Source: Acidobacteriota bacterium (GTDB taxonomy: Bacteria; Acidobacteriota; Terriglobia; Bryobacterales; Bryobacteraceae). Taken from it: 64,000 bases of DNA. Where the stretch lies: the NCBI GenBank assembly GCA_025352795.1, contig JANXSF010000021.1, positions 62,001 to 126,000 on the forward strand. The letters run 5' to 3'. Below the pieces are notes generated by a model. That model worked only from the letters and a program-made list of their open reading frames with translations, was not told where the DNA came from and searched no databases. Below are positions 1-64,000 of this stretch, piece by piece. Positions within the stretch are counted from its first letter, which is position 1, and each line of letters starts with the position of its first letter. A program made the position numbers and the translations under genes.

Positions 1-1
1 A

Positions 2-304
2 GGGCAAGGGCATTCGCTATTTCTGGTTTGCTCTGCATGCACCCACGAATGGAACTTTCCTCGCAGTGAGTGTCCTGCTTGTCTTATGACCGATGAAAAA
101 CGACTTGGATTTTACACTGCCGAACAGTTCCCCCACGTGCAAACGCTGCTATGCGAAACTTGTCGTTCCTACTTGCACATCATCCATTGCGGCGTAGATC
201 CGCAGGCTATTCCCGATGTAGATGAACTGGCTTGCACTCCGTTAGATATTTGGGCCATGGAACAGGGTTATACAAAGCTGGTTCCTAATTTAGCCGGTTT
301 ATAG
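2..304 (+). CDS. fdhE: FdhE-type formate dehydrogenase accessory protein, C-terminal part (truncated by window edge)
   Basis: The reading frame is open from base 2, so the gene begins before the window; the internal ATG at 86 is not its start. The visible 100 residues carry two CxxC pairs of a rubredoxin-like metal-binding domain (CSAC, then CPAC), a third pair (CETC), and the family ending in which VDELA, DIWA and EQGYTKL are recognisable. FdhE helps mature respiratory formate dehydrogenase, a molybdenum or tungsten enzyme, by delivering or checking its iron-sulfur and cofactor content before export. Its structural genes, if present, must lie to the left. Identification rests on the motif order, which is characteristic of FdhE; start, length and operon cannot be judged here. 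Confidence 0.85.
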   Translation, partial: GQGHSLFLVCSACTHEWNFPRSECPACLMTDEKRLGFYTAEQFPHVQTLLCETCRSYLHIIHCGVDPQAIPDVDELACTPLDIWAMEQGYTKLVPNLAGL

Positions 305-341
305 AAGTGGTCATATATGGTCAAGTGGTCATATATGGTCA
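305..341. repeat. Tandem 18-base direct repeat containing four GGTCA words
   Basis: Two exact copies of AAGTGGTCATATATGGTC lie head to tail directly after the fdhE stop codon. Each copy holds two GGTCA words separated by TATAT. The repeat lies 98 bases before the TTG start of the histidine kinase, where an activator or repressor site would be plausible. No regulator can be named. Confidence 0.6.
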
Positions 342-438
342 CTTTTCCGCCCACCGATCCCTGCTTCCGATGCCATAGCGGCACCCCGAAATTGCCTCAT
401 TCGCTGATTTGATTCGCATCTAAAGAAGCCAGAGAGAA

Positions 439-3066
439 TTGGTCGGTCCCGTGCTCCTCACTGTTGATTGCTGCGTTGACGGAGACTCTCAAATACCCCA
501 AAAACCCATTCAAGATAGTAACCGTAGCACCGCAGATCTCGTTACCGAAGTTTTAAGCGAAGCAGCCCTCCTCAAAACGGGCGCGCTGCAAAACGCCATT
601 TTCAATAGCGCTAACTTTTCCTGCATTGCCACAGACGAAAAGGGCGTCATCCAATTATTTAACGTCGGTGCTGAACGGATGCTGGGCTACACTGTTGTCG
701 AAGTGGTGGATAAAATCACCCCCGCCGACATTTCCGATCCACAGGAAGTAATTGCCCGAGCCAAGGCGTTAAGTATTGAACTGGCAACCCCCATTACTCC
801 AGGTTTTGAGGCCCTGGTTTTCAAAGCTTCGCGCGGCATTGAAGATATTTATGAGCTGACCTACATCCGTAAAGATGGCAGCCGGTTTCCAGCGTTTGTG
901 TCGGTCACCGCCTTGCGCGATTCCCAAGACGGCATCATCGGCTACCTGTTAATCGGTACTGATAATACCGCGCGTAAAGAAGCGGAAGAAGCGCTGCTGA
1001 AAGCAGGGGCTCTACAAAAAGCGATTTTCAACAGCGCCAATTTTTCCAGCATCGCTACCGACGCAAAGGGTGTCATTCAGATTTTTAACGTCGGTGCCGA
1101 ACGTATGTTGGGCTACACCGCCCTTGAGGTTGTCGATAAAATCACTCCTGCCGATATTTCTGATCCGCAGGAAGTGATCGCCCGGGCCAAAGCATTAAGT
1201 TTGGAACTGGCTACAGCCATCACCCCTGGCTTCGAAGCGCTGGTTTTCAAAGCATCCCGCGGCATTGAGGATATTTACGAGCTGACCTACATCCGTAAAG
1301 ATGGCAGTCGATTTCCGGCAGTCGTTTCCGTAACTGCGTTACGGGACGATCTTGACGGTATCATCGGCTATCTGTTAATCGGCACCGATAATACGGCGCG
1401 CAAGCAGGTGGAAGCAGAGCAGCAACAACTGGATCAGCGCCTTCGCGATCAGCAGTTCTACACTCGCTCCCTCATTGAATCCAATATTGACGCGCTGATG
1501 ACCACTGATCCACGTGGCATCATCACTGACGTAAACAAGCAGATGGAATCGCTCACCGGTTGCACGCGCGATGAACTAATCGGCGCACCTTTCAAGAATT
1601 ACTTCACCAATCCTGAACGAGCTGAAGGGGGCATTAAGAGAGTGTTGGGTGAAGGCAAGGTGACTGACTATGAGCTAACGGCTCGTGCCAGAGATGGCAA
1701 GGAAACCGTAGTCTCGTGGAACGCCACCACCTTTCACGACCGGGACCGGAAGCTGCAAGGCGTGCTCGCCGTGGCTCGAGACGTTACCGATCGCAAGCGA
1801 TTTGAGTACACGCTGCAGGAAAACAATGTCGAATTGGAAAGAGCCAGCGCCGCAGCGGGCAAGGCGAATCTAGCCAAATCTGATTTTCTTTCCAGCATGA
1901 GCCATGAGTTGCGCTCACCGTTGAATGCCATTCTTGGCTTCGCCCAGCTCATCAATTCCGATACCCCGTCTCCAACTCCTTCTCAAGCAGCCAGCATTGA
2001 ACAGATTCTGAAAGCAGGTTGGTATCTATTGGCATTGATCAATGAGATTTTAGATTTGGCGCAGATTGAATCGGGCAAGTTGGCGCTGTCACTTGAACCC
2101 ACGGCGCTTTCCGAAGTCATGCTGGAATGCCAGGCCATGATTGAGCCGCAGGCCCAGAAACGCGGCATCAGAATGACTTTTCCAAAGTCAAACAAGCCTT
2201 TCTTTGTGCATGCAGATCGGACTCGGCTGAAACAGATTCTGATCAATTTACTTTCCAACGCCATCAAGTACAACCAATCGAATGGAACGGTGATCGTGGA
2301 CTGCGCACTGCTGGCAGCGCATGGAGACACACCAGAACGCGTTCACATCAGCGTCCGGGATATTGGGGAAGGGTTGCTTCCAGATAAACTACTTCAGTTA
2401 TTTCAACCGTTCAACCGGCTGGGTCAAGAGCGCAGTATGGAGGAAGGCACTGGGATCGGCCTGGTGATGAGCAAGCGCCTGGTAGAACTGATGGGTGGTG
2501 TGATTGGCGTGGAAAGCAAGGTTGGTTTTGGAAGTGTGTTCTGGTTCGATCTCAACTCGACAGCAGCTCCAGCACGGGCAGTCACTCTTGCTCAGCCTAC
2601 AACAATTGCACAAGCTCAAGTTCATCACATTGCACCTTTGAGCACTCTCCTTTATGTGGAGGATAATCCGGCAAATCTAAAGCTGGTTGAGCAGCTCATC
2701 GCACGCCGTACCGACATTCGCCTGATCACGGCCATTGATGGAAATCTGGGGATTCAACTGACCCGCTCTGAGCATCCAGATGTAATTCTGATGGACATCA
2801 ATTTGCCCGGCATCAGCGGCATTGAGGCGCTGAAAATCCTCCGCGATGACCCGGCAACCGCGCAAATTCCCGTGGTTGCGCTCAGTGCAAATGCCATGCC
2901 TCGCGACATTGAAAAGGGCCTGGAAGCGGGATTTTTCCGCTATCTGACCAAACCGATTAAGCTGAATAAGCTGATGGACACGCTGGAATTGGCAATGGCA
3001 CTTCATAGTGTTGAGGTTCATGAAAAAGAAGAGTTGTCACAAGTGAGTCCGGACGAACTATCTTGA
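439..3066 (+). CDS. Multi-PAS hybrid sensor histidine kinase with C-terminal receiver
   Basis: Soluble 875-residue kinase with no signal peptide or membrane segment. Domains in order: PAS at about 44-185, a near-identical PAS at about 186-322, a third unrelated PAS at about 342-453, HisKA with phospho-acceptor His489 in SHELRSP, HATPase with N box (LINLLSNAIKYN), G1 (DIGEG) and G2 (GTGIGL), and a receiver at about 735-855 with phospho-acceptor Asp786. The start is a TTG because no in-frame ATG precedes the first PAS domain. The stop overlaps the TTG start of the next gene by four bases, so the kinase and the receiver-phosphatase are very probably translated as a pair. The signal sensed is unknown. 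A likely phosphorelay output is the neighbouring PP2C-type regulator; no HPt domain is visible in either protein. Confidence 0.93.
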   Translation: MVGPVLLTVDCCVDGDSQIPQKPIQDSNRSTADLVTEVLSEAALLKTGALQNAIFNSANFSCIATDEKGVIQLFNVGAERMLGYTVVEVVDKITPADISDPQEVIARAKALSIELATPITPGFEALVFKASRGIEDIYELTYIRKDGSRFPAFVSVTALRDSQDGIIGYLLIGTDNTARKEAEEALLKAGALQKAIFNSANFSSIATDAKGVIQIFNVGAERMLGYTALEVVDKITPADISDPQEVIARAKALSLELATAITPGFEALVFKASRGIEDIYELTYIRKDGSRFPAVVSVTALRDDLDGIIGYLLIGTDNTARKQVEAEQQQLDQRLRDQQFYTRSLIESNIDALMTTDPRGIITDVNKQMESLTGCTRDELIGAPFKNYFTNPERAEGGIKRVLGEGKVTDYELTARARDGKETVVSWNATTFHDRDRKLQGVLAVARDVTDRKRFEYTLQENNVELERASAAAGKANLAKSDFLSSMSHELRSPLNAILGFAQLINSDTPSPTPSQAASIEQILKAGWYLLALINEILDLAQIESGKLALSLEPTALSEVMLECQAMIEPQAQKRGIRMTFPKSNKPFFVHADRTRLKQILINLLSNAIKYNQSNGTVIVDCALLAAHGDTPERVHISVRDIGEGLLPDKLLQLFQPFNRLGQERSMEEGTGIGLVMSKRLVELMGGVIGVESKVGFGSVFWFDLNSTAAPARAVTLAQPTTIAQAQVHHIAPLSTLLYVEDNPANLKLVEQLIARRTDIRLITAIDGNLGIQLTRSEHPDVILMDINLPGISGIEALKILRDDPATAQIPVVALSANAMPRDIEKGLEAGFFRYLTKPIKLNKLMDTLELAMALHSVEVHEKEELSQVSPDELS
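568..1404 (+). repeat. Tandem duplication of a PAS domain inside the kinase gene (period 426 bases)
   Basis: Residues 44-185 and 186-322 of the kinase are almost the same sequence at a period of 142 residues, including shared runs such as VVDKITPADISDP and IYELTYIRKDGSRFPA. Most differences at DNA level are silent, so the protein has been kept the same while the DNA has drifted. The third PAS domain is not part of the duplication. Confidence 0.9.
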
Positions 3067-4286
3067 TAAATGCAACTGATATTCTGAACGCCAAAATCCT
3101 GGTGGTTGACGATAAGGAAGCCAATATCCTGCTCATTGAGGGGATGCTTCGCGTCGCCGGCTATACCGCAGTTACTTCCACCACGGATCCAAACGAAGTC
3201 TGCGCCTTGCACAGCGAACATCGTTACGGGCTGATCCTGCTTGATCTGCAAATGCCCGGCTTGGATGGATTTCAGGTGATGGAAGGCCTGAAAGAAATTG
3301 AAGCAGGCGGTTATCTGCCGGTTCTGGTGATCACCGCGCAGCCCCAACACAAGCTGCGTGCACTGGAAGCGGGTGCCAAAGATTTTGTTAGCAAACCATT
3401 TGATTTAGCGGAACTGCGTGCCCGTGTCCACAACATTTTGGAAGTTCGCCTGCTTCATTTGGAATCCAGGAACCATGGCAAAGTGCTGGAAGAGACGGTG
3501 CGCGAACTGGAAGCAAGCCGTGAAGTGGTTCGCATTAAAACCTTGGAAGAGCGCAAGAAGAACCAACAGGAATTGGCTCTGGCCCAGGATACACAAAAAA
3601 GTCTGCTTCCCCATTCCGTTCCCAAGTTTGAGAATTTCAGCATCCATGCGTTCAACAAACCCACCAGCTACGTGGGCGGCAATTTCTACGATTTTCTGCA
3701 AATGAATTCCAGAGAATGGATGGGCGTTCTGGCTGATGTATCCGGCAAAGGCATACCAGCGGCCTTGTTCAGCTCCATGGTGCTTGGAGCTCTCAGCATG
3801 GAGTTTCGCTCCAGAACGCAACCGCATGAAGCCTTGAACCGCATCAATCAACTTCTTTGTGAAAAGTCTCTGCCATCCCAATTTGTCACTCTCTTTCTCT
3901 TTTTTCTAAACGAGGAAGGCATAGGACAATTCATCAGCGCCGGACACACTCCTACTTATCTTTTCCGTGCAGCCACCGGCACCATCGAAGAATTAGTTTC
4001 CGATTCTTACATGCTGGGCATGTTCGATTTTGCGGCCTACAGATCTCGTAAATTCCACTTGGACAAGGGCGATATTTTAGTAGTCTATTCCGATGGACTT
4101 ACGAAAGCTGAAAATCCAAAGAGCGAAATGTTTGGGCTGGATCGTCTGCTGGAATTGGTCAAACAAGATGCTCCTTCAGGAGGCCAGGCCATTCACCAGG
4201 GGTGCTTGAAAGCTATTGAAGATTTCACGCAAGGTATGCCGCAAACGGATGACATAACTTTCGTCATCGTTGAAAAAGTCCAATAA
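3063..4286 (+). CDS. Response regulator with SpoIIE/RsbU-type PP2C phosphatase output
   Basis: Residues 10-125 form a receiver with the acidic pair Asp16-Asp17, phospho-acceptor Asp61 in ILLDLQMPG and Lys111. A helical linker follows at about 130-185, and residues 190-405 are a SpoIIE-type serine phosphatase domain with LADVSGKG, YSDG and TDDITFVIV. Such proteins usually dephosphorylate an anti-sigma-factor antagonist in a partner-switching pathway. One oddity is that the usual GGD metal-binding motif reads GGN at residue 207, which may lower or alter activity. The TTG start overlaps the kinase stop (TTGA), which argues that the upstream hybrid kinase controls it. No anti-sigma or antagonist gene is adjacent. 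Confidence 0.9.
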   Translation: MINATDILNAKILVVDDKEANILLIEGMLRVAGYTAVTSTTDPNEVCALHSEHRYGLILLDLQMPGLDGFQVMEGLKEIEAGGYLPVLVITAQPQHKLRALEAGAKDFVSKPFDLAELRARVHNILEVRLLHLESRNHGKVLEETVRELEASREVVRIKTLEERKKNQQELALAQDTQKSLLPHSVPKFENFSIHAFNKPTSYVGGNFYDFLQMNSREWMGVLADVSGKGIPAALFSSMVLGALSMEFRSRTQPHEALNRINQLLCEKSLPSQFVTLFLFFLNEEGIGQFISAGHTPTYLFRAATGTIEELVSDSYMLGMFDFAAYRSRKFHLDKGDILVVYSDGLTKAENPKSEMFGLDRLLELVKQDAPSGGQAIHQGCLKAIEDFTQGMPQTDDITFVIVEKVQ

Positions 4287-4291
4287 AACAC

Positions 4292-4960
4292 CTAGTTCAA
4301 CACTAGCTTTCCTGATCCCGCCGGACCGTCGTAAGTCAGCTCAATACTCTTCAGTGCCTTTAGCTTTCCCGCATAAGGGAAGTAAAGATAGCCCGCCACC
4401 GGATGGTCAATCGCTGCCCCCTGCAAAGCTAAGTCGGGAACAATTTCCTCTGGCTTCGGAGCGATTTCCGGTTTCCCCTCGACGGTATTGTCAGGCTCCG
4501 TGGGCAACCGCGGACGAGACTTAGGTGACCCATTGGGATCGCCCGGAAATCGCGGTTGTCGTTGCGGACCGCCCATCACAACCTCCCTATCGCCATCCCC
4601 CACACCAATCACAACAGCAGGCAATTGGCTCCATCTTGAATTCCGAATACTGGTCACAACCAAGCCCGCGTCATGAGCCAAAATCGCCTGTTGTTTCCCG
4701 TTTAATCGAAGTGTGAAATCCGTCAAGCGGATGGGCAATCCCTTTTCTAACATTGGGAAAATGGCAATTTCAATCACCAGGTATTCCGACGTGAACAACG
4801 GCGTAGAACCTGAAGGAATGGTGTGGGCGTGATATTCCGCACCAATGCTGGCTTTTTTCAAATCCAAGTGAAAAGAATATTCTTCAGGCTTTGCCTTGGG
4901 CACCAATACTTCAGCACCATGCACTGTGGAAAGCAAAACAAGCAACGCGACCCATCTCAT
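4292..4960 (-). CDS. Small exported protein of unknown function, Pro-rich in the middle
   Basis: The chosen ATG gives a 222-residue protein beginning with a classical signal peptide (RWVALLVLLSTVHGA); the longer in-frame start would put this internally, so it was rejected. The mature part has a beta-rich N-terminal half and a Pro/Arg-rich segment at about residues 130-175, then a C-terminal block including GYLYFPYAGK. I do not recognise the family. The gene converges on the PP2C regulator with a 5-base gap and is divergent from the carboxypeptidase gene with only 21 bases between start codons. Any promoters must therefore overlap the coding ends. Confidence 0.7.
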   Translation of the reverse strand: MRWVALLVLLSTVHGAEVLVPKAKPEEYSFHLDLKKASIGAEYHAHTIPSGSTPLFTSEYLVIEIAIFPMLEKGLPIRLTDFTLRLNGKQQAILAHDAGLVVTSIRNSRWSQLPAVVIGVGDGDREVVMGGPQRQPRFPGDPNGSPKSRPRLPTEPDNTVEGKPEIAPKPEEIVPDLALQGAAIDHPVAGYLYFPYAGKLKALKSIELTYDGPAGSGKLVLN

Positions 4961-4981
4961 GTTCCGAGTATAATCCCACTC

Positions 4982-6496
4982 ATGGGTCGTCTCTTTTGTA
5001 TTCTTCTCTGCTCCATTTTGTGGATCGGCGCAGCACCGGTGAAAAAGCGTCCGCGAACCGTAGCTGCTCCCCCAACCTTGGCCAACAGGCTGCAACTCAT
5101 GTTGAATTCTAATGAAGCATCGCGATCAGCGCATTGGGGCGTCTATGCCGTTGAACTGGCCACTGGCAAGACTTTGCTGGCCCACAATGCCACGCGATTA
5201 TTTGTTCCCGCATCGAACACAAAATTGTTTTCTACCGCATTGGCCTTTGATCGCCTGGGGCCCGCCTATCGTTTCCAAACCAAAATTGTATCGGACATGC
5301 TGCCCGATAAAGATGGCCGAATTATTGGCGATTTACGTTTGATTGGCGGCGGCGATCCCACTATGTCTGCACGATCCTATCCTTACCAGGCGGTCTCTAA
5401 AAATCCCATCAAGCCCACACCCAATTCTCCTTATGGGCCATTGGAAGAACTGGCTGCTCAATTGATCCAAAAAGGTGTTCGAGAAATTAAGGGCGATATC
5501 GTTGGTGACGATTCACGATATCCTTGGGACCCTTTTCCCGACGGCTGGGCCGTTGACGATCCACTGTATGAATACGGAACCCCCGTCTCAGCTTTAATTT
5601 GGAACGACAATGCTTTCCGCTTGTCACTGGAAGCGGCAAATGAAATTGGTGCAGCGCCACTGCTAACACTGTTTCCAAACGTTGCTTATTTTAATGTGCA
5701 GAATCTGGTGACTACCGAAGAAGGGCGTGACAGCAAAATTAATCTGCGACGCGTTTCATCAGCCAATGAACTGGTGGTTGCAGGCCAACTGGGGAATCGC
5801 GCCAAAGTATTTACAGAACTCTTGGGCGTAGATGACCCTGCTCTGTTTGCGGCATCTGCTCTTCGAGAAAGTTTAGAAAAGCTTGGTGTCAAGATCAGTG
5901 GCAATGCAAGAGCCATGCATCGCATGGCAGGCGAATCGCGCCAAACTGGTGGGCAAATTCTGGCCGAACGTATTTCCCCGGTGCTCAGTGAAGTGGCCAC
6001 GGTGGTGAATAAGGTGAGCCAAAATCTGCATGCCGAAATTCTGTTGCGCGAGGTCGCACTCGTGAAGCGCGGAGAAGGCACCCGTCAATTAGGCCAATTG
6101 GAAATGACCAATTTTCTGGCCGAAGTTGGCGCAGCTAAAAACGGCTTCAACTTCGAAGATGGCTCTGGCCTATCGCGATTAACGCTGCTTACGCCAGAGA
6201 CTGCCGTGAAACTTTTAACCTACATGCATCAATCGAAAAACCGCGAAGCATACGCCCTCACGCTGCCCATTGGAGGCGAAGACGGGACGCTGGATACCCG
6301 ATTCAGAGGCGCAGCATCGGCCGCCAGAGTGCATGCCAAAACCGGGTCACTCTCGCACGTCAGCGCCTTAAGTGGCTATGCCGATTCGCCAAAACATGGT
6401 CGAATTGCTTTCTCCATCCTGGTGAATAATTTCAATTCACCCACCGCAGAGATCCGGACGGTTATTGATAAGATAGTGTTGGCGCTTGCGGAGTGA
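4982..6496 (+). CDS. dacB: D-alanyl-D-alanine carboxypeptidase/endopeptidase, PBP4 family (peptidase S13)
   Basis: A 504-residue penicillin-binding protein of the low-molecular-weight class C. The first 18 residues are a signal peptide. The three active-site motifs are present: SNTK with nucleophile Ser78, SQN at 346-348, and KTG at 453-455 near the C-terminus. The long insertion between the first two motifs is usual for PBP4. It acts in the periplasm, trimming the terminal D-Ala of peptidoglycan stem peptides and cutting crosslinks. The start at 4982 was chosen because a further upstream frame lacks a signal peptide and would overlap the divergent gene. It is followed within 4 bases by the FmdB gene and appears to head a five-gene run. 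Confidence 0.92.
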
Positions 6497-6500
6497 ATTT

Positions 6501-6731
6501 ATGCCCATCTACGAATACAAATGCGAAGGTTGTGGAAACGAGTTTGAAAAGCTGATTCGGCGCACTGCCGATGAAAGTACGCTGGCTTGTCCAGGTTGCG
6601 GAGATCGCCATTTAGAACAGAAATGGTCTACCTTTTCGGCCAAGGCTGACGGCGGTGGCCGTGCCCAGGAAATGGGCGGGGGCTGCCCTGCAGGCATGTG
6701 CCAGACTCCGGGCATGTGCGGACGGAATTAA
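6501..6731 (+). CDS. FmdB-family zinc-ribbon protein
   Basis: A 76-residue protein beginning MPIYEYKC, the signature opening of the FmdB regulatory-protein family (CxxC_CXXC_SSSS domain). Two Cys pairs (CEGC and CPGC) should bind one zinc. After a Gly-rich linker the C-terminus adds a second Cys cluster, [12 protein letters not shown], which could bind another metal. A longer frame starts 15 bases upstream but the family start is at 6501. The molecular role of FmdB proteins is poorly known; FmdB was first described near formamidase/amidase genes. It sits 4 bases after the PBP4 gene and 2 bases before the DUF1549 gene, so it is surely co-transcribed. Confidence 0.88.
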
Positions 6732-6733
6732 TC

Positions 6734-8572
6734 ATGAACTGGAAAATAAACTTTGCCTTACTACTCAGCGCATTCAAACTAGCCGCGCAGGATCCAAGTT
6801 GCCCCGCTTATCCTTCCGCATTGCGGTCGGAACTGCAACAGAGTCTGGAACTGGACAGAGCCTTCAATTCCTATTCGCGCTCCATTCGCCCCTTGAATTT
6901 GAAGGCCAAAGCGGACAACTCGCAGCTAGCTCAATCCGCCAATTTTATTGATCAAATCATTCAACAAAAGATGTCCGCCGATAGAGTGACTCCGGCACCG
7001 GCCACAACCGATTCCGAGATCATGCGTCGGCTGCATTTAGATCTTACCGGACGCATTCCCGACCCTGACCGCGCTGCTGGATTCATAAATGATCCTGACC
7101 CCGCTAAGCGGGCCAAACTGATCGATGAGCTGCTGGAAACTCCCGCCTATGCCGACCAGATGACGCAGTTCCTCACCAATCGATTTAAAGTCACTCGAGC
7201 CCACGAAAGCATCTCCACCCCCGGTCGCGATGTCTTCTACAATTTCGTTCATCAAATGTTCGTGGACGATAAACCTTACGACGAGTTTGCGCGGCAGTTG
7301 ATTGCCGCTGCAGGCGAAGTGGATTCCGTACCAGGCACACAATTCTTTGCCCGCTGGATGGACCTCAATGGACCTATTCAAGATTCCTGGGATGATCTTA
7401 CAGAAAAAATTACAACAGGCTTTTTAGGCTACAAGACCGAATGCGTATCGTGCCATAACGGACGGGCTCATCTTGAAAAAATCAATCTATACCTAAGCAC
7501 AAAAACGCGCAAAGAGTTTTGGCGCATGTCTTCCTTTTTTTCGCGCATGCAATATGTCCGCTTCAGTGACGACCCAATTGGCTTCCGCCCGCGCATCGTG
7601 GTGGTGGACCGTAGCTATGGAAGTTATTCCGGTTCTGTTTCACCAACCAATCCCGGATGTCGTCCGCCCCGCCTCGACGCAGTGGTGACCCCTGCTCTTT
7701 TCAATAGCGGCAAGGAACCTCAAAATGGGCAGTGGCGTTCCGAGTTAGGCCGATTGATCACTGAAGATCGTCAATTTGCCCGTGCTGCCGCCAACTATAT
7801 TTGGAGCTACTTTTTTGGATACGGGATTGTGGATCCGCCCGATGGCTGGGACATGGCGCGGATCGATCCAAAGAATCCTCCGCCTGGGGATTGGCCAATG
7901 CAAAACTCCCACCCGGAACTTTTGGAACAGCTTGCTGATTTCCTGATCGCCAACAATTACAAGTTGAAGCCGCTGATCCGTCAAATTGTGAATAGCCAAA
8001 CGTATCAGTTGTCCAGCAGGTACGAAGGCACTTGGCGGCCAGAGTTTGTCCGCTACTTCGCAAGGTATCAATCCCGTCGTTTATCGGCGGAACAAATGTA
8101 CGATGCCATGGTCACCGCTACCCGCACCGAACAACCAATGCCCTTGATTTCAGGCACGCGTATGCCCGTGTACGCCAATCAACTGCCTGATCCAACCGAG
8201 CCCTTCTCCGATTTTCGTGTGGTAGATTTCTTGAACCAGTTCGGCAGGGGTAACTGGATGACGGTGGACCGTTCTTCTGACCCTACTCTGCTTGGTTTGC
8301 TATTCATGATGAACGATAGCAACAACGTCAACCGCTCTTTAGGAACGTCCACCGCATCAGTAGGAATCACCAATAGAGTGCATGAAATTAATGCCAATGT
8401 TGCTGATGATACTGAAGCCATTCAGCGGATGTTTCTGTCCACCCTCAGCCGCTACGCATCAGAATCGGAATTGACTCTGGTGATGCAACGGCGCACAGGC
8501 CCCCGCTACCAATGGCTGAGCGATCTGCAATGGGCACTGCTCAACAAGCTTGATTTCGCGTTCAACTACTAA
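6734..8572 (+). CDS. Exported DUF1549/DUF1553 (PSCyt2-PSD1) protein with a CxxCH motif
   Basis: A 612-residue protein with an N-terminal signal peptide (INFALLLSAFKLAAQ). A DUF1549 (PSCyt2) domain spans about 65-280, recognisable by RRLHLDLTGRIP and YADQMTQFL, and contains CVSCHNG near residue 237, a possible haem c attachment site. DUF1553 (PSD1) occupies the C-terminal half, with SHPELLEQLADFL and RQIVNSQTYQLSSRY. These domains are common in Planctomycetes and Acidobacteria and are nearly always followed by a DUF1501 gene, as here (16 bases downstream). Their function is unknown. The start at 6734 was preferred to 6698 because it starts the signal peptide and avoids overlapping fmdB. Confidence 0.9.
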   Translation: MNWKINFALLLSAFKLAAQDPSCPAYPSALRSELQQSLELDRAFNSYSRSIRPLNLKAKADNSQLAQSANFIDQIIQQKMSADRVTPAPATTDSEIMRRLHLDLTGRIPDPDRAAGFINDPDPAKRAKLIDELLETPAYADQMTQFLTNRFKVTRAHESISTPGRDVFYNFVHQMFVDDKPYDEFARQLIAAAGEVDSVPGTQFFARWMDLNGPIQDSWDDLTEKITTGFLGYKTECVSCHNGRAHLEKINLYLSTKTRKEFWRMSSFFSRMQYVRFSDDPIGFRPRIVVVDRSYGSYSGSVSPTNPGCRPPRLDAVVTPALFNSGKEPQNGQWRSELGRLITEDRQFARAAANYIWSYFFGYGIVDPPDGWDMARIDPKNPPPGDWPMQNSHPELLEQLADFLIANNYKLKPLIRQIVNSQTYQLSSRYEGTWRPEFVRYFARYQSRRLSAEQMYDAMVTATRTEQPMPLISGTRMPVYANQLPDPTEPFSDFRVVDFLNQFGRGNWMTVDRSSDPTLLGLLFMMNDSNNVNRSLGTSTASVGITNRVHEINANVADDTEAIQRMFLSTLSRYASESELTLVMQRRTGPRYQWLSDLQWALLNKLDFAFNY

Positions 8573-8588
8573 GGCTTGAGTTTATAAA

Positions 8589-9935
8589 ATGATACGTCAA
8601 CGGAAAAATTGTTCAGGACACGCACAAGTCACTCGCAGACACTTATTATTCGGTGCCGCTTCCGCCAGTCTGCTGAATATCCACGCCGATGCGCAAGTGA
8701 CCTCTGCTGGCGTTAAGCCCCGTGGCACGGCCAAGACTTGCATCTTTATCAACATGAATGGCGGCCCCAGCCACATGGATACATGGGATCCCAAAGATGG
8801 CCCGTGGAACCCTGCCGACGCGCGCATTGCTCAATTTCCCAGCGGTTTGGCTCTATCTAAAACATACTGGCCAAAGTTTTCCGCCATCACCGATGACTTA
8901 CTGGTTCTGCGATCCTGCGCCAGTTGGGAAGCTGCGCATGAACGCGGTCAATTCTATATTCAAACCGGGCATTCTCAAAATCCGGCACTTGCCGCTGAGC
9001 TGCCTCACATCGGCGCTGTGATTGGCTACGAACGTGGGTTCACCGGTTTATTGCCGCCCTTCCTTGCCTTCAATCAGAATGTGCAGGGGGCAACGTTTTT
9101 GGGCGGACCATACATGCCCATGATGCCGCCAGCGTCGCGTACCGGCATTGCCACACTGACTCATAACTATTTCGGAGCAGCAAGCACACAACGCTTTCAG
9201 GATCGGTTCCAGCTTCTGCGCGATTTAGATGCGCCCATCCGCGACAACCCCGCCAACGGTACGGTGGCCGCTTATGGCGGCTACTACTCACGCGCCAAAC
9301 AGATGATGTACAACGATGCGGTGGACGCCGTGTTTAAGTTCACTACCGAAGATGAAGGTCGCTACGGTGCCAATAGCCTGGGCCGTTCGTTGATTGTTTC
9401 ACGCAACACCATTAAGGCAAAAATGGGCGTATCGTTCATTAGCGTGACGCAAAGCGGATGGGATACTCACGTGGGCCAGTTTGATCGCAGTCAGCCAACC
9501 ACCATCTATTCGCTTGCTAACGATTTGGATCGGGCTGTGGCTGCACTGGTTGAAGATTTGCGTGCGTCTGGTGATTTAGATTCCACCTTGATCGTTATGA
9601 TGGGTGAGTTCGGCAGAACTCCCGGAGTCCTCAATTCGCGTGGGGGTCGCGATCATTTCCGTCCGGTGATGAACGTGGCCATGATCGGCGGCGGCGTCAA
9701 AGGTGGCCGAGTGATTGGCGCAAGCAGTGCCACTGGCGGCGAACTTGTCGATGCCGGATGGAGCGGCAATCGCGCCATCTATCCAGACGATATTGCCGCA
9801 ACCATTTACTCAGCAATGGGCATCGATTGGTCCAAGGGTTTGGACGATACTCCCTCTGGCCGACGTTACCTTTATATCCCAGGACCTGTAAGTCTCTCCG
9901 GCGGCGTACGCGCTGTCAACGAGGTTTTTGGATGA
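8589..9935 (+). CDS. TAT-exported DUF1501 protein (alkaline-phosphatase/sulfatase-like fold)
   Basis: 448 residues. A twin-arginine signal (TRRHLLFGAASASLL) lies at about residues 15-30, so the protein is probably exported folded. The DUF1501 hallmarks GGPSHMDTWDPK and MGEFGRTP are present, with a late GRDHF metal-site-like motif. The family belongs to the alkaline phosphatase/sulfatase superfamily and probably is a metal-dependent hydrolase, but no substrate is known. Its stop codon overlaps the ATG of the following Ig-like protein (ATGA), so the two are translationally coupled. It pairs with the preceding DUF1549/DUF1553 protein, a conserved partnership. Confidence 0.92.
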   Translation: MIRQRKNCSGHAQVTRRHLLFGAASASLLNIHADAQVTSAGVKPRGTAKTCIFINMNGGPSHMDTWDPKDGPWNPADARIAQFPSGLALSKTYWPKFSAITDDLLVLRSCASWEAAHERGQFYIQTGHSQNPALAAELPHIGAVIGYERGFTGLLPPFLAFNQNVQGATFLGGPYMPMMPPASRTGIATLTHNYFGAASTQRFQDRFQLLRDLDAPIRDNPANGTVAAYGGYYSRAKQMMYNDAVDAVFKFTTEDEGRYGANSLGRSLIVSRNTIKAKMGVSFISVTQSGWDTHVGQFDRSQPTTIYSLANDLDRAVAALVEDLRASGDLDSTLIVMMGEFGRTPGVLNSRGGRDHFRPVMNVAMIGGGVKGGRVIGASSATGGELVDAGWSGNRAIYPDDIAATIYSAMGIDWSKGLDDTPSGRRYLYIPGPVSLSGGVRAVNEVFG

Positions 9936-12715
9936 GACTGATTTTACTCTGCGGCCTGTGCCTCGCATCCACTGCCGCATTGGCCCAAACGCCATCGTCC
10001 ATTGAAATTATTGCTGACCAATCGCAAGTAGTGGTGGGGCGCACGTTGCAGGCTCGCGCATTTGTTCACGATGCTGCGGGTAAGATTCTGCCCACCGCCG
10101 TCACCTGGTCACTCAACCAGCCCAACGCTGCCAGCATCTCATCCACCGGTCTGGTAACGGCCAAGGGTCTGGCTACCGTCCGACTCACCGCCCGGGCAGG
10201 TTCCGTCAGTGCTGAAGCGGCAATTCAGTGCATCCCCGCGAAAATCGAAATGACTCCTGGCAAGCTTGAAGTGAAAGTTGGAACAAAAACTAAATTCACC
10301 GCCACTCCCTACGATGCCGATGGAAATGTGATTCCCAATGTTGCCATTTCCTGGTCGCTGACCAATCAACGGCAAGGCGGCTCATCCCTTGGTGTGGTAG
10401 ACAACGCAGGAATGTTGACCGCAACAGGCGAAGGGGGATTGTGGGTGTGGGCCACCTACTTCTATAACGAATCCTTTCCTGGCTTGCAACAACGTTGGGT
10501 CGCTTATGCGCCAGTGAGCGTCGTCGTGCCGCAAACTTATGAGCTGCATAAATTGTATTCCACGCTGGAACAGACTCGTTCCAATTGGAAGCTGCGGGCA
10601 CGCCAGACCATGTTGTGGACCACTGATGATGGCCAGTTGTTTTTCAATGCCTCGCTCAGTGGACTCGCCAACGGACTTCTGAGTTGGAAAGATAATACCT
10701 GGAAGATGGTGACCGCCGCAGGTGTACCTCGTTTCGGCAGGGCCGCTACTGCACTGGATTTCCGGACCCACTCCATTACTCGCGATGGCCAGATTCTCAG
10801 CTATGAAGACACCAACATCAATGGTGCGGAATTGAACTATGGAACCATTGATGGACTGCAACCATTTCTGACTAACAATGTTCCCCTGGGTGCTACAGAA
10901 GGTGCAGGCAGTCTGTTCATTAACCGAAACTCCATGGCAGGTTCCGGGCAAAAAATTGTCCGCGCAGCCTTCCAATTTCCCGATGAAACCACCCGCTATA
11001 CCGGTTTGTTTCGTGGCAAAGTCGCCCCCGATGAACTGCTCATCAGCACCAAAGAAGTGTTGCCCGCAGTAGCTTCGCCCTTCTCCATTGATTCCGATTT
11101 CGGTATTGCCGCAGATGGCACAGCTTTCTATTCGGTGACCAGCGGCGCCAACCGCATTTTCTATAAGCACGATTTCGTCGGGCGAACCAAGCTGCTTGGC
11201 GTGGGCGATACAGTCGGCACATCCAAAGTGCGTTCGTTTCTGGGCGGCAGAACCAATCAACCGGCATCCTGGTTCGATGAAGATGGCACAGCCATCATCG
11301 CGGTTTTGCTGGAAGACAACACGCAATGGTATGTCGCTTTGGCCCCCGATGGAACCACCAAGACCCTCCGACTGACTTCGCAAACAGGCATTCTCTGGCG
11401 AAGTCCTTCCCAAGGTGTGCTGCTCTACGCCAATCCGTTTGGAAGTCAGGGCAACGGTGTGTATTTGTGGCAAGGTGCAACAGCAACCCCAGTGTATGTT
11501 TTAGGTCGGAAACTCTTCGATCAGACCATTCAGGAAATTGAAAGTGGAACAATTGACGCCGATGGGCGCATCACTTTATTGCTTCGTGGTGATTCCTTAA
11601 CTCTGATGGCTGCTCGCATGGGTGACACTCCGCATGTCCTGTTCGGGGAAGGTGATGCCGTTGAAATTGATCTGCCCGTCAATCTGTTTACCCTCATCGG
11701 AGGTGCTAAAATCGGCCCTCCCCATGCCCAGGCCGGAGGAAATTCCGGAAGTATTTCGCGATTCAAAAACGGCGACTGGGAAACTACGCTAGGCATCGGC
11801 AAGCGTTTGTTCGGCAACACCATGTGGTTTGGTGGGTCACACGGCACCACTTACAATATGCGAAAAGCCCCTAATGGCGATATTTATCTGATCACCAACG
11901 CAGGCATTGCCAAGATGACAGGTGACGAAGATCCGCAGTTGGTACTGCCATTTCCGCTTCGTTTGGATAACAACCTGACAGTGAATAATCCCGGACAGTT
12001 CGACGTAAATGGAAATGGCGACTTGCTTTTCGCATCCAGCACCAGCGCGGGCGATACCCGCTTCTTTATTTGGCAGAACGGTCAGACAAAACAAATTCTT
12101 GCCTATTCCACTACCTTGGCCACAGCCACGACAATTGAAGGGCGCATTGTATCGAACTTCAATTCCTTCGCCCTCGATTCCACTGGACGGGTCATTGCCC
12201 AACTGCTCTTCCGCGGTGTCACGCTCGCATCCATTGGCGTCTGGGATGGCAACACCTGGACCATTGCCGCGCTACCCGGTAGCTCCAAGGTGGGCAATCA
12301 TACGGTGACCAATGTGCCCAATATTGTGCGAGCCTCGGGACCGCATATTGTGTCTGGGCTTATCGTTGATGGTATCGGAACCATCCTCGCGGAATGGCAA
12401 GGCAGTTCCTGGAAAATTCTGGTAGACATAACCACCGTCATGCCCAATGGGCAGGTCGCCAACTCGCTTTCCGCCGCCGATTTAAACGCCCGTGGCGATC
12501 TGCTATTTCAGTTCTCAAACGGAGTGAATTCCATCGTAGTGTTGAAAGGTGGCAGCATGCGCCAAGTCCACAATTTCTTCCGTCCAACGCCAGCCGGGGA
12601 ATTCCTGCTCCGCATCAACGCCATGGATTTGAGAGACGATGGCACAGTCTATTTCCTCGCCGTCAATCAGTTCGACGAAGTAGTGCTGTACGAAGCGGTT
12701 CCAACCGGACTGTAA
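9932..12715 (+). CDS. Exported protein with Ig-like (Big_2) domains and a beta-propeller-like body
   Basis: 927 residues. The signal peptide ends near ALAQ at about residue 20. Two bacterial Ig-like domains occupy about 23-110 and 112-200, each with the WSL/ATV pattern of Big_2 repeats. The rest is a long beta-rich region with irregular W-containing repeats (NGDWETTLG, WQNGQTKQIL, WDGNTWTIA, WQGSSWKIL) that reads like a propeller. No catalytic motif or membrane anchor is visible. It is likely a cell-surface or secreted adhesion or binding protein. The ATGA overlap with the DUF1501 gene makes it the last gene of the PBP4-FmdB-DUF1549-DUF1501 run. An upstream in-frame extension was rejected because it lies within the DUF1501 gene. 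Confidence 0.8.
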   Translation: MRLILLCGLCLASTAALAQTPSSIEIIADQSQVVVGRTLQARAFVHDAAGKILPTAVTWSLNQPNAASISSTGLVTAKGLATVRLTARAGSVSAEAAIQCIPAKIEMTPGKLEVKVGTKTKFTATPYDADGNVIPNVAISWSLTNQRQGGSSLGVVDNAGMLTATGEGGLWVWATYFYNESFPGLQQRWVAYAPVSVVVPQTYELHKLYSTLEQTRSNWKLRARQTMLWTTDDGQLFFNASLSGLANGLLSWKDNTWKMVTAAGVPRFGRAATALDFRTHSITRDGQILSYEDTNINGAELNYGTIDGLQPFLTNNVPLGATEGAGSLFINRNSMAGSGQKIVRAAFQFPDETTRYTGLFRGKVAPDELLISTKEVLPAVASPFSIDSDFGIAADGTAFYSVTSGANRIFYKHDFVGRTKLLGVGDTVGTSKVRSFLGGRTNQPASWFDEDGTAIIAVLLEDNTQWYVALAPDGTTKTLRLTSQTGILWRSPSQGVLLYANPFGSQGNGVYLWQGATATPVYVLGRKLFDQTIQEIESGTIDADGRITLLLRGDSLTLMAARMGDTPHVLFGEGDAVEIDLPVNLFTLIGGAKIGPPHAQAGGNSGSISRFKNGDWETTLGIGKRLFGNTMWFGGSHGTTYNMRKAPNGDIYLITNAGIAKMTGDEDPQLVLPFPLRLDNNLTVNNPGQFDVNGNGDLLFASSTSAGDTRFFIWQNGQTKQILAYSTTLATATTIEGRIVSNFNSFALDSTGRVIAQLLFRGVTLASIGVWDGNTWTIAALPGSSKVGNHTVTNVPNIVRASGPHIVSGLIVDGIGTILAEWQGSSWKILVDITTVMPNGQVANSLSAADLNARGDLLFQFSNGVNSIVVLKGGSMRQVHNFFRPTPAGEFLLRINAMDLRDDGTVYFLAVNQFDEVVLYEAVPTGL

Positions 12716-12810
12716 TAGAACATAGCTGTCGACTTTTCCTCTTCAAGTGAATCTCCAACCTTCGTTGGGACAACCTGTGGTTAATGTGGGGAAGGCGATT
12801 CTACCTGCCA

Positions 12811-12825
12811 GCTCGCCCTGCGAGC
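12811..12825. other. Small hairpin between convergent genes
   Basis: Six-base arms (GCTCGC/GCGAGC) flank a 3-base loop in the 134 bases between two convergent genes. There is no T-run on either side, so termination is only possible, not shown. The preceding bases resemble the palindrome at 21634-21653 (shared GGCGATTC and CCTGCC). Confidence 0.35.
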
Positions 12826-12849
12826 GAAGTCTTCATCCAAATTCCCAAC

Positions 12850-13944
12850 TCAAACCCCAGTCACTTCCTTCAATAAATTGAAGAACGCCTTCTTCCGCGC
12901 ACTGTTCACTCCCCAGTTCACCGGCGGACATTGATACCCATCCGCGTAATCACTCTTCCCCGGATCAAAATATCCCCACGACGCGTACTCCCCAATCGCC
13001 GACATCATGTTATTTTTGGGCTGCTCAAAATCGAAGTGGTCATCCTCATTGAACAGGATCGGCATTGGTCGATAGCCATCCACCTGACGCGTCTCCCTAA
13101 CCATTTGGGCTATACGGGCCGGGTCTTTCACGCCATTTCCATGCACCAGTAGAAAGTCAGAACTCTTCACCACGTTCGATTGTGGAATGCCGTTGCCACC
13201 ATAACTGGTGCCCACCAAAAGACGACGACCCTTCACAGTAATCCCCTTCGCCATCTCAATCAACTCATGCACTCTTGCAGGCATCAGTATCGGATGATCG
13301 TAGGCTTTCACATTGCATTCGTTATCTATTTCCAATAAGACATTTTTATAGCCACGACCCAACAACCAGCGCACCAAACTTTCCACGCTGCGCTTCACAG
13401 CCTTTTCATCCTTCACCCGTTGATCCTGCCCAAAATAATACAGACCAACAATCGGAACCATTTCCAATTGATCTGCACGATCCAGAATCAAAGCAAGCCT
13501 TGCTAAAAAATCCTTACGCAGACTGCCGTCAGCATTGATGCCGGACGTGTTCCACGGCTGTTGCTTCGAATAACCTTCCGGACTCCCGCCTTGCAAATTG
13601 ACCGTAAAGCTCAATAAACCATGCCTTTTCCATTCCGGCATCGCCGCCACAAACTCCCGCGTATTTCGATCCGCATCCCACTTGCCAGTATCGGGATAGG
13701 CCCATCGCTGTCTGGTCTCAGCATTGAGGTCATCAAAGGTTCCTTGCACCATGCGCGAGTTCATCAGCAAGCCTTCAATCTTCATCCCCTTGTAGGATCG
13801 ACCAGCATACGTAGGCTTGCCGTTGATGCGAAATTGATCCCCGACAATGGCCACCTCCGTTCTAGTGACAGCCGAGGCCGCTGCATTAACATTTAATGCA
13901 ACAGAGCCCGCCGCAATCGAAATCACTTCTCTACGAGTCAACAT
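12850..13944 (-). CDS. TAT-exported glycoside-hydrolase-like protein (clan GH-A type TIM barrel suspected)
   Basis: 364 residues starting with a twin-arginine signal (TRREVISIAAGSVALN). The ATG at 13944 was chosen over a GTG nine bases upstream because an AGGTGA ribosome site lies just before it. The body has alternating beta/alpha spacing; LLEIDNECN resembles the Asn-Glu acid/base motif of GH5-like enzymes and LFNEDDHFDFE later could give the second carboxylate. It would act on an oligo- or polysaccharide outside the cytoplasm, but no substrate can be named. No carbohydrate transporter is adjacent. The family assignment is by motif and needs a profile search. Confidence 0.65.
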   Translation of the reverse strand: MLTRREVISIAAGSVALNVNAAASAVTRTEVAIVGDQFRINGKPTYAGRSYKGMKIEGLLMNSRMVQGTFDDLNAETRQRWAYPDTGKWDADRNTREFVAAMPEWKRHGLLSFTVNLQGGSPEGYSKQQPWNTSGINADGSLRKDFLARLALILDRADQLEMVPIVGLYYFGQDQRVKDEKAVKRSVESLVRWLLGRGYKNVLLEIDNECNVKAYDHPILMPARVHELIEMAKGITVKGRRLLVGTSYGGNGIPQSNVVKSSDFLLVHGNGVKDPARIAQMVRETRQVDGYRPMPILFNEDDHFDFEQPKNNMMSAIGEYASWGYFDPGKSDYADGYQCPPVNWGVNSARKKAFFNLLKEVTGV

Positions 13945-13980
13945 TCCTATCACCTAAAAAAATCGCTGGATGCAAAATCC

Positions 13981-15180
13981 CTACCGCATGGAAGGAAATT
14001 CTTGATCCTCGCCCTCAGCCGCCACGTCGCGATAGCAATAAGCCAGCAATGGCGGTGCCACAATCGTAGTCACCACACAAACCGCCACCAGGATTCCGTA
14101 TAAAGGCTGCGTCAGCACTCCCATCGTCAATCCCAACTGCGCCACAACCATACCCACTTCCCCACGTGGCATCATGCCCACACCAATGCGAATGCGGTCC
14201 TTGAAGCTTACACCAAATGCCCCCAATCCACACCCGATCAATTTCGACAAGATCGCTGCCACCAGTAACGCTCCGCCCATCGCCAACATGCCCGGTTCCC
14301 GTAGACCTCCCAGCTCCACATGCAGACCAAGGCCCACTAAGAAAAATGGAAGCAACAGCTCCGTCGCACCGCTAGTAAGGTCTCGCAGCCGTTGCCCGGC
14401 GCTGTCGGAAAAGGCCATGCCCGCCAGAAACGCTCCCACAATCCCCGCTACACCCACAACAATTGCAGCAAAAGAAAGTGTGAATAGTAAAACCATGGCG
14501 ATTGAAAATTCCGATTCCACCAGGCGCATTTTCTTTTCCACCGGCGCTAAATGGCGAATCGCTTTTGTGCCGTAATAACCCACCAGCCCCACGAATGCGA
14601 TCGTCAGCACAGTGGTCATGGCAATGTCTTTGACATTCACCTCGCCTTTGGCAAAGCCCGTGATCAGGGCCAATACCAGCAGCCCCAAAACATCGTCAAT
14701 CACCGCCGCAGCAAGAATAGTTTGGCTGGAACGGTGCCAAAGTACGCGACGCGCCGATAGCACCTGCGCCGTAATGCCGACGCTCGTAGCAACCATCGCT
14801 GCACCAATAAAAATCCCCTGCAATCGCGGCATACCAAAGGCCGTCATGATTCCCCAGCCGCAAGCGAAAGGTAGCAAAACGCCACCAATGGCCACCGTCA
14901 AAGCCGTCAGCCCAACGGAAAATAACTCCTGCACCTTCACTTCCAGCCCCACCCGGAACAGCAGAAACATCACCCCAAGTTCCGCTAAACTTTCCAAAAA
15001 TGGAGTCGGCGTAACCAAATTCATCACACTGGGACCTATCAGGATGCCGGCAATAATTTCCCCAATCATCCCCGGGATGCGTGCGCGTTCGAACAGTTCC
15101 GCCAATAACTTAGCCAATCCAAATACGATCAGCAAAGTCAAAGTGTGTTGGGCCGATTCTGTCAGCAGTAAATGATCCAA
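13981..15180 (-). CDS. CPA2-family cation:proton antiporter
   Basis: 399 residues, mostly hydrophobic with about 11-12 predicted membrane segments. The twin-aspartate motif IDDVLGL in the middle is typical of electrogenic NapA/NhaA-like exchangers, and the late GMMPRGEVGMVVAQ segment is characteristic of CPA2 antiporters. There is no C-terminal RCK/TrkA-N domain, so it is not a full-length KefB/KefC. It exchanges Na+ or K+ for H+ at the inner membrane. The start is a TTG; no better start is available upstream before the divergent gene. It faces the carbonic anhydrase gene across only 29 bases, suggesting a joint role in pH homeostasis. Confidence 0.88.
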   Translation of the reverse strand: MDHLLLTESAQHTLTLLIVFGLAKLLAELFERARIPGMIGEIIAGILIGPSVMNLVTPTPFLESLAELGVMFLLFRVGLEVKVQELFSVGLTALTVAIGGVLLPFACGWGIMTAFGMPRLQGIFIGAAMVATSVGITAQVLSARRVLWHRSSQTILAAAVIDDVLGLLVLALITGFAKGEVNVKDIAMTTVLTIAFVGLVGYYGTKAIRHLAPVEKKMRLVESEFSIAMVLLFTLSFAAIVVGVAGIVGAFLAGMAFSDSAGQRLRDLTSGATELLLPFFLVGLGLHVELGGLREPGMLAMGGALLVAAILSKLIGCGLGAFGVSFKDRIRIGVGMMPRGEVGMVVAQLGLTMGVLTQPLYGILVAVCVVTTIVAPPLLAYCYRDVAAEGEDQEFPSMR

Positions 15181-15209
15181 GCCATAAGTATAGAATGGTA
15201 CGATTTCGT

Positions 15210-15884
15210 ATGGAAAAGTTAATCGATGGTCTCATGAAGTTTCAGCGGGAAGTGTTCCCACTGAAAAGAGAATTGTTTGAACGTTTAGCCAGTGATCAGA
15301 AGCCCAGCACCCTATTCATCACCTGTGCCGATTCCCGCGTCGTACCAGACCTGTTCACCCAGTCCGAACCTGGCGAAATTTTCGTCATTCGAAATGCCGG
15401 CAACATTGTTCCAGCCTACGGCAGCCTGATGGGCGGGGTCACCGCCACCATTGAATTTGCCATCGCCGTCTTGGGCGTCAAGCATGTTGTCATTTGCGGT
15501 CACACCGATTGCGGTGCCATGAAAGCGTTATTGCATCCTGAAAAGTTGGCCGATGTCCCAGCAGTCGCGTCCTGGTTGGGCCAGGCTGAAGCCACCCGAC
15601 GCGTGGTCATGGATAACTATAAAGATCACGATGAACCCGCGCTGATCAACGCCTTGACTCGTGAAAATATTTTGGTCCAACTGCAAAATCTGCAAACTCA
15701 CCCCATTGTCCTGTCCGCTCTCGCCCGTTGCGAACTGAAATTGTATGGCTGGATCTACAACATTGGCACTGGCGATGTGGAGTCTTTCGATGCCGAAAAG
15801 CAGAGCTTTATTCGCATTGATGGTTCCTACTCGCCGCACGCCACGCCTGTCGTACGCTTGAAGCACGAAGCTCCTTCCGACTGA
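15210..15884 (+). CDS. Beta-class carbonic anhydrase
   Basis: Zinc enzyme of the cytoplasm interconverting CO2 and bicarbonate. The zinc ligands are visible as CADSR (Cys and the Asp-Arg dyad) and HTDCGA (His and Cys). The length of about 224 residues is normal for the family. An ATG 15 bases upstream (15195) is also possible; I chose the one starting MEKLIDGLMKFQ, where the conserved N-terminal helix begins, but neither has a clear ribosome site. It is divergent from the antiporter gene. Confidence 0.92.
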   Translation: MEKLIDGLMKFQREVFPLKRELFERLASDQKPSTLFITCADSRVVPDLFTQSEPGEIFVIRNAGNIVPAYGSLMGGVTATIEFAIAVLGVKHVVICGHTDCGAMKALLHPEKLADVPAVASWLGQAEATRRVVMDNYKDHDEPALINALTRENILVQLQNLQTHPIVLSALARCELKLYGWIYNIGTGDVESFDAEKQSFIRIDGSYSPHATPVVRLKHEAPSD

Positions 15885-16019
15885 GTCCACAAGGGGGTTA
15901 TGAACCCGATTCAAAAAATCAATTTCCGTAGAGTTAGAGGTTGAATATACACTGAGTCTTCAACTACAAGTACGACACCCGGTTTGTGTCTACCCACCCT
16001 AACTTAAAAGAGAAAATAT

Positions 16020-17180
16020 ATGCGATTTTCGTTTTTGCTTCTGGCCCTTGGGATCTCTGTATGGGCTGCGGACACCGATAGCTCTCAAGCTGCCGCAACG
16101 CCAGCAGCTAGCCCTCAGGATCCGGCAAAGCCTGCCGATCCCGCACCCCCACCCCCTCCCCCCGCCAAGTACGATGGCTGGGTTTTTAGCGGATTGGTAG
16201 ATGGCTACATAACTAAGAATTTCAACACCCCAACTTCGATTAATAACCAACTTCAAAATTTCGACCTCACCTCCGGTAGGCCAGAACTGAGCTTGGCAAA
16301 GTTTACGGTGGATAAATCAGACAAGGTGTTAGGCATTCACGCAGACATCGGCGCTGGTGAAACCATGCGCTGGATTCATCTGGCAGACCCCGCAGCTATC
16401 GATCACAAAGCCCTGCGCTTCATCGAACAGGCTTATGTAATTATCAAGCCCACCAACTTTCACGGTACAGAAATCAACTTCGGTAAATTTGTGACCTCAG
16501 CCGGGGCAGAAGTAATTGAAAGCAGTTCCAATTGGAACTACACGCGTTCCCTTCTGTTCGCTTGGGCAATTCCCTATTACCACCTTGGACTGCGCGCCAA
16601 CGTGCCCATTAACAAGGAAGTTACTGTCGGCTTTCAATTGGTCAACGCCTGGAATTCTACCTGGGGTAACAACAATTTGAACAATATCGGTTTAACATTA
16701 GCGGTCACCAAAAAGATGTACACCTACACCGCCAACTACTATGAAGGACCGAATCACATAGGCACAACCAAGGGCAAGCGCAACCTTTTTGACACCACCA
16801 TCCTGGTCAATCCAACCAGCAAGGTCAGCTTCTACGTGAATGCTGATTTTGGTCGTGACAATCACATTGACAAAGGCAGCGATTCTTTCTACGGCGTTGC
16901 TGGCGCACTTCGCGTGCAGGTTGCCAAGAAGTTTGCCATTGCCGGACGTACAGAAGTATTCAAGGATAGCAATGGCTTTTCCACCGGAACAGCTCAAACT
17001 CTGAAGGAAGGAACGATCACCGGTGAATACAAACATAACGATCATTTCCTGAGCCGCATTGAATATCGGCATGATGCTTCCGATAAGCCATTCTTCGACA
17101 AGAATCAGCTGGCCGGTAGCGTCAAAACCATGAACACTTTCACCGCCGGTATTGTGGTGTTACTCGGTCCTTGGAAGTAG
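16020..17180 (+). CDS. Outer-membrane beta-barrel porin, Bbp2 (OmpL-like) family
   Basis: 386 residues: signal peptide (about 1-17), an Ala/Pro-rich linker ending in seven prolines near residue 47, then a barrel with alternating aromatic strands and typical segments such as FHGTEINFGKF and YHLGLRANVPI. The last residue is Lys rather than Phe. Bbp2 porins are commonly found beside ammonium transporters in Acidobacteria, and this one lies 240 bases before amtB, so it may let ammonium or another small solute through the outer membrane. A strong terminator follows it, so it is probably its own transcription unit. Confidence 0.85.
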   Translation: MRFSFLLLALGISVWAADTDSSQAAATPAASPQDPAKPADPAPPPPPPAKYDGWVFSGLVDGYITKNFNTPTSINNQLQNFDLTSGRPELSLAKFTVDKSDKVLGIHADIGAGETMRWIHLADPAAIDHKALRFIEQAYVIIKPTNFHGTEINFGKFVTSAGAEVIESSSNWNYTRSLLFAWAIPYYHLGLRANVPINKEVTVGFQLVNAWNSTWGNNNLNNIGLTLAVTKKMYTYTANYYEGPNHIGTTKGKRNLFDTTILVNPTSKVSFYVNADFGRDNHIDKGSDSFYGVAGALRVQVAKKFAIAGRTEVFKDSNGFSTGTAQTLKEGTITGEYKHNDHFLSRIEYRHDASDKPFFDKNQLAGSVKTMNTFTAGIVVLLGPWK

Positions 17181-17198
17181 TCAGTGTCAGTTGCAAAC

Positions 17199-17240
17199 AA
17201 AGCCTGTGGTTCGCGGTCGGACCACAGGCTTTGTCTTTTT
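17199..17240 (+). terminator. Rho-independent terminator after the porin gene
   Basis: Perfect 12-base arms (AAAGCCTGTGGT / ACCACAGGCTTT) around a 10-base loop are followed by GTCTTTTT. It starts 18 bases after the porin stop and separates it from amtB. Confidence 0.93.
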
Positions 17241-17420
17241 AAGGACACTCACATGCCAATAGATTATTTCAATCCATACTATAGAAAGGTTCGTCTTCCC
17301 CCCACCTGGACGGGCGTTGCATGATAGTCTTGTTCAAAATCCCTGTTGACTGAAATTGCTTATCTCTCTTCCAGCCTATTTCAAATGGAAGTGGACATAG
17401 CAAAAAATTAGGAGAGACCC

Positions 17421-18800
17421 ATGAAGACTATTTCTCTTGCCTTACTGAGCTTATTGCTCCCCGTGGCATTGCTTGCGCAGACTCCGCCAGCACCGACGCT
17501 TGCTTCCTTAGATGCCGCTGTGAAAGCAGCACAGACATCCGGAGACAATGCCTGGATGTTAGTCAGTTGCGCTCTTGTTCTGATGATGACCGGACCCGGC
17601 CTTGCCCTCTTTTATGGCGGACTGGTTCGAAAGAAAAATGTACTTGGCACAATGATGCAAAGTTTCGTTCTCATGGCGGTGGCAACTCTAATGTGGGCAA
17701 CTGTCGGATATAGTTTGGCGTTCGCTGAAGGCAACCCGTTTCTGGGTGATCTGCGTTACTTGTTTCTTGAAGGAGTTGGTGCTGCTCCCAATGCCGATTA
17801 TGGTGCTACTGTGCCCCATCTCACTTACATGGCATTTCAGTTGATGTTTGCCATCATCACCCCGGCGCTAATCTCTGGCGCCTTTGCTGAACGCATGAAG
17901 TTCAGCGCCATGCTGCTGTTCACCATGCTCTGGTCTTTGTTGATTTACTATCCAATGGCTCATATGGTTTGGGGCAAGGGCGGTTTCCTGAATGCCTTTC
18001 TTGGCGGCAAAGTGCCCACCCTTGACTTCGCAGGCGGAACCGTTGTCCACATCACCTCTGGCGTCTCTGCGTTGGTCTGTGCCCTCTACTTGGGCAAACG
18101 GCTGGGATATCCTAATGAGCCCATGCGGCCGCACAGTCTGGTTTTAAGTTTTATTGGTGCCTGTCTTTTGTGGGTAGGCTGGTTTGGATTTAATGCCGGT
18201 AGCGCAGTAGGTGCCGGAGCTTTAGCTACCAGTGCTTTTGTGGCCACTCATTTTGGAGCCGCCGGGGCCACCATCGGTTGGCTGATTGCCGAAAAAGTAT
18301 TTCAGGGAAAAGCCAGCGTGCTGGGCGGAATTTCAGGCGCCGTCGCGGGCCTGGTTGTCATCACTCCCGCCAGCGGATTCGTCAAGCCAATGCCCGCCAT
18401 CATCATGGGTTTAATTGGCGGCTTTGTCTGCTTCCTGATGGTTTCCAAAGTGAAAAGTATGTTCGGCTATGATGACTCGCTGGATGCCTTCGGAGTTCAC
18501 GGTGCAGGCGGAACTCTGGGCGCAATCCTCACCGGCGTGTTTGCCACTAACGCCGTCAACGATGGCTTGAAAGATGCCGCCGGTAAAGTAATGCCGCTAG
18601 GCTTGGTCGATGGCAACGGGCAGCAGATCATCAACCAGTTGATTGGCGTTGGTATTGCCTGGGGGCTGGCCATTGTGGGCACCCTCATTATTTTGAAAAT
18701 TTGTGATTTGACCGTTGGTCTCCGCGTGAGCCCTGAAGAAGAAATCGAAGGCCTTGATCTTAGCCAGCATGGCGAAGAAGGCTACAATCTTGAATCGTAG
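17421..18800 (+). CDS. amtB: Ammonium transporter AmtB with signal peptide
   Basis: 459 residues. An N-terminal signal peptide (about 1-20) and periplasmic stretch precede eleven transmembrane helices, as in proteobacterial AmtB. The twin-histidine pore residues are seen in GGTVVHITSG and DAFGVHGAGG, and GLALFYGGLVRKKN is a family signature. It conducts ammonium/ammonia across the inner membrane. A strong ribosome site (GGAGAG) precedes the ATG. It is followed 15 bases later by the PII gene, whose product should block AmtB when nitrogen is plentiful. The 180 bases between the porin terminator and the start must hold the promoter, but I cannot assign a convincing sigma-54 site there. Confidence 0.96.
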   Translation: MKTISLALLSLLLPVALLAQTPPAPTLASLDAAVKAAQTSGDNAWMLVSCALVLMMTGPGLALFYGGLVRKKNVLGTMMQSFVLMAVATLMWATVGYSLAFAEGNPFLGDLRYLFLEGVGAAPNADYGATVPHLTYMAFQLMFAIITPALISGAFAERMKFSAMLLFTMLWSLLIYYPMAHMVWGKGGFLNAFLGGKVPTLDFAGGTVVHITSGVSALVCALYLGKRLGYPNEPMRPHSLVLSFIGACLLWVGWFGFNAGSAVGAGALATSAFVATHFGAAGATIGWLIAEKVFQGKASVLGGISGAVAGLVVITPASGFVKPMPAIIMGLIGGFVCFLMVSKVKSMFGYDDSLDAFGVHGAGGTLGAILTGVFATNAVNDGLKDAAGKVMPLGLVDGNGQQIINQLIGVGIAWGLAIVGTLIILKICDLTVGLRVSPEEEIEGLDLSQHGEEGYNLES

Positions 18801-18815
18801 AAAAGGAATCTCTCA

Positions 18816-19154
18816 ATGAAAAAAATTGAAGCTGTTATACAACCCTTTAAACTGGAAGAGGTAAAGGAGGCCCTTAAGGGCATCGGCGTCGACGGTATGA
18901 CCGTCTCCGAAGTCCGGGGTCACGGTCGCCAGAAAGGCCATAAAGAAGTTTATCGTGGTCAGGAATATCAAGTTGATCTTCTGCCTAAGGTTAAACTTGA
19001 ATTGGTGATTGCTTCTTCCAGACTGGAAGAAGTTTTGAAGACTCTGATTGGTGCCGCAAAAACCGGCAAAATCGGCGACGGTAAGATTTTTGTTTACGAT
19101 GTCCAAGATGCCATCCGAATCCGCAACGATGAACGCGGCGAATCAGCTTTATAA
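18816..19154 (+). CDS. glnB: Nitrogen regulatory protein PII
   Basis: 112 residues, the standard PII length. The T-loop contains the uridylylation site Tyr51 in RGQEYQVDLLPK, and the conserved IGDGKIFVYDV segment is present. PII senses ATP/ADP and 2-oxoglutarate and binds AmtB and other targets; linkage to amtB suggests a GlnK-type role. The presence of glnD immediately downstream, overlapping by 26 bases, implies that Tyr51 is modified. RBS AAAGGAA lies upstream. Confidence 0.96.
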   Translation: MKKIEAVIQPFKLEEVKEALKGIGVDGMTVSEVRGHGRQKGHKEVYRGQEYQVDLLPKVKLELVIASSRLEEVLKTLIGAAKTGKIGDGKIFVYDVQDAIRIRNDERGESAL

Positions 19155-21615
19155 CGTCGCGTTTGAGAAAATAAAGGATCAGTACTTTTCCACCGGCGAA
19201 GCCATCCCGGTGCTTGAAGTTCGCACGAGAGTTGTAGATTCCATTGTCGAAAACGCTTTCCGCGACGCTTTAACACCGGTCTGGCCCACCGGCCTTGCCG
19301 CCCTTGCCGTAGGTGGCTATGGCAGAAAAGAACTGTTCCCTTTTTCAGACGTCGATCTGTTGCTCCTCATGGAGGCACCTCCGGAAACGAAGGAACGCAA
19401 GGAGGCACTTTCTCTATTTCTCAAAACCATTTGGGACGCCGGGCTGCGCCTCAGCCATTCCCTTCGCACAGTAGCGGATTGCACTGAATTGAATCCGCAA
19501 AATGTAGAACTGAATATCAGCATTTTGGATCAACGCTTTCTGGCAGGCGATTCCGTGCTTTATTCAAAGCTCACAACCAAGCTGCCCAAGTTCATTGCAA
19601 CAGAGCGCCAGAGCATGATCCGTCACCTGGGGCAGGCAACCCGCACACGTCACGATAAGTTTCATGACACCGTGTATCACCTGGAACCCAACATCAAGGA
19701 AGGTCCCGGCGGTCTGCGTGACCTGCATGTAATCGGCTGGCTTCATAAACTGCGAGATCCGCAGAAGAATAATTTCGACTACCTTTCAGAACTGAACCAG
19801 GCCCAGGCATTCTTGCACAACCTGCGCTGCTATCTGCATTTCAGCGCCGTCCGCGATCAGAATCTGCTAACGTTCGACGCGCAGGAAGAATACGTTGAAC
19901 AACCGTTCATTGAAAGCCCCACCGTGGCCAGTTGGATGCGCGAATATTTTCTCCATGCAAGAAAGGTTCACCGCACCACCCTGCAAGTCCTCGAAATCTG
20001 CGAAACGCCAGCCAGCGGGCTTCTCAGTCAATTTCGGGAGTGGCGATCCAGACTTTCCAATTCGGAAATGAGCGTCAGTAGAGATCGCCTTCTATTGCGC
20101 AGTCCCCAGCAATTGGAAAGCGACCCCGAACTGGCCTTGCGATTAATCCGCTTCATTGCCCGGCACGGGCTGACCCTTGCCCCGGACTCCGAACGCCGTT
20201 TAAAAGAGGCGTTGCCGACCATTGAAACTTACTTCAGTCAGCCGCATCAACTTTGGAATTACCTTCAGGAAATCTTTGCATTGCCCCATGCTATGGCCGC
20301 ATTGCGAACCATGAATGAGACAGGTTTGTTCGCCGCGCTGCTGCCCGAATGGCGATTAATTGACGGCATGGTGATGCGCGATTTCTATCATCGCTACACC
20401 GTCGATGAACACACCCTCATCACCATCGAAAATCTATTGCAATTGAAGAAACCGCAGCAGGGCACGCGGCACCATTTCGCTGAATTGCTGGAAGAGATTG
20501 ATTCCCTACCTCTGCTTATATTCGCCCTCGTCCTGCACGATATTGGCAAAGGCGCAGAAGGGGATAATCATTCACTTGAAGGCGTGCGGTTGGGGCACAC
20601 TATCCTGGATCGAATCGGTATGCCCGCTGAACAGCAGGATCTGGTGCTGTTCTTAGTGGAGCGGCATTTAGAATTGAGTTCAGTGATGAATTCGCGAGAT
20701 CTCAGTGATCCCACAACAGCACTGCACATTGCCCAGCGCTCAGGCACCATTGAACAGTTGCGCTATCTGGCACTGCTCACCTATTCAGATATTAGCGGCG
20801 TCAACCCCACCGCCATGACCCCTTGGAGATTAGACCAGTTGTGGCGCGTTTATATTATTGGGCATCGGGAACTGACCAGGGAATTGGATACGGATCGTAT
20901 CACCGCGCAGGAAGGTGTAGCGCCAAATGTTGCAGCCTTCATGGAAGGCCTGCCTGTACGATATTTGCGGACACATAGTCGCGAGCAGATTGAAGATCAC
21001 GCGCACCTGGCTGAAAAAAGCAGTGAGATCGGCGTGGGGGCAGATATTCAAAAGGAAAGCGGAGTGTGGCGGCTTTCGCTGATCACACGCGATAGGCCCA
21101 ATTTGTTTTCGGCAATAGCCGGGACCATCGCCGCCTTTGGTTTGAACATTGTCAAAGCGGAAGCGTTCAGTAATAGTCGTGGGGAAATTGTAGACGCCTT
21201 CACGTTCACTGATCCAGGCCGCAATCTGGAATTGAACCCATCAGAAGCGGATCGACTTAAGGTAACATTGGAGCGGGTTGCGCTAGGCAAAACCGACGTT
21301 CGAACGCTACTAGCCGGAAGGAAACGAGCCACCCCGCCCAGCACAAGAGAACGTTTACGCCCCAGTGTGGAGTTCGACAATGAAGCATCCGGCCACGCCA
21401 CTTTGATTGAAATCATGGCAGAAGATAAACCAGGCCTACTCTACGAATTGGCCACAGTATTTTCCGAAACCGGCTGCAACATAGAAGTAGTGCTCATCGA
21501 CACAGAAGCCCACAAAGCCCTAGACGTATTTTACGTAACCCGCGACGGAGCAAAAATCGTAGATTCAGAATTAAGCGCCATGGAAGAGCGCCTACTAGCA
21601 GTCTGCCGCTCCTAA
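19129..21615 (+). CDS. glnD: Bifunctional PII uridylyltransferase/uridylyl-removing enzyme
   Basis: 828 residues in the GlnD order: nucleotidyltransferase (GGYGRKELFPFSDVD at 62-76, metal Asp74 and Asp76), helical PII-UTase domain, HD hydrolase with His470-Asp471 in LHDIGKG, and two ACT domains at about 643-720 and 755-828. It adds UMP to PII under nitrogen limitation and removes it when glutamine is high, glutamine being sensed by the ACT domains. The start was set at the ATG 26 bases before the glnB stop because the longer frame adds only sequence overlapping glnB. The overlap puts sensor and modifier in one operon with amtB. Confidence 0.95.
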   Translation: MNAANQLYNVAFEKIKDQYFSTGEAIPVLEVRTRVVDSIVENAFRDALTPVWPTGLAALAVGGYGRKELFPFSDVDLLLLMEAPPETKERKEALSLFLKTIWDAGLRLSHSLRTVADCTELNPQNVELNISILDQRFLAGDSVLYSKLTTKLPKFIATERQSMIRHLGQATRTRHDKFHDTVYHLEPNIKEGPGGLRDLHVIGWLHKLRDPQKNNFDYLSELNQAQAFLHNLRCYLHFSAVRDQNLLTFDAQEEYVEQPFIESPTVASWMREYFLHARKVHRTTLQVLEICETPASGLLSQFREWRSRLSNSEMSVSRDRLLLRSPQQLESDPELALRLIRFIARHGLTLAPDSERRLKEALPTIETYFSQPHQLWNYLQEIFALPHAMAALRTMNETGLFAALLPEWRLIDGMVMRDFYHRYTVDEHTLITIENLLQLKKPQQGTRHHFAELLEEIDSLPLLIFALVLHDIGKGAEGDNHSLEGVRLGHTILDRIGMPAEQQDLVLFLVERHLELSSVMNSRDLSDPTTALHIAQRSGTIEQLRYLALLTYSDISGVNPTAMTPWRLDQLWRVYIIGHRELTRELDTDRITAQEGVAPNVAAFMEGLPVRYLRTHSREQIEDHAHLAEKSSEIGVGADIQKESGVWRLSLITRDRPNLFSAIAGTIAAFGLNIVKAEAFSNSRGEIVDAFTFTDPGRNLELNPSEADRLKVTLERVALGKTDVRTLLAGRKRATPPSTRERLRPSVEFDNEASGHATLIEIMAEDKPGLLYELATVFSETGCNIEVVLIDTEAHKALDVFYVTRDGAKIVDSELSAMEERLLAVCRS

Positions 21616-21633
21616 AACGAGAGTATCATTCGG

Positions 21634-21653
21634 GGCAGGCGATTCCGCCTGCC
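21634..21653. repeat. Short dispersed palindrome (GGCAGGCG-ATTC-CGCCTGCC)
   Basis: Perfect 8-base arms around ATTC, 18 bases after glnD. A degraded relative lies at about 12794-12810. No T-run follows. Such GGCAGGCGATTCCGCC palindromes resemble repetitive extragenic palindromes. Confidence 0.6.
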
Positions 21654-21687
21654 TGCCCAGAAAAACGCAACAATACCAAGCAAAACG

Positions 21688-21778
21688 GGGACATGCTGGT
21701 CTGGCCCAAGCAACCGAAATCCGCCCAGGACAGCACAAAAGCCCTAAGCGAGTGGCCAGCCTAGCGTGTCCCATTTTT
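21688..21778. terminator. Long imperfect inverted repeat with T-run between convergent genes
   Basis: Arms 21688-21706 and 21754-21772 match at 16 of 19 positions (GGGACATGCT... against GGGACACGCT...), separated by 47 bases and followed on the + strand by ATTTTT. It probably terminates glnD transcription and could be a mobile extragenic palindrome. The 205-base gap holds no gene. Confidence 0.6.
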
Positions 21779-21820
21779 GCGACCATCACGCAAACTCCAG
21801 TTCGTCCTTCGGAATCAAAC

Positions 21821-23428
21821 CTAGAAGTACCCAGTAGCCAATTCCGGCTTCGCTTCCAAAGCCAGTTTCCAGCAACTCTTCGCCTCACCCTCATTTCCCT
21901 GACTCATCAAAGCGTGTCCCAAATTCAAGAACGCCTCAGCGAACTCCGGTCGCTCATTGATCGCTTCCTGATACAGCCGGGCAGCGTCCTCAAAATGTCC
22001 TTGCCGATGCAACAGTAGCCCGGTGTTGTAGAACAACTCCGCACCCCGTTCCCCCATGTCAATTAGACGAGCCTGAAACTCCAAAGCCTCTTCGTCATTC
22101 TTCAATTCCACGGCGATTGCAGCCAGCCCGCGGAACGCATCCAGCGAATCTGGAACCATCGATAGCAGCTTCTGATAGGTCTCTTTTGCCCCCTCGAAAT
22201 TCCGCGATTTCCATTGCGCCAAACCCAGGTTGGCAATGGCATCCTGCCAGTCCGGGCGCTTGCGCAAACAGGCTTCAAAGGCTTCCATTGCCCCCGCCCA
22301 CTCTTCGCGTTCCAACAGCAGGTATCCCAACCGGAACCAAGCCTGCTCGGAATCGCCATCTTTGGAAGTGATTTGTTGATACAGTTTTTCAGCTTCTTGC
22401 TTGTTGCCCAACTCTTCCAAAACGGTGCCCAAGTTGAACAACAGATCCAAGGAATCAGGCGTAATTTGCAGCGCTCTTTCGTAGGATTCTTTAGCTCCGC
22501 GGAAGTCCTTGCATTCCTGCCGGGCAATTCCCAAATTCAGGAATGCCTGCTTTGCGTCAGGACGAATGCGGATGGCTTGTTCCAAAGCCTTCACCGATTC
22601 CGGGTGCTTTTTAACTTTCTGCAAAGCCACACCCAAATTGAAATTGCGCTCAAAGTGGTCTGGCGTCAGCTTTACCAAATTCTCACAATGCCGCACAGCC
22701 GCCTCAAAATCGCCCTGCAGAAACGCGCAGGTTGCCATTCCTTCCAGCGCCGCCTCAGAATTGGAATTCAAATTCAGCAACCGTTCCGAATACTTTTTGA
22801 GGGCCGAATCATCCTTGCGCGCCACAGCGATGGCCACCAGGTTGGTCAGCGCGTCTTCCGAGTGTGGGTGCTTTTGCAAGTAGGTTTCAAAAACCGGCAC
22901 AGCTTCATCAAAGCGCCACAGCATTTGCAGCGACACTGCCTTGGAGAATTTTGCGGTTTCGTCATCGGGCCGGGTCGTCAAATATTTTTCAAGGACAGGC
23001 AAAGCCAATTCCGCTTTCCCCAAATGGAGCAGGCACACGGCTTGGCCCAATTGCGCCTCCACGCGTTTCGGTTCATTGGCCAGAACCGCCTCAAAACGTG
23101 TACTTCCTTGTTCCCATTGCCCTGTCTTTTCCAGGCAAACGGCCAGATTGAAAGCAGCCGCGTTGTTACGAGGTGCCAAATCTACCAGTTTTGAATAGTT
23201 GGTAGCAGCGTCTGACCAGTTTTCCAATTCACATAAAACATGGCCTCTTGCCGCCAGAATCTCTGGATGATTGGGCGCAATTTGGACCGCCGAATCCAGT
23301 TCCTTCAATGCTTCTTTGGGTTTTCCATCCAGATGCAAAGCCACCGCACGTGCTAAGACCGACTGCGATTCGGAATCTGAGGAACTATCTTTGGTAACTG
23401 TCTTAGTAAATCTTTGTTTTAGACTCAT
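21821..23428 (-). CDS. Tetratricopeptide-repeat protein
   Basis: 535 residues made almost wholly of about 14 TPR units of 34 residues, with recurring A-LNLG-A and G-LAL patterns; no signal peptide or membrane segment. The ATG chosen overlaps the stop of the large upstream gene (ATGA), so translation is coupled; the longer in-frame start lies inside that gene. TPR arrays bind partner proteins; the obvious candidate is the cytoplasmic part of the upstream 1477-residue protein. No enzymatic domain is seen. Confidence 0.88.
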   Translation of the reverse strand: MSLKQRFTKTVTKDSSSDSESQSVLARAVALHLDGKPKEALKELDSAVQIAPNHPEILAARGHVLCELENWSDAATNYSKLVDLAPRNNAAAFNLAVCLEKTGQWEQGSTRFEAVLANEPKRVEAQLGQAVCLLHLGKAELALPVLEKYLTTRPDDETAKFSKAVSLQMLWRFDEAVPVFETYLQKHPHSEDALTNLVAIAVARKDDSALKKYSERLLNLNSNSEAALEGMATCAFLQGDFEAAVRHCENLVKLTPDHFERNFNLGVALQKVKKHPESVKALEQAIRIRPDAKQAFLNLGIARQECKDFRGAKESYERALQITPDSLDLLFNLGTVLEELGNKQEAEKLYQQITSKDGDSEQAWFRLGYLLLEREEWAGAMEAFEACLRKRPDWQDAIANLGLAQWKSRNFEGAKETYQKLLSMVPDSLDAFRGLAAIAVELKNDEEALEFQARLIDMGERGAELFYNTGLLLHRQGHFEDAARLYQEAINERPEFAEAFLNLGHALMSQGNEGEAKSCWKLALEAKPELATGYF

Positions 23429-26400
23429 TTTTTTGAACTCCCGGAAGTGACACTCTCGTAAGGTGCGATCATTGCGCACAGCCGCCCAAATGTATCGTTA
23501 TTGTGAGTTAGAGAAATACGGAACACCCGCGATTCCTCCCCTCGTCCTGAAAACAAACCAACACCACCATAACCAAACCGGTCATCGCTGAAGGAATCAA
23601 CAATTTGACCTTGTACTGAAGTCGTAAACGAATTGCCCGCAACATCCATTGAAACCGTGAAGATGGAATCCACCTGCTGCGACAAAGGAATCGGAATAAA
23701 TTGCGATTTCATATGCTTGCCCCCAACCACCGCATAGCGCTCCAAAGCAACTGTCGGCACCGGCCCCGGTCGCGTCATCACTAAACGTGCCGCATAGTAG
23801 TTGTTCAAATCCATAGCCCGATATATCCACCCAAACGAGTGACGATCAAGACTGACAGTAACTTCATAGTGGTAATCCGTCATGCTCATGGATGGCGAAA
23901 ACACCGCCAATTGCCCTATCCGCACCAGCCCCGTCTTGTCGTAACCCCAAGTGCCCGCCCAACCACCCCGACCTGCCCATTGGGAAAGTCCCGAATGGAA
24001 ATCATCTTCATAAGCCACTGCCGACCGGTAAGCGATTCGCTGTTTGAATTTATCCCAGCTATCGCCGCTCGCCACCGGCACCCGCTTACCTGTTGCAATA
24101 ATTTCCTCAACTTCATTGGCTGGGGTCGTTGCAATCTTTTGATCACTCCCAATCACCTTATCGGCAGTTTTCTCTGGAAGGACATCCCCCGGCTCTGAAA
24201 CTCCTGCAATTTCCGTTGGAGGACCCTTCGATACCTCTGGTTTTTGATGGCTGCGCGCCGAAGTGAACAGCCAAACTCCCAAGATAACCGGCAGGCTCAG
24301 GGTGATCCATTTCAGATCGGCCGGGGCCTTCAGCAAGAAAAGCGAAAATCCGCTGGAAGGCTGTTTTTCATCCAATTTCTGACGCAAAACCTCCTCGGCT
24401 GGCTTGTCTGGACGTACAAACGGAGCTACCGAAAGACCGGAATTCAACTTCATCGGTGTGATCAACACCTGCAGTGGACCCAGCGAATTATCCAGGCGGA
24501 AACGGGAAGTCCGCGCCAGTTTCAAGGTCGGTAAAGCAACCAAATTAGCAAATGGCGGGATGCTCGTATCTGTCAAAAAATCAGCAATTTCCGGCCATTC
24601 CAGCTCAGGGGCAATGGCTGGCGCGGGAATCCTCGCCAGAAAGATGTCTGCCCCAGACTTCCTGTTGCTGCGAGTCGCCCGGTCAAAGAAAGGAACCGGC
24701 TGACCATAGCCATCCCGAAAACTAGCGACATCGTGACGCGGCGTTGGTTCCAGCGCCTTCATCGATGCAAAAACTTGCCACTTACTGCCAAATGCAAGCT
24801 CTGTCGAAGTTCCAGAATTAGGAATTCGCGAAACAGGATCGCCCCAAAGTGTTGCAGAAGCGCCAGCTGCTGCGGCGCAAACTAAAGATTCGGTTCGCTG
24901 CGGCAAGTCAATTTTCTGCAATCCAAAGGCAAAAGCCTGTTCTTGCCACTTGGAATTGTTGATCGTCCACAAGTCGGAGTTGGGGACAACCAGAGACATG
25001 GACTCCGTATGAAGGGAACGAAGGTGCTCCACCAGGCTCGACAATTCAAGATGGATTGCTTTCGATTCCAAGTTCGGAAAAACCGGTTTTTGCGCTGTCG
25101 ATTCTGCCAGGACTGGACTGGGTAAAATAACTGAAGTCGTCCTTTCAGAAAGCATACTTGCAGAGAGTTCGAAGTCAACAAATTCTGCTAAAAGATCTTG
25201 TTTTGGCAATGTTTTGCCCATTCGTGGGGCACTCTCTTGCAATTGAGCAGTTGTCAGGTTCTGGGGAAGTCCAGAAAGTTCACGTTGCGGCAAGGCCACT
25301 AAGACTGCAAAAGGAACACTCTCTGAACCCAAATTGTTGAGCCGCAATGGATCGCTGGCCAAAGGAGTTGGGGCAAAATGAACCCGTCCAGCAATGGGTG
25401 GCGGCGGAATAACCAGATCGCTTTCAATGGCGAATTGTAACCGTGCCAGAAGTTGCGGAATCGGTGTCCAAACCGCCCAATCACCCTGCAACTGAACCGA
25501 AATTTCTTTTGCTGCGATTACAAAATTGCCTTGCACGGGCTTTGCAAATGGCGGCGGTGGAGGATGCAGTTCGCTATCAATTACGAAGCGTAGGGAAGGC
25601 AATGCTAACTGAGGTACAAATGGAATGTCCTCGACCACATTGGAAAAAACTGCCGATCTGCCAGCAATCGCAAATACAACAGAACCGGATTCAGCAACGG
25701 GCAAATCGGTCAGCAATTCCGCTGGCTGATCACACGGCGGCAGCGCTTGTTGCAGTGCAGCCCAATCACTGGGGACCGGGGCGTCAAGCTGAACCGAACT
25801 ACTTCTTGCAGCAATTACAAAGATGCTCTGCATCGGCTTTGCAAACGGTGGCGGCGGAGGACGTAGTTCGCTGTCAATTACGAAGCGTAGGAAAGGCAAT
25901 GCCAACTGAGGTACAAACGGAATGTCCTCGACCACATTGGAAAAACTAGCCGACCTGCCTGCAATCGCAAATACAACAGAACCTGACCCACCAACGGGCA
26001 AGTCAGTTAGCAACTCCGCTGGCTGATCATAGGACACCAGCACTGGTTGAAGCGCAGTCCAATCGCTGGGAACCGGGGCTTTCAGAGGAACAGAAATACT
26101 TCTTGCCGTAATTACAAAATTGCTCTGCACTGGCTTGGCAAAAGGCGGAGGAGGGGGGTGTAGTTCACTATCAATTACGAAGCTTAGGGAAGGCACTGCC
26201 AACCGAGGTACAAACTCAATTTCCTCGGCAACATTTAAGCAGACGGTCGACCTGCTTGCAATTGCAAATACAACAGAACTTGACCCGCTAACGGGCAATT
26301 CCGTGAACAATTGCGCTGGATGATCACACGGCATCACCTTCGATGCAAGAGGTGCGCAATCGATGGGAGCTGGCACATCAATCGGAACCAGAATACATCT

Positions 26401-27858
26401 TGCCCCAATGACAAAGATGCTCTGCACCGGTGTCGCATCCCGCAATTCACTTTCAAGCGCGATCCGTGGTGAAGGGATTGCCGACTGAGGTACAAACGGG
26501 AGCTCCCCCGCAACATCAGAGATGAATGCCGATGCCGCAGACCTTGATGCAATCGTAAATCCAACAGACCCTGAAGCACCAACCGGTAAGTTGGTCAGCA
26601 ATTCTGCTTGCTGATTACATGGCAGCAGCTTAGGTTCCATCGCTGCCGGATCACTTTGCACCGGGACGTCCAACTGAACCACAATGCTTCTTGCTGCAAT
26701 GGCAAAGATGCTCTGCACCGGTGCTGCAATTGGCGGAGGTGGGATGCGCAATTCGCCATCAATGGCCAACCCTAACGGTTGAATCGCTGCGGCGAACTCG
26801 GGCCAAGCCAGCAAATCCGCTTGCTGCAACTGCGGAGTCGCGATGCTGGTCCTTGCTGGATTTACAAAGCGGAGATCCGCGCGATTTGCCAACGGTGGAG
26901 GCGGAGCAACCAGTACACTATCGACCAACAGACTGAGTAGCGGCAACTGCAGTTCAGTCCGTGCCGACCAGGTGACAGGAACTCCCGCCGTTCTTCCGAA
27001 ATGATGCGCTTCACGCAACGCCTTTGGTGAGATGGGAAAGGTAACTAACCCGCCCCTTTTTCGTCGTGAAATCACCTTTAAGCGCACGGGAGTGATTCTG
27101 GGCGAAAACAGGATGGGAACCTTGGACAGTAAAAGTCGCAGGGAACCGCGCACGGCATTCTGTTGGAACTGATCCAGTGTGCCGTGTTGTCGAACGGAAA
27201 TGGTGGGTAATAGGCCCTTGACAAACGGTTTAGCTTGCCGGGCAGCAGGCGCAGGCGGAGCAGGTAACGGTGGCTCAGCCTGGAAATTCATATTGCTGAG
27301 CGCGTCAAACAAAAGATCGTCCGAAGGACACTCGTCGATTTCCGACTGCGCAGTCGCCAGACTTATTTCTGCACTAGCTTGCCTATTTTCGACAACTTCC
27401 GAGGTATGATCCGCAATTTCAGGAGAAGCTTCAAAGGCCACCGAAAGCTCACTCAGTGCATCGAATAGCAAATCGTCAGACGGGCACTCATCGAGTGAAG
27501 GAGCGGCCGAATAATTGACTTCCCGATGAGCTGGTGCTGAACCTTGCCGATTCCCTGATGCTGGAGCGCCCACATTCGCCATTTGATGGGCGGCTTCCAA
27601 TGCTGCCGTATAGGCCGACGAACTTAATTCTGCGGCGAGTTCCCGTGATTCTTCCAGTGTGGTTAGCGCAATCGCCTTCAACCCCACAGAAGTGTTGTGA
27701 ACCCGCGTGGATTCCCCGCCACGATTGGTCACAAGTCGCCTCATGGCCATAAACGACTGCTCTTGCACATATTGCTTGCGATGAGCGTCGGAACAAAATT
27801 CGGCATCTTTCAACCGGCGGAAAATCGGAATCGTCTTTTTGCAGAATATGCACTGCAT
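23425..27858 (-). CDS. Large zinc-finger, internal-repeat, single-membrane-span protein of unknown function
   Basis: 1477 residues. The N-terminus carries a treble-clef-like finger: Cys3, Cys6, Cys22 and His26 (CIFC...FCSDAH). Two short repeats of DECPSDDLLFDALS lie between about 120 and 200. Residues of about 380-790 contain four copies of a 99-residue unit plus a decayed fifth. A single hydrophobic span (ITLSLPVILGVWLF) lies at about 1183-1200, followed by a charged linker and a C-terminal beta-sandwich-like domain of about 190 residues resembling LamG/DUF1080-type folds (YEDDFHSGLSQW). The topology suggests a cytoplasmic N-terminus with an exported C-terminal domain. I do not recognise the whole protein. 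The ATG at 27858 was chosen because it begins the finger; a hairpin lies just upstream. Confidence 0.75.
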   Translation of the reverse strand: MQCIFCKKTIPIFRRLKDAEFCSDAHRKQYVQEQSFMAMRRLVTNRGGESTRVHNTSVGLKAIALTTLEESRELAAELSSSAYTAALEAAHQMANVGAPASGNRQGSAPAHREVNYSAAPSLDECPSDDLLFDALSELSVAFEASPEIADHTSEVVENRQASAEISLATAQSEIDECPSDDLLFDALSNMNFQAEPPLPAPPAPAARQAKPFVKGLLPTISVRQHGTLDQFQQNAVRGSLRLLLSKVPILFSPRITPVRLKVISRRKRGGLVTFPISPKALREAHHFGRTAGVPVTWSARTELQLPLLSLLVDSVLVAPPPPLANRADLRFVNPARTSIATPQLQQADLLAWPEFAAAIQPLGLAIDGELRIPPPPIAAPVQSIFAIAARSIVVQLDVPVQSDPAAMEPKLLPCNQQAELLTNLPVGASGSVGFTIASRSAASAFISDVAGELPFVPQSAIPSPRIALESELRDATPVQSIFVIGARCILVPIDVPAPIDCAPLASKVMPCDHPAQLFTELPVSGSSSVVFAIASRSTVCLNVAEEIEFVPRLAVPSLSFVIDSELHPPPPPFAKPVQSNFVITARSISVPLKAPVPSDWTALQPVLVSYDQPAELLTDLPVGGSGSVVFAIAGRSASFSNVVEDIPFVPQLALPFLRFVIDSELRPPPPPFAKPMQSIFVIAARSSSVQLDAPVPSDWAALQQALPPCDQPAELLTDLPVAESGSVVFAIAGRSAVFSNVVEDIPFVPQLALPSLRFVIDSELHPPPPPFAKPVQGNFVIAAKEISVQLQGDWAVWTPIPQLLARLQFAIESDLVIPPPPIAGRVHFAPTPLASDPLRLNNLGSESVPFAVLVALPQRELSGLPQNLTTAQLQESAPRMGKTLPKQDLLAEFVDFELSASMLSERTTSVILPSPVLAESTAQKPVFPNLESKAIHLELSSLVEHLRSLHTESMSLVVPNSDLWTINNSKWQEQAFAFGLQKIDLPQRTESLVCAAAAGASATLWGDPVSRIPNSGTSTELAFGSKWQVFASMKALEPTPRHDVASFRDGYGQPVPFFDRATRSNRKSGADIFLARIPAPAIAPELEWPEIADFLTDTSIPPFANLVALPTLKLARTSRFRLDNSLGPLQVLITPMKLNSGLSVAPFVRPDKPAEEVLRQKLDEKQPSSGFSLFLLKAPADLKWITLSLPVILGVWLFTSARSHQKPEVSKGPPTEIAGVSEPGDVLPEKTADKVIGSDQKIATTPANEVEEIIATGKRVPVASGDSWDKFKQRIAYRSAVAYEDDFHSGLSQWAGRGGWAGTWGYDKTGLVRIGQLAVFSPSMSMTDYHYEVTVSLDRHSFGWIYRAMDLNNYYAARLVMTRPGPVPTVALERYAVVGGKHMKSQFIPIPLSQQVDSIFTVSMDVAGNSFTTSVQGQIVDSFSDDRFGYGGVGLFSGRGEESRVFRISLTHNNDTFGRLCAMIAPYESVTSGSSKK
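25513..26728 (-). repeat. Coding tandem repeat: four 99-residue units plus a partial unit
   Basis: Measured at the conserved GAGGTACAAA, copies begin at 25611, 25908, 26205 and 26487, a period of 297, 297 and 282 bases. Each encoded unit reads from PVQSIFVIAARS through DQPAELLTDLPV, GSVVFAIAGRS and FVPQLALPSLRFVIDSEL to PPPPPFAK. The inner copies are most alike, as expected from recent duplication. It is protein-coding, not a CRISPR array. Confidence 0.9.
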
Positions 27859-27862
27859 AGTT

Positions 27863-27888
27863 ATGGTCTGGGGGACGCTACAGACCAT
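27863..27888 (-). promoter_or_regulatory. Perfect inverted repeat just upstream of the large zinc-finger gene
   Basis: Eight-base arms (ATGGTCTG/CAGACCAT) with a 10-base spacer end 5 bases before the ATG. It could be an operator or an mRNA hairpin that shades the ribosome site; no clear Shine-Dalgarno sequence is visible around it. Confidence 0.5.
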
Positions 27889-27982
27889 ATTAAGGAAGTG
27901 CTGTCGTTTTGAGAACGCAGTGAAGTACTTAAGCGGACTAGCTAATATCCAGACACCCTAGCCAAAATCTAGGGTACTAAGC

Positions 27983-29122
27983 TTAGACCACAGACTTTGT
28001 GACTAGATCGGAACGGCTAAAAACTGCGTTATCGATGCTCACACCCAAACCTGGACCGGGCGGGAGCTCAAATTCTCCATTCACCGGAGCCAGTGTAGGA
28101 CTGACAATTCCCAGGTACTCTTCACCATAGTGTCGCCTAACCGTTTCCAGAATACGCAGGTTGGGCAGGTTGGCCGCCAGATGGAGCGAGGCGGCGTGTA
28201 GTACGGGTCCACCGCAGTTGTGAGGGGCAACGGGCAGGTAGTGGGTCTCGGCCATGGTGGCGATCTTCTTAGCCTCAGAAATGCCCCCTGTCCAGCAGAT
28301 GTCCGGCATAATGATGCGGGCAGCCCGGTTTTCAATTACTTCCCGAAAGCCCCAGCGGGTCATCAACCGTTCTGACAGGCAAAGCGGCAATCTGGTGGCT
28401 TGGGCAAGCTGGGCATAGGCGGCCAGATTGTCTTGGGGCAGCATTTCCTCAAGCCACATGGGATGGAATGGCTCCAATTCCTGGGCAATTTGAATGGCGG
28501 CGGGAAGAGACCAGAATCCATGAAATTCCATGGCCACCTCCATTTCCATGCCGAACTTTTCCCGAATCAAACGCAACGGTTCCAAACCCTGTTTCATTTG
28601 GGCAGCGGTGATGAAATTGCCCCCTGTTTGCTTGGCAATGGAATCAAACGGCCAAATTTTCATAGCCCGTATACCAGATTCCAGCAGCGATTCGGCCAAC
28701 TGAACGGGTTCAGTGAGAAAGTTCAAACGGTCGTAACAGGTGTTGTAGGTGGGAATGGTCTTGCGCGATGCGCCGCCCAATAGTTTGTAGATGGGTTGAT
28801 TGGCAACTTTACCGGCAAGGTCCCACAGTGCGATATCGACGGCGGAGATGGCCCGCATCTCCGCACCAGCCCACCCGGAATAGGAAATGGCCAGGAACAT
28901 GTCGGCCCAAAGCTTGTCGATTTCAGAGGGGTCGCGATTAAGTAGAACGGGGGCGAGGGAATTTAGGATTACAGCACTTTCGGCTGCGGGGCTGGGATAG
29001 GTTTCGCCTAGGCCGATAAGGCCGCTATCGGTATGAATGCGGACCCACAACCATTGGATGGGGCCCGCATGAACAGTGATACCACCGGCAAGCTGCAGCG
29101 TTTCAATCTTTGTAATTCGCAA
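27983..29122 (-). CDS. Enolase-superfamily enzyme (mandelate racemase/muconate lactonizing group)
   Basis: 379 residues. The N-terminal capping domain contains GLIGLGETYPS, and the barrel carries acidic metal-ligand candidates in EVAMEFHGFW, WLEEMLPQDN and CLSERLMTRWGF; APHNCGGPV near the end is typical of sugar-acid dehydratases of the group. Likely reaction: loss of water from, or epimerisation of, an acid sugar, in the cytoplasm. The exact substrate cannot be read from sequence. TTG start (MRITKIET), 10 bases after the CarD stop, so it is probably co-transcribed with carD. Its stop lies within a CTAAGCTTAG palindrome. Confidence 0.85.
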   Translation of the reverse strand: MRITKIETLQLAGGITVHAGPIQWLWVRIHTDSGLIGLGETYPSPAAESAVILNSLAPVLLNRDPSEIDKLWADMFLAISYSGWAGAEMRAISAVDIALWDLAGKVANQPIYKLLGGASRKTIPTYNTCYDRLNFLTEPVQLAESLLESGIRAMKIWPFDSIAKQTGGNFITAAQMKQGLEPLRLIREKFGMEMEVAMEFHGFWSLPAAIQIAQELEPFHPMWLEEMLPQDNLAAYAQLAQATRLPLCLSERLMTRWGFREVIENRAARIIMPDICWTGGISEAKKIATMAETHYLPVAPHNCGGPVLHAASLHLAANLPNLRILETVRRHYGEEYLGIVSPTLAPVNGEFELPPGPGLGVSIDNAVFSRSDLVTKSVV

Positions 29123-29132
29123 TTTCTACGAA

Positions 29133-29642
29133 TTATAGCGCTTCTGGCATTGGCAGCCCGGACTTTAATAACGCTTTGGCTAATACTTCTACGCTAGCGA
29201 GTTCGGCTATGCAACGAGCAATGGATACCTCGCAAATGAGTAGCGCACGTGCCCGTTCCAGCATCTTTTTTTCCCGGAAGGATAGAGGTTTTTCCCGTTG
29301 AATGATAATCAGCGTTTTGAAGACTTCTGCTACTGCCAGAAGACCGCCTATGCGCATTTTATCCGAATTTTCTTTGAAGCGATCTTTCCAATCGGCGGTC
29401 AACTTAATGGAACCGTCGGCAAGAAATGTCAGGACTCTAGAGATTTCCGTAGTCTTAGTAACTTTGCGTAATCCCACATCACCAACGTGGGAAAACGGGA
29501 CCATTACGGTTAAGTGATTCGTGGCCAGGCGGAGGAGGTAGAAACGTTCCAGTTGCGCCCCGAAACTGCGGCTGCTAATGTTCTCAATCACCCCGACACC
29601 GTGGTTCGGATAAACGACGCGTTCACCAATTTGAAAGGTCAT
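29133..29642 (-). CDS. CarD-family transcription regulator
   Basis: 169 residues. The N-terminal half is the CarD/TRCF RNA-polymerase-interacting domain (FQIGERVVYPNHGVGVIE, a family signature), and the C-terminal half is helical with RKVTKTTEISRVLTFL and SFREKKMLERARALL, matching the CdnL-type DNA-binding domain. CarD proteins bind the polymerase beta subunit and stabilise open promoter complexes, especially at rRNA promoters. The 318-base region upstream is unusually rich in palindromes, suggesting regulated transcription. Confidence 0.93.
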   Translation of the reverse strand: MTFQIGERVVYPNHGVGVIENISSRSFGAQLERFYLLRLATNHLTVMVPFSHVGDVGLRKVTKTTEISRVLTFLADGSIKLTADWKDRFKENSDKMRIGGLLAVAEVFKTLIIIQREKPLSFREKKMLERARALLICEVSIARCIAELASVEVLAKALLKSGLPMPEAL

Positions 29643-29708
29643 GCAGGGACCCCGTACACCTTTATAAAAGTTATTTAACCACTGGGATAGCTTGAGTGAA
29701 TTGTAAAG

Positions 29709-29870
29709 GTACTGTAAACTTTCGTCAAGAAGAAAATGCAGGCAAAGTCTAATAATTACAGTACATTTCGAATATCACCCCCATATGGGGGGATTGGTGA
29801 CTGAAATTTCAGTCACTTGCAAACAAGAAACAACACTTCGGTCAAGTGTTAAAAAACTGAAATTTCAGTT
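29709..29870. promoter_or_regulatory. Palindrome-dense region upstream of carD
   Basis: The 318 bases between carD and the prenyl synthase contain no gene but hold: inverted arms GTACTGTAA/TTACAGTAC (29709-29717 and 29756-29764); a 14-base palindrome (29778-29791); a perfect 20-base palindrome centred on CTGAAATTTCAG (29797-29816); AACACTT/AAGTGTT arms (29832-29850); and a second CTGAAATTTCAG palindrome of 16 bases (29855-29870). The two CTGAAATTTCAG centres are 56 bases apart. Multiple operators for a dimeric regulator are likely. Confidence 0.6.
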
Positions 29871-29935
29871 GATTTGGCCAACGGATAGTACACCCCTTCA
29901 GAGTGCTGGCTTTAAGATGCCATTTGGGATGAGAA

Positions 29936-29953
29936 CCCCACTTGAAAGTGGGG
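29936..29953 (-). terminator. Hairpin after the prenyl synthase gene
   Basis: Seven-base arms (CCCCACT/AGTGGGG) with a TGAA loop lie 8 bases beyond the gene end. No T-run follows on the minus strand, so intrinsic termination is uncertain. Confidence 0.4.
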
Positions 29954-29960
29954 GCTGAAT

Positions 29961-30962
29961 TTAGTGGTCTCTATCGGTAATCAGTTCGGTGACGGCTGCT
30001 AAGGCCCGCTGTGTTTGGGAATCCGGAAAGTTAGCGATAATTTCCCGGGCGGTCTCCGTAAATACTTGGGCACGGGCTCGAGCCCGTTCAATCCCTTTGC
30101 TGGAATTGGCGAAATCCAGAATCTGCTTGAACGGGACTGCCGCGTAATCACCGGTTTTGAGTACGGTTTCCACCATGGCACGTTCCACGGCGGTTCCCCG
30201 TTCCAAAGCGTAAATGAGTGGTAGGGTTACTTTGCCTTCTCTCAGATCGTTACCCACTGGTTTGCCTAAGACAGATTCCGATGCGGTGAAATCCAGAATG
30301 TCGTCCACCAATTGGAAGGCCATCCCCAGATTCCATGCAAAGTGTCCTAAGCGGTTCTCTTCTTCCTCACTGGCATGACCGACAATGGCACCAAGTTTGG
30401 CACAGACTGAAAACAGGCTTGCCGTTTTGCGATCTACCAGATCCATGTAATCGTTTTCAGTAAGGCTCATGTTGCCAATCCGTTCCAATTGGAGCACCTC
30501 ACCTTCCACCATTAGCTGGGTGAGTGAAATGAGCAGGTCAAGCACACGGAAATTTCTTTCCTTCAGTGCCATCTGGAAGGCTTGCATGTACAGCCAGTCA
30601 CCGGCCAACACACTGGTATGATTACCCCAAACCGTGTTTGTGGAGGCCCGCCCACGGCGCGTACCGGCAACATCAATCACGTCGTCGTGCACCAGGGTGG
30701 CGGTGTGAACCATTTCCACTACAGCGCCCAATCGAATGGCCATTTCGTCAGGATCGCGGAAAAGGCGGCAGGAAAGCAGTAAGAGTGTCGGGCGAAGCCG
30801 TTTACCACCACCGGCCTGCAAATGACGGGTAATGGCGGTTACAGTATCGACACTGGCAATGGATTCCAGTCGTATCTCTTCTTCAACACGGCGCAGATCC
30901 TCTTTTACGATCTGGTGTATTTCTAATGCGGAGAAAGTCTGGCCAATCTTGCCAAAGCCCAT
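29961..30962 (-). CDS. Trans-polyprenyl diphosphate synthase
   Basis: 333 residues. Both aspartate-rich motifs are present: HDDVID and DDILD, with GGGKRLRP, the substrate-binding signature, before the first. It condenses isopentenyl diphosphate onto allylic diphosphates to give the side chain of menaquinone or ubiquinone. Chain length cannot be told from sequence alone, though the size fits octaprenyl/heptaprenyl/solanesyl synthases. The ATG at 30962 was chosen over a start 105 bases upstream because the latter adds non-family Cys-rich sequence and overlaps the divergent TPR gene. Confidence 0.93.
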   Translation of the reverse strand: MGFGKIGQTFSALEIHQIVKEDLRRVEEEIRLESIASVDTVTAITRHLQAGGGKRLRPTLLLLSCRLFRDPDEMAIRLGAVVEMVHTATLVHDDVIDVAGTRRGRASTNTVWGNHTSVLAGDWLYMQAFQMALKERNFRVLDLLISLTQLMVEGEVLQLERIGNMSLTENDYMDLVDRKTASLFSVCAKLGAIVGHASEEEENRLGHFAWNLGMAFQLVDDILDFTASESVLGKPVGNDLREGKVTLPLIYALERGTAVERAMVETVLKTGDYAAVPFKQILDFANSSKGIERARARAQVFTETAREIIANFPDSQTQRALAAVTELITDRDH

Positions 30963-31049
30963 GGAATCCTCAAGTTTACCCGTTATACGAAGCCGCTGGC
31001 AAACTTCATTTGCCTCAATCCTACAGCCACGTTGACAGCTACACTTTAG

Positions 31050-31769
31050 ATGACCATGTTTTTCCATTCCGTCCTAATTTTTCAGTTGGCTTTTCAAGTG
31101 AGCCCAGGATCGGCAGATTCGTACGCGGAAGGTGTATTGCTACTGGAGCAAGGGAAATTAGATGCGGCTCGGGCAAGCCTGGAACTGGCGGTAAAACGAA
31201 CTCCGGCAAATGCCCAAGTATGGAAAGCTTTGGGAGTTGTGGCAGCCATGGCGGGGGATTACAGCGCCGCTGAGCCGACTTTTGCGAGGGCTTGCCAACT
31301 GAATGCGAAACTGGTCGACGGCTGCTATTTTTGGGCTCGGGCGCTGTACGCCTTAAATCGATTTGAGCCTGCCATTGCCGTTCTGAAGAAACTGGACGAC
31401 GGGCAGGCTGGTCGAACTCAAACCGCTTTGGGGCAGGCCTACGAGGCGTTGGGCAAGATTTCAGAAGCAGAAAGCAGCTTTCAAAAGGCACTTACCGCCA
31501 AGGATTTTATTAGCGAATCGCAACTGCGCTACGGCATTTTTCTTTATCGGACTGGACGGTTGACCGAATCTGGTGACAGGCTGCAACAGGCATTAAAACT
31601 TGCTCCCCATTCTGCGGAAGCGGCAGCGGAGTTAGGCCGAGTTAGATACCAGCAGGGAAACTTAGAGGAATCTGAAACGCTGTTGAGCAACGCAGTGGCA
31701 TGGGAGCCGACGCGCGAATCGGCCAGATTGTTGTTGGATAAAGTGAGGAAGCTTCAGGGCGTGAAATAG
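31050..31769 (+). CDS. Exported TPR protein
   Basis: 239 residues with a hydrophobic signal-like N-terminus (FFHSVLIFQLAF) and about five to six TPR units between residues 25 and 235 (YAEGVLLLEQGKLDAA, VWKALGVVAAMAGDY, AEAAAELGRVRYQQG). It probably acts as a periplasmic scaffold. A start at 31056 is equally possible. The 3-prime end overlaps the convergent FG-GAP gene by 16 bases. Function unknown. Confidence 0.8.
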   Translation: MTMFFHSVLIFQLAFQVSPGSADSYAEGVLLLEQGKLDAARASLELAVKRTPANAQVWKALGVVAAMAGDYSAAEPTFARACQLNAKLVDGCYFWARALYALNRFEPAIAVLKKLDDGQAGRTQTALGQAYEALGKISEAESSFQKALTAKDFISESQLRYGIFLYRTGRLTESGDRLQQALKLAPHSAEAAAELGRVRYQQGNLEESETLLSNAVAWEPTRESARLLLDKVRKLQGVK

Positions 31770-33322
31770 CGGTCAACTTTTAAGTTCTGTAACTTTTTTG
31801 ATTTCCCACCGGGATATTGAAACTCTGCTTCCATAATTACTTTCTCTGCGCCTAAGCCAAAGTGCACCACCGGATCAGAAGAGCTGGCATAGCCCACCGC
31901 AGCCGTGGCGTGGTTCCATTGCTCACCAGCGGCAGTGCGGATATGAACCAAAGTTCCTAAGGGCACGTGGAAGCCCATCCAATGGCGACCCGCAGCACTT
32001 GTATTGCGCAGGATCACCGGCGATTCGTTGAGCCTGGTGACCACAACATCGACGGCACCATCACCATCCAAATCAGCAAAGGCTGCTCCTCGATAGAGTG
32101 CTGCGGTGCCGAACTGTTCCGCTCGGAAAGTTTTACCGGCGTTGTTCCAAAGTACGGCGTTGTGTTGCCTGGATGCTCGACTGGAAAACTTTTCTGTGTT
32201 GTCATTCACGTCCCCATTGGCAGTGAACAGATCTTTCCAACCGTCGTTGTCAAAATCAATGGCGGCGGTGCTCCAACCGCTCCAGGGAAGCGTGGCTTGC
32301 CCGATTTTGGTGGGATAGGTTATGTCTTGAAACAGGCCCTTGCCCAGATTGCGATAGAGCGGAAATGTTTCGTTGGCCAGAGCGGTCAGGAACAGGTCAG
32401 GGCGGCCGTCGTTGTCAATATCACGGAAGTCAATGCCCATGGAGGAAAGGGCACGACCATCATCATTCAGGCCAATGCCGGCGGCCATGCCGACTTCGCG
32501 AAAGGTTCCGTTGCCTTCGTTATGAAACAAAAAGTTTGGGGTTGTGTCATTGGTAACGGCAACATCGGGGAGGCTATCGTTATCGTAATCGGCAAAGGCC
32601 AGCCCCATCCCTTTGCCAATGTGTTTGCCGATGCCAGACTCCTGGGAAACATCCATGAAATTACCTTTGCCATCGTTTCGAAACAGTGAATTGGCCAGGC
32701 CCTGGTAATATTTCGGATGGCAGTAGGTGCGGATATTCTTTTGCAATTCACCGCAAAACGGCTCCTTGGCTGGATCCCACTGGACGTAGTTGACAATGAA
32801 CAAGTCCAGGTGACCATCGCCGTTGTAATCGAAAAATCCGGCAGAGATAGACCAGCCGGTTGAGGGGAAGGCGCGCTTTTCAAAAGTGCCATCGCCACGG
32901 TTGCGATAGAGAATGTTTTGGCCCACACCGGTGACAAACAGGTCAAGAAAACCATCGTGATCCATGTCCCCCACGGCTGCCCCCATGCTGTAGCCAACGC
33001 CTTCTAAACCGGCATTTTTTGTGACATCTTCAAATTTGAAATTTCCCAGGTTGCGATATAGGTGATTGGCGTACTTCGGCCCATCTTTGGTGAGCCCTGG
33101 TTGAGTGGCGCCGTTGGTGAAAAAGACATCGGGACGACCGTCGTTATCGAAGTCGAAAATAGCTATTCCACCGGGCATGGTTTCAATTTGATGGCGCTGA
33201 GGAGTGGCGGAGTTTTCAAGGATTATTGGGAAGGGCTGGAGCACGCGGAATCCAGGGGGTTCGATGGCGGAGAAGGGTAGGGAAGTGGTGAGGAGGAGAA
33301 GGCTCCAACGGGTGGACCGCAT
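31754..33322 (-). CDS. Exported FG-GAP/VCBS propeller with C-terminal ASPIC/UnbV domain (CRTAC1-like)
   Basis: 522 residues. After a signal peptide (RWSLLLLTTSLPFSA) come seven calcium-binding-type repeats spelling DxDxDGxxD (DFDNDGRPD, DMDHDGFLD, DYNGDGHLD, DYDNDSLPD, DIDNDGRPD, DFDNDGWKD, DLDGDGAVD), which build a beta-propeller; a UnbV_ASPIC domain ends the protein. Such proteins are abundant in Acidobacteria and are secreted, but their role is unsettled. The ATG at 33322 begins the signal peptide; the longer in-frame extension runs through the intergenic repeat at 33381-33409 and is not coding. Confidence 0.88.
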   Translation of the reverse strand: MRSTRWSLLLLTTSLPFSAIEPPGFRVLQPFPIILENSATPQRHQIETMPGGIAIFDFDNDGRPDVFFTNGATQPGLTKDGPKYANHLYRNLGNFKFEDVTKNAGLEGVGYSMGAAVGDMDHDGFLDLFVTGVGQNILYRNRGDGTFEKRAFPSTGWSISAGFFDYNGDGHLDLFIVNYVQWDPAKEPFCGELQKNIRTYCHPKYYQGLANSLFRNDGKGNFMDVSQESGIGKHIGKGMGLAFADYDNDSLPDVAVTNDTTPNFLFHNEGNGTFREVGMAAGIGLNDDGRALSSMGIDFRDIDNDGRPDLFLTALANETFPLYRNLGKGLFQDITYPTKIGQATLPWSGWSTAAIDFDNDGWKDLFTANGDVNDNTEKFSSRASRQHNAVLWNNAGKTFRAEQFGTAALYRGAAFADLDGDGAVDVVVTRLNESPVILRNTSAAGRHWMGFHVPLGTLVHIRTAAGEQWNHATAAVGYASSSDPVVHFGLGAEKVIMEAEFQYPGGKSKKLQNLKVDRYFTP

Positions 33323-33380
33323 TGGTAACACTGTAACAGTAGCGCGCCCCATTGCACGGGAAGGTCGTGAAGTTCCAAGC

Positions 33381-33409
33381 ACCGCTCCCTCGCGGTCACG
33401 GCTCGGTTT
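33381..33409. repeat. Dispersed acidobacterial palindromic repeat
   Basis: The stretch containing CGCTCCCTCGCGGTCACGG, read in one frame as SRDREGAV, matches the type of extragenic repeat I know from Solibacter-like genomes. It lies in the 163-base gap between the FG-GAP gene and the TonB-type receptor. Only one copy is in this window, so identity as a family rests on prior knowledge. Confidence 0.5.
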
Positions 33410-33485
33410 GGGAGTATCGTGTCGGTCGAATTTCGCTGCATGGTAAGCTTCGAAACATATCTGTAACTGTCTTCCGGAGGTCATC

Positions 33486-36400
33486 TTGAAGCTTTTTTGT
33501 CTTAGTCTTTTGCTATTTGCCAGTGCTTGTTTTGCCCAAGAAATCACTGGAACCATTGTTGGTTCGGTGTTAGATGCAACTGGGGCGGGTGTTCCCAAAG
33601 CCTTGGTTCGCATCACGAATACAGACCGTAACGCTGTGGTTCGCGTTGCTACAACGAGTGCTGACGGCAACTATGTAGCTTCTGTGTTACCCATTGGGCA
33701 ATACGCTATCAGCGTGGAAGTGGCTGGTTTTAAGAAAGCGACGCAGAAGAATATTGAACTAAATGTCAACGATAAGTTGACCATTAACATGCGCCTGGAA
33801 ATTGGGGATTTGACCCAGGAAGTGACTGTTGAAGCCGAAGCTGCGGGCGTGGAACTACAATCTCCGACTTCGCAAAATTTAATTGAAGGCCAGCAGATTC
33901 GCGAACTTTCGTTGAACGCGCGCAACTATGAACAGCTTGTTTCCCTGATGCCCGGCGTGACGTTCACGGGGTTGGATGATCAAATTTATGTGGGCACTTC
34001 TAACCCACTCACGGGCCAATCTAACGCTGTTGGATTTTCTATCAACGGCGGACGCACCGACCAGAATGGATGGAGTGTGGATGGTGCCGATAATGTGGAT
34101 CGTGGTGCTAACTTAACTTTGTTGAACTACCCTAGCGTGGATTCCATTGCGGAGTTTCGTGTGTTGCGTGGTCAATACAGTGCTGAATTCGGACGCAGCT
34201 CTGGTGGCATGATCAACGTGGTTACCAAGAGTGGTGCCAACAAATTGCATGGCAGCCTGTACGAATTTTTTCGTAACGATAAAATAGCGGCGAATAACTT
34301 TTTCAATAACGCGAACAGAGTGAACCTGGGCCCTGATGGAACTTCAAGAGTGGCCCCCATTCGTTACAACAATTTTGGTGGGACATTTAGTGGTCCTGTC
34401 TTTATTCCGAAAATTTACAACGGCAAGAACAAAACGTTTTTCTTCTTTTCGCAAGAGTACCGTCGGGTGATCACTTACAACGCAGTTCAGGCCACGGCAC
34501 CCACTGCCGATGAGAAGAAAGGAAGTTTTGCGGCACCGGTGTGTATTGCATTTACCGGATCGACCTGCACGGATTCATCGACAACTATTCCGAACATTGA
34601 CCCGGTGGCCCAGGCTTATATCAAAGACATTTTCTCCAAGATCCCCGATGCCCCTTCCAGTCATTTATTGAATGCCATCTTTCGGAACGTGAATAATTCC
34701 CGTCAGGAAGCCATCAAGATTGATCATGTGTTCAACGAAAAGTGGCGCACAGAAGGCCGCTTCATCAATGACGACATTCCCACCATCGAACCGCGCGGTT
34801 TGTTCACAGGTGCTGCTTTGCCGGGCGTTTCTGATACATCTACGAAATCTCCGGGTCGCGGTTTGAACTTGCGGCTGACCGGTGCTTTGAACGCCAGCTT
34901 GGTGAATGAAGCTGGATATTCCTATTCCTACGGAGCGATTACTAGCGACCCCATTGGACTGAATGCTTCCGCCAATTCACCAGACATCCACTTGAAGTTA
35001 CCCTTCGCCGTCACGCTAGGTCGCATTCCCAGTTTGAACTTTGGAGGTGTTTCGAGTGTCACTGGTTTTGGTCCTTATCGCGATTACAACCGCAACCATG
35101 CGTTCTTCGATAACCTGACCAAGATCACTGGCAAGCATTCCATTAAGGTGGGTGTCACTGGCAATTTTTATCAGAAGTACGAAAACGCCGCCGGAAACAA
35201 TGTGGGGTCATTCACATTCAGCACCACGCCCAGGCCAGTGGGCAGTACGGCATCGACCACCATGCAGGGTTGGGCAAACTTTTTGTTGGGCAACGTATCC
35301 AGCTTCTCTCAAGTGGCGCGGGACATTACCCCGGACATTCGTGCCAAGCAATTTGAAATGTATGCCCAGGACGATATTCGGGTGAAGAAAAATTTCACAT
35401 TGAATGCCGGATTGCGCTGGTCGTTATTTCGTCAGGCTACCGATGCCAATAGATTTTTGAATACCTTCGATCCTAAGTTCTACGATCCGGCGAAGGCTCC
35501 TAAGGTGGACGCAAATGGCAATCTTGTGGCTGGCACCGGGGATCCGCTGAATGGCTTCATTATTGGCGGAAAGAATTCGCCTTACGGAAATGCAATTGGA
35601 CCGCAGCGCTACAAGAACGTTGCACCAAGGATTGGCTTTTCCTGGGATCCTTTCAAGAAAGGGAAAACGGCAATTCGTTCGGGCTACGGAATCGCCTACG
35701 ATGTGCCTGCGATTGGGCGGTACGAAGATCCGATTACAACCAACCCGGCAAGCGTGCAATCCATCACGATCACCAATGCCACGTTCGCCAATATTGTGGG
35801 CGGCCGAGTGACGGTGCCTACATCGCCGCCAGCTATTACTGCCATTGGTACCAACTATCAAACGCCCTACACGCAGCAGTACAGTTTCAACATTCAGCAG
35901 CAACTGCCGCAGCGCATTTTTGTGGAAGTGGGTTACTCAGGTTCAGCGGGTCGGCACTTGTGGGGTGAACCGGATATGAATCAACTGTACCCAGGGCAAG
36001 CGGTGGCATTGGGCATCACATCGGTGGGCACGCCGCTTACCACGACTACCGATCCACGGGTGAACGCGTTTCGTCCTTACGTCGGCTATCGGGCCATTAA
36101 CACGTATCAAACCTGGTTCAATTCCAGTTACAACTCTTTGCAGTCGATGGTGAAAAAAACCTTTCGCGGGGGATTTGCAAGTGGCAGTTACACTTGGTCT
36201 AAGTCACTGACCAATGCGGGCACCAACGGCGCATCACCGCAGAATACCTACGACCGTTCGCTAGATAGAGGCCATGCGCCGTATGATCGGAATCACGTGG
36301 TATCGGCCAACTGGAGTTATGAATTTCCCTTCTTTCGCCATGCTGCAAATTCCGTTGTGAAGAACGCGCTGGGCGGCTGGCAGACATCGGGAATTTTGGC

Positions 36401-36848
36401 TGTGGCCAGTGGATTGTGGTCGTTCAACCCCAGTTCATCTTCGCTGGGTACGGACCCCGCCGGATTGGGAATTTTGGGTGCAGGCAGTGGGGCCACACCG
36501 CGCGCCGATTTTGTTTGCGATCCAAATGCCAGCGCCCCTCACTTATTTACGCAGTGGTTCAACACAAGCTGCCTGGCTGACGTACCGAAGGGCACCATTC
36601 GTCAAGGCAATGCGCCGCGCAATGGCATTAAGGGGCCGGGCTACCAGACTTGGAACATGTCGATGTTCAAGAATTTTTCGCTGGCCGAGCACGGCCCCAA
36701 ATTACAATTTCGCTTTGAAACGTTTAATACTTTCAATCATACGAATTGGTCCAGCATTGGGGCCACGTTAGGATCGTCCACGTTTGGGCTGGTGACAGCG
36801 GCTCGTAGTGCGCGAATTGCACAGTTGGGACTGAAGCTTTCCTTCTAA
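33486..36848 (+). CDS. TonB-dependent receptor of the carboxypeptidase-regulatory (Oar-like) type
   Basis: 1120 residues. The signal peptide ends near ACFAQ. Residues of about 20-105 form a carboxypeptidase-regulatory-like (CNA-B-type) domain (GTIVGSVLDATGAGVP), then a plug (about 120-240, with ALNAR-type and GFSINGGRTDQNGWSVDG segments) and a large barrel. It sits in the outer membrane and probably imports or exports sizeable substrates using TonB energy; Oar proteins in Myxococcus have roles in development. The C-terminus ends in an aromatic (KLSF). The TTG start is preceded by a strong GGAGG ribosome site; no ATG fits. Confidence 0.9.
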   Translation: MKLFCLSLLLFASACFAQEITGTIVGSVLDATGAGVPKALVRITNTDRNAVVRVATTSADGNYVASVLPIGQYAISVEVAGFKKATQKNIELNVNDKLTINMRLEIGDLTQEVTVEAEAAGVELQSPTSQNLIEGQQIRELSLNARNYEQLVSLMPGVTFTGLDDQIYVGTSNPLTGQSNAVGFSINGGRTDQNGWSVDGADNVDRGANLTLLNYPSVDSIAEFRVLRGQYSAEFGRSSGGMINVVTKSGANKLHGSLYEFFRNDKIAANNFFNNANRVNLGPDGTSRVAPIRYNNFGGTFSGPVFIPKIYNGKNKTFFFFSQEYRRVITYNAVQATAPTADEKKGSFAAPVCIAFTGSTCTDSSTTIPNIDPVAQAYIKDIFSKIPDAPSSHLLNAIFRNVNNSRQEAIKIDHVFNEKWRTEGRFINDDIPTIEPRGLFTGAALPGVSDTSTKSPGRGLNLRLTGALNASLVNEAGYSYSYGAITSDPIGLNASANSPDIHLKLPFAVTLGRIPSLNFGGVSSVTGFGPYRDYNRNHAFFDNLTKITGKHSIKVGVTGNFYQKYENAAGNNVGSFTFSTTPRPVGSTASTTMQGWANFLLGNVSSFSQVARDITPDIRAKQFEMYAQDDIRVKKNFTLNAGLRWSLFRQATDANRFLNTFDPKFYDPAKAPKVDANGNLVAGTGDPLNGFIIGGKNSPYGNAIGPQRYKNVAPRIGFSWDPFKKGKTAIRSGYGIAYDVPAIGRYEDPITTNPASVQSITITNATFANIVGGRVTVPTSPPAITAIGTNYQTPYTQQYSFNIQQQLPQRIFVEVGYSGSAGRHLWGEPDMNQLYPGQAVALGITSVGTPLTTTTDPRVNAFRPYVGYRAINTYQTWFNSSYNSLQSMVKKTFRGGFASGSYTWSKSLTNAGTNGASPQNTYDRSLDRGHAPYDRNHVVSANWSYEFPFFRHAANSVVKNALGGWQTSGILAVASGLWSFNPSSSSLGTDPAGLGILGAGSGATPRADFVCDPNASAPHLFTQWFNTSCLADVPKGTIRQGNAPRNGIKGPGYQTWNMSMFKNFSLAEHGPKLQFRFETFNTFNHTNWSSIGATLGSSTFGLVTAARSARIAQLGLKLSF

Positions 36849-36865
36849 GCTCAATAGCTTTTTTT
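36847..36865 (+). terminator. Intrinsic terminator shared by two convergent stop codons
   Basis: AAGCT/AGCTT arms around a CAAT loop, followed by five T. It overlaps the TAA of the receptor gene and the last codons of the convergent MBL gene, whose C-terminal lysines are encoded by the T-run. Confidence 0.65.
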
Positions 36866-37837
36866 GAATTTGTTACGGGAATTGATCACTTCAAACTTGC
36901 CTGTGGCTTCGGCGGATACGTGCAAGTAGTGTTCCGTTCCCAATTCATCGGTATTGGCGATGAACATGTCCTGTACATTATTTTCCTTGCCACCGGCCAA
37001 GGCAAAATGAACTTGCCACATGTCCTGAAGTCCAGGCGAAGCTTTCACTATCTGCCAGGCTGAAGCGCTGCCGCCCTTCTTTGCCCCGTTGTTCATTATG
37101 GCGACTTTCGGTTTCAAAGCATGCACCAATTCCGGCGCACCGCTTTGGTCTGAACCGTGATGGGTGGTGAGGTAGAGGTCCACTTCACCGATTCTATTTG
37201 CTGGGCAAGCGAGGTCCAACTCTTTGTTCCAAGTGAGGTCGCCCAGATCTACAAATTTGAATTTGCCATAGGTCAACAGGAAGCCCACACTACGGGCATT
37301 TTCGGAAGGATCTTCATCCTTCATCTTGGCGTTGGCGCACAGTGGATTTGTTTTGCCTGTACGATCCGTAATCTTGCCATCAGCGGTTAGAATTTCAATG
37401 TCGACATTCTTCAGCGGCAGTTTGTCACCCGGTTTGACGGTGAGTCGCTTGCCAGTTTTGACTGCTTCCATATAGCTTTTTGTAAGCCGTTCTGCTGGAG
37501 GGCCTGTTTCGCGATTATCGCCATGATCCACGAAAGTAATTACAGGCATCATCTCTGCCAACTGCTGCACACCACCGACGTGATCAAGATGAAAGTGTGT
37601 GGTTACTAAATAATCAATTTTCTTAACGCCAGCTTTTTTGGCCGCCAACATGATTCGGTGGGCGTCGCGTTTGTCAAAGCCGGGCCAACCAGCGTCCACC
37701 AGCACACTTTCTTTATTGGGGGTGACAATGAGAGTGGCTTGTCCGCCTTCAACATCGACAAAGTAAAACTCCACTGTTTTGTTCGCAGCGGTGGCCAGGC
37801 TCAGCGTGGCCATCAATACCAGAATCCAACGTGTCAT
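36851..37837 (-). CDS. Exported metallo-beta-lactamase-fold hydrolase (ComEC/Rec2-type MBL domain)
   Basis: 328 residues with a signal peptide (WILVLMATLSLATAA) and the MBL metal motif THFHLDHVGG, plus YLTTHHGSDQSG later, as in ComEC-like hydrolases. No membrane channel is present, so it is not a DNA uptake protein but a stand-alone exported hydrolase of unknown substrate. The ATG at 37837 gives the clean signal peptide; a longer in-frame start lies 48 bases upstream. It ends 2 bases from the convergent receptor gene. Confidence 0.83.
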   Translation of the reverse strand: MTRWILVLMATLSLATAANKTVEFYFVDVEGGQATLIVTPNKESVLVDAGWPGFDKRDAHRIMLAAKKAGVKKIDYLVTTHFHLDHVGGVQQLAEMMPVITFVDHGDNRETGPPAERLTKSYMEAVKTGKRLTVKPGDKLPLKNVDIEILTADGKITDRTGKTNPLCANAKMKDEDPSENARSVGFLLTYGKFKFVDLGDLTWNKELDLACPANRIGEVDLYLTTHHGSDQSGAPELVHALKPKVAIMNNGAKKGGSASAWQIVKASPGLQDMWQVHFALAGGKENNVQDMFIANTDELGTEHYLHVSAEATGKFEVINSRNKFKKSY

Positions 37838-37926
37838 GAGGTGCATCCTACCACAGGGATGGGCAACAGGCATGGGATGAAACATTTTTCCCGGGAAGTA
37901 CGTAAACTATCAATGAGGGTGGAAGA

Positions 37927-38436
37927 ATGCCATTTTGCATTAAGTGCGGTACGAACGTTACAGATCAGGATCAGTTCTGCGGTGGATGCGGAGAGCGGCA
38001 GGATCACGCTTCAGGCACCACGTCGTCCACAGCTTCCACGGCAACGGCGGATGACAGCGGTTCGCAATCGAAACGCGGGACGCAAGATATGCTGGGTTCA
38101 CTGGATCCGCGGACGGCTGCACTGCTGTGCTACATCCCGGTGATTGGATGGATCGGTTCGGTGATCGTGCTGTCTTCCAACCGCTTTCGGCACGATGCTG
38201 AAACTCGCTTTCATGCGTTTCAAGGGCTCTACCTGTTTGTTGTTTATCTGATTGTGGATTACGTGTTGGGACCAATGCTTTCGTTTCAAAGCATGGATTT
38301 TCAGGTGGAGAAAATCTTGAAACTGGGGCTATTGGCTACTTGGATCTTCCTGCTTGTGAAGACCAGCCAAGGCGTACTCTTCAAACTTCCTATTCTTGGG
38401 GAACTGGCGGATCGGTCGGTATCTGAGCAAAGATAA
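37927..38436 (+). CDS. Zinc-ribbon plus Tic20-like/DUF4870-like membrane protein
   Basis: 169 residues. CIKC and CGGC form an N-terminal zinc ribbon; a Ser/Thr-rich linker at about 30-60 leads to a membrane domain with three hydrophobic spans (ALLCYIPVIGWIGSVIVL, LYLFVVYLIVDYVL and LGLLATWIFLLV) holding HAFQGLYL, a pattern seen in the DUF4870/Tic20 type. Function unknown; possibly a membrane sensor or assembly factor. A dispersed repeat follows at once. Confidence 0.75.
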   Translation: MPFCIKCGTNVTDQDQFCGGCGERQDHASGTTSSTASTATADDSGSQSKRGTQDMLGSLDPRTAALLCYIPVIGWIGSVIVLSSNRFRHDAETRFHAFQGLYLFVVYLIVDYVLGPMLSFQSMDFQVEKILKLGLLATWIFLLVKTSQGVLFKLPILGELADRSVSEQR

Positions 38437-38445
38437 CAGCCGAAT

Positions 38446-38474
38446 TATCCGCAGATGACGCAGATGGCGCAGCA
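38446..38474. repeat. Single arm of the ATCCGCAGATGACGCAG repeat
   Basis: The first 20 bases are identical to the arm of the long inverted repeat at 57179-57269, and the match continues for another GCGCAG. It lies between two genes without the partner arm. Confidence 0.7.
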
Positions 38475-38490
38475 TCCGTCTGTCTGAAGA

Positions 38491-38528
38491 ATGGTATATT
38501 TATTCATAGAACTGTATATTTAATCAAT
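38491..38528 (+). promoter_or_regulatory. Candidate pair of ArgR-binding ARG boxes at the arginine operon
   Basis: Two 18-base elements lie 2 bases apart (38491-38508 and 38511-38528). Against the enterobacterial consensus wnTGAATwwwwATTCAnw, the second matches all but two positions and the first has a perfect ATTCA half and fully W centre. The second overlaps the argC ATG. The layout of adjacent boxes matches known ArgR operators (usually 3 bases apart). Confidence 0.55.
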
Positions 38529-39534
38529 GATGAAACGTGTCGGCATTGTTGGCTTTCGCGGTTATAGTGGTGACGAACTTCTGCGGATTTTGTCGCGACA
38601 TTGTGGTGTCGAAGTTTATTTGATGGATCACCGTTCTGATGCTGGGTCGAAGCCCTTGCCTATTGGTGCCAGCGGTCCGGTGCGCATTGCGGCTACTGCG
38701 GATGCGGCCAAAAGTGCTGGTCTTGATTGCATATTTCTGGCTACTCCGGCTGATGTTTCCATGGAACTTGCGGCACAGTTTCTGGGTGTTGCCGTGCGCA
38801 TTGTCGACCTTAGCGGAGCGTTTCGTTTAGGTACTGTTGAAAATTTCAAGCGATGGTATAAAGAAGACCATACGCAGCCGGAACTACTGGCGGAAGCGGT
38901 TTACGGGTTGCCGGAAATTAGTCGCGACAAGATTGCCCAGGCCCGTCTGATCGCCAATCCTGGCTGCTATCCTACTTGCGCCAGTTTGGCGATTCGTCCA
39001 CTGATGGATGCGGGGGTGGTGGATCTTGCGGCAGGAATTGTTTGCGATGCCAAAAGCGGCGTGAGCGGTGCTGGTCGCAAGCCTTCGTTGAAGACTCATT
39101 TTTGCGAGGTGACGGAAAACTTTTCGGCCTATTCGCTGTTGGATCATCGACATGTTCCTGAAGTCCTTATGAACACTGGTTTGGACGTGGGTCAGTTCAG
39201 TTTTACAGCGCAGTTGATTCCTATTCATCGGGGCATTTTGGAAACCATCTACTTTCGTGCTCCTCGAATTAACTCAGCAGCCGAGTTGATGGATATTTAT
39301 GTGAAGCGCTATGGGAACGAGCCGTTTATTCGTTTGTATGAACCTCCGGCGGTCCCTGACATTGCTTCTGTTGTGCGAACGAATTTTTGCGACATCGGCC
39401 TGGTATTTGATCCTTCCACAAAGCGGGGCATCGTTGTGACGGCGGAAGATAACCTGGTGAAAGGCGCTGCTGGTCAGGCTGTCCAGAATATGAACATTAT
39501 GCTGGGCTTTGCTGAAACGGAGGGCCTGCTGTGA
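38527..39534 (+). CDS. argC: N-acetyl-gamma-glutamyl-phosphate reductase
   Basis: 335 residues. NAD(P)-binding Rossmann start (VGIVGFRGYSGDELLR) and active-site Cys147 in ANPGCYPT. It reduces N-acetylglutamyl phosphate to the semialdehyde, the third step of arginine synthesis. An alternative ATG 3 bases later is equally likely; no good ribosome site precedes either. Its stop overlaps the argB GTG start (GTGA), so the operon is tightly coupled. Confidence 0.95.
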   Translation: MMKRVGIVGFRGYSGDELLRILSRHCGVEVYLMDHRSDAGSKPLPIGASGPVRIAATADAAKSAGLDCIFLATPADVSMELAAQFLGVAVRIVDLSGAFRLGTVENFKRWYKEDHTQPELLAEAVYGLPEISRDKIAQARLIANPGCYPTCASLAIRPLMDAGVVDLAAGIVCDAKSGVSGAGRKPSLKTHFCEVTENFSAYSLLDHRHVPEVLMNTGLDVGQFSFTAQLIPIHRGILETIYFRAPRINSAAELMDIYVKRYGNEPFIRLYEPPAVPDIASVVRTNFCDIGLVFDPSTKRGIVVTAEDNLVKGAAGQAVQNMNIMLGFAETEGLL

Positions 39535-40304
39535 AGCTTTTAGTGAAGCTGGGCGGCACTCTGCTGGATTCCATTGAATCGCGGGAGGGGATATCGGCAC
39601 AAATCGCTGCGGTGGTGAAAACTTTTCCGCAGACCGTGGTGGTGCATGGCGGGGGCAAGCAGATGACGCGCTATTTGACTGAGCACAATGTGGAATCGAA
39701 ATTCGTGGATGGCTTGCGCGTCACTTCGCCGGCAGTTGTGGATGCTGTGCTCAAAGTTTTTGCTGGAACAGTGAACCACTTGCTGGTGTCCTGTTTGGTG
39801 AGTCAAGGGGCCGATGCGGTGGGCCTAAGCGGCATTGACGCCTGCCTGACTGAGGCAGTACAACTGAGCCCGGAACTGGGGGCTGTGGGAAAGGTGATTC
39901 GAGCCAATTCCAGGGTGCTGGACGTCCTTACGGCTGGTGGTTTTCTGCCGGTTGTGGCTTGCGTGGCTGGTGACCGGCACGGCAACATTTATAACGTGAA
40001 TGCGGATCAGATGGCGGTGGCCTGCTCCGTGGGTTTCGTGGCAACCAAGCTGCTATTTTTGACCGATGTGGATGGTGTGCGTGGCGCTGATGGATCCATT
40101 GTCCCGGTGCTGACTGTTGCTCAAAGTCAGCGATTGATGGAGGATGGCATTGCCACCGGAGGAATGCAGGCGAAACTGAATGCGGCGGCTGCTGCATTGG
40201 ATGGTGGAGTTGCGGAAGTTGTGATTGCGCCCGGTGCGATGCCGGATGTTCTGAGCCGATTGCTGGCGGGCGAACCGATTGGTACCCGTTTCGTCAGGAA
40301 CTAG
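39531..40304 (+). CDS. argB: Acetylglutamate kinase
   Basis: 257 residues of the amino-acid kinase family: LVKLGGTLLD at the N-terminus, VVVHGGGKQMTRYL, and FLTDVDGVRG in the nucleotide region. It phosphorylates N-acetylglutamate in the second step of the pathway. GTG start overlaps argC. The short length (no N-terminal extension) suggests the arginine-insensitive form, though this is only a rule of thumb. The GNAT gene follows after 13 bases. Confidence 0.93.
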   Translation: MKLLVKLGGTLLDSIESREGISAQIAAVVKTFPQTVVVHGGGKQMTRYLTEHNVESKFVDGLRVTSPAVVDAVLKVFAGTVNHLLVSCLVSQGADAVGLSGIDACLTEAVQLSPELGAVGKVIRANSRVLDVLTAGGFLPVVACVAGDRHGNIYNVNADQMAVACSVGFVATKLLFLTDVDGVRGADGSIVPVLTVAQSQRLMEDGIATGGMQAKLNAAAAALDGGVAEVVIAPGAMPDVLSRLLAGEPIGTRFVRN

Positions 40305-40317
40305 GGGGAGGTTCGAT

Positions 40318-40842
40318 ATGGAACAACTGGTCTCAATTCAAGCGCCGCTGATATTGCCTCCTGTACCTGCGTTAACGGGGCCTGTGGAGCTGCGCAGAGC
40401 CACTATGCGCGATATCCCGGCGTTGTTCACCATGATCAACGACTATGCGGCCAAGGGCATAATGCTACCCCGTACGGAATTTGAAATGGCGGAAAACATT
40501 CGTGATTTCAATGTCGCTTATGCGGGATCGCACCTGGCGGCTTGCGGTGCATTGCATTTTTATAGCCCTACGGTGGCTGAAATTCGGTCGCTAGCGGTAC
40601 ATCCTGATTGGAAAAGGCACGGTTTGGGTCGTGATATTGTGCTTTCTCTGGAAAAAGAAGCTATGGAACAGGGGTTGAGGAGTCTTTTTGCCTTTACCTA
40701 TGTAGATGGGTTCTTTCGGAAACTTGGTTATGACGTGGTGGACAGGGGCGAACTTCCGCTGAAAGCGTGGAAAGATTGCCTGCGTTGCCCGAAGTTTCAG
40801 GCTTGTGACGAAATCGCGATGTTGAAACGGCTCACTCCGTGA
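40318..40842 (+). CDS. GNAT N-acetyltransferase, probable short N-acetylglutamate synthase
   Basis: 174 residues. A GNAT domain (LRRATMRDIPALFTMI... RSLAVHPDWKRHGLG, the acetyl-CoA-binding R/Q-x-x-G-x-G/A-like loop) is all that is visible, without the kinase-like domain of classical ArgA. The ending resembles the stand-alone ArgA-type family that makes N-acetylglutamate in bacteria lacking long ArgA. Operon position after argCB supports the assignment. The ATG at 40318 follows GGGGGAGG; the longer frame would overlap argB. Confidence 0.8.
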   Translation: MEQLVSIQAPLILPPVPALTGPVELRRATMRDIPALFTMINDYAAKGIMLPRTEFEMAENIRDFNVAYAGSHLAACGALHFYSPTVAEIRSLAVHPDWKRHGLGRDIVLSLEKEAMEQGLRSLFAFTYVDGFFRKLGYDVVDRGELPLKAWKDCLRCPKFQACDEIAMLKRLTP

Positions 40843-40854
40843 GGGTGTTTTATC

Positions 40855-41040
40855 CCCCCATATGGGGGTATCGTACAAGTGCAGTACTAAGTATCCTTAA
40901 CCTATATTTATAAGGTGTTTCAATTAGCGTTAACTACTTTTGGTACGGTACCCTATGCCTTTCAAAACTAAGAATTGTACCCTCAAAAGACCTACAAAAC
41001 ATTGAGAGTTTTCCCCGCGATAGCCTACTAATACTTAGTA
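40855..41040. promoter_or_regulatory. AT-rich intergenic region with shared palindrome and TACTAA/TTAGTA inverted repeat
   Basis: Within 254 bases with no gene lie CCCCCATATGGGGG (40855-40868), identical to the palindrome upstream of carD, and a perfect TACTAA-TAC-TTAGTA inverted repeat (41026-41040), 57 bases before the next ATG. A related TACTAAGTA occurs at about 40884. Confidence 0.5.
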
Positions 41041-41096
41041 ATATTTATCTTCGGTTGAAGTACTAGAACCCGTAGAACTAAGGGAAAAACTCGAAA

Positions 41097-42068
41097 ATGC
41101 TCACTGAAACAGTTGCCATCAAAGCGTCTACCGGACGCATCCTCTGCACCACCATATTTCGGACAGGCGGCAAGAAGCTGCTGGCCAAGGGCCACCTTAT
41201 GAATGATGACGACGTGGTCATGCTTGAGGGGGAAGGTATGAATCAGGTGTGGGTGACCCGTCTGGAAGAGGGCGAAGTCAGTGAAGATGATGCTGTTTTA
41301 ACGGTAGCGCAGGAAATGGCTTGCGGCTGTATGGAAATCCGGTTGGCAGCGGGTGGCCGGGCGAATTTGTTTGCCACGGAAAATTGTGCGCTCTTAGTAG
41401 ATGATGATCTGTTGAAGCAGATCAACTGTGCGGCCACGATAGTCATCGCCACGGTTACGAATTTCAGTTTTGCGGCTAAGGGCCAACGCGTTGCCACCAT
41501 AAAAAGTGCTCCTTTCGCAGTTGCGGCAGCGCAATTGGAAGCGATTGTGAGCATTTTGCGCGAGCGTGGAGCCATTGTGCAAGCCCGCCCGATTAATAAC
41601 TCCAACGTCGGCGTACTTTATACCGATCTGGTGCACTGCGACCGAGCTCGACACTTATTTGAAAATGTCGTACGTCAGCGGCTGGAACGGTGCAACATTA
41701 CTCCTAGTTTTGTTTTAGGAGCCAAGGAAGATGTCGCCAGTGTGGTGAAGGGTTTGAACCATCTGCTGATGTCTAAGCCGACGGTGATCCTGGTGGCCTC
41801 CACCACTGCGCCAGCCGGTCCGGATGATGTGATTGGCCGTGCTATGACCGACATTGGGTGCCATATGGAGCGCTTTTTAGCGCCGGTGGAACCTGGCAAT
41901 TTGCTTTTACTGGGATACAAAGATGACGTCCCAATTATTTCCGCCCCTGCCTGCTACCGTTCGGCCAAACCGAATGTAGTGGATCTGATTCTCCCTCCGT
42001 TGCTTGCTCGATACCGTGTTTCTGGGTGGGAAGTTGCCTGCCTTGGACATGGCGGCCTGATGGCCTAA
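41097..42068 (+). CDS. Molybdopterin-binding-domain protein (MoeA/CinA-like)
   Basis: 323 residues. The last 160 residues read as a MoCF-biosynthesis/molybdopterin-binding domain (VGVLYTDLV, KPTVILVASTTAPAGPDDV). The N-terminal half lacks a recognisable MoeA domain II arrangement, so this is not a complete MoeA. The likely role is molybdenum-cofactor handling or regulation; the window also holds the molybdoenzyme pair at 45869-48570 and fdhE at the left edge. No ribosome site is strong. Confidence 0.75.
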   Translation: MLTETVAIKASTGRILCTTIFRTGGKKLLAKGHLMNDDDVVMLEGEGMNQVWVTRLEEGEVSEDDAVLTVAQEMACGCMEIRLAAGGRANLFATENCALLVDDDLLKQINCAATIVIATVTNFSFAAKGQRVATIKSAPFAVAAAQLEAIVSILRERGAIVQARPINNSNVGVLYTDLVHCDRARHLFENVVRQRLERCNITPSFVLGAKEDVASVVKGLNHLLMSKPTVILVASTTAPAGPDDVIGRAMTDIGCHMERFLAPVEPGNLLLLGYKDDVPIISAPACYRSAKPNVVDLILPPLLARYRVSGWEVACLGHGGLMA

Positions 42069-42188
42069 CCTCACTCCGAACCGGCGCAAAACGGGGGTGC
42101 CTGCCCCTGGACCATTGCGCTACTCACGAACTTCTTTCAAAGCTCATATAAGATCACCGCCCCTCCGAGCGGGATCATGGGGCAACTG

Positions 42189-42225
42189 CGGCCGCATGCA
42201 TGACCAGCATGTGGCCGATTTTTTT
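42189..42225 (+). terminator. Terminator-like hairpin 20 bases before an ATG
   Basis: Eleven-base arms with one G-T mismatch (CGGCCGCATGC/GCATGTGGCCG) around ATGACCA, followed by seven T. It sits between the molybdopterin-domain gene and the next gene and may stop the former or act as an attenuator in the leader of the latter. Confidence 0.8.
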
Positions 42226-42245
42226 GGGTAAGCTCAATAGGATAC

Positions 42246-43493
42246 ATGAAGATTCGTAGCGTCCGCGCATATCTGCTTTCGTACCCATTCCCCAAGCCAA
42301 TTGAATTGCAATACTATGGCGGCCAAAGAAAAATCGTCAAACGCGATTCCATGCTGATCCGCGTGGAAACTGAAAATGGTCTGGTGGGTTATGCACCTGG
42401 TGATGGCAGCGAAAAAGCGCAGGCCTCAATTCAAGACATCATTGCCCCCTTTCTGCAAGGCCGCATTCTGGCCGATGCCGATGCCCTTCGTGTCCAGTTT
42501 GACCGCGCCACACAATCCAGCTCTGGCTTAATGAAAACTTACTGTACGGTGGAAGTCGCCCTGTACGATCTGCTGGGCAAAGCGATGGGCATGCCTGTTT
42601 CAGAACTGTTGGGCGGACGCGTCCGCGACACCATTGCGTTGTACGGTTCGGCAGGCATGTATATGGAACCTGAAGGCTATGGCAGGGAAGCGGCGCTTAC
42701 TAAAGAGATGGGTTTCAAGGCTTACAAAATGCGTCCGGCAATGGGCCCCGAGAAGGATTTATTGACCATCGCCAAAATGCGCGAAGCGGCGGGTCCTGAT
42801 CTTGGCCTGATGGTGGATGCCCACTCCTGGTGGCGCATGGGTGACCGTTCCTACACTCCCCAAATGATAGAAATGCTGGCCGAGGAGATGAGCCGTTACG
42901 ACATCACCTGGCTTGAAGAACCGCTGCCGCCGCACGATCATGCTGCTTACCGACAGCTTCGGGAAAAAGATATTCTTCCCATTGCCAGCGGGGAACATGA
43001 ACAAACCGAAGACGGCTTTCTGGATCTGATTCAGAGTGACGCGGTGGATTACGTGCAGATGGATGTGGTCTGCCAAGGCGGATATGCCATGAGTCGACGC
43101 TTGTTTGCAGAAATTGCTCGTCGAGGCCTGCGATTTGCCTTTCACAGTTGGGGAACCTCGCTTGAAGTTGTGGCCGCTGCGCAACTGGGAATTTGTTGGC
43201 CGGAACCGGTTGTGCAGTGGCTGGAATATCCTCTTTATTCCACACCTGGGCGGCAGTTCATGTACGAGTTTCCACTGGCCAGTGATATTCTGGCTGACCC
43301 TTTAGAAATTGTCGATGGCAACCTGATCGTTTCGCGTGATCCGGGATTGGGCGTGAAGATTGATGAGAGCGTAATTGAAAAATACCCCTGGATTCCCGGA
43401 CCCTGGTCTTACTTCACACTGATTTCACCACCGGGCACCTTTGCCGTGGTAAGCGATCATTCCATCCCATTTGTGAGTGGGGAAGGGAAGTGA
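42246..43493 (+). CDS. Enolase-superfamily dehydratase/racemase
   Basis: 415 residues. Metal ligands of the barrel are seen in LMVDAHSWW (Asp), WLEEPL (Glu) and IASGEH (Glu), and FAFHSWGTS carries the catalytic His region of mandelate-racemase-like enzymes; KAYKMRPAMG is the K-x-K/R strand. It probably dehydrates a sugar acid. Its stop overlaps the start of the deacetylase gene (GTGA). It is not closely alike to the other member at 27983-29122. The leader holds a terminator-like hairpin. Confidence 0.87.
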   Translation: MKIRSVRAYLLSYPFPKPIELQYYGGQRKIVKRDSMLIRVETENGLVGYAPGDGSEKAQASIQDIIAPFLQGRILADADALRVQFDRATQSSSGLMKTYCTVEVALYDLLGKAMGMPVSELLGGRVRDTIALYGSAGMYMEPEGYGREAALTKEMGFKAYKMRPAMGPEKDLLTIAKMREAAGPDLGLMVDAHSWWRMGDRSYTPQMIEMLAEEMSRYDITWLEEPLPPHDHAAYRQLREKDILPIASGEHEQTEDGFLDLIQSDAVDYVQMDVVCQGGYAMSRRLFAEIARRGLRFAFHSWGTSLEVVAAAQLGICWPEPVVQWLEYPLYSTPGRQFMYEFPLASDILADPLEIVDGNLIVSRDPGLGVKIDESVIEKYPWIPGPWSYFTLISPPGTFAVVSDHSIPFVSGEGK

Positions 43494-44200
43494 ATGTTCC
43501 AGTATTTGCGGGAGTGGGTTTGGCGGCAGGTGCGGGGCTGTTGGCTTGGGCAGTGCGAGGGCGATCTTCGCAGTTGTTGGCACCTTCTATTTGGAAGGGA
43601 CCCACTGATCGCAAAGTGATCGCATTGACCTTTGATGATGGTCCTAGCGAATCGACTCCGCGCATTCTGGAGCTGTTGGCACAGTACGAGGCGAAGGCCA
43701 CGTTTTTTCAAGTGGGAAAAAATGTAGAGCGACTTCCCGGAATATGTCGTCAGGTGATTGCCGCTGGTTGCGAGGTGGGCAACCATAGTTTCACGCATCC
43801 GCGCTTTGACTTTACATCCAGCCAATTTCAAATGGACGAACTGAGCCAGACGCAAGCTGCTATTGAGAAGGCTTGCGGGGTGACTCCGCGATGGTTCCGC
43901 GCACCTTACGGTGTCCGCTGGTTTGGTCTGGGTGAGGCTCAACGGGCCTGCGGGTTGGAAGGAGTCCTGTGGACGGTGATCGCGCTGGATTGGAAGTTAG
44001 GTGCAACGGCGATTCAAGATAGAATGTTGCAAAGGGTGGAAAATGGTGCAATCTTCTGTTTTCACGATGGCCGAAGGACGAATGCTGCGCCCGACATTAG
44101 GGCTACAATCGCTGCTATGGCCGTGATCCTGCCCGAATTAAGAAGCCGCGGATACGAATTGGTGACGCTAAGCCGAATGATGAATCGTTTTCCGTCCTAA
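43490..44200 (+). CDS. Membrane-anchored polysaccharide deacetylase (NodB/CE4 family)
   Basis: 236 residues. An N-terminal hydrophobic anchor (PVFAGVGLAAGAGLLAWAV) is followed by the CE4 metal motifs TFDDGP and HSFTHP, and a later RAPYG arginine motif. It removes acetyl groups from N-acetylglucosamine polymers (chitin-like, peptidoglycan or exopolysaccharide) in the periplasm. GTG start overlaps the preceding stop. Confidence 0.88.
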   Translation: MNVPVFAGVGLAAGAGLLAWAVRGRSSQLLAPSIWKGPTDRKVIALTFDDGPSESTPRILELLAQYEAKATFFQVGKNVERLPGICRQVIAAGCEVGNHSFTHPRFDFTSSQFQMDELSQTQAAIEKACGVTPRWFRAPYGVRWFGLGEAQRACGLEGVLWTVIALDWKLGATAIQDRMLQRVENGAIFCFHDGRRTNAAPDIRATIAAMAVILPELRSRGYELVTLSRMMNRFPS

Positions 44201-44254
44201 TTTCGTCTAGAATAGTAGAAGACCGAATCCCTGCTGAGCCGAGGTATCCATATT

Positions 44255-44578
44255 ATGATTGATTTAACTGAAAACGCGATTACGAAGGTAAGAGAGATTC
44301 TTTCCTCACAAGAACCCAAGCCCCAAGGCCTGCGCATTTCTGTGGTGGGTGGTGGCTGTTCGGGCTTTAGCTATTCGATGGCCTTCGAAAACACTCCGAA
44401 CATGCTGGACAAGACTTACAACTACGATGGGTTGAAAGTTTTTGTGGACCAGGCCAGCTTGCTCTATTTAGATGGAGCTCAGGTGGACTATGTGGAATCG
44501 TTGGAAGGATCGGGCTTTAAGTTCAGCAATCCGCAGGTAAAATCCACGTGCGGTTGTGGTTCCAGCTTTAGTGTATAG
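44255..44578 (+). CDS. erpA: A-type iron-sulfur carrier (ErpA/IscA family)
   Basis: 107 residues, the standard length. Cluster-binding cysteines Cys35 (GGGCSGFSY), Cys99 and Cys101 (CGCG) are all present. It carries 2Fe-2S or 4Fe-4S clusters to apo-proteins. ErpA and IscA cannot be told apart reliably by sequence; symbol given for the likelier. No isc or suf gene is next to it. Confidence 0.9.
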   Translation: MIDLTENAITKVREILSSQEPKPQGLRISVVGGGCSGFSYSMAFENTPNMLDKTYNYDGLKVFVDQASLLYLDGAQVDYVESLEGSGFKFSNPQVKSTCGCGSSFSV

Positions 44579-44607
44579 TTTCTAAATCCTCTTGCAATCA
44601 GCAATGT

Positions 44608-44636
44608 GGGGGGTCAGTGGGAATCACTGACCTCCC
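44608..44636. terminator. Hairpin after the Fe-S carrier gene
   Basis: Perfect 8-base arms (GGTCAGTG/CACTGACC) with GGAAT loop and flanking G-C pairs. No T-run, so a weak or Rho-assisted terminator. Confidence 0.5.
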
Positions 44637-44693
44637 TCAAAACATCCTGTTTAAAGCACTGGCGGGAACCTTAATTTCTGCCGATATACCTTG

Positions 44694-45875
44694 ATGACGC
44701 GTTCATCCATCCCAATTCCTGTTCCGGATGGTCCGCATCAAGTTCCCAGTTCATCAACATCCTCCCTTATAGAACTCAGTTTAGTTTTGCCTACCTTCAA
44801 TGAGGCGCGCAATATAAAAACAACGCTGCACACGGTGCATGCAATCCTCAACAGCATTCCCAATCTGACCTACGAAATCATCGTCGTCGATGACAACAGT
44901 CCAGATCTTACCTGGCAATTGGCGCTGGACGAATGCTCAACTCTGGCGGAGGTGCGGGTGATGCGCCGGACTACTGAATCGGGTCTGGCTACTGCCGTAA
45001 TCCGTGGTTGGCAGGCTGCGAACGGAAATATTCTGGCGGTAATGGATTCCGACTTGCAGCATCCACCGGAAGTTCTGGCGCAATTGGTGAAAGCCATGCG
45101 ATCTGGTGCCGATTTGGCTGCGGGGAGTCGTCATGTGGAAGATGGTGGGGTCAGCGATTGGAGCTATGTTCGCCGCTTAATCTCCCGAACGGCGCAGTTG
45201 ATCGGCTTGGTATTGCTGCCGGAAGTGGTGGGCAGGATTGCTGATCCGATGAGTGGATATTTCATGTTGAAGCGTGAGGCAATTGCAGGAAAGACGCTGA
45301 ATCCAACCGGTTATAAAATTCTGATTGAAGTGCTTGCTCGTGGTTCCATTTCGCGGATTTCTGAAGTGGGTTATGTTTTTTGTGAACGGAAGGAAGGCGA
45401 AAGTAAAGTTTCGGCCACCATCTACCTGCAATATCTGCAACATCTTTTCAGGCTGCGCATCGGCCTGTTGAAGGAGTCTACTTTTGCCCGGTTCTGTCTG
45501 GTTGGGTTGAGCGGTGTGGCTGTGGATATGCTGCTGCTGTTCCTACTCAGCGACCCTTCTATGCTGGCCTGGGGACTGACTCGCAGCAAGATTTTATCGG
45601 CGGAAATCGCTATCGGGAATAATTTTCTGTGGAACGATTCCTGGACCTTTGCCAGCCGAGTTTCTCCTGGCTCTTCCATGCGAAGTAAGTTCCATCGCTT
45701 TGTGAAATTCAACTCCATCTGCCTGATGGGCTTAATCATAAACCTTGTCTTGTTGAACGTGATGTTCAACTTACTGGGGATGAATCGCTATCTGGCCAAC
45801 GGCATTGCCATTGGCCTCACAACGTTTTGGAATTATTTCGTCAACAAACACTTGGGTTGGCGTTCTTCTCAATAA
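44694..45875 (+). CDS. GT2 glycosyltransferase fused to GtrA-like membrane domain
   Basis: 393 residues. Residues of about 27-245 are a family-2 transferase of the dolichol-phosphate mannose synthase type (LVLPTFNEARNI, VVDDNSPDLTW with the nucleotide-binding DD, AVMDSDLQHPPE); about 255-390 hold four membrane spans of the GtrA family (FCLVGLSGVAVDMLLLFLLS). It probably loads a sugar on polyprenyl phosphate and flips it, supplying lipid-linked sugars for the envelope. The ATG was chosen over an overlapping TTG. It overlaps the convergent molybdoenzyme gene by 7 bases. Confidence 0.9.
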   Translation: MTRSSIPIPVPDGPHQVPSSSTSSLIELSLVLPTFNEARNIKTTLHTVHAILNSIPNLTYEIIVVDDNSPDLTWQLALDECSTLAEVRVMRRTTESGLATAVIRGWQAANGNILAVMDSDLQHPPEVLAQLVKAMRSGADLAAGSRHVEDGGVSDWSYVRRLISRTAQLIGLVLLPEVVGRIADPMSGYFMLKREAIAGKTLNPTGYKILIEVLARGSISRISEVGYVFCERKEGESKVSATIYLQYLQHLFRLRIGLLKESTFARFCLVGLSGVAVDMLLLFLLSDPSMLAWGLTRSKILSAEIAIGNNFLWNDSWTFASRVSPGSSMRSKFHRFVKFNSICLMGLIINLVLLNVMFNLLGMNRYLANGIAIGLTTFWNYFVNKHLGWRSSQ

Positions 45876-48112
45876 TTAACCAACTGCTTCTTAATGGGCA
45901 ACTCGCGAATTCGTTTGCCGGTGGCGCGGAAGATTGCATTGCAAATGGCCGGGGCAACTGTGGGCACCCCTGGTTCACCCACTCCCGCTGGCGGAGCGTC
46001 GCTCTTCACTATGTGCACATCTGTCTGGTAGGGAGCATCATTCATTCTGGCTACCTGATAGTTGTGGTAGTTTGATTGCTGCACCCGCCCGTTCTTCGCC
46101 GTGATCTCACCATGCAGTGCGATGCTGGTTCCAAATACAGAAGCCCCTTCAAATTGCGATTTCACCCGGTCTGGATGCATGATTTTACCCGCATCCACGG
46201 CGAACACAACTCGCGGAATCTTCAGTTGGCCGCGGTCGTCCACTTCCACTTCAACCACCGTCGCCACATAGGTTAGAAAGCTGCGATGCGCGGCGATTCC
46301 CAATGCCTTACCTTTGCTGGGCTTATAATTCGCCCATCCCGATTTTTCGGCTGCCAGTTCAATCACCCGTCGCAGACGTGCCGTATCCACTGGATACTTG
46401 TCCTGCGTCATGGTGTTGTTCCAGTACGCCATGCCTTCGGGCTTGATCAGAACTTTGCGATCTTTGCCCAGCACATCCAGCAGATATTCCACCGGATCGC
46501 GTCCGGCTGAAGCTGCTAATTCATCCATAAAGGAGTGAATGGCAAACGCATGATAAATGTTGGCCACGGCACGCATCCAACCTACCCGAACATGATTATC
46601 AGCGGGACCATTTTCGGCACGATGATTGGGAATGTCATGGGGCAAATCTACCCAGCCCATGCCCATCTCAAATTCCTGGCCATACTTGGCTGAAGGATCG
46701 AAGGTGGAACCAATGGTTGGGAAAACGCTGCGATGCAACCAGGCTGTTGGCTTGCCCTTACCATCCACGGCCGCCTTCATATACATGGAAGCCACAGCAT
46801 GGTAGTAATCGAACTGAATATCTTCTTCACGGCTCCAGGCAACCTTTACTGGCTTCCCTAATTTTTTGGAAAGTATGGCCGCTTCGCAAACATAATCTGG
46901 TTTCGACTTACGTCCAAAGCCACCACCCAATAGGGTTACATTGCAGATGACATCTTTCTTGTCGATGCCCAATGCTGCTGAAACTGCATCCTGCACAGCT
47001 TGCGGATTTTGTGTGGCCGTCCATGCTGTTACCTTGCCGTCTTTAAATTCAGCCACAGCCGCCGGTGGTTCCATTGGCGCATGGGAAAGATGCGGCACGT
47101 AATACTGCGCGTCAATAGTCTTTGCAGCGCGACCAAATTCGGCATCCACATCGCCAACATTGCGCACAACTTTTTGCGGAAGGCGGGCTTTGTCTGATAA
47201 TTCCTTTTTGTAGGAATCGGAATCGAAACTGGCGTGGGGACTGGCTTCCCATTGCACCTTCAATTTCTTCCGACCCTGCATTGCCGCCCAAGTGCTATCG
47301 GCAATTACGGCCACGCCACCCAGTGCTTGAAACATGTGCGGTGGTTTGAAATCGGGGATCACTACAATGTCTGTAACACCAGCCACTTTGCGGGCTTCAG
47401 TATCATCGTGACTCTTGTACTTGCCACCATAGACAGGGGAGCGTTCAATGGACGCGAACACCATGCCGGGGACTTCCGCATCCATGCCGAAAGTACCTTT
47501 GCCGCTGACCAGATCATTAAGGTCAATCATCGGAACATCTTTGCCGATGTAGCGGTATTCACTTTCCTTCTTGAAGGTCAACTCTTCAATTTTTGGTACA
47601 GGCTGCTTTGCGGCCAAAGCCACCAGGGCACCGTATCCAAGCTTCTTGCCGCTTGTGTGAATCACTTCATGATTGCTGGCACGACATTCGGAGGCAGGAA
47701 CTTTCCATTGTTCGGCGGCCGACCTTTCTAACATCAACTTTGCGCTGGCACCCGCTTGGCGAATGGCATCGTAGAAGTCGCGAATGGAACAGGAACCGTC
47801 GGTGTTTTGCGAACCATATTTGGCATCGCCAATGGCTTGCTCAACTTTGACGCGCTTCCAATCGGCTTCCATTTCGTCGGCGATGACCATGGGCAAAACG
47901 GTTCGTACGCCGGTACCCATTTCCGAACGGTGGGCCACAATGGTGACTATGCCGCTGGGGCTCAATCCTACAAACACGCCGGGTTGCCAGGAAGGCACAG
48001 TGGTTGCGGCCACGGCATCCAGCGGAAGTAGCTTAGCACCCAAAATGAATGAACCGGCGGAGAATACCTGGCTCAGAAATCCACGACGGCTGACATGTTC
48101 TACGCGGTTCAT
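45869..48112 (-). CDS. Molybdenum hydroxylase large subunit, isoquinoline-1-oxidoreductase beta type
   Basis: 747 residues with a twin-arginine signal ([15 protein letters not shown]), so the enzyme is exported folded with its cofactor. The molybdopterin domains carry [24 protein letters not shown] and a late GVGEPGVP with the catalytic Glu in the xanthine-oxidase family. It hydroxylates N-heterocycles or aldehydes with electrons passed on through its Fe-S partner. Its ATG overlaps the stop of the 2Fe-2S subunit gene (ATGA); the longer start was rejected for that reason. No cytochrome acceptor gene is adjacent. Confidence 0.92.
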
Positions 48113-48570
48113 GCTTGCACCCCTGCGGCAAGTTTGATTGCCTGACGAATCCGTTGGTAGGTGCCGCAGCGGCAAATGTTGCCCTGCATGGCATCATCAA
48201 TATCTTTGTCGTTGGGCTTGGGCTTGTCTTTTAACAATGCCGCAGCCTGCATGATTTGCCCACTCTGACAGTAGCCACATTGGGGGACAGCGCATTGCTT
48301 CCAAGCCTTCTGTACGGGGTGTTCCTGTTTACCTTTGGCGTACAACCCTTCAATCGTGAGAATGGTTTTGCCTTCGGCAGCTTTCATGGAAGTTTGGCAA
48401 CTGCGGGCAGGCTTGCCATCTACATGGACAGTGCAAGCGCCACAAAGGCCCATGCCGCAGCCGAATTTTGTGCCCTTCATTTTGAGCTGGTCGCGGAGGT
48501 ACCACAGAAGTGGCATCTCAGGATCTCCGCTGAACTGCTTGCTTGAGCCGTTCACTTTCAACTGAATCAT
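48109..48570 (-). CDS. Molybdenum hydroxylase 2Fe-2S subunit, isoquinoline-1-oxidoreductase alpha type
   Basis: 153 residues. An N-terminal plant-type 2Fe-2S domain ([21 protein letters not shown]) and a helical C-terminal 2Fe-2S domain ([18 protein letters not shown]) are complete, eight cysteines in all. It passes electrons from the molybdenum site. It has no signal of its own; it is probably carried out by the TAT signal of the large subunit. Confidence 0.95.
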
Positions 48571-48639
48571 TCGCTTCTCCCAGAGTTGGCGTTATCCGTT
48601 TTATCTTACAGGAAACGCGTACCAGATGAATTCATAGTT

Positions 48640-49620
48640 TTACGTCGCAACTGCAGGTAGCGAGACAGTGGCTCGTAATCCGCCCAGTGCGGAAGCATCC
48701 AGTGAAATGGACCCTCCGTAGAGTTCGGCCAAGTCGCGCACAATGGCCAGGCCAAGGCCCGAACCCGGTAATGCCTCATCAATGCGGACCCCGCGTTTGA
48801 GCACTGCGTCGCGCAATGCCGGATCGATTCCCGCACCATCGTCATCCACGGTGACAACTACAAATGCACTTGTTCTAGATGCCTTCACGACGACCTTTGA
48901 CTTCGCCCATTTACAGGCGTTGTCCAACAGGTTGCCCAGTATTTCTTCCAGATCCTCACGTTGAACGCGAACATAGAAATCCGCTGGGATGCTGGAAGAA
49001 ATAGTAAGCGCGCGATCAGCGTATAACTTAGAGACAGTACGAATCAGCGCATCGGCACAATCGACCACTGGACATGGAACCGCACCGGTAGCTCCAAAGG
49101 CGGTAGCGCGAGCGCGGGCTAAATGGTAATCAATCTGGCGCGACATGCGCTCCACCTGATGCGTAATACTTTCGGCCAATTCGGCGTTGCCTTCTGCGGC
49201 AATGCGGTTGGATTCTGCGGCGAGCAAGGCCAAGGGTGTCTTTAGCCCGTGGGCTAAATCGGCGGCGGTGGTTGAGGCCCTGGCGACGGCTTTCTCGCGA
49301 GCAGTGAGTAGCGCGTTCAAATCGTCAATTAGAGGCTGAATTTCGGTTGGATAGACACCTTCTACGCGAAGGGCTTCACCCTGATGAACCGCCGATAATT
49401 TTTCCCTCAAGGGTTTAAATGACGACAGGCTTGCTCGGGCTGCAGCCAATCCTGCAGCCAGCAGAATCAGAGCTACGCTGACCGCCCAAAAGCCATTGAA
49501 ATGACGCAAGGAAGGAGACATGTGGACCAGCATGATGGAGGCCATGTGAAATAGCATCAATAGTCCGCTGGTCCAAAGTACCGAGGCAAGGATCAAGCGG
49601 GATTTAAGCGACCGCAACAT
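48640..49620 (-). CDS. Two-component sensor histidine kinase
   Basis: 326 residues: two membrane spans (about 10-30 and 45-62) with a very short periplasmic loop, a HAMP-like linker, HisKA with His124 in DLAHGLKTP, and HATPase with N (NLLDNACKWAKS), G1 (DDDGAGID) and G2 (GSGLGL) boxes. The short loop suggests it senses a membrane or cytoplasmic signal. Its ATG overlaps the last base of the response regulator gene, so the two are one operon. It resembles PhoQ/QseC-type kinases. Confidence 0.92.
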   Translation of the reverse strand: MLRSLKSRLILASVLWTSGLLMLFHMASIMLVHMSPSLRHFNGFWAVSVALILLAAGLAAARASLSSFKPLREKLSAVHQGEALRVEGVYPTEIQPLIDDLNALLTAREKAVARASTTAADLAHGLKTPLALLAAESNRIAAEGNAELAESITHQVERMSRQIDYHLARARATAFGATGAVPCPVVDCADALIRTVSKLYADRALTISSSIPADFYVRVQREDLEEILGNLLDNACKWAKSKVVVKASRTSAFVVVTVDDDGAGIDPALRDAVLKRGVRIDEALPGSGLGLAIVRDLAELYGGSISLDASALGGLRATVSLPAVAT

Positions 49621-50294
49621 TACCCACTTCCTTCAGAAGGTTCCGACATTCGGTAGCCCAAGCCGCGCACCGTTTCAATGAAAGGCGTGCCAAGCTTTCG
49701 GCGGAGGCGCGTGATAAACACCTCAACTGTATTCGAGTCGCGATCAAAATCCTGGGCGTAGATGTGTTCGGTCAATTCGGTACGGGATACAACGCGTTGG
49801 TGATGGTGCATTAGATAGGACAGTACGCGAAATTCATGGCTTGTCAGTTTCACCGGAACACCGGCTACGGATACTCTGGAACTACGGGCATCCAGCACAA
49901 GATTGCCGCATTTCATTTCGCTGTGGGCACTGCCACTGGACCTACGAATCAACGCCCGGATACGGGCCATCACCTCTTCCATGCGGAATGGCTTGGATAC
50001 GTAATCATCGGCCCCGCCGTCAATGCCCTGCACTTTTTCGTGCCAACTTCCGCGTGCCGTCAGCACAAGAACCGGAGTTGCAATACCCGCTTCGCGCCAG
50101 CGCCGAAGCAGTGTCAGCCCGTCAATTTTGGGCAATCCCAAGTCTAGGATTACAGCGTCGTACTGTTCGCTATTCACCAAAAAATCGGCCTGTTCGCCGT
50201 CCTCTGCACATTCGACGGCGTATCCGGACTTAGTGGCGGCGTTCGCCAATTGCCTGGCAAGAACTACTTCGTCCTCTATAATTAAAACCCGCAA
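49620..50294 (-). CDS. OmpR-family response regulator
   Basis: 224 residues. Receiver with acidic Glu7-Asp8, phospho-acceptor Asp51 and a Lys in YVSKPF, then a winged-helix DNA-binding domain (LTSHEFRVLSYLMHH, VEVFITRLRRKLG). The start is TTG, preceded by AAAGG. It forms a QseB/PmrA-type pair with the kinase at 48640 and is divergent from the methyltransferase gene. Confidence 0.93.
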   Translation of the reverse strand: MRVLIIEDEVVLARQLANAATKSGYAVECAEDGEQADFLVNSEQYDAVILDLGLPKIDGLTLLRRWREAGIATPVLVLTARGSWHEKVQGIDGGADDYVSKPFRMEEVMARIRALIRRSSGSAHSEMKCGNLVLDARSSRVSVAGVPVKLTSHEFRVLSYLMHHHQRVVSRTELTEHIYAQDFDRDSNTVEVFITRLRRKLGTPFIETVRGLGYRMSEPSEGSG

Positions 50295-50340
50295 TGCAAC
50301 CTTTATATCCCATTCTGCATGAACGTCACCTGAATAACTT

Positions 50341-50356
50341 GTTCACCCCACGTTCA
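50341..50356. promoter_or_regulatory. GTTCA direct repeat, candidate OmpR-type binding site
   Basis: GTTCA occurs twice with an 11-base period (50341 and 50352) in the 87 bases between the response regulator and the divergent methyltransferase. The spacing fits OmpR-family half-sites and could allow self-regulation. Confidence 0.4.
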
Positions 50357-50381
50357 ACCTGGGTGCGCTAAGATTTGGTTC

Positions 50382-51134
50382 ATGTCAACACTCGATTTTG
50401 GTTATCCCTGCTGGTTGAGCTATGGGCACCTAGCCATACTGGCTCCTGCTTTGGGGGCGTTGCTGATTGGACGCAAACTCAATTGGTCGAAATGGCTAAT
50501 GATTGTATTGAGCGTGATTGCGGTGTGGGCCATGACTGCGTTTTTGGGTGTGCGTGCCTTTGATGTGAATGGACAGGCGGCCATGCCGACCCAGAACTTT
50601 CTCCGATCTGGCGTCGGTAGAGTCCTGGATATTGGAGCGGGGACAGGCAGGTCCTCCATCATGGTGCTGAAGGCTCGTCCGCAGACGACGCTGGTGGCTC
50701 TTGACCTTTTCGGTAAATCTTTCGATGCGCACTTTGGGGCAGGGAAGAGTCCGCAGGAACGGCTGTTGTCGAATCTAAAAATTGCTGGGGTGGATGGACG
50801 GGCGGCAATTGTAACTGCCGATATGAGTAAACTTCCCTTTGAGGCGGCCAGTTTCGACGCTGCGGTTAGCGCTTATGCGGTGGATCACTTGCCTCGGGAT
50901 ACGGTGGGGCAGGCATTATCTGAAGCTGCGCGAGTGTTGAAACCTGGAGGTGAATTTCTGTTGATGCTGGTGTCTAATGATCGATATGCGAAGTTCGCTT
51001 TTGGACCAATGCTAACCCACGGAGGAACTCGCGGCACCGCTTGGTGGACTGGGAAGATTAAGGACGCTGGTTTTCAGATTGTGGAAGAAGGAACTGCTCC
51101 AGCCACAATGTACTTTTTGATGCGTCGAACGTAA
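50382..51134 (+). CDS. Membrane-anchored class I SAM-dependent methyltransferase
   Basis: 250 residues. Two N-terminal hydrophobic spans (about 13-30 and 38-60) precede a Rossmann methyltransferase domain with motif I VLDIGAGTGRS and a late RVLKPGGEFLL. Substrate unknown; membrane anchoring suggests a lipid or envelope target. It is divergent from the two-component pair, which may regulate it. Confidence 0.82.
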   Translation: MSTLDFGYPCWLSYGHLAILAPALGALLIGRKLNWSKWLMIVLSVIAVWAMTAFLGVRAFDVNGQAAMPTQNFLRSGVGRVLDIGAGTGRSSIMVLKARPQTTLVALDLFGKSFDAHFGAGKSPQERLLSNLKIAGVDGRAAIVTADMSKLPFEAASFDAAVSAYAVDHLPRDTVGQALSEAARVLKPGGEFLLMLVSNDRYAKFAFGPMLTHGGTRGTAWWTGKIKDAGFQIVEEGTAPATMYFLMRRT

Positions 51135-51148
51135 ACAGCCAAGAAATG

Positions 51149-51775
51149 CTAAGCCTTCAGGGAAGGGAAAGAATTCTCCAGATGATTCCGTACAGCCTGC
51201 CGGATGCCCGCTTCATCGCGAGACTGCATGGCTACTAAAATGGCCCGTTCGCCACTGGCACTCTTGCCATTTTCAGCCACGCCGAAAAATGCGTACAACG
51301 GGGCGCTGACGTGTTCTACCGTTCGACACAACACAGGGCTGCCTGATTTTTGCCACAAATAAACATGAAACGCGTTGTCAGCCCGTAGGACGGCATCGGG
51401 TTCGCCGCTTTTCACTGCTTCATCAATGGCGTTGACCAGCGCTTGGGCCTCATCAAAATCCGGACCGGCCATTCGGGCAGAGGCATCCAGACAAATTATC
51501 TCTTCAATCAAAATACGCATCCGTAAACGGTCGCGCATCTCTTCTTTGGTGGGATCGGTAACAAAGCTGCCTTTGTTTGGTACGCGACGCACGAGTCCCA
51601 TGGGCTCAAGATGGGTCAAAGCTTCACGAACAACCGCTTGGCTAACCAATAATTCTTTGGCCAATGCCAATTCCCGCAGTGGCTGTCCGCGCTTGAATTC
51701 GCCGGAAAAAATTGAGGACCGGATTTTGTGGGCAACTTCAAATTTTAAAGATTCTTCTGCTGAGGCTGTGCGCAT
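51149..51775 (-). CDS. GntR-family transcription regulator, FCD (FadR) subfamily
   Basis: 208 residues. N-terminal winged helix (EVAHKIRSSIFSGEFKRG, SQAVVREALTHLEPMGLV) and an FCD ligand-binding domain with a helical bundle. It probably responds to an organic acid. A GGTATTCC-like site lies 31 bases upstream of its start and recurs near htrA. It is convergent with the methyltransferase. Confidence 0.9.
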   Translation of the reverse strand: MRTASAEESLKFEVAHKIRSSIFSGEFKRGQPLRELALAKELLVSQAVVREALTHLEPMGLVRRVPNKGSFVTDPTKEEMRDRLRMRILIEEIICLDASARMAGPDFDEAQALVNAIDEAVKSGEPDAVLRADNAFHVYLWQKSGSPVLCRTVEHVSAPLYAFFGVAENGKSASGERAILVAMQSRDEAGIRQAVRNHLENSFPSLKA

Positions 51776-51921
51776 GATTGTTCCGAATTTAAGGCTATCC
51801 TTTAATTTTTGGAATACCTTCTGATCTGTAAGATGCTTTCAATGATCGCAATGGTTACTGAAATCATGGAACAAATATTGGGGGCGATCGCCATTTCGAA
51901 GGCAAGTTGTTGAAAAATGGC

Positions 51922-53322
51922 TTACTCCAGTGCAAAGGAAACGTAACCCAAAGTCCCTTTATGTTCAACAAGCAGGGCAATTGGTTCCCCAACCTTTTTG
52001 GCTGCCAATAGAGTTCGCAATTCCTCCAACGAACGGACTGGGACCGTGTTAAAGGTATAAATCACATCGCCAGGTTGCAACCCAGGATTCATAGCAGCGA
52101 ACTCGGCGGGAATTGCGGCCACCACAACGCCATCTAATCGACGCAATTCGGGAAGGCTGGGTGTCACTTTTTCATCCAGGGTCAACGCAAGAATCCCCAA
52201 TTCCTTAACCAGATGGGACCTATCTTTTACCAGATCGGCAAGATCTACAGGGGAGTTTGGGTGTTCCAAAATTGCCACAGTTTTCTGCAGAGTTTTGCCG
52301 CTACGCTCAATGTCTAAAACGATTTTATCGCCCACCATCAACTGCAGAATTGCAGCCTGAACTTGGTGTGCTTCGTTCGCCTTTTTGCCGCCTATGCCCA
52401 ACACTATGTCCCCGGCTTCCAGCCCAGCAGCTTCGGCTGAACTGTGCGGAAGCACGTCGGAAATCATGATGCCGGGATGCCGGTTCAGACCCAATGCCTG
52501 AGACATAATTGGATTGATGTCCTGCGCCACAACCCCGATGGTTCCGCGATGCACACGCCCTTCCTTGCGCAGTTGCAAATAAATGCGGCGTGCCACATTG
52601 CCGGGAATGGCAAAGCCGATTCCTTCACTGCCTCCTGATTGCGAAAAGATCATGGTGTTGATGCCGGTAATTTTCCCGTCAATATCAAGCAGTGGCCCTC
52701 CGCTGTTGCCTGGGTTAATGGGCGCATCGGTTTGTACGTAGGACATGGGTTGATCTGGCCGCAATTGCCGGGAAATGGCACTGACATATCCCACCGTCAA
52801 GGTGTTTTGCAGGCCTAAGGGACTACCCAGGGCGAACACAATCTGGCCTTGCTTTAAGGTGTCAGAATCGCGAAAAAGCAACACTGATAAATGGGTGGCA
52901 TCTATTTTGAGGACAGCTAAATCGGTTTCTTTATCGGCACCTACAACGCGGGCAGGAAAATGCAGATGGGAATTTTTCTTAGACGGGTCCGACGTATCCA
53001 CAACACTGACGTCAATTTCCCTGGCCCCTTCCACCACGTGGGCGTTAGTAACGATGTAACCGGCAGCATCCACAATTACACCGGAACCGCTGGTGCGCTG
53101 TTCGGCAAAGAATCCTGCTCTGCGGCCATCTTCGCGATCCACAGGGGCTCGGGAGCGGACTTCAATCTGCACCACGCCGGGGCTGACCGCTTCGCAAAGT
53201 TCTTCCACGGCACTGCTAAATTCCGCCAGCACAGTAGAGCGCTTGCGCACCGTTTGGCCTTCCAAACTGACAATTCCGGCGAGCATGGTTGTCGCAAATA
53301 TCCTGACGTTCAAAATTCCCAT
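51922..53322 (-). CDS. Periplasmic HtrA/DegP-family serine protease with two PDZ domains
   Basis: 466 residues. A hydrophobic signal-like start (ILNVRIFATTMLAGIVSL) precedes a trypsin-like domain with the triad His95 (TNAHVV), Asp134 (TDLAVLK) and Ser207 (GNSGGP), then two PDZ domains (about 250-345 and 370-460). The order is that of DegP/HtrA. It degrades or refolds damaged envelope proteins. It is divergent from the DCC gene with 81 bases between. Confidence 0.93.
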   Translation of the reverse strand: MGILNVRIFATTMLAGIVSLEGQTVRKRSTVLAEFSSAVEELCEAVSPGVVQIEVRSRAPVDREDGRRAGFFAEQRTSGSGVIVDAAGYIVTNAHVVEGAREIDVSVVDTSDPSKKNSHLHFPARVVGADKETDLAVLKIDATHLSVLLFRDSDTLKQGQIVFALGSPLGLQNTLTVGYVSAISRQLRPDQPMSYVQTDAPINPGNSGGPLLDIDGKITGINTMIFSQSGGSEGIGFAIPGNVARRIYLQLRKEGRVHRGTIGVVAQDINPIMSQALGLNRHPGIMISDVLPHSSAEAAGLEAGDIVLGIGGKKANEAHQVQAAILQLMVGDKIVLDIERSGKTLQKTVAILEHPNSPVDLADLVKDRSHLVKELGILALTLDEKVTPSLPELRRLDGVVVAAIPAEFAAMNPGLQPGDVIYTFNTVPVRSLEELRTLLAAKKVGEPIALLVEHKGTLGYVSFALE

Positions 53323-53403
53323 TGGTTTTTGGAATACTCCGTAGATTTTTTAGACGCGCTACGGCACCACTGCGTAACTTCTTTGTATGATTTACTTGAA
53401 GTA

Positions 53404-54081
53404 ATGATGACGCTACGGCCAAACACTGCGATGATGATGAAAATCGTCGTGCTAGTGGCGCTGCTTAACCTTAATTTCTGGCCTATTCTGTTGATGCTTT
53501 GCGTGGTGGGCCTGCTTTACAAAGTCACGTTGCATTTGGCCTCGTCAGTGTTGTGGGGGAACGCTCTTTTAGGGGCGGGATTGTTGCTCGTCGTTGATAG
53601 TCCGTCCCGAATTTGGATCTGCTGCCTATTGGCGGGCACCTTCCTGTTCATTGAATGGCCGCTGACCATGCTGGTGCTCTACGATGGCGATTGCGGATTA
53701 TGCAAGCGATCAAAACGGGTTTTGGAACGCCTGGATTTTGACCATTTGCTGACATGGAAACCCTCTCAAAATGGAACTCATGGGCTGGCGGCTTCTGCCC
53801 TGGAAGCGAAAATGCACTTAATCGTCAATGGCGATCAAGTGTTCGCAGGCTATGCTGCCTTCCGTCAAATTCTGTTATTCTCAACATGGTTTTGGTTGAG
53901 TGTGACGGTGCTGTTTGCCGCTCCACCGGAAGACTGGTTTTGGTGGCGGCGTATTGTGGTTGTAGCGGTCGTTAGTCTGTTTTTACCGTTCTTTCAACCC
54001 GTCGGAGAGATTGTCTATAGTTGGGTTGCACGGAACCGCCACATCTTACCGGGCAGCACGTGTGGTCTAAAAAATCTTTGA
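53404..54081 (+). CDS. DCC1-like thiol-disulfide oxidoreductase (DUF393) with membrane segments
   Basis: 225 residues. Hydrophobic helices (IVVLVALLNLNFWPILLML and following) come before LYDGDCGLCKRS, the DUF393 motif with its CxxC, and another hydrophobic pair follows. Most DUF393 proteins are about 130 residues and soluble, so the membrane extension is unusual. A thiol-disulfide exchange role is inferred from the CxxC. Starts at 53407 or 53431 are also possible. Confidence 0.78.
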   Translation: MMTLRPNTAMMMKIVVLVALLNLNFWPILLMLCVVGLLYKVTLHLASSVLWGNALLGAGLLLVVDSPSRIWICCLLAGTFLFIEWPLTMLVLYDGDCGLCKRSKRVLERLDFDHLLTWKPSQNGTHGLAASALEAKMHLIVNGDQVFAGYAAFRQILLFSTWFWLSVTVLFAAPPEDWFWWRRIVVVAVVSLFLPFFQPVGEIVYSWVARNRHILPGSTCGLKNL

Positions 54082-54145
54082 CGGTGCGCCTGGTAGATTT
54101 ATACTGAAATAATCATTTGTTAGCGTTTAGGAGAAGACTGTCCTT

Positions 54146-55690
54146 ATGGAAAAACGAAGTACCCTGATTACACTTTGCGCGGGACTTACTATGCTGTTTA
54201 CCGCGACATGGGCCGCCGAATGGCCTACCGATGGTGGCGATCCGCAGCGTACTGGTTGGCAGAAGAATGAGTCGATTCTGACGAAAGCCAATGTGAAGGG
54301 CATGAAGTTGCTGTGGTCGCTGAAGCTGGACAATTTGCCGCGTGAGATGCACTCCTTGTTGCCGCCGGTGATTGTGGAAAATGTTCCTACCGGTTCTGGT
54401 CCAAAAGAAATTGCTGTGGTGGCTGGGTCGGGCGACAACCTTTATGGCATTGATGCCGCATCAGGAAAGCTGCTGTGGAAGAAGCACTATAACTACACTT
54501 CGGAAAAGGAACCGCGTCTGGGTGGTCCGCTATGTCCTGGCGGATTGGTATCTACCCCAACCATAGGTCTGCCAAAAGCCAACGGCGCACGCACGGTCTA
54601 TTCGATTTCCGGCGATGGCATGATGCACTTTCTGAACGTCGCCGATGGTGAGGATGTGGAACCGCCCGCACCGTTCATGCCTGCCAACGGCAAAGCCTAT
54701 TCGCTGAATTTGGTGAATAACGTGTTGTATTCAACCACGGCGCAAGGCTGCGGTGGGAATCCAAACTTGCTGTATAGTTTCGACCTGGCAACCAAGAAGG
54801 TCACAACCTACAATCCTAAAGGTGGTGGCTTGTGGGGCCGTTCTGGTGCCGCCATCGGGTTCGACGGAACTGTCTACGCGCCCACTGGCGATGCGAACTA
54901 TGATCCGGCTGAAGATCGACTGGGCAATTTGCTGGTGGCCACAACTGCAGACTTGAAGTTCAAGGATTACTATGCGCCTTCCAATATCTTATTTCTGTGG
55001 AAGCGCGATTTGGATTTGCAGGTGACGCCGGCAGTTTTCAAGTGGAAGGGTAACGAATATGTAGTGGCATCCAGCAAGGAATGTCGAGTCTGGCTGATGG
55101 ATTCGAAGTCGCTTGGTGGAGCGGATCATCGCACGCCGGTGTATCGCACACCGCTGATGTGCAATGAAGATGTGAACTTTGCTGAAGCAGGAGTTTGGGG
55201 GTCAATGGCTACCTGGGAAAATGCCGGCGGAACGCGCTACGTGTTGACCGGATTTTGGGGTCCAGTGCATCCACAATTCAAGCCTGGAATTTCGCACGGT
55301 GCGGTGACGCGCGGTGCGGTGGTGGCTCATAAAATGGAAGAGAAGAATGGCAAAGTGGTGCTGACTCCAGCGTGGATTTCGCGCAACATGGACCAGGCTG
55401 AACCGCCGGTGATCGCCAATGGGGTGGTGTACGCTTACGGCAGCGGCGAATCGAATGTGCAGGCAACTCCAGAGTTAGGTTTGGGCGCCAATTCGTCAGC
55501 AATCCGCATTAAAAACTCGCATCCGGCAGTGATTTACGCCTTGGATGGAGACACTGGTAAGGAACTTTGGAACAGTGGCGATGCCATGAAATCCTTCGTT
55601 CATTTCGGTGGCTTATCGGTGAACAATGGCCGTGTCTATCTGGGCACGTTCGACAGCACGATTTACGCATTTGGACTTCCAGGTCGCTAA
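54146..55690 (+). CDS. Exported PQQ-like beta-propeller protein, first of a tandem pair
   Basis: 514 residues with a signal peptide ending near TWAAE. Repeats such as LYGIDAASGKLLWKK and VIYALDGDTGKELWN spell the AWDxxTGKxxW motif of PQQ/pyrrolo-quinoline propellers. Cysteines appear at LCPGG and GCGGNP. It may be a quinoprotein dehydrogenase or a binding protein; no PQQ-binding catalytic residues could be assigned with confidence. It is paralogous to the next gene (18 bases downstream). Confidence 0.85.
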   Translation: MEKRSTLITLCAGLTMLFTATWAAEWPTDGGDPQRTGWQKNESILTKANVKGMKLLWSLKLDNLPREMHSLLPPVIVENVPTGSGPKEIAVVAGSGDNLYGIDAASGKLLWKKHYNYTSEKEPRLGGPLCPGGLVSTPTIGLPKANGARTVYSISGDGMMHFLNVADGEDVEPPAPFMPANGKAYSLNLVNNVLYSTTAQGCGGNPNLLYSFDLATKKVTTYNPKGGGLWGRSGAAIGFDGTVYAPTGDANYDPAEDRLGNLLVATTADLKFKDYYAPSNILFLWKRDLDLQVTPAVFKWKGNEYVVASSKECRVWLMDSKSLGGADHRTPVYRTPLMCNEDVNFAEAGVWGSMATWENAGGTRYVLTGFWGPVHPQFKPGISHGAVTRGAVVAHKMEEKNGKVVLTPAWISRNMDQAEPPVIANGVVYAYGSGESNVQATPELGLGANSSAIRIKNSHPAVIYALDGDTGKELWNSGDAMKSFVHFGGLSVNNGRVYLGTFDSTIYAFGLPGR

Positions 55691-55707
55691 GGGCTTAAGG
55701 GAATATC

Positions 55708-57168
55708 ATGAGAAAACTATTTGTTGTATTTGGCTCTTTGGCATGTTCAACTGTCGCGATGGGGCAGATGGGAAGGTCGCTGGATTGGCCGTCGTTTGCC
55801 AATGATAATCAGCGCACTGGTTGGGAAAAATTAGATCCCCGGTTCACAAAAGATACTGTCGCCAAGGATTTCCAATTTCTATGGAAAATGAAGCCAAGCG
55901 GCGGTGGGCAACATACGCTGATGCCTCCGGTGCTGATTGGAACATTGATTGGGTATCGCGGATTTAAGGAACTGGCTTTCATCGGGGACACTAGCGGCGC
56001 GCTGCATGTGATGGATTCCGATTTGAATCGCTTGTATTGGGACAAGAAGTTTGACTATATGGCCGATGCACCAAAGGCTCCAACCACTGCCACATGCACT
56101 GGTGGAATGGCCCCACCGACCCTGTTGAGCATAGGCTTCCGTCGACCGGGACCTCCACGCCCAGCGGCAGCACCCGTTCCTGGGGCGCCACCGCCGCGTC
56201 CGACACCGAACTTGATGTTTGGGCCACGGGCAATCTATGTGATCACCAGCGATGGTCGTCTGCGCAAAGTGAATGCAGCCGATGGATCGGACGTGAGTGC
56301 GCCAGTAGCGGTGTTGCCCGCCAATGCCAAGATTAGTGCATTGAACATGAATGACCAGGTGATTTACGCCACAACAAATGCCGATTGCGGCGGTGCGGCG
56401 AATGCGGTGTGGGCTGTGGACATTGGCAGTTCCGATAAGCCAACGGTGAAATCGTTTGAGGCCAAGGGCGGCAACTTCAGTGGCATGGGTGGAGCGGTAA
56501 TCGGCAATGACGGAACCATTTACGCCCAAGGCGGGGCGGGCGATAGTCTGCTGGCACTGACTGCACGCGACTTGCAATTGAAGGGCACGTTCCAAGTTCC
56601 CGGTGGATTGAAGTCCGACGTTACGCCAGTGGTGTTCGCCTATAAGAATCGTGATGTGATTGTGACCGCTGGTAAAGACGGACGGTTGTATATTGCCGAT
56701 TCCGCGACCCTGGGTGGCGAGCCGCTAGGGATGAGCGACTTAGTAGGCGGATCAGTTTGGGGCGGACTCACCAGTTGGGCGGAACCAGATGGCACACGCT
56801 GGGTGTTGGCGTCATCCTGGGGTCCGGTTGGTGATGCGAAGAACGGAGCAGTGGTAGCGTTCAAGCTGGAAGAGCAAGGTGGCAAGGTGATGTTGAAGAA
56901 GACCTGGACGTCGCAGGATCTGATTAAGCCAGTGCCTTCTGTAACGACGAATGGTGTGGTGTTCGCACTGTCCAGCGGCGATGCTTCGACTAGGATGAAG
57001 GCGGTGGTTTACGCGTTGGATGCGACGACGGGTAAGGAGCTATGGTCGAGCAAAAATCAGATGACGGCGGCTGGGAATCTGACTGGGATGACGATTGCCA
57101 ATGGTCGACTCTATGTGGGGACCGTGGATAGTACGATGTGGGTTTTCGGTGTTCCGATGGAGTGGTAG
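55708..57168 (+). CDS. Exported PQQ-like beta-propeller protein, second of a tandem pair
   Basis: 486 residues, signal peptide ending near VAMGQ. The propeller repeats (ALHVMDSDLNRLYW, VVYALDATTGKELWS) align with the upstream paralogue, and the Cys positions correspond (TCTGG and DCGGAAN). A proline-rich insert of about 25 residues at about 145-170, absent from the upstream copy, probably forms a loop. The neighbouring cytochrome c-HhH protein could accept electrons, but this is inference. Confidence 0.85.
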   Translation: MRKLFVVFGSLACSTVAMGQMGRSLDWPSFANDNQRTGWEKLDPRFTKDTVAKDFQFLWKMKPSGGGQHTLMPPVLIGTLIGYRGFKELAFIGDTSGALHVMDSDLNRLYWDKKFDYMADAPKAPTTATCTGGMAPPTLLSIGFRRPGPPRPAAAPVPGAPPPRPTPNLMFGPRAIYVITSDGRLRKVNAADGSDVSAPVAVLPANAKISALNMNDQVIYATTNADCGGAANAVWAVDIGSSDKPTVKSFEAKGGNFSGMGGAVIGNDGTIYAQGGAGDSLLALTARDLQLKGTFQVPGGLKSDVTPVVFAYKNRDVIVTAGKDGRLYIADSATLGGEPLGMSDLVGGSVWGGLTSWAEPDGTRWVLASSWGPVGDAKNGAVVAFKLEEQGGKVMLKKTWTSQDLIKPVPSVTTNGVVFALSSGDASTRMKAVVYALDATTGKELWSSKNQMTAAGNLTGMTIANGRLYVGTVDSTMWVFGVPMEW

Positions 57169-57178
57169 CATCCTAATT

Positions 57179-57269
57179 TATCCGCAGATGACGCAGATTA
57201 GCGCAGATGAACTCCAACAAGAAGTTTGTCTTTGCGGCTATCTGCGCTTATCTGCGTCATCTGCGGATA
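57179..57269. repeat. Long inverted repeat of the ATCCGCAGATGACGCAG type
   Basis: Arms 57179-57209 and 57239-57269 match at 29 of 31 positions with a 29-base spacer. One arm reads TATCCGCAGATGACGCAG, then GCGCAG. It starts 10 bases after the propeller gene and is abutted by a broken toxin gene. A single copy of the arm lies at 38446. No transposase is present. Confidence 0.9.
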
Positions 57270-57339
57270 GCAAAAGTTTATCTTCGGATAATGAACGTAA
57301 CGCACGGGCCTGCGGATCCCAGGATATGCGTTTAGCCAT
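57238..57339 (-). pseudogene. Remnant of a RelE/ParE-type toxin gene cut by the inverted repeat
   Basis: An ATG two bases after the antitoxin stop, with GGAGATTAGG before it, opens MAKRISWDPQARALRSL, a start like RelE/ParE-type toxins. After about 23 codons the frame runs into the inverted repeat and stops (total 33 codons). The rest of the toxin is missing. The family call rests on a short stretch and on the neighbour. Confidence 0.5.
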
Positions 57340-57341
57340 TC

Positions 57342-57654
57342 CTAATCTCCAGCGCCATTGATTTCAGAGGCAAGTGGTGTTTGGCCCATGCGCTCAAAAT
57401 CTGCCATGGTCAAGCCGTAGTCAGCTAAAATTACTTCCATTGGTATGCCTGGATTATGTTTAAGCCACTGACGAGCTTCTTCCAGTTCCCGCTTCAGTAG
57501 TCGTCTCATCATCAATCGGAGCGTTGGCCAAAGCAACGGAAAAGGGGCCGAGCATGACTTCCAGAAGCACACGAACCGCCGAGAGCTGCGTATCGGGTAA
57601 ATGATCCAGATATGTATGTGCCTGTTGCCGTTCTTGTTGAGAGTTGGACTCCAT
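57342..57654 (-). pseudogene. Frameshifted small antitoxin-like gene
   Basis: One frame gives MESNSQQERQQAHTYLDHL through VLLEVMLGPFSVALANAPID; another continues with LEEARQWLKHNPGIP and ILADYGLTMADFERMG. Together they match one small protein family that in other genomes pairs with RelE-type toxins. The two parts are joined only by a frameshift near 57490, where sequence between DDETTTE and EEARQWL is also shorter than expected. Decay of a toxin-antitoxin pair is the simplest reading. Confidence 0.65.
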
Positions 57655-57733
57655 GCCCCAATATACAACACACCCAATCCAGCAGGTAACGCACAAGCTT
57701 CCTCGCTCGTCTTGTAAACTAGCTGTAGCGACG

Positions 57734-58195
57734 ATGAAAAACTGCATCCTACTCACACTCCTGATTTTGGCCCTGTCCACAGTTGGCATTGCACAGGACA
57801 AACCTCAACTTCCCGATGCTCCCGGCAAAGCTGTCACCCAGAAGCTGTGCAACACCTGCCATGGTGCGGAAATCGTGCTGGGCAAGCCGCATTCTGAAGA
57901 TGGTTGGGGGGCGATTGTGGCTGATATGGTGCAACGCGGCGCGAAAGGGTCTGACGAAGATTTTTACGACGTGGTGCAGTATCTGACGGCCAACATTAAG
58001 TCTCTGCCCAAAATCAAAGTGAATATTGCCACCGCCAAAGAACTGGAAGCTGGGCTGCGACTTTCCTCTACCGAAGCGGATCTAATCATCCAAGCTCGTG
58101 AAAAAGCCAAGTTCAAAACTATTGCCGATTTGAAGACTATCCCAGGCATTGAAGCCAAGAAAATCGATGCCCAAAAGAATCGGCTCGAGTTCTAA
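57734..58195 (+). CDS. Exported cytochrome c-like plus helix-hairpin-helix (ComEA-like) protein
   Basis: 153 residues. The signal peptide ends near GIAQ. A haem-attachment site CNTCHG at about 38-43 lies in a short cytochrome-like domain, and residues of about 90-153 match the ComEA/HhH repeat (VNIATAKELEAGL, DLKTIPGIEAKKID). The combination of a redox-type motif with a DNA-binding-type fold is unusual. Start at 57734 is the one with the signal peptide. It converges on the DUF423 gene, 14 bases apart. Confidence 0.85.
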   Translation: MKNCILLTLLILALSTVGIAQDKPQLPDAPGKAVTQKLCNTCHGAEIVLGKPHSEDGWGAIVADMVQRGAKGSDEDFYDVVQYLTANIKSLPKIKVNIATAKELEAGLRLSSTEADLIIQAREKAKFKTIADLKTIPGIEAKKIDAQKNRLEF

Positions 58196-58209
58196 GGTTC
58201 GATTGTGGT

Positions 58210-58563
58210 TTAAGAAAGTGAGCAGGCCAAGAAGAACCAGGCAGCAATGAAGGCAACTCCACCCAAGGGTGTGATGGCTCCAAGTACGGTGAGGCCACTG
58301 AGGGCCAGGGCGTACAGCGATCCACAAAACAGGAAGATTCCCACGGCGAACAAGCCACAAACGCGCTCCCTGTATGCCTTTGCCAAGTTGGGCGCGGTGG
58401 CGGCGAATAGCATGCCGATTCCGTGGATGAAGTGATAGAACACAGCTTTTTCATAAACTCCCATCTGATAGGCATCCAGGCGATCTTTCAGGCCATGAGC
58501 CCCAAAGGCACCCAATATAACAGCCAAACCCAACAGACTTGCAGCAGTGCGACTCCAGTTCAT
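58210..58563 (-). CDS. DUF423 membrane protein (YgdD family)
   Basis: 117 residues with four hydrophobic spans. The pattern GAFGAHGL near the start and GSLYALALSG later are the family signatures. Function unknown; about the usual length for the family. Confidence 0.9.
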   Translation of the reverse strand: MNWSRTAASLLGLAVILGAFGAHGLKDRLDAYQMGVYEKAVFYHFIHGIGMLFAATAPNLAKAYRERVCGLFAVGIFLFCGSLYALALSGLTVLGAITPLGGVAFIAAWFFLACSLS

Positions 58564-58755
58564 TGATCCAGTTTACCGCCTAAAATTTTCAATCCAAACC
58601 AATCAGCGGGAACACTAAAAAACTCCACCCGCGAACCCATCCGCGACCGGTGCTTGAGAAGACGGCTGCACACAAAATCCAGGCAGTAAGAATGAAGATC
58701 TTCACTCTACCTAAGATGTTGTGGGGGCCGGGCTTGGCGTAATTAATGTGAGTTG
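58564..58755. other. Intergenic region without a gene
   Basis: 192 bases between the DUF423 gene and the LuxR-type regulator, both on the minus strand. I see no gene, no clear hairpin and no repeat in it. Confidence 0.7.
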
Positions 58756-59439
58756 TTACGCACCCATTTGAGCGGGAATGGAGGTCAGGTTTCGATGGAT
58801 GGCAAACTTCACCAGGCTGGCCACGTCGTGGATGTCTAATTTACGCATCAGGCTGGCGCGGTAGGTGTCAATGGTTTTGGGACTGACGTCCAGCCGTCCG
58901 GCAATTTCCTTTGCCCGCATTCCTTCCACCAGCATGCTGAACACCTGATGCTCTCTGGCACTAAGAGTGTCAATGGGGTCCACTAAATTGTTGTTTCCCT
59001 TGGGTGTAATGAATATCTTTTCCAATTCCATTTGCGGAGAAACATAAATGCCTCCGGCCATCATTTGCTCAAATCCATCGAGTAGATTTCTGGCTGAGCC
59101 TGATTTGAGGAAAAAGCCGTGAGCACCACAGCGCAAGGACTCAATTACTGTTTTGCGATCTCCACTGTTGGTCAGGATGGCGATGCGCGTGGGCAGGTTC
59201 AGTTGCCGCAGTTTGCGTACCACTTCCAGCGTATAGAGTTTCGCCAGATGCATTTCCAGCAGGGCAATATCGGGTCTTTTATCAATCACTTGGCGCATTG
59301 CATCTTCGCCATCGGCACATTTGGCCACAACCGTATAAGGACCGCCGTTTTCTAATAACGCCGCAAGACTTTCCCGAACCAGCGGTTGAGGATCTGCAAC
59401 CAGGACTGTATCCTTTTCTCTCAACAAGTCACAAGTCAT
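58756..59439 (-). CDS. NarL/LuxR-type regulator with a degenerate receiver (Glu at the phospho-acceptor site)
   Basis: 227 residues. The receiver fold is clear, but the acidic pair reads ADP (Asp16-Pro17) and the phospho-acceptor position is Glu62 in ALLEMH instead of Asp; Lys112 is kept. A LuxR helix-turn-helix (LSAREHQVFSMLVEGM, KTIDTYRASLMRKL) follows. The Glu may mimic the phosphorylated state. It is a close paralogue of the regulator at 63116-63826, and both lie beside the hybrid kinase, which has two receivers of its own. Confidence 0.88.
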   Translation of the reverse strand: MTCDLLREKDTVLVADPQPLVRESLAALLENGGPYTVVAKCADGEDAMRQVIDKRPDIALLEMHLAKLYTLEVVRKLRQLNLPTRIAILTNSGDRKTVIESLRCGAHGFFLKSGSARNLLDGFEQMMAGGIYVSPQMELEKIFITPKGNNNLVDPIDTLSAREHQVFSMLVEGMRAKEIAGRLDVSPKTIDTYRASLMRKLDIHDVASLVKFAIHRNLTSIPAQMGA

Positions 59440-59527
59440 GATTGAATATCCCCCAGAAGTCGGGATTCACTTCCCACGACCTGTGGCCATAGTAGGTAGT
59501 GCTATTCCTGGGTGAAAATTCTCAAAG

Positions 59528-62110
59528 TTAAATTGTTTTAATCAATGGACTGTTCTTCAGCATGGTCCCGAAGTTTGATTCTAAATTGCCGCAATTCTCC
59601 ACAAGTGCTATTAGGTCGGCCGCGCGAATGGGTTTTGAGATGTAAGCATCCATTCCCGCCAACAAACAGTTCAGTTTATCTTCAGCCATGGCGTGGGCGG
59701 TCATCGCGATAATTGGGATTCTTTTGCTGGTCTTCTTTTCGTTTCTACGAATGATTGCTGTCGCTTCAAGACCGCTCATCTCGGGCATTTGCACATCCAT
59801 CAGGATCACGTTGAATTGTTGCTCTGCCAACGCTTCAACTGCTTTTCTCCCATTGCAGGCAACCACTACCCGGTGGCCTTCTTTCTCTAAAATACGGACC
59901 GCAAGCCTTTGATTTATGATATTGTCCTCAGCCAAAAGTATATTCATAGCAGTGGTGGTACGGGTTGGCGCACCCACTTGACGAAGTGACTGCTTAGTCA
60001 ACATGGCGGCTGTTTGGCCGGGATTCGTTTCCGCAGACTTGCTTTCAAAAAGAAGTACCATGGCAGAATTTAATTCCGCCGCCCGAACGGGTTTTGTGAG
60101 ATATGCTGAAACTCCTAATGCACGGGAACGTTCCCCGTCCCCTCTTAGACCACCGGAAGTAAGCATCATGATAGTCAGGGGTGCAAAGTTTGGATGTTTT
60201 TTCACTGCCTCAACAAGTCCAAAGCCATCCATATCGGGCATGTGTACATCTGTAAGCATCAAGTCATAGGGACGTCCCCTGTTTTCCGCTGCGGACAAGA
60301 GTATAAGCGCTTCTTGTGCGCTTGTGCTCAAATCAACTTGTATTCCCCATTTTTGGAGTGTTTCTGAAAGAATACGAAGATTTGTAGGGTTATCATCGAC
60401 AACCAACACGGATTTGCCGACCAACGAAACGTTGTTATTGGACCGCAGCGGAACCACTTCTTTTGCAACACCAAGGCAGACGGTAAAATGAAAACAACTT
60501 CCTTCGCCAGGAATGCTTTTCACCCAAATCTTGCCTTGCATGATTGCCACCAATCGCGCTGAAATTGTCAATCCCAATCCAGTGCCTCCGAACTTTCTGG
60601 TGGTGGAACAGTCCGCCTGTGTAAAAGCCTCAAAGATGGAATGTTGCTTTTCTGTGGGGATTCCAACGCCAGTGTCCCGCACCATGAAATGAAGCATCAT
60701 TTGATTCTCTTTCCTGCTCGCTAGTTCAACAATCAGCGATACTTCGCCGCACGTTGTAAATTTGATGGCGTTGCTGACCAAGTTGACGATAATTTGCCGG
60801 ATGCGCATGGGATCACCCACCACATAGTCGGGCAAACCGGGAGCAATCTCGCAGGTAATCTTCAGATCTTTTTCATGTGCTCTAAGCGCCATCATCTTAA
60901 TCGTTTCCTCCATGGCGTCGCGAAGATCAAAGCTAATGCGATCCAGCAGGAGTTTCCCTGCCTCCATTTTTGAAAAATCCAAGATGTCATTGATTACCGT
61001 CAGAAGAGAATCTGCCGATTTCTTTGCACACTGTAAGTAATCGCGCTGCTCCCTTGTAAGTTCGGTATCAAGAGCTAATTCCGTCATTCCAATTACACCG
61101 TTCATTGGAGTTCGAATCTCATGACTCATATTCGCCAAAAATTCAGATTTGACCGCATTCGCCTTTTCGGCCTCCAATCGCGACCTTTTTACGGTTCGGA
61201 TCTGCAAATAGAGAACCACGGACAAGGACACGACAAATAACATCCCCCACTGTAATAATCGGTTTTGTCTTTCCGAGTGCTGTAAGGACAGAAAGGAGCG
61301 AATCACGCTTGCTGAATTGGAAGACCAGCGATCCATTATCTCTGTCAAAGCGCCATCCTGGGCCAAGTCAGAAATGCCTTTCCGCAATTCTTCCGCTCCC
61401 TCTGCTGCTGTTTTAATAGAAGCTATCCCCACACTACTGGATGGTCCGTTTACAAAGCGAACGGAAAGTTGGGAACCTTCACAGCCAATCGGGCGCTTAA
61501 GCAGCAACGCATCCAGATTTGGCGATTCCAGAAATCCAGAATCAACCTTGCCTGTGCAAACAGCTTGCAGTACCTCTAAATTGCTGTTTACCCGATCCAA
61601 CCGCACATCAGGCAGGAATTGCTTGGCGAGCGCCGTAGCGAGTGGGGAACGTACATGGGTAACAGTGCGCTGTGCCAGCCCACTGCCAAGAGGAAGATTG
61701 TTATTACTGAGTGACACCAGGCTGAACGCATTTTGCATCCAGGGCTTTGTAAGGTGGAAACGCGCTTGCCTCTCTGCTGTAATTCCAAGCGCTGGCCACA
61801 CTTCGACAACTTCGCGATCAAGTGCTTCGTCGGGAGTGGAATTACTGACGGGAATCCACTGAATAGTTATGTTGCGGCGGGCTGCTGCTTTTCCAATCAC
61901 TTCGATAAGCAATCCTTCATAGGGGGTTTTGCTCACATCGCTGTAGGGCGGATTATGGTCTAGTCCAACTCGTAGTACACTGGGCGCAGTCTTGGTCGAC
62001 AATAAGCTCCACACTCCGTAACCAACTGCCGTATCAAATAATATAAAGCAAACAACGAAGGCCACACGGCCTAACCAAAATTTTGTGCGTCTAACCTGTT
62101 CATCGTTCAT
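59528..62110 (-). CDS. BvgS-like hybrid sensor kinase with solute-binding input and two receivers
   Basis: 860 residues. A membrane span at about 10-32, a periplasmic SBP_bac_3-type binding domain (about 45-270; [29 protein letters not shown]), a second span (about 290-310), HisKA with His330 in SHEIRTP, HATPase with N (NLVSNAIKF) and GTGLGL boxes, receiver 1 with Asp621 and receiver 2 with Asp772. There is no HPt domain at the end, which BvgS proteins normally have, so phosphotransfer must use a separate HPt. It senses small molecules, probably amino acids, in the periplasm. Confidence 0.93.
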
Positions 62111-62485
62111 ATGTTTGAATCGGCAATCGGATTACTCTGCTGTACACTAGACTGGAATAGGATATTTCTTACTGGAGTTAGTTCAGACCTGTAAGTTAAA
62201 AGTAAGTGATACTTTGGATTCGCTTGTTAGTACGCATTAGTATCCATGTTTTGCATGACCCTGAATTTCTTCACTCGTTTAACCTGAGTCCGAAGTTGAG
62301 GGTCAGTTTCGTCGTGCCTTCTGGCTTTTCCTTTCATTGCTTGGAAATTTGCGAAGTAGCAGGGGTCTTCAGGTAGGTGTAAGGAAGGACAGTCCGAAGA
62401 CTATCCCACCAAGCTCGGAATTCAGATTCATCTAATACTGCATGAGAAAGTGTAAGTAAGTAGGTTGATGCCAATACGGCAACTG
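62111..62485. promoter_or_regulatory. Intergenic region with repeated AGTCCGAAG words
   Basis: 375 bases, no gene found. AGTCCGAAG occurs at 62286 and 62391 (again at 63091 in the next gap), and AGTAAGTGAT at 62201 (again at 63014). These may be binding sites for the LuxR-type regulators. Confidence 0.4.
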
Positions 62486-62935
62486 TCACCTTGTTCGATC
62501 ACATAGTTGGTCATCCTTTTTTGAAATTACGCCGTCTTGAAAGTTCCCATCGGGCTCAGTCTGGAGATTCGCCCCCGCTATACTTATTGCCTGCGGTTGC
62601 GGAAATCCGATATTCGATGATAAGGTGCGCATACTTGCATAAGGTAAGTCCTGTTCCAATAACCGCAATTGCCGATCAGCACGGCGGCGGTCACGGATCT
62701 CCAATCCAAGCAAATATACTGCGGTCAAAGAAAGGGTTGCTACCAGTAGTTGGTAGGCTTCGACGATTCTAGATCGCGAATGACGAGTCGCCTGTAGAAG
62801 GACCACGATTTGGGTCAGGGACATTAGACCTACGGTGAGGGCAAGCAGTTTCAGTCTGCGGTTTGCACCCCGTTTTATTAGTAATAAGGCCGATCCAGTT
62901 ACAAGCAAACTCGCGAGGATGGTCAACAATTCCAT
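62486..62935 (-). CDS. Small membrane protein of unknown function
   Basis: 149 residues: three hydrophobic spans (about 3-20, 30-47 and 62-78), then a charged, probably cytoplasmic tail of about 70 residues with RDRRRADRQLRLLEQD. Not recognised. Position between the hybrid kinase and a LuxR-type regulator suggests a signalling accessory role. The gene is on the same strand as both. Confidence 0.6.
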   Translation of the reverse strand: MELLTILASLLVTGSALLLIKRGANRRLKLLALTVGLMSLTQIVVLLQATRHSRSRIVEAYQLLVATLSLTAVYLLGLEIRDRRRADRQLRLLEQDLPYASMRTLSSNIGFPQPQAISIAGANLQTEPDGNFQDGVISKKDDQLCDRTR

Positions 62936-63115
62936 AAGATTTCTCCTTACTGGGTACTGCTACATGATTTGGGATTCTTGTTACTAGTTAGAAGTAACTT
63001 CCATCTCCGATGGAGTAAGTGATTCGAACATTCACATATCTTTCATCGACAGACGAAATCAACCCCCGCACATTAGTTGGGAGTAAGAAAAGTCCGAAGC
63101 AGTTTAGATTAATTG
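62936..63115. promoter_or_regulatory. Intergenic region between the small membrane protein and the second LuxR-type regulator
   Basis: 180 bases without a gene. It holds GTTACT/AGTAAC arms at about 62980-62997, AGTAAGTGAT (63014-63023) and AGTCCGAAG (63091-63099), words repeated in the region upstream of the hybrid kinase. Confidence 0.35.
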
Positions 63116-63826
63116 CTATTCTTGAGTGTCTCGCAAGACGTCAACTGGGGTTTCCATTGTCTTTGAGTCATCCATAGATTTAAGGTTGATTGCTAGTTTT
63201 ACGAGCCCTACCACGTCATGAATGTCCAGTTTTCGCATGAGGTTAGCCCGGTAAGTATCAATCGTTTTTGCGCTCAGTTGAAGACGACCGGCGATTTCTT
63301 TGGGTCTGATCCCTTCCACCATCATGGCGAAAACCTGATGTTCCCTAGCGCTCAGCGTACTCATGGGGTCTTTAAACTCGCCGCTTTGGAGAGAAGGAAG
63401 GATTCTATCCAACTTCAATTGTGGGGCCAAGTAAATTTTGCCTGACAAAATTGTAGTGAATCCCTCGAATAGATTGTTGGAACTGCTAGTTGGAAGAAAA
63501 ATGCCATTCACTCCGACCCTCAAAGACTCCACCACTTCTCTGGGAGAGCCATCGGTAAGCACAGCAATGCGGATTGACGGATTGTGGAGTCGAATTTGTC
63601 GAACAGCCTCCAGCGTATACAACTTCTCTAAATGCATATCGAGGAGCGCAATATTTGGATTTTTGTCATCAACGTGACGTAACACTTGTTCCCCGTCATG
63701 GCATTGGGCAACAATTTGGAAAGGCCCGCTTTCCACCAGCGCAACTAGACCGGCCAATATTAGGGGACTAGGATGTGCAACTAATACTGTACACCGAGAC
63801 TTCGATAACTCAAGATCCATAAGCAC
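63116..63826 (-). CDS. NarL/LuxR-type regulator with a degenerate receiver (acid pair and lysine lost)
   Basis: 236 residues. The phospho-acceptor Asp63 (ALLDMH) is kept, but the acidic pair is His18-Pro19 and the conserved Lys is Pro112, so metal-dependent phosphorylation is doubtful. The LuxR helix-turn-helix is intact (LSAREHQVFAMMVEGI, KTIDTYRANLMRKLDIHDVV). It is a paralogue of 58756-59439 but with the opposite pattern of losses. Probably works without phosphorylation. Confidence 0.88.
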   Translation of the reverse strand: MLMDLELSKSRCTVLVAHPSPLILAGLVALVESGPFQIVAQCHDGEQVLRHVDDKNPNIALLDMHLEKLYTLEAVRQIRLHNPSIRIAVLTDGSPREVVESLRVGVNGIFLPTSSSNNLFEGFTTILSGKIYLAPQLKLDRILPSLQSGEFKDPMSTLSAREHQVFAMMVEGIRPKEIAGRLQLSAKTIDTYRANLMRKLDIHDVVGLVKLAINLKSMDDSKTMETPVDVLRDTQE

Positions 63827-64000
63827 CTACTTAAAGATGGGCGTTTCCGAATCAACCACCCAATCATTATATTAGGAGGCTTCCAAAAGCAAGTTGTTAC
63901 AAAGAATTTAATTATGTTAATTTAAGAAAAGCTCCGGATGGCGTTGGCTTCGTCATCGTGAACTTCAAAAACGGTATAGAGTTTAGTGATTTGTAATAAA
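63827..64000. other. AT-rich edge region without a recognised gene
   Basis: 174 bases upstream of the second LuxR-type regulator, containing AT-rich runs such as TTTAATTATGTTAATTTAAG. It probably holds that gene's promoter. No gene is visible before the window ends. Confidence 0.5.

Follow-up and report, generated by a model that had tools for sequence, protein, structure and literature searches.

Genetic context of carD

The window, that is, the whole 64-kb stretch of DNA that was analysed, derives from a genome of 6.0 Mb, and the family relatives with which it was compared are mostly Bryobacterales and Bryobacteraceae of the Acidobacteria. Two co-directional genes on its minus strand, a polyprenyl diphosphate synthase gene and carD, are separated by an intergenic gap of 318 nt (29643-29960). 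The carD product carries both domains expected of CdnL/CarD proteins, the CarD_TRCF RNA polymerase-interaction domain (Pfam CarD_TRCF_RID, 1.5e-11) and the CarD C-terminal domain (CarD_C, 2.7e-22), and its closest solved structure is the CarD-family entry 2lwj (E 1.8e-29). The upstream gene product matched polyprenyl synthases in NCBIfam, none above its own cut-off. The gap holds a promoter and a series of inverted repeats, among which we distinguish CAC-N9-GTG sites (A) and palindromes centred on CTGAAATTTCAG (P). The sister genome G001, used for comparison throughout, is the only same-genus genome among 237 family genomes, and its CarD is 85% identical.

29133..29642, minus strand: carD, a CdnL-type RNA polymerase-binding regulator of 169 aa, downstream of the 318-nt gap
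29700..29728, minus strand: carD promoter TTGACG-N17-TACAAT, sigma70-type, 10/12 consensus matches
29778..29791, no strand assigned: palindrome CCCCCATATGGGGG, a perfect dyad, of the five the nearest to the promoter
29797..29816, no strand assigned: P2 palindrome GTGACTGAAATTTCAGTCAC, 20 nt, perfect
29832..29850, no strand assigned: A2 dyad AACACTTcggtcAAGTGTT (AACACTTgaccgAAGTGTT), AACACTT-gaccg-AAGTGTT on the minus strand, CAC-N9-GTG
29855..29870, no strand assigned: P1 palindrome AACTGAAATTTCAGTT, 16 nt, perfect
29891..29905, minus strand: A1 dyad CACTCTGAAGGGGTG, CAC-N9-GTG
29936..29953, minus strand: hairpin CCCCACTTgaAAGTGGGG, directly after the polyprenyl synthase stop, 11/18 identical in G001
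29961..31067, minus strand: polyprenyl diphosphate synthase (Pfam polyprenyl_synt, 1.6e-71), the upstream gene, co-directional with carD

Along the coding strand the order runs from the synthase stop-hairpin through A1, P1, A2, P2 and the CCCCCATATGGGGG palindrome to the promoter and carD. From the end of P2 to the -35 element is 69 bp, and the A and P sites span 69-177 bp upstream of that element; given the position of the promoter, these dyads are upstream of it and not in a leader starting there. The promoter itself is 25/29 identical in G001, and a TTGACA/TATAAT-like promoter (at most 3 mismatches, counted without a shuffled control) is found in 128/128 family carD upstream regions, with the -35 element mostly near -90.

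Three small open reading frames of 22-57 aa, all on the plus strand, overlap the gap region. An inverted repeat pairs TTACAGTAC at 29709-29717, in the -35/-10 spacer, with GTACTGTAA at 29756-29764 (minus strand); its counterpart in G001 is TTACAAT/ATTGTAA, a single case in which one compensated change keeps the symmetry. Elsewhere in the window, positions 23425-27888 (minus strand) hold a frame of 1487 aa that has no Pfam match; cysteines are clustered at its N-terminus, and Pro-rich repeats are numerous.

Density of inverted repeats in the intergenic gap

With a dyad defined as a maximal perfect inverted repeat with arms of at least 7 and a loop of at most 6, the gap contains five perfect dyads (arms 7-10), in agreement with the initial annotation, which had reported five palindromes in these 318 bases. 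Two of them are the CTGAAATTTCAG-centred perfect palindromes of 20 and 16 nt, whose cores start 56 bases apart, as had been described. The accompanying claim of a density above chance also holds: dinucleotide shuffles contain 0.17 such dyads on average and two at most, 0/1000 reaching five, and 0/1000 shuffles of the same 318 nt yield a gapless arm of 10. The whole window has 33 dyads of this kind, and its densest 318-nt stretches, with six dyads, start at 29755-29778. Among 128 non-redundant carD upstream regions of the family, the source genome has five dyads and the runner-up two.

A sixth dyad, A1, is imperfect (GCACTCtgaagGGGTGT on the minus strand, 29890-29906); it was missed at first reading and belongs to the conserved class. 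The CCCCCATATGGGGG palindrome is 11/14 identical in G001, where its symmetry is absent. The hairpin at 29936-29953, which is without a U-run and was not called as a terminator, probably belongs to the polyprenyl synthase gene as its transcript end.

A strictly spaced site upstream of carD in most of the family

CAC-N9-GTG occurs in 103 of the 128 non-redundant family carD upstream regions (6.7 expected from dinucleotide shuffles) and the stricter CACC-N7-GGTG in 56 of them (0.7 expected), counts that are not independent events, the regions being related. The runner-up among CAC-GTG spacings at carD, N6, reaches 21 against 4.8 expected, and genomic control windows of the same loci contain CAC-N9-GTG in 47 of 1095 cases. 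The set was drawn from 205 pooled upstream regions (the short L015 left out) by removing those shorter than 300 nt or sharing at least 25% of their 11-mers; an earlier set comprised our own locus and 76 of 80 others, L080, L082, L084 and L145 having too little upstream DNA.

The A site is found mostly 101-138 bp, and sometimes 153-196 bp, upstream of the -35 element, with clusters at 101-104, 118-122, 129-136 and 158-161 bp; A2, at -120, falls within the family cluster at -122..-118. The distance from A to the promoter is not the same in all genera; a simple activator would not usually show such variation. By eye, the genes upstream vary among lineages, and A thus seems to belong to carD. In other families of the class, CAC-N9-GTG was present at 1/25 carD loci (at -21), compared with 5/5 own-family loci in the same table; these 25 are the best-scoring loci, from 25 of the 71 genomes outside the family with a match, with several from one genus and with guessed start codons that seem wrong in L271 and L287.

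Covariation between the arms of CAC-N9-GTG was not clear at any position (largest z 1.99), and a protein-dimer site therefore fits A better than an RNA stem does. Conservation at orthologous promoters with a fixed half-site spacing, as operator arrays display, was found for A and, in part, for P. The comparison shows that A (CACTTGACCGAAGTG) keeps a strict spacing and is present before carD in most family members, although the genes preceding carD differ among them.

The P palindromes and a duplicated A-P module

A search of the genome for CTGAAATTTCAG, as the initial annotation had proposed, returned exactly three occurrences, two of them in the gap upstream of carD and the third at C23:230525, with an open frame about 100 bp downstream of it. 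The two at carD are placed almost equally with respect to the A sites, 22 bp after A1 and 21 bp after A2, and the resulting tandem A-P module repeats at a distance of 56 bp (P1-P2) or 57 bp (A1-A2). G001 keeps the order A1-P1-A2-P2 with an A-P gap of 22 bp (21 to the decayed P2), and G074, from another genus, has upstream of carD a single A with CTGAAATATCAG, also at 22 bp, the evidence for a common gap thus coming from three genomes. Composites of A and P with a gap of 17-27 number two in our genome, two in G001 and one in G074, all at carD. Family-wide, with the source genus excluded, CTGA-N4-TCAG showed no enrichment at 22 downstream of A.

In the comparison with G001, P1 is 15/16 identical, and P2 13/20, its left half CAAGTGACTGAAAT being exact (a 14-base run) and its right half lost; A1 is 14/17 identical, reading CACCTTGAAGAGGTG there, and A2 is 10/19, with little shared beyond the CAC and GTG core. 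CAC-N9-GTG is nevertheless found in G001 at the places of both A1 and A2, one of them at -119, whereas the rest of the DNA upstream of the promoter is 56/119 (47%) identical. The initial annotation had named a lack of conservation in close relatives as evidence against the palindromes; we found the CTGAAATTTCAG pair partly kept in G001, a finding that rests on one comparison, as there is a single same-genus genome.

Further afield, CTGAAATTTCAG with at most 3 mismatches occurs in 27/126 other carD upstream regions and, in a set of 120 palindromes made by permuting the half-sites, is the most frequent (mean 9.6, second 24). TGACTGAAATTTCAGTCA with at most 2 mismatches was found in 9/200 family genomes, at one place each: in our genome and G001 this is carD, five others are in or near various genes, one is just upstream of the MarR-type gene of L069 described below, and one precedes an HTH-cupin regulator gene (L065) by about 15 bp. 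The CTGAAATTTCAG palindromes are mostly genus-specific and form a less widespread class than A; the comparison shows P as an additional palindromic site of the source genus and a few other genera.

It could be argued that the A dyads are functional and the CTGAAATTTCAG palindromes neutral or nearly so, their number being an accident of one lineage. CTGA-N4-TCAG is indeed present in just 10/128 carD upstream regions, half of P2 is lost in G001 and the symmetry of CCCCCATATGGGGG is not kept. We nevertheless regard this reading as unlikely, since the longest gap-free stretches identical to G001 upstream of the promoter are the 15 nt of P1, followed by the 14 nt of the left P2 half, CTGA-N4-TCAG remains enriched when the source genus is removed (8/126 against 3/1095 control windows), the A-P gap is equal in three genomes, and MarR-type genes of relatives carry palindromes of the P class, as described below. 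Other CTGA-TCAG spacings at carD were counted at 0 (N3), 1 (N5) and 0 (N6).

Palindromes of the P class at MarR-type genes

A near-exact copy of P2, TTACTGAAATTTCAGTCA, is located in G051 (L069) just upstream of a MarR-type gene (PF12802, 1.4e-12). With at most 3 mismatches, CTGAAATTTCAG occurs near the start of 9 of the 10 close orthologs of this gene for which upstream DNA is available, where permuted palindromes average 0.70 and 2/120, CTGAAATTTCAG itself included, reach 9; CTGTAATTACAG, at the same tolerance, occurs in 10/10. These ten genes, kept apart from three distant ones (the partial L405 and L409 were left out), are related and do not represent ten independent events. Their palindromes are positioned 26-77 nt before the hit-derived start. 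At carD, CTGTAATTACAG is not special, with 16/126 upstream regions, a count equalled by 17/180 permuted palindromes.

Palindromes resembling CTG(A/T)AATT(T/A)CAG were observed near the start of MarR-type genes in some relatives (L069, L395-L404), and they are probably those genes' own operators. In some relatives the promoter of a MarR-type regulator gene itself contains palindromes of this kind, and P is therefore probably a MarR-type operator; on sequence grounds palindromes of the P class belong with MarR-type regulators in the family. Two features would be expected of such an operator. A P-class palindrome at the promoter of a MarR-type gene was found; a cognate regulator in our own genome was not, the G051 ortholog having no match at E <= 0.001 there or in G001. 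Thus, the regulator at the source carD would be another protein. A relative of the G051 regulator is present in 14/200 family genomes.

aroF as a second place of the A pattern

The strict A pattern has, in genus g5, a second orthologous place upstream of aroF, which encodes DAHP synthase (seven genomes). CACC-N7-GGTG is also found at aroF of our genome and of G001 (TAACACCACGTATAGGTGGTTA and TGTCACCACGCGCAGGTGGTTA), and in 17/63 non-redundant aroF upstream regions overall, against 0.3 per 69 in mononucleotide shuffles. These sites often read ATACACC-N7-GGTG or AACACC-N7-GGTG. Sites of the A type precede aroF in our genome, in G001 and in other genera. The aroF gene of our genome is at G000:C31, 5339-6382 (L320, L347), and the others are L314-L343 and L355-L394; 29 of 30 loci were used at first (L323 was too short) and 69 upstream regions later, 63 of them non-redundant, with an odd start in L384 and L386.

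The looser counts at aroF are harder to interpret. CAC-N8-GTG is found in 35/63 upstream regions, CAC-N9-GTG in 31/63 and CACC-N10-GGTG in 14/69; because CAC-N8-GTG is common there, and is read as coming from an attenuator hairpin, the CAC-N9-GTG count is inflated, and CACC-N7-GGTG is the safer measure. Thus, A at aroF supports a small regulon, short of proof. Across whole genomes MCACCN7GGTGKT is rarer than its reversed control (7 against 19 in our genome, 4 against 16 in G001), and there is therefore no sign of a large regulon. Of five places of this pattern in our genome, only that at aroF is between open frames.

Most family genomes examined have a short Phe/Trp/Tyr-rich frame before aroF (MLLFNTNLANKIYWPRFWYQT in ours, with FRFW as a frequent core), and a loose pattern finds such a leader frame in 53/63 upstream regions. 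A CCCACTC...GAGTGGG hairpin stands just before aroF in the ten upstream regions viewed. Rfam gave no match on the aroF upstream regions of L320 and L314. Leader frame and hairpin are likely to form a ribosome-mediated attenuator.

A probable compound operator array upstream of the carD promoter

The explanation that we favour, and consider probable, is that carD transcription is governed from this gap by a compound control region, in which an array of DNA operators precedes a sigma70-type promoter; the region would not be a structured RNA. Toward carD, it would consist of two tandem modules, each with a predicted A operator followed, 21-22 bp on, by a predicted CTGAAATTTCAG operator. As we infer, A and P would each bind a regulator that is a dimer and has a winged-helix or helix-turn-helix fold, that of P being most likely of MarR type. 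The two classes of sites may act on carD transcription as activating sites, or else through looping or the cooperative assembly of regulators, and duplication of the A-P module, which is older than the split between our genome and G001, would strengthen such assembly. Simple blocking is disfavoured because the A and P sites all lie clear of the promoter. A more specific version, in which a family regulator acts on CAC-N9-GTG at carD and aroF, joined in the source genus by a MarR-type regulator on CTGAAATTTCAG in the duplicated module, is put forward tentatively, as a possibility for which the odds are still somewhat adverse.

The initial annotation had offered several operators or a structured RNA. 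The first of these is favoured by the conserved A spacing and by dyads upstream of a conserved promoter, and the second is left unsupported by the absence of a conserved fold. On this view the palindromes would fold in a read-through transcript from the synthase gene into carD, or in a separate small RNA, and would function in attenuation, in RNA processing or as an sRNA. Several of the dyads make good hairpins, and the minus strand of the window folds better than 99/100 shuffles (z -2.92); G001, however, folds like its shuffles (z -0.49, 34/100 as good), the CAC-N9-GTG arms do not clearly covary, Rfam returned nothing at the gathering threshold (best sub-threshold score 21.2 bits against a cut-off of 55), and no terminator was found in the region. 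Moreover, the conserved promoter is downstream of the dyads, so a carD transcript starting there would be without them. Overall, we judge a structured RNA to be distinctly improbable.

A lineage-specific repeat or transposition footprint (MITE- or REP-like, bounded by CTGAAATTTCAG) inserted upstream of carD would account for two near-identical palindromes, as terminal repeats, and for their being mostly genus-specific. It is very improbable, as the region has no second copy in our genome, where the A-P composite is found nowhere else, the element has the same location in G001, and another genus (G074) has one A-P module, equally spaced, upstream of its carD.

Least probable of all is that CarD binds the dyads and thereby controls its own gene. 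PrbP of Liberibacter is a relative of CarD/CdnL. In the parts of the sources used here, autoregulation is reported for Rhodobacter CarD (PMC8820732) and PrbP, a counter-example, is said to work by way of RNA polymerase beta together with a particular sequence in the promoter (PMC5572369), but the Rhodobacter case is ascribed to the promoter spacer (PMC8820732), CarD is described as binding RNA polymerase directly, unlike motif-binding factors (PMC10232725), and A is absent at 24/25 carD loci of other families; CarD is thus an unlikely ligand of the dyads.

Relation to known systems and implications

The operator array that we favour is of a known kind. In compound upstream operator arrays of bacterial promoters, one regulator or two bind as dimers to sites in tandem. 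The carD region resembles such arrays in that a sigma70 promoter is preceded by tandem, perfect or near-perfect dyads of 15-20 bp whose half-sites are at a fixed spacing, and differs in having a duplicated module made of two alternating classes of site. Compared with most repressor operators, its sites are farther away, 69-177 bp upstream of -35. The autoregulatory operators of MarR-type (PF12802) genes offer a second likeness: in G051 the palindrome ACTGAAATTTCAGT is just upstream of the regulator's own start and related palindromes are found in orthologs, whereas in the source genome, which has no match to that ortholog, the palindromes precede carD and each of the two is paired with an A site.

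An NtrC-type enhancer site reads TGCACC-N5-GGTGCA. It shares with A the CACC/GGTG half-sites about 100-160 bp upstream of the promoter, but the carD spacing, CACC-N7-GGTG, is two bases longer and the promoters are sigma70-like. An NtrC/sigma54 enhancer was rejected on these grounds, with CACC-N5-GGTG in 0/128 upstream regions and TTGACA/TATAAT-like carD promoters.

CarD affects promoter opening by RNA polymerase, and its amount elsewhere is controlled largely after transcription, as far as the relevant parts of two studies report. In mycobacteria, this occurs through Clp proteolysis and the antisense RNA AscarD (PMC8820732), with SigB control of carD transcription also cited in that source, and in Caulobacter through (p)ppGpp-dependent clearance of CdnL (PMC11034885). 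The source genome would resemble these systems in that the level of CarD is regulated; control there, in the same parts of these sources, is largely post-transcriptional or post-translational, while the source carD has a conserved upstream DNA element. The A site would thus show that carD is controlled at transcription too. If a family A regulator exists as proposed, it would tie CarD to amino acid supply, aroF being the entry to aromatic amino acid synthesis.

In the literature searched, we did not find the A and P sites or their link to carD: CTGAAATTTCAG returned unrelated human papers only, CAC-N9-GTG, CACC-N7-GGTG and ACACCTNNNNNAGGTGT returned none, and none was found on transcription factor binding sites of CarD in Acidobacteria. 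The conserved A site at carD, shared with aroF in some genomes, provides a DNA bait for finding its regulator, and the P palindromes provide a second bait, with a protein class (MarR type) to look for. The case also illustrates that, of two partner sites, the one that catches the eye by its perfect symmetry may be conserved less well than the plainer one.

Other sequences at carD in the family

In L119, L126, L079, L089 and similar loci, a block CTGAACnCTGTTCTCC...GTGTA occupies the place of the left arm of CAC-N9-GTG, and it is perhaps a variant A site. In L029 (G024), a 22-bp perfect palindrome, GTGATTTCTCTAGAGAAATCAC, is located at -109 from the carD start, just downstream of the carD promoter, and is followed by an imperfect copy. 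Other lineages, as GTGATTTCTCTAGAGAAATCAC illustrates, may have acquired other operators at carD.
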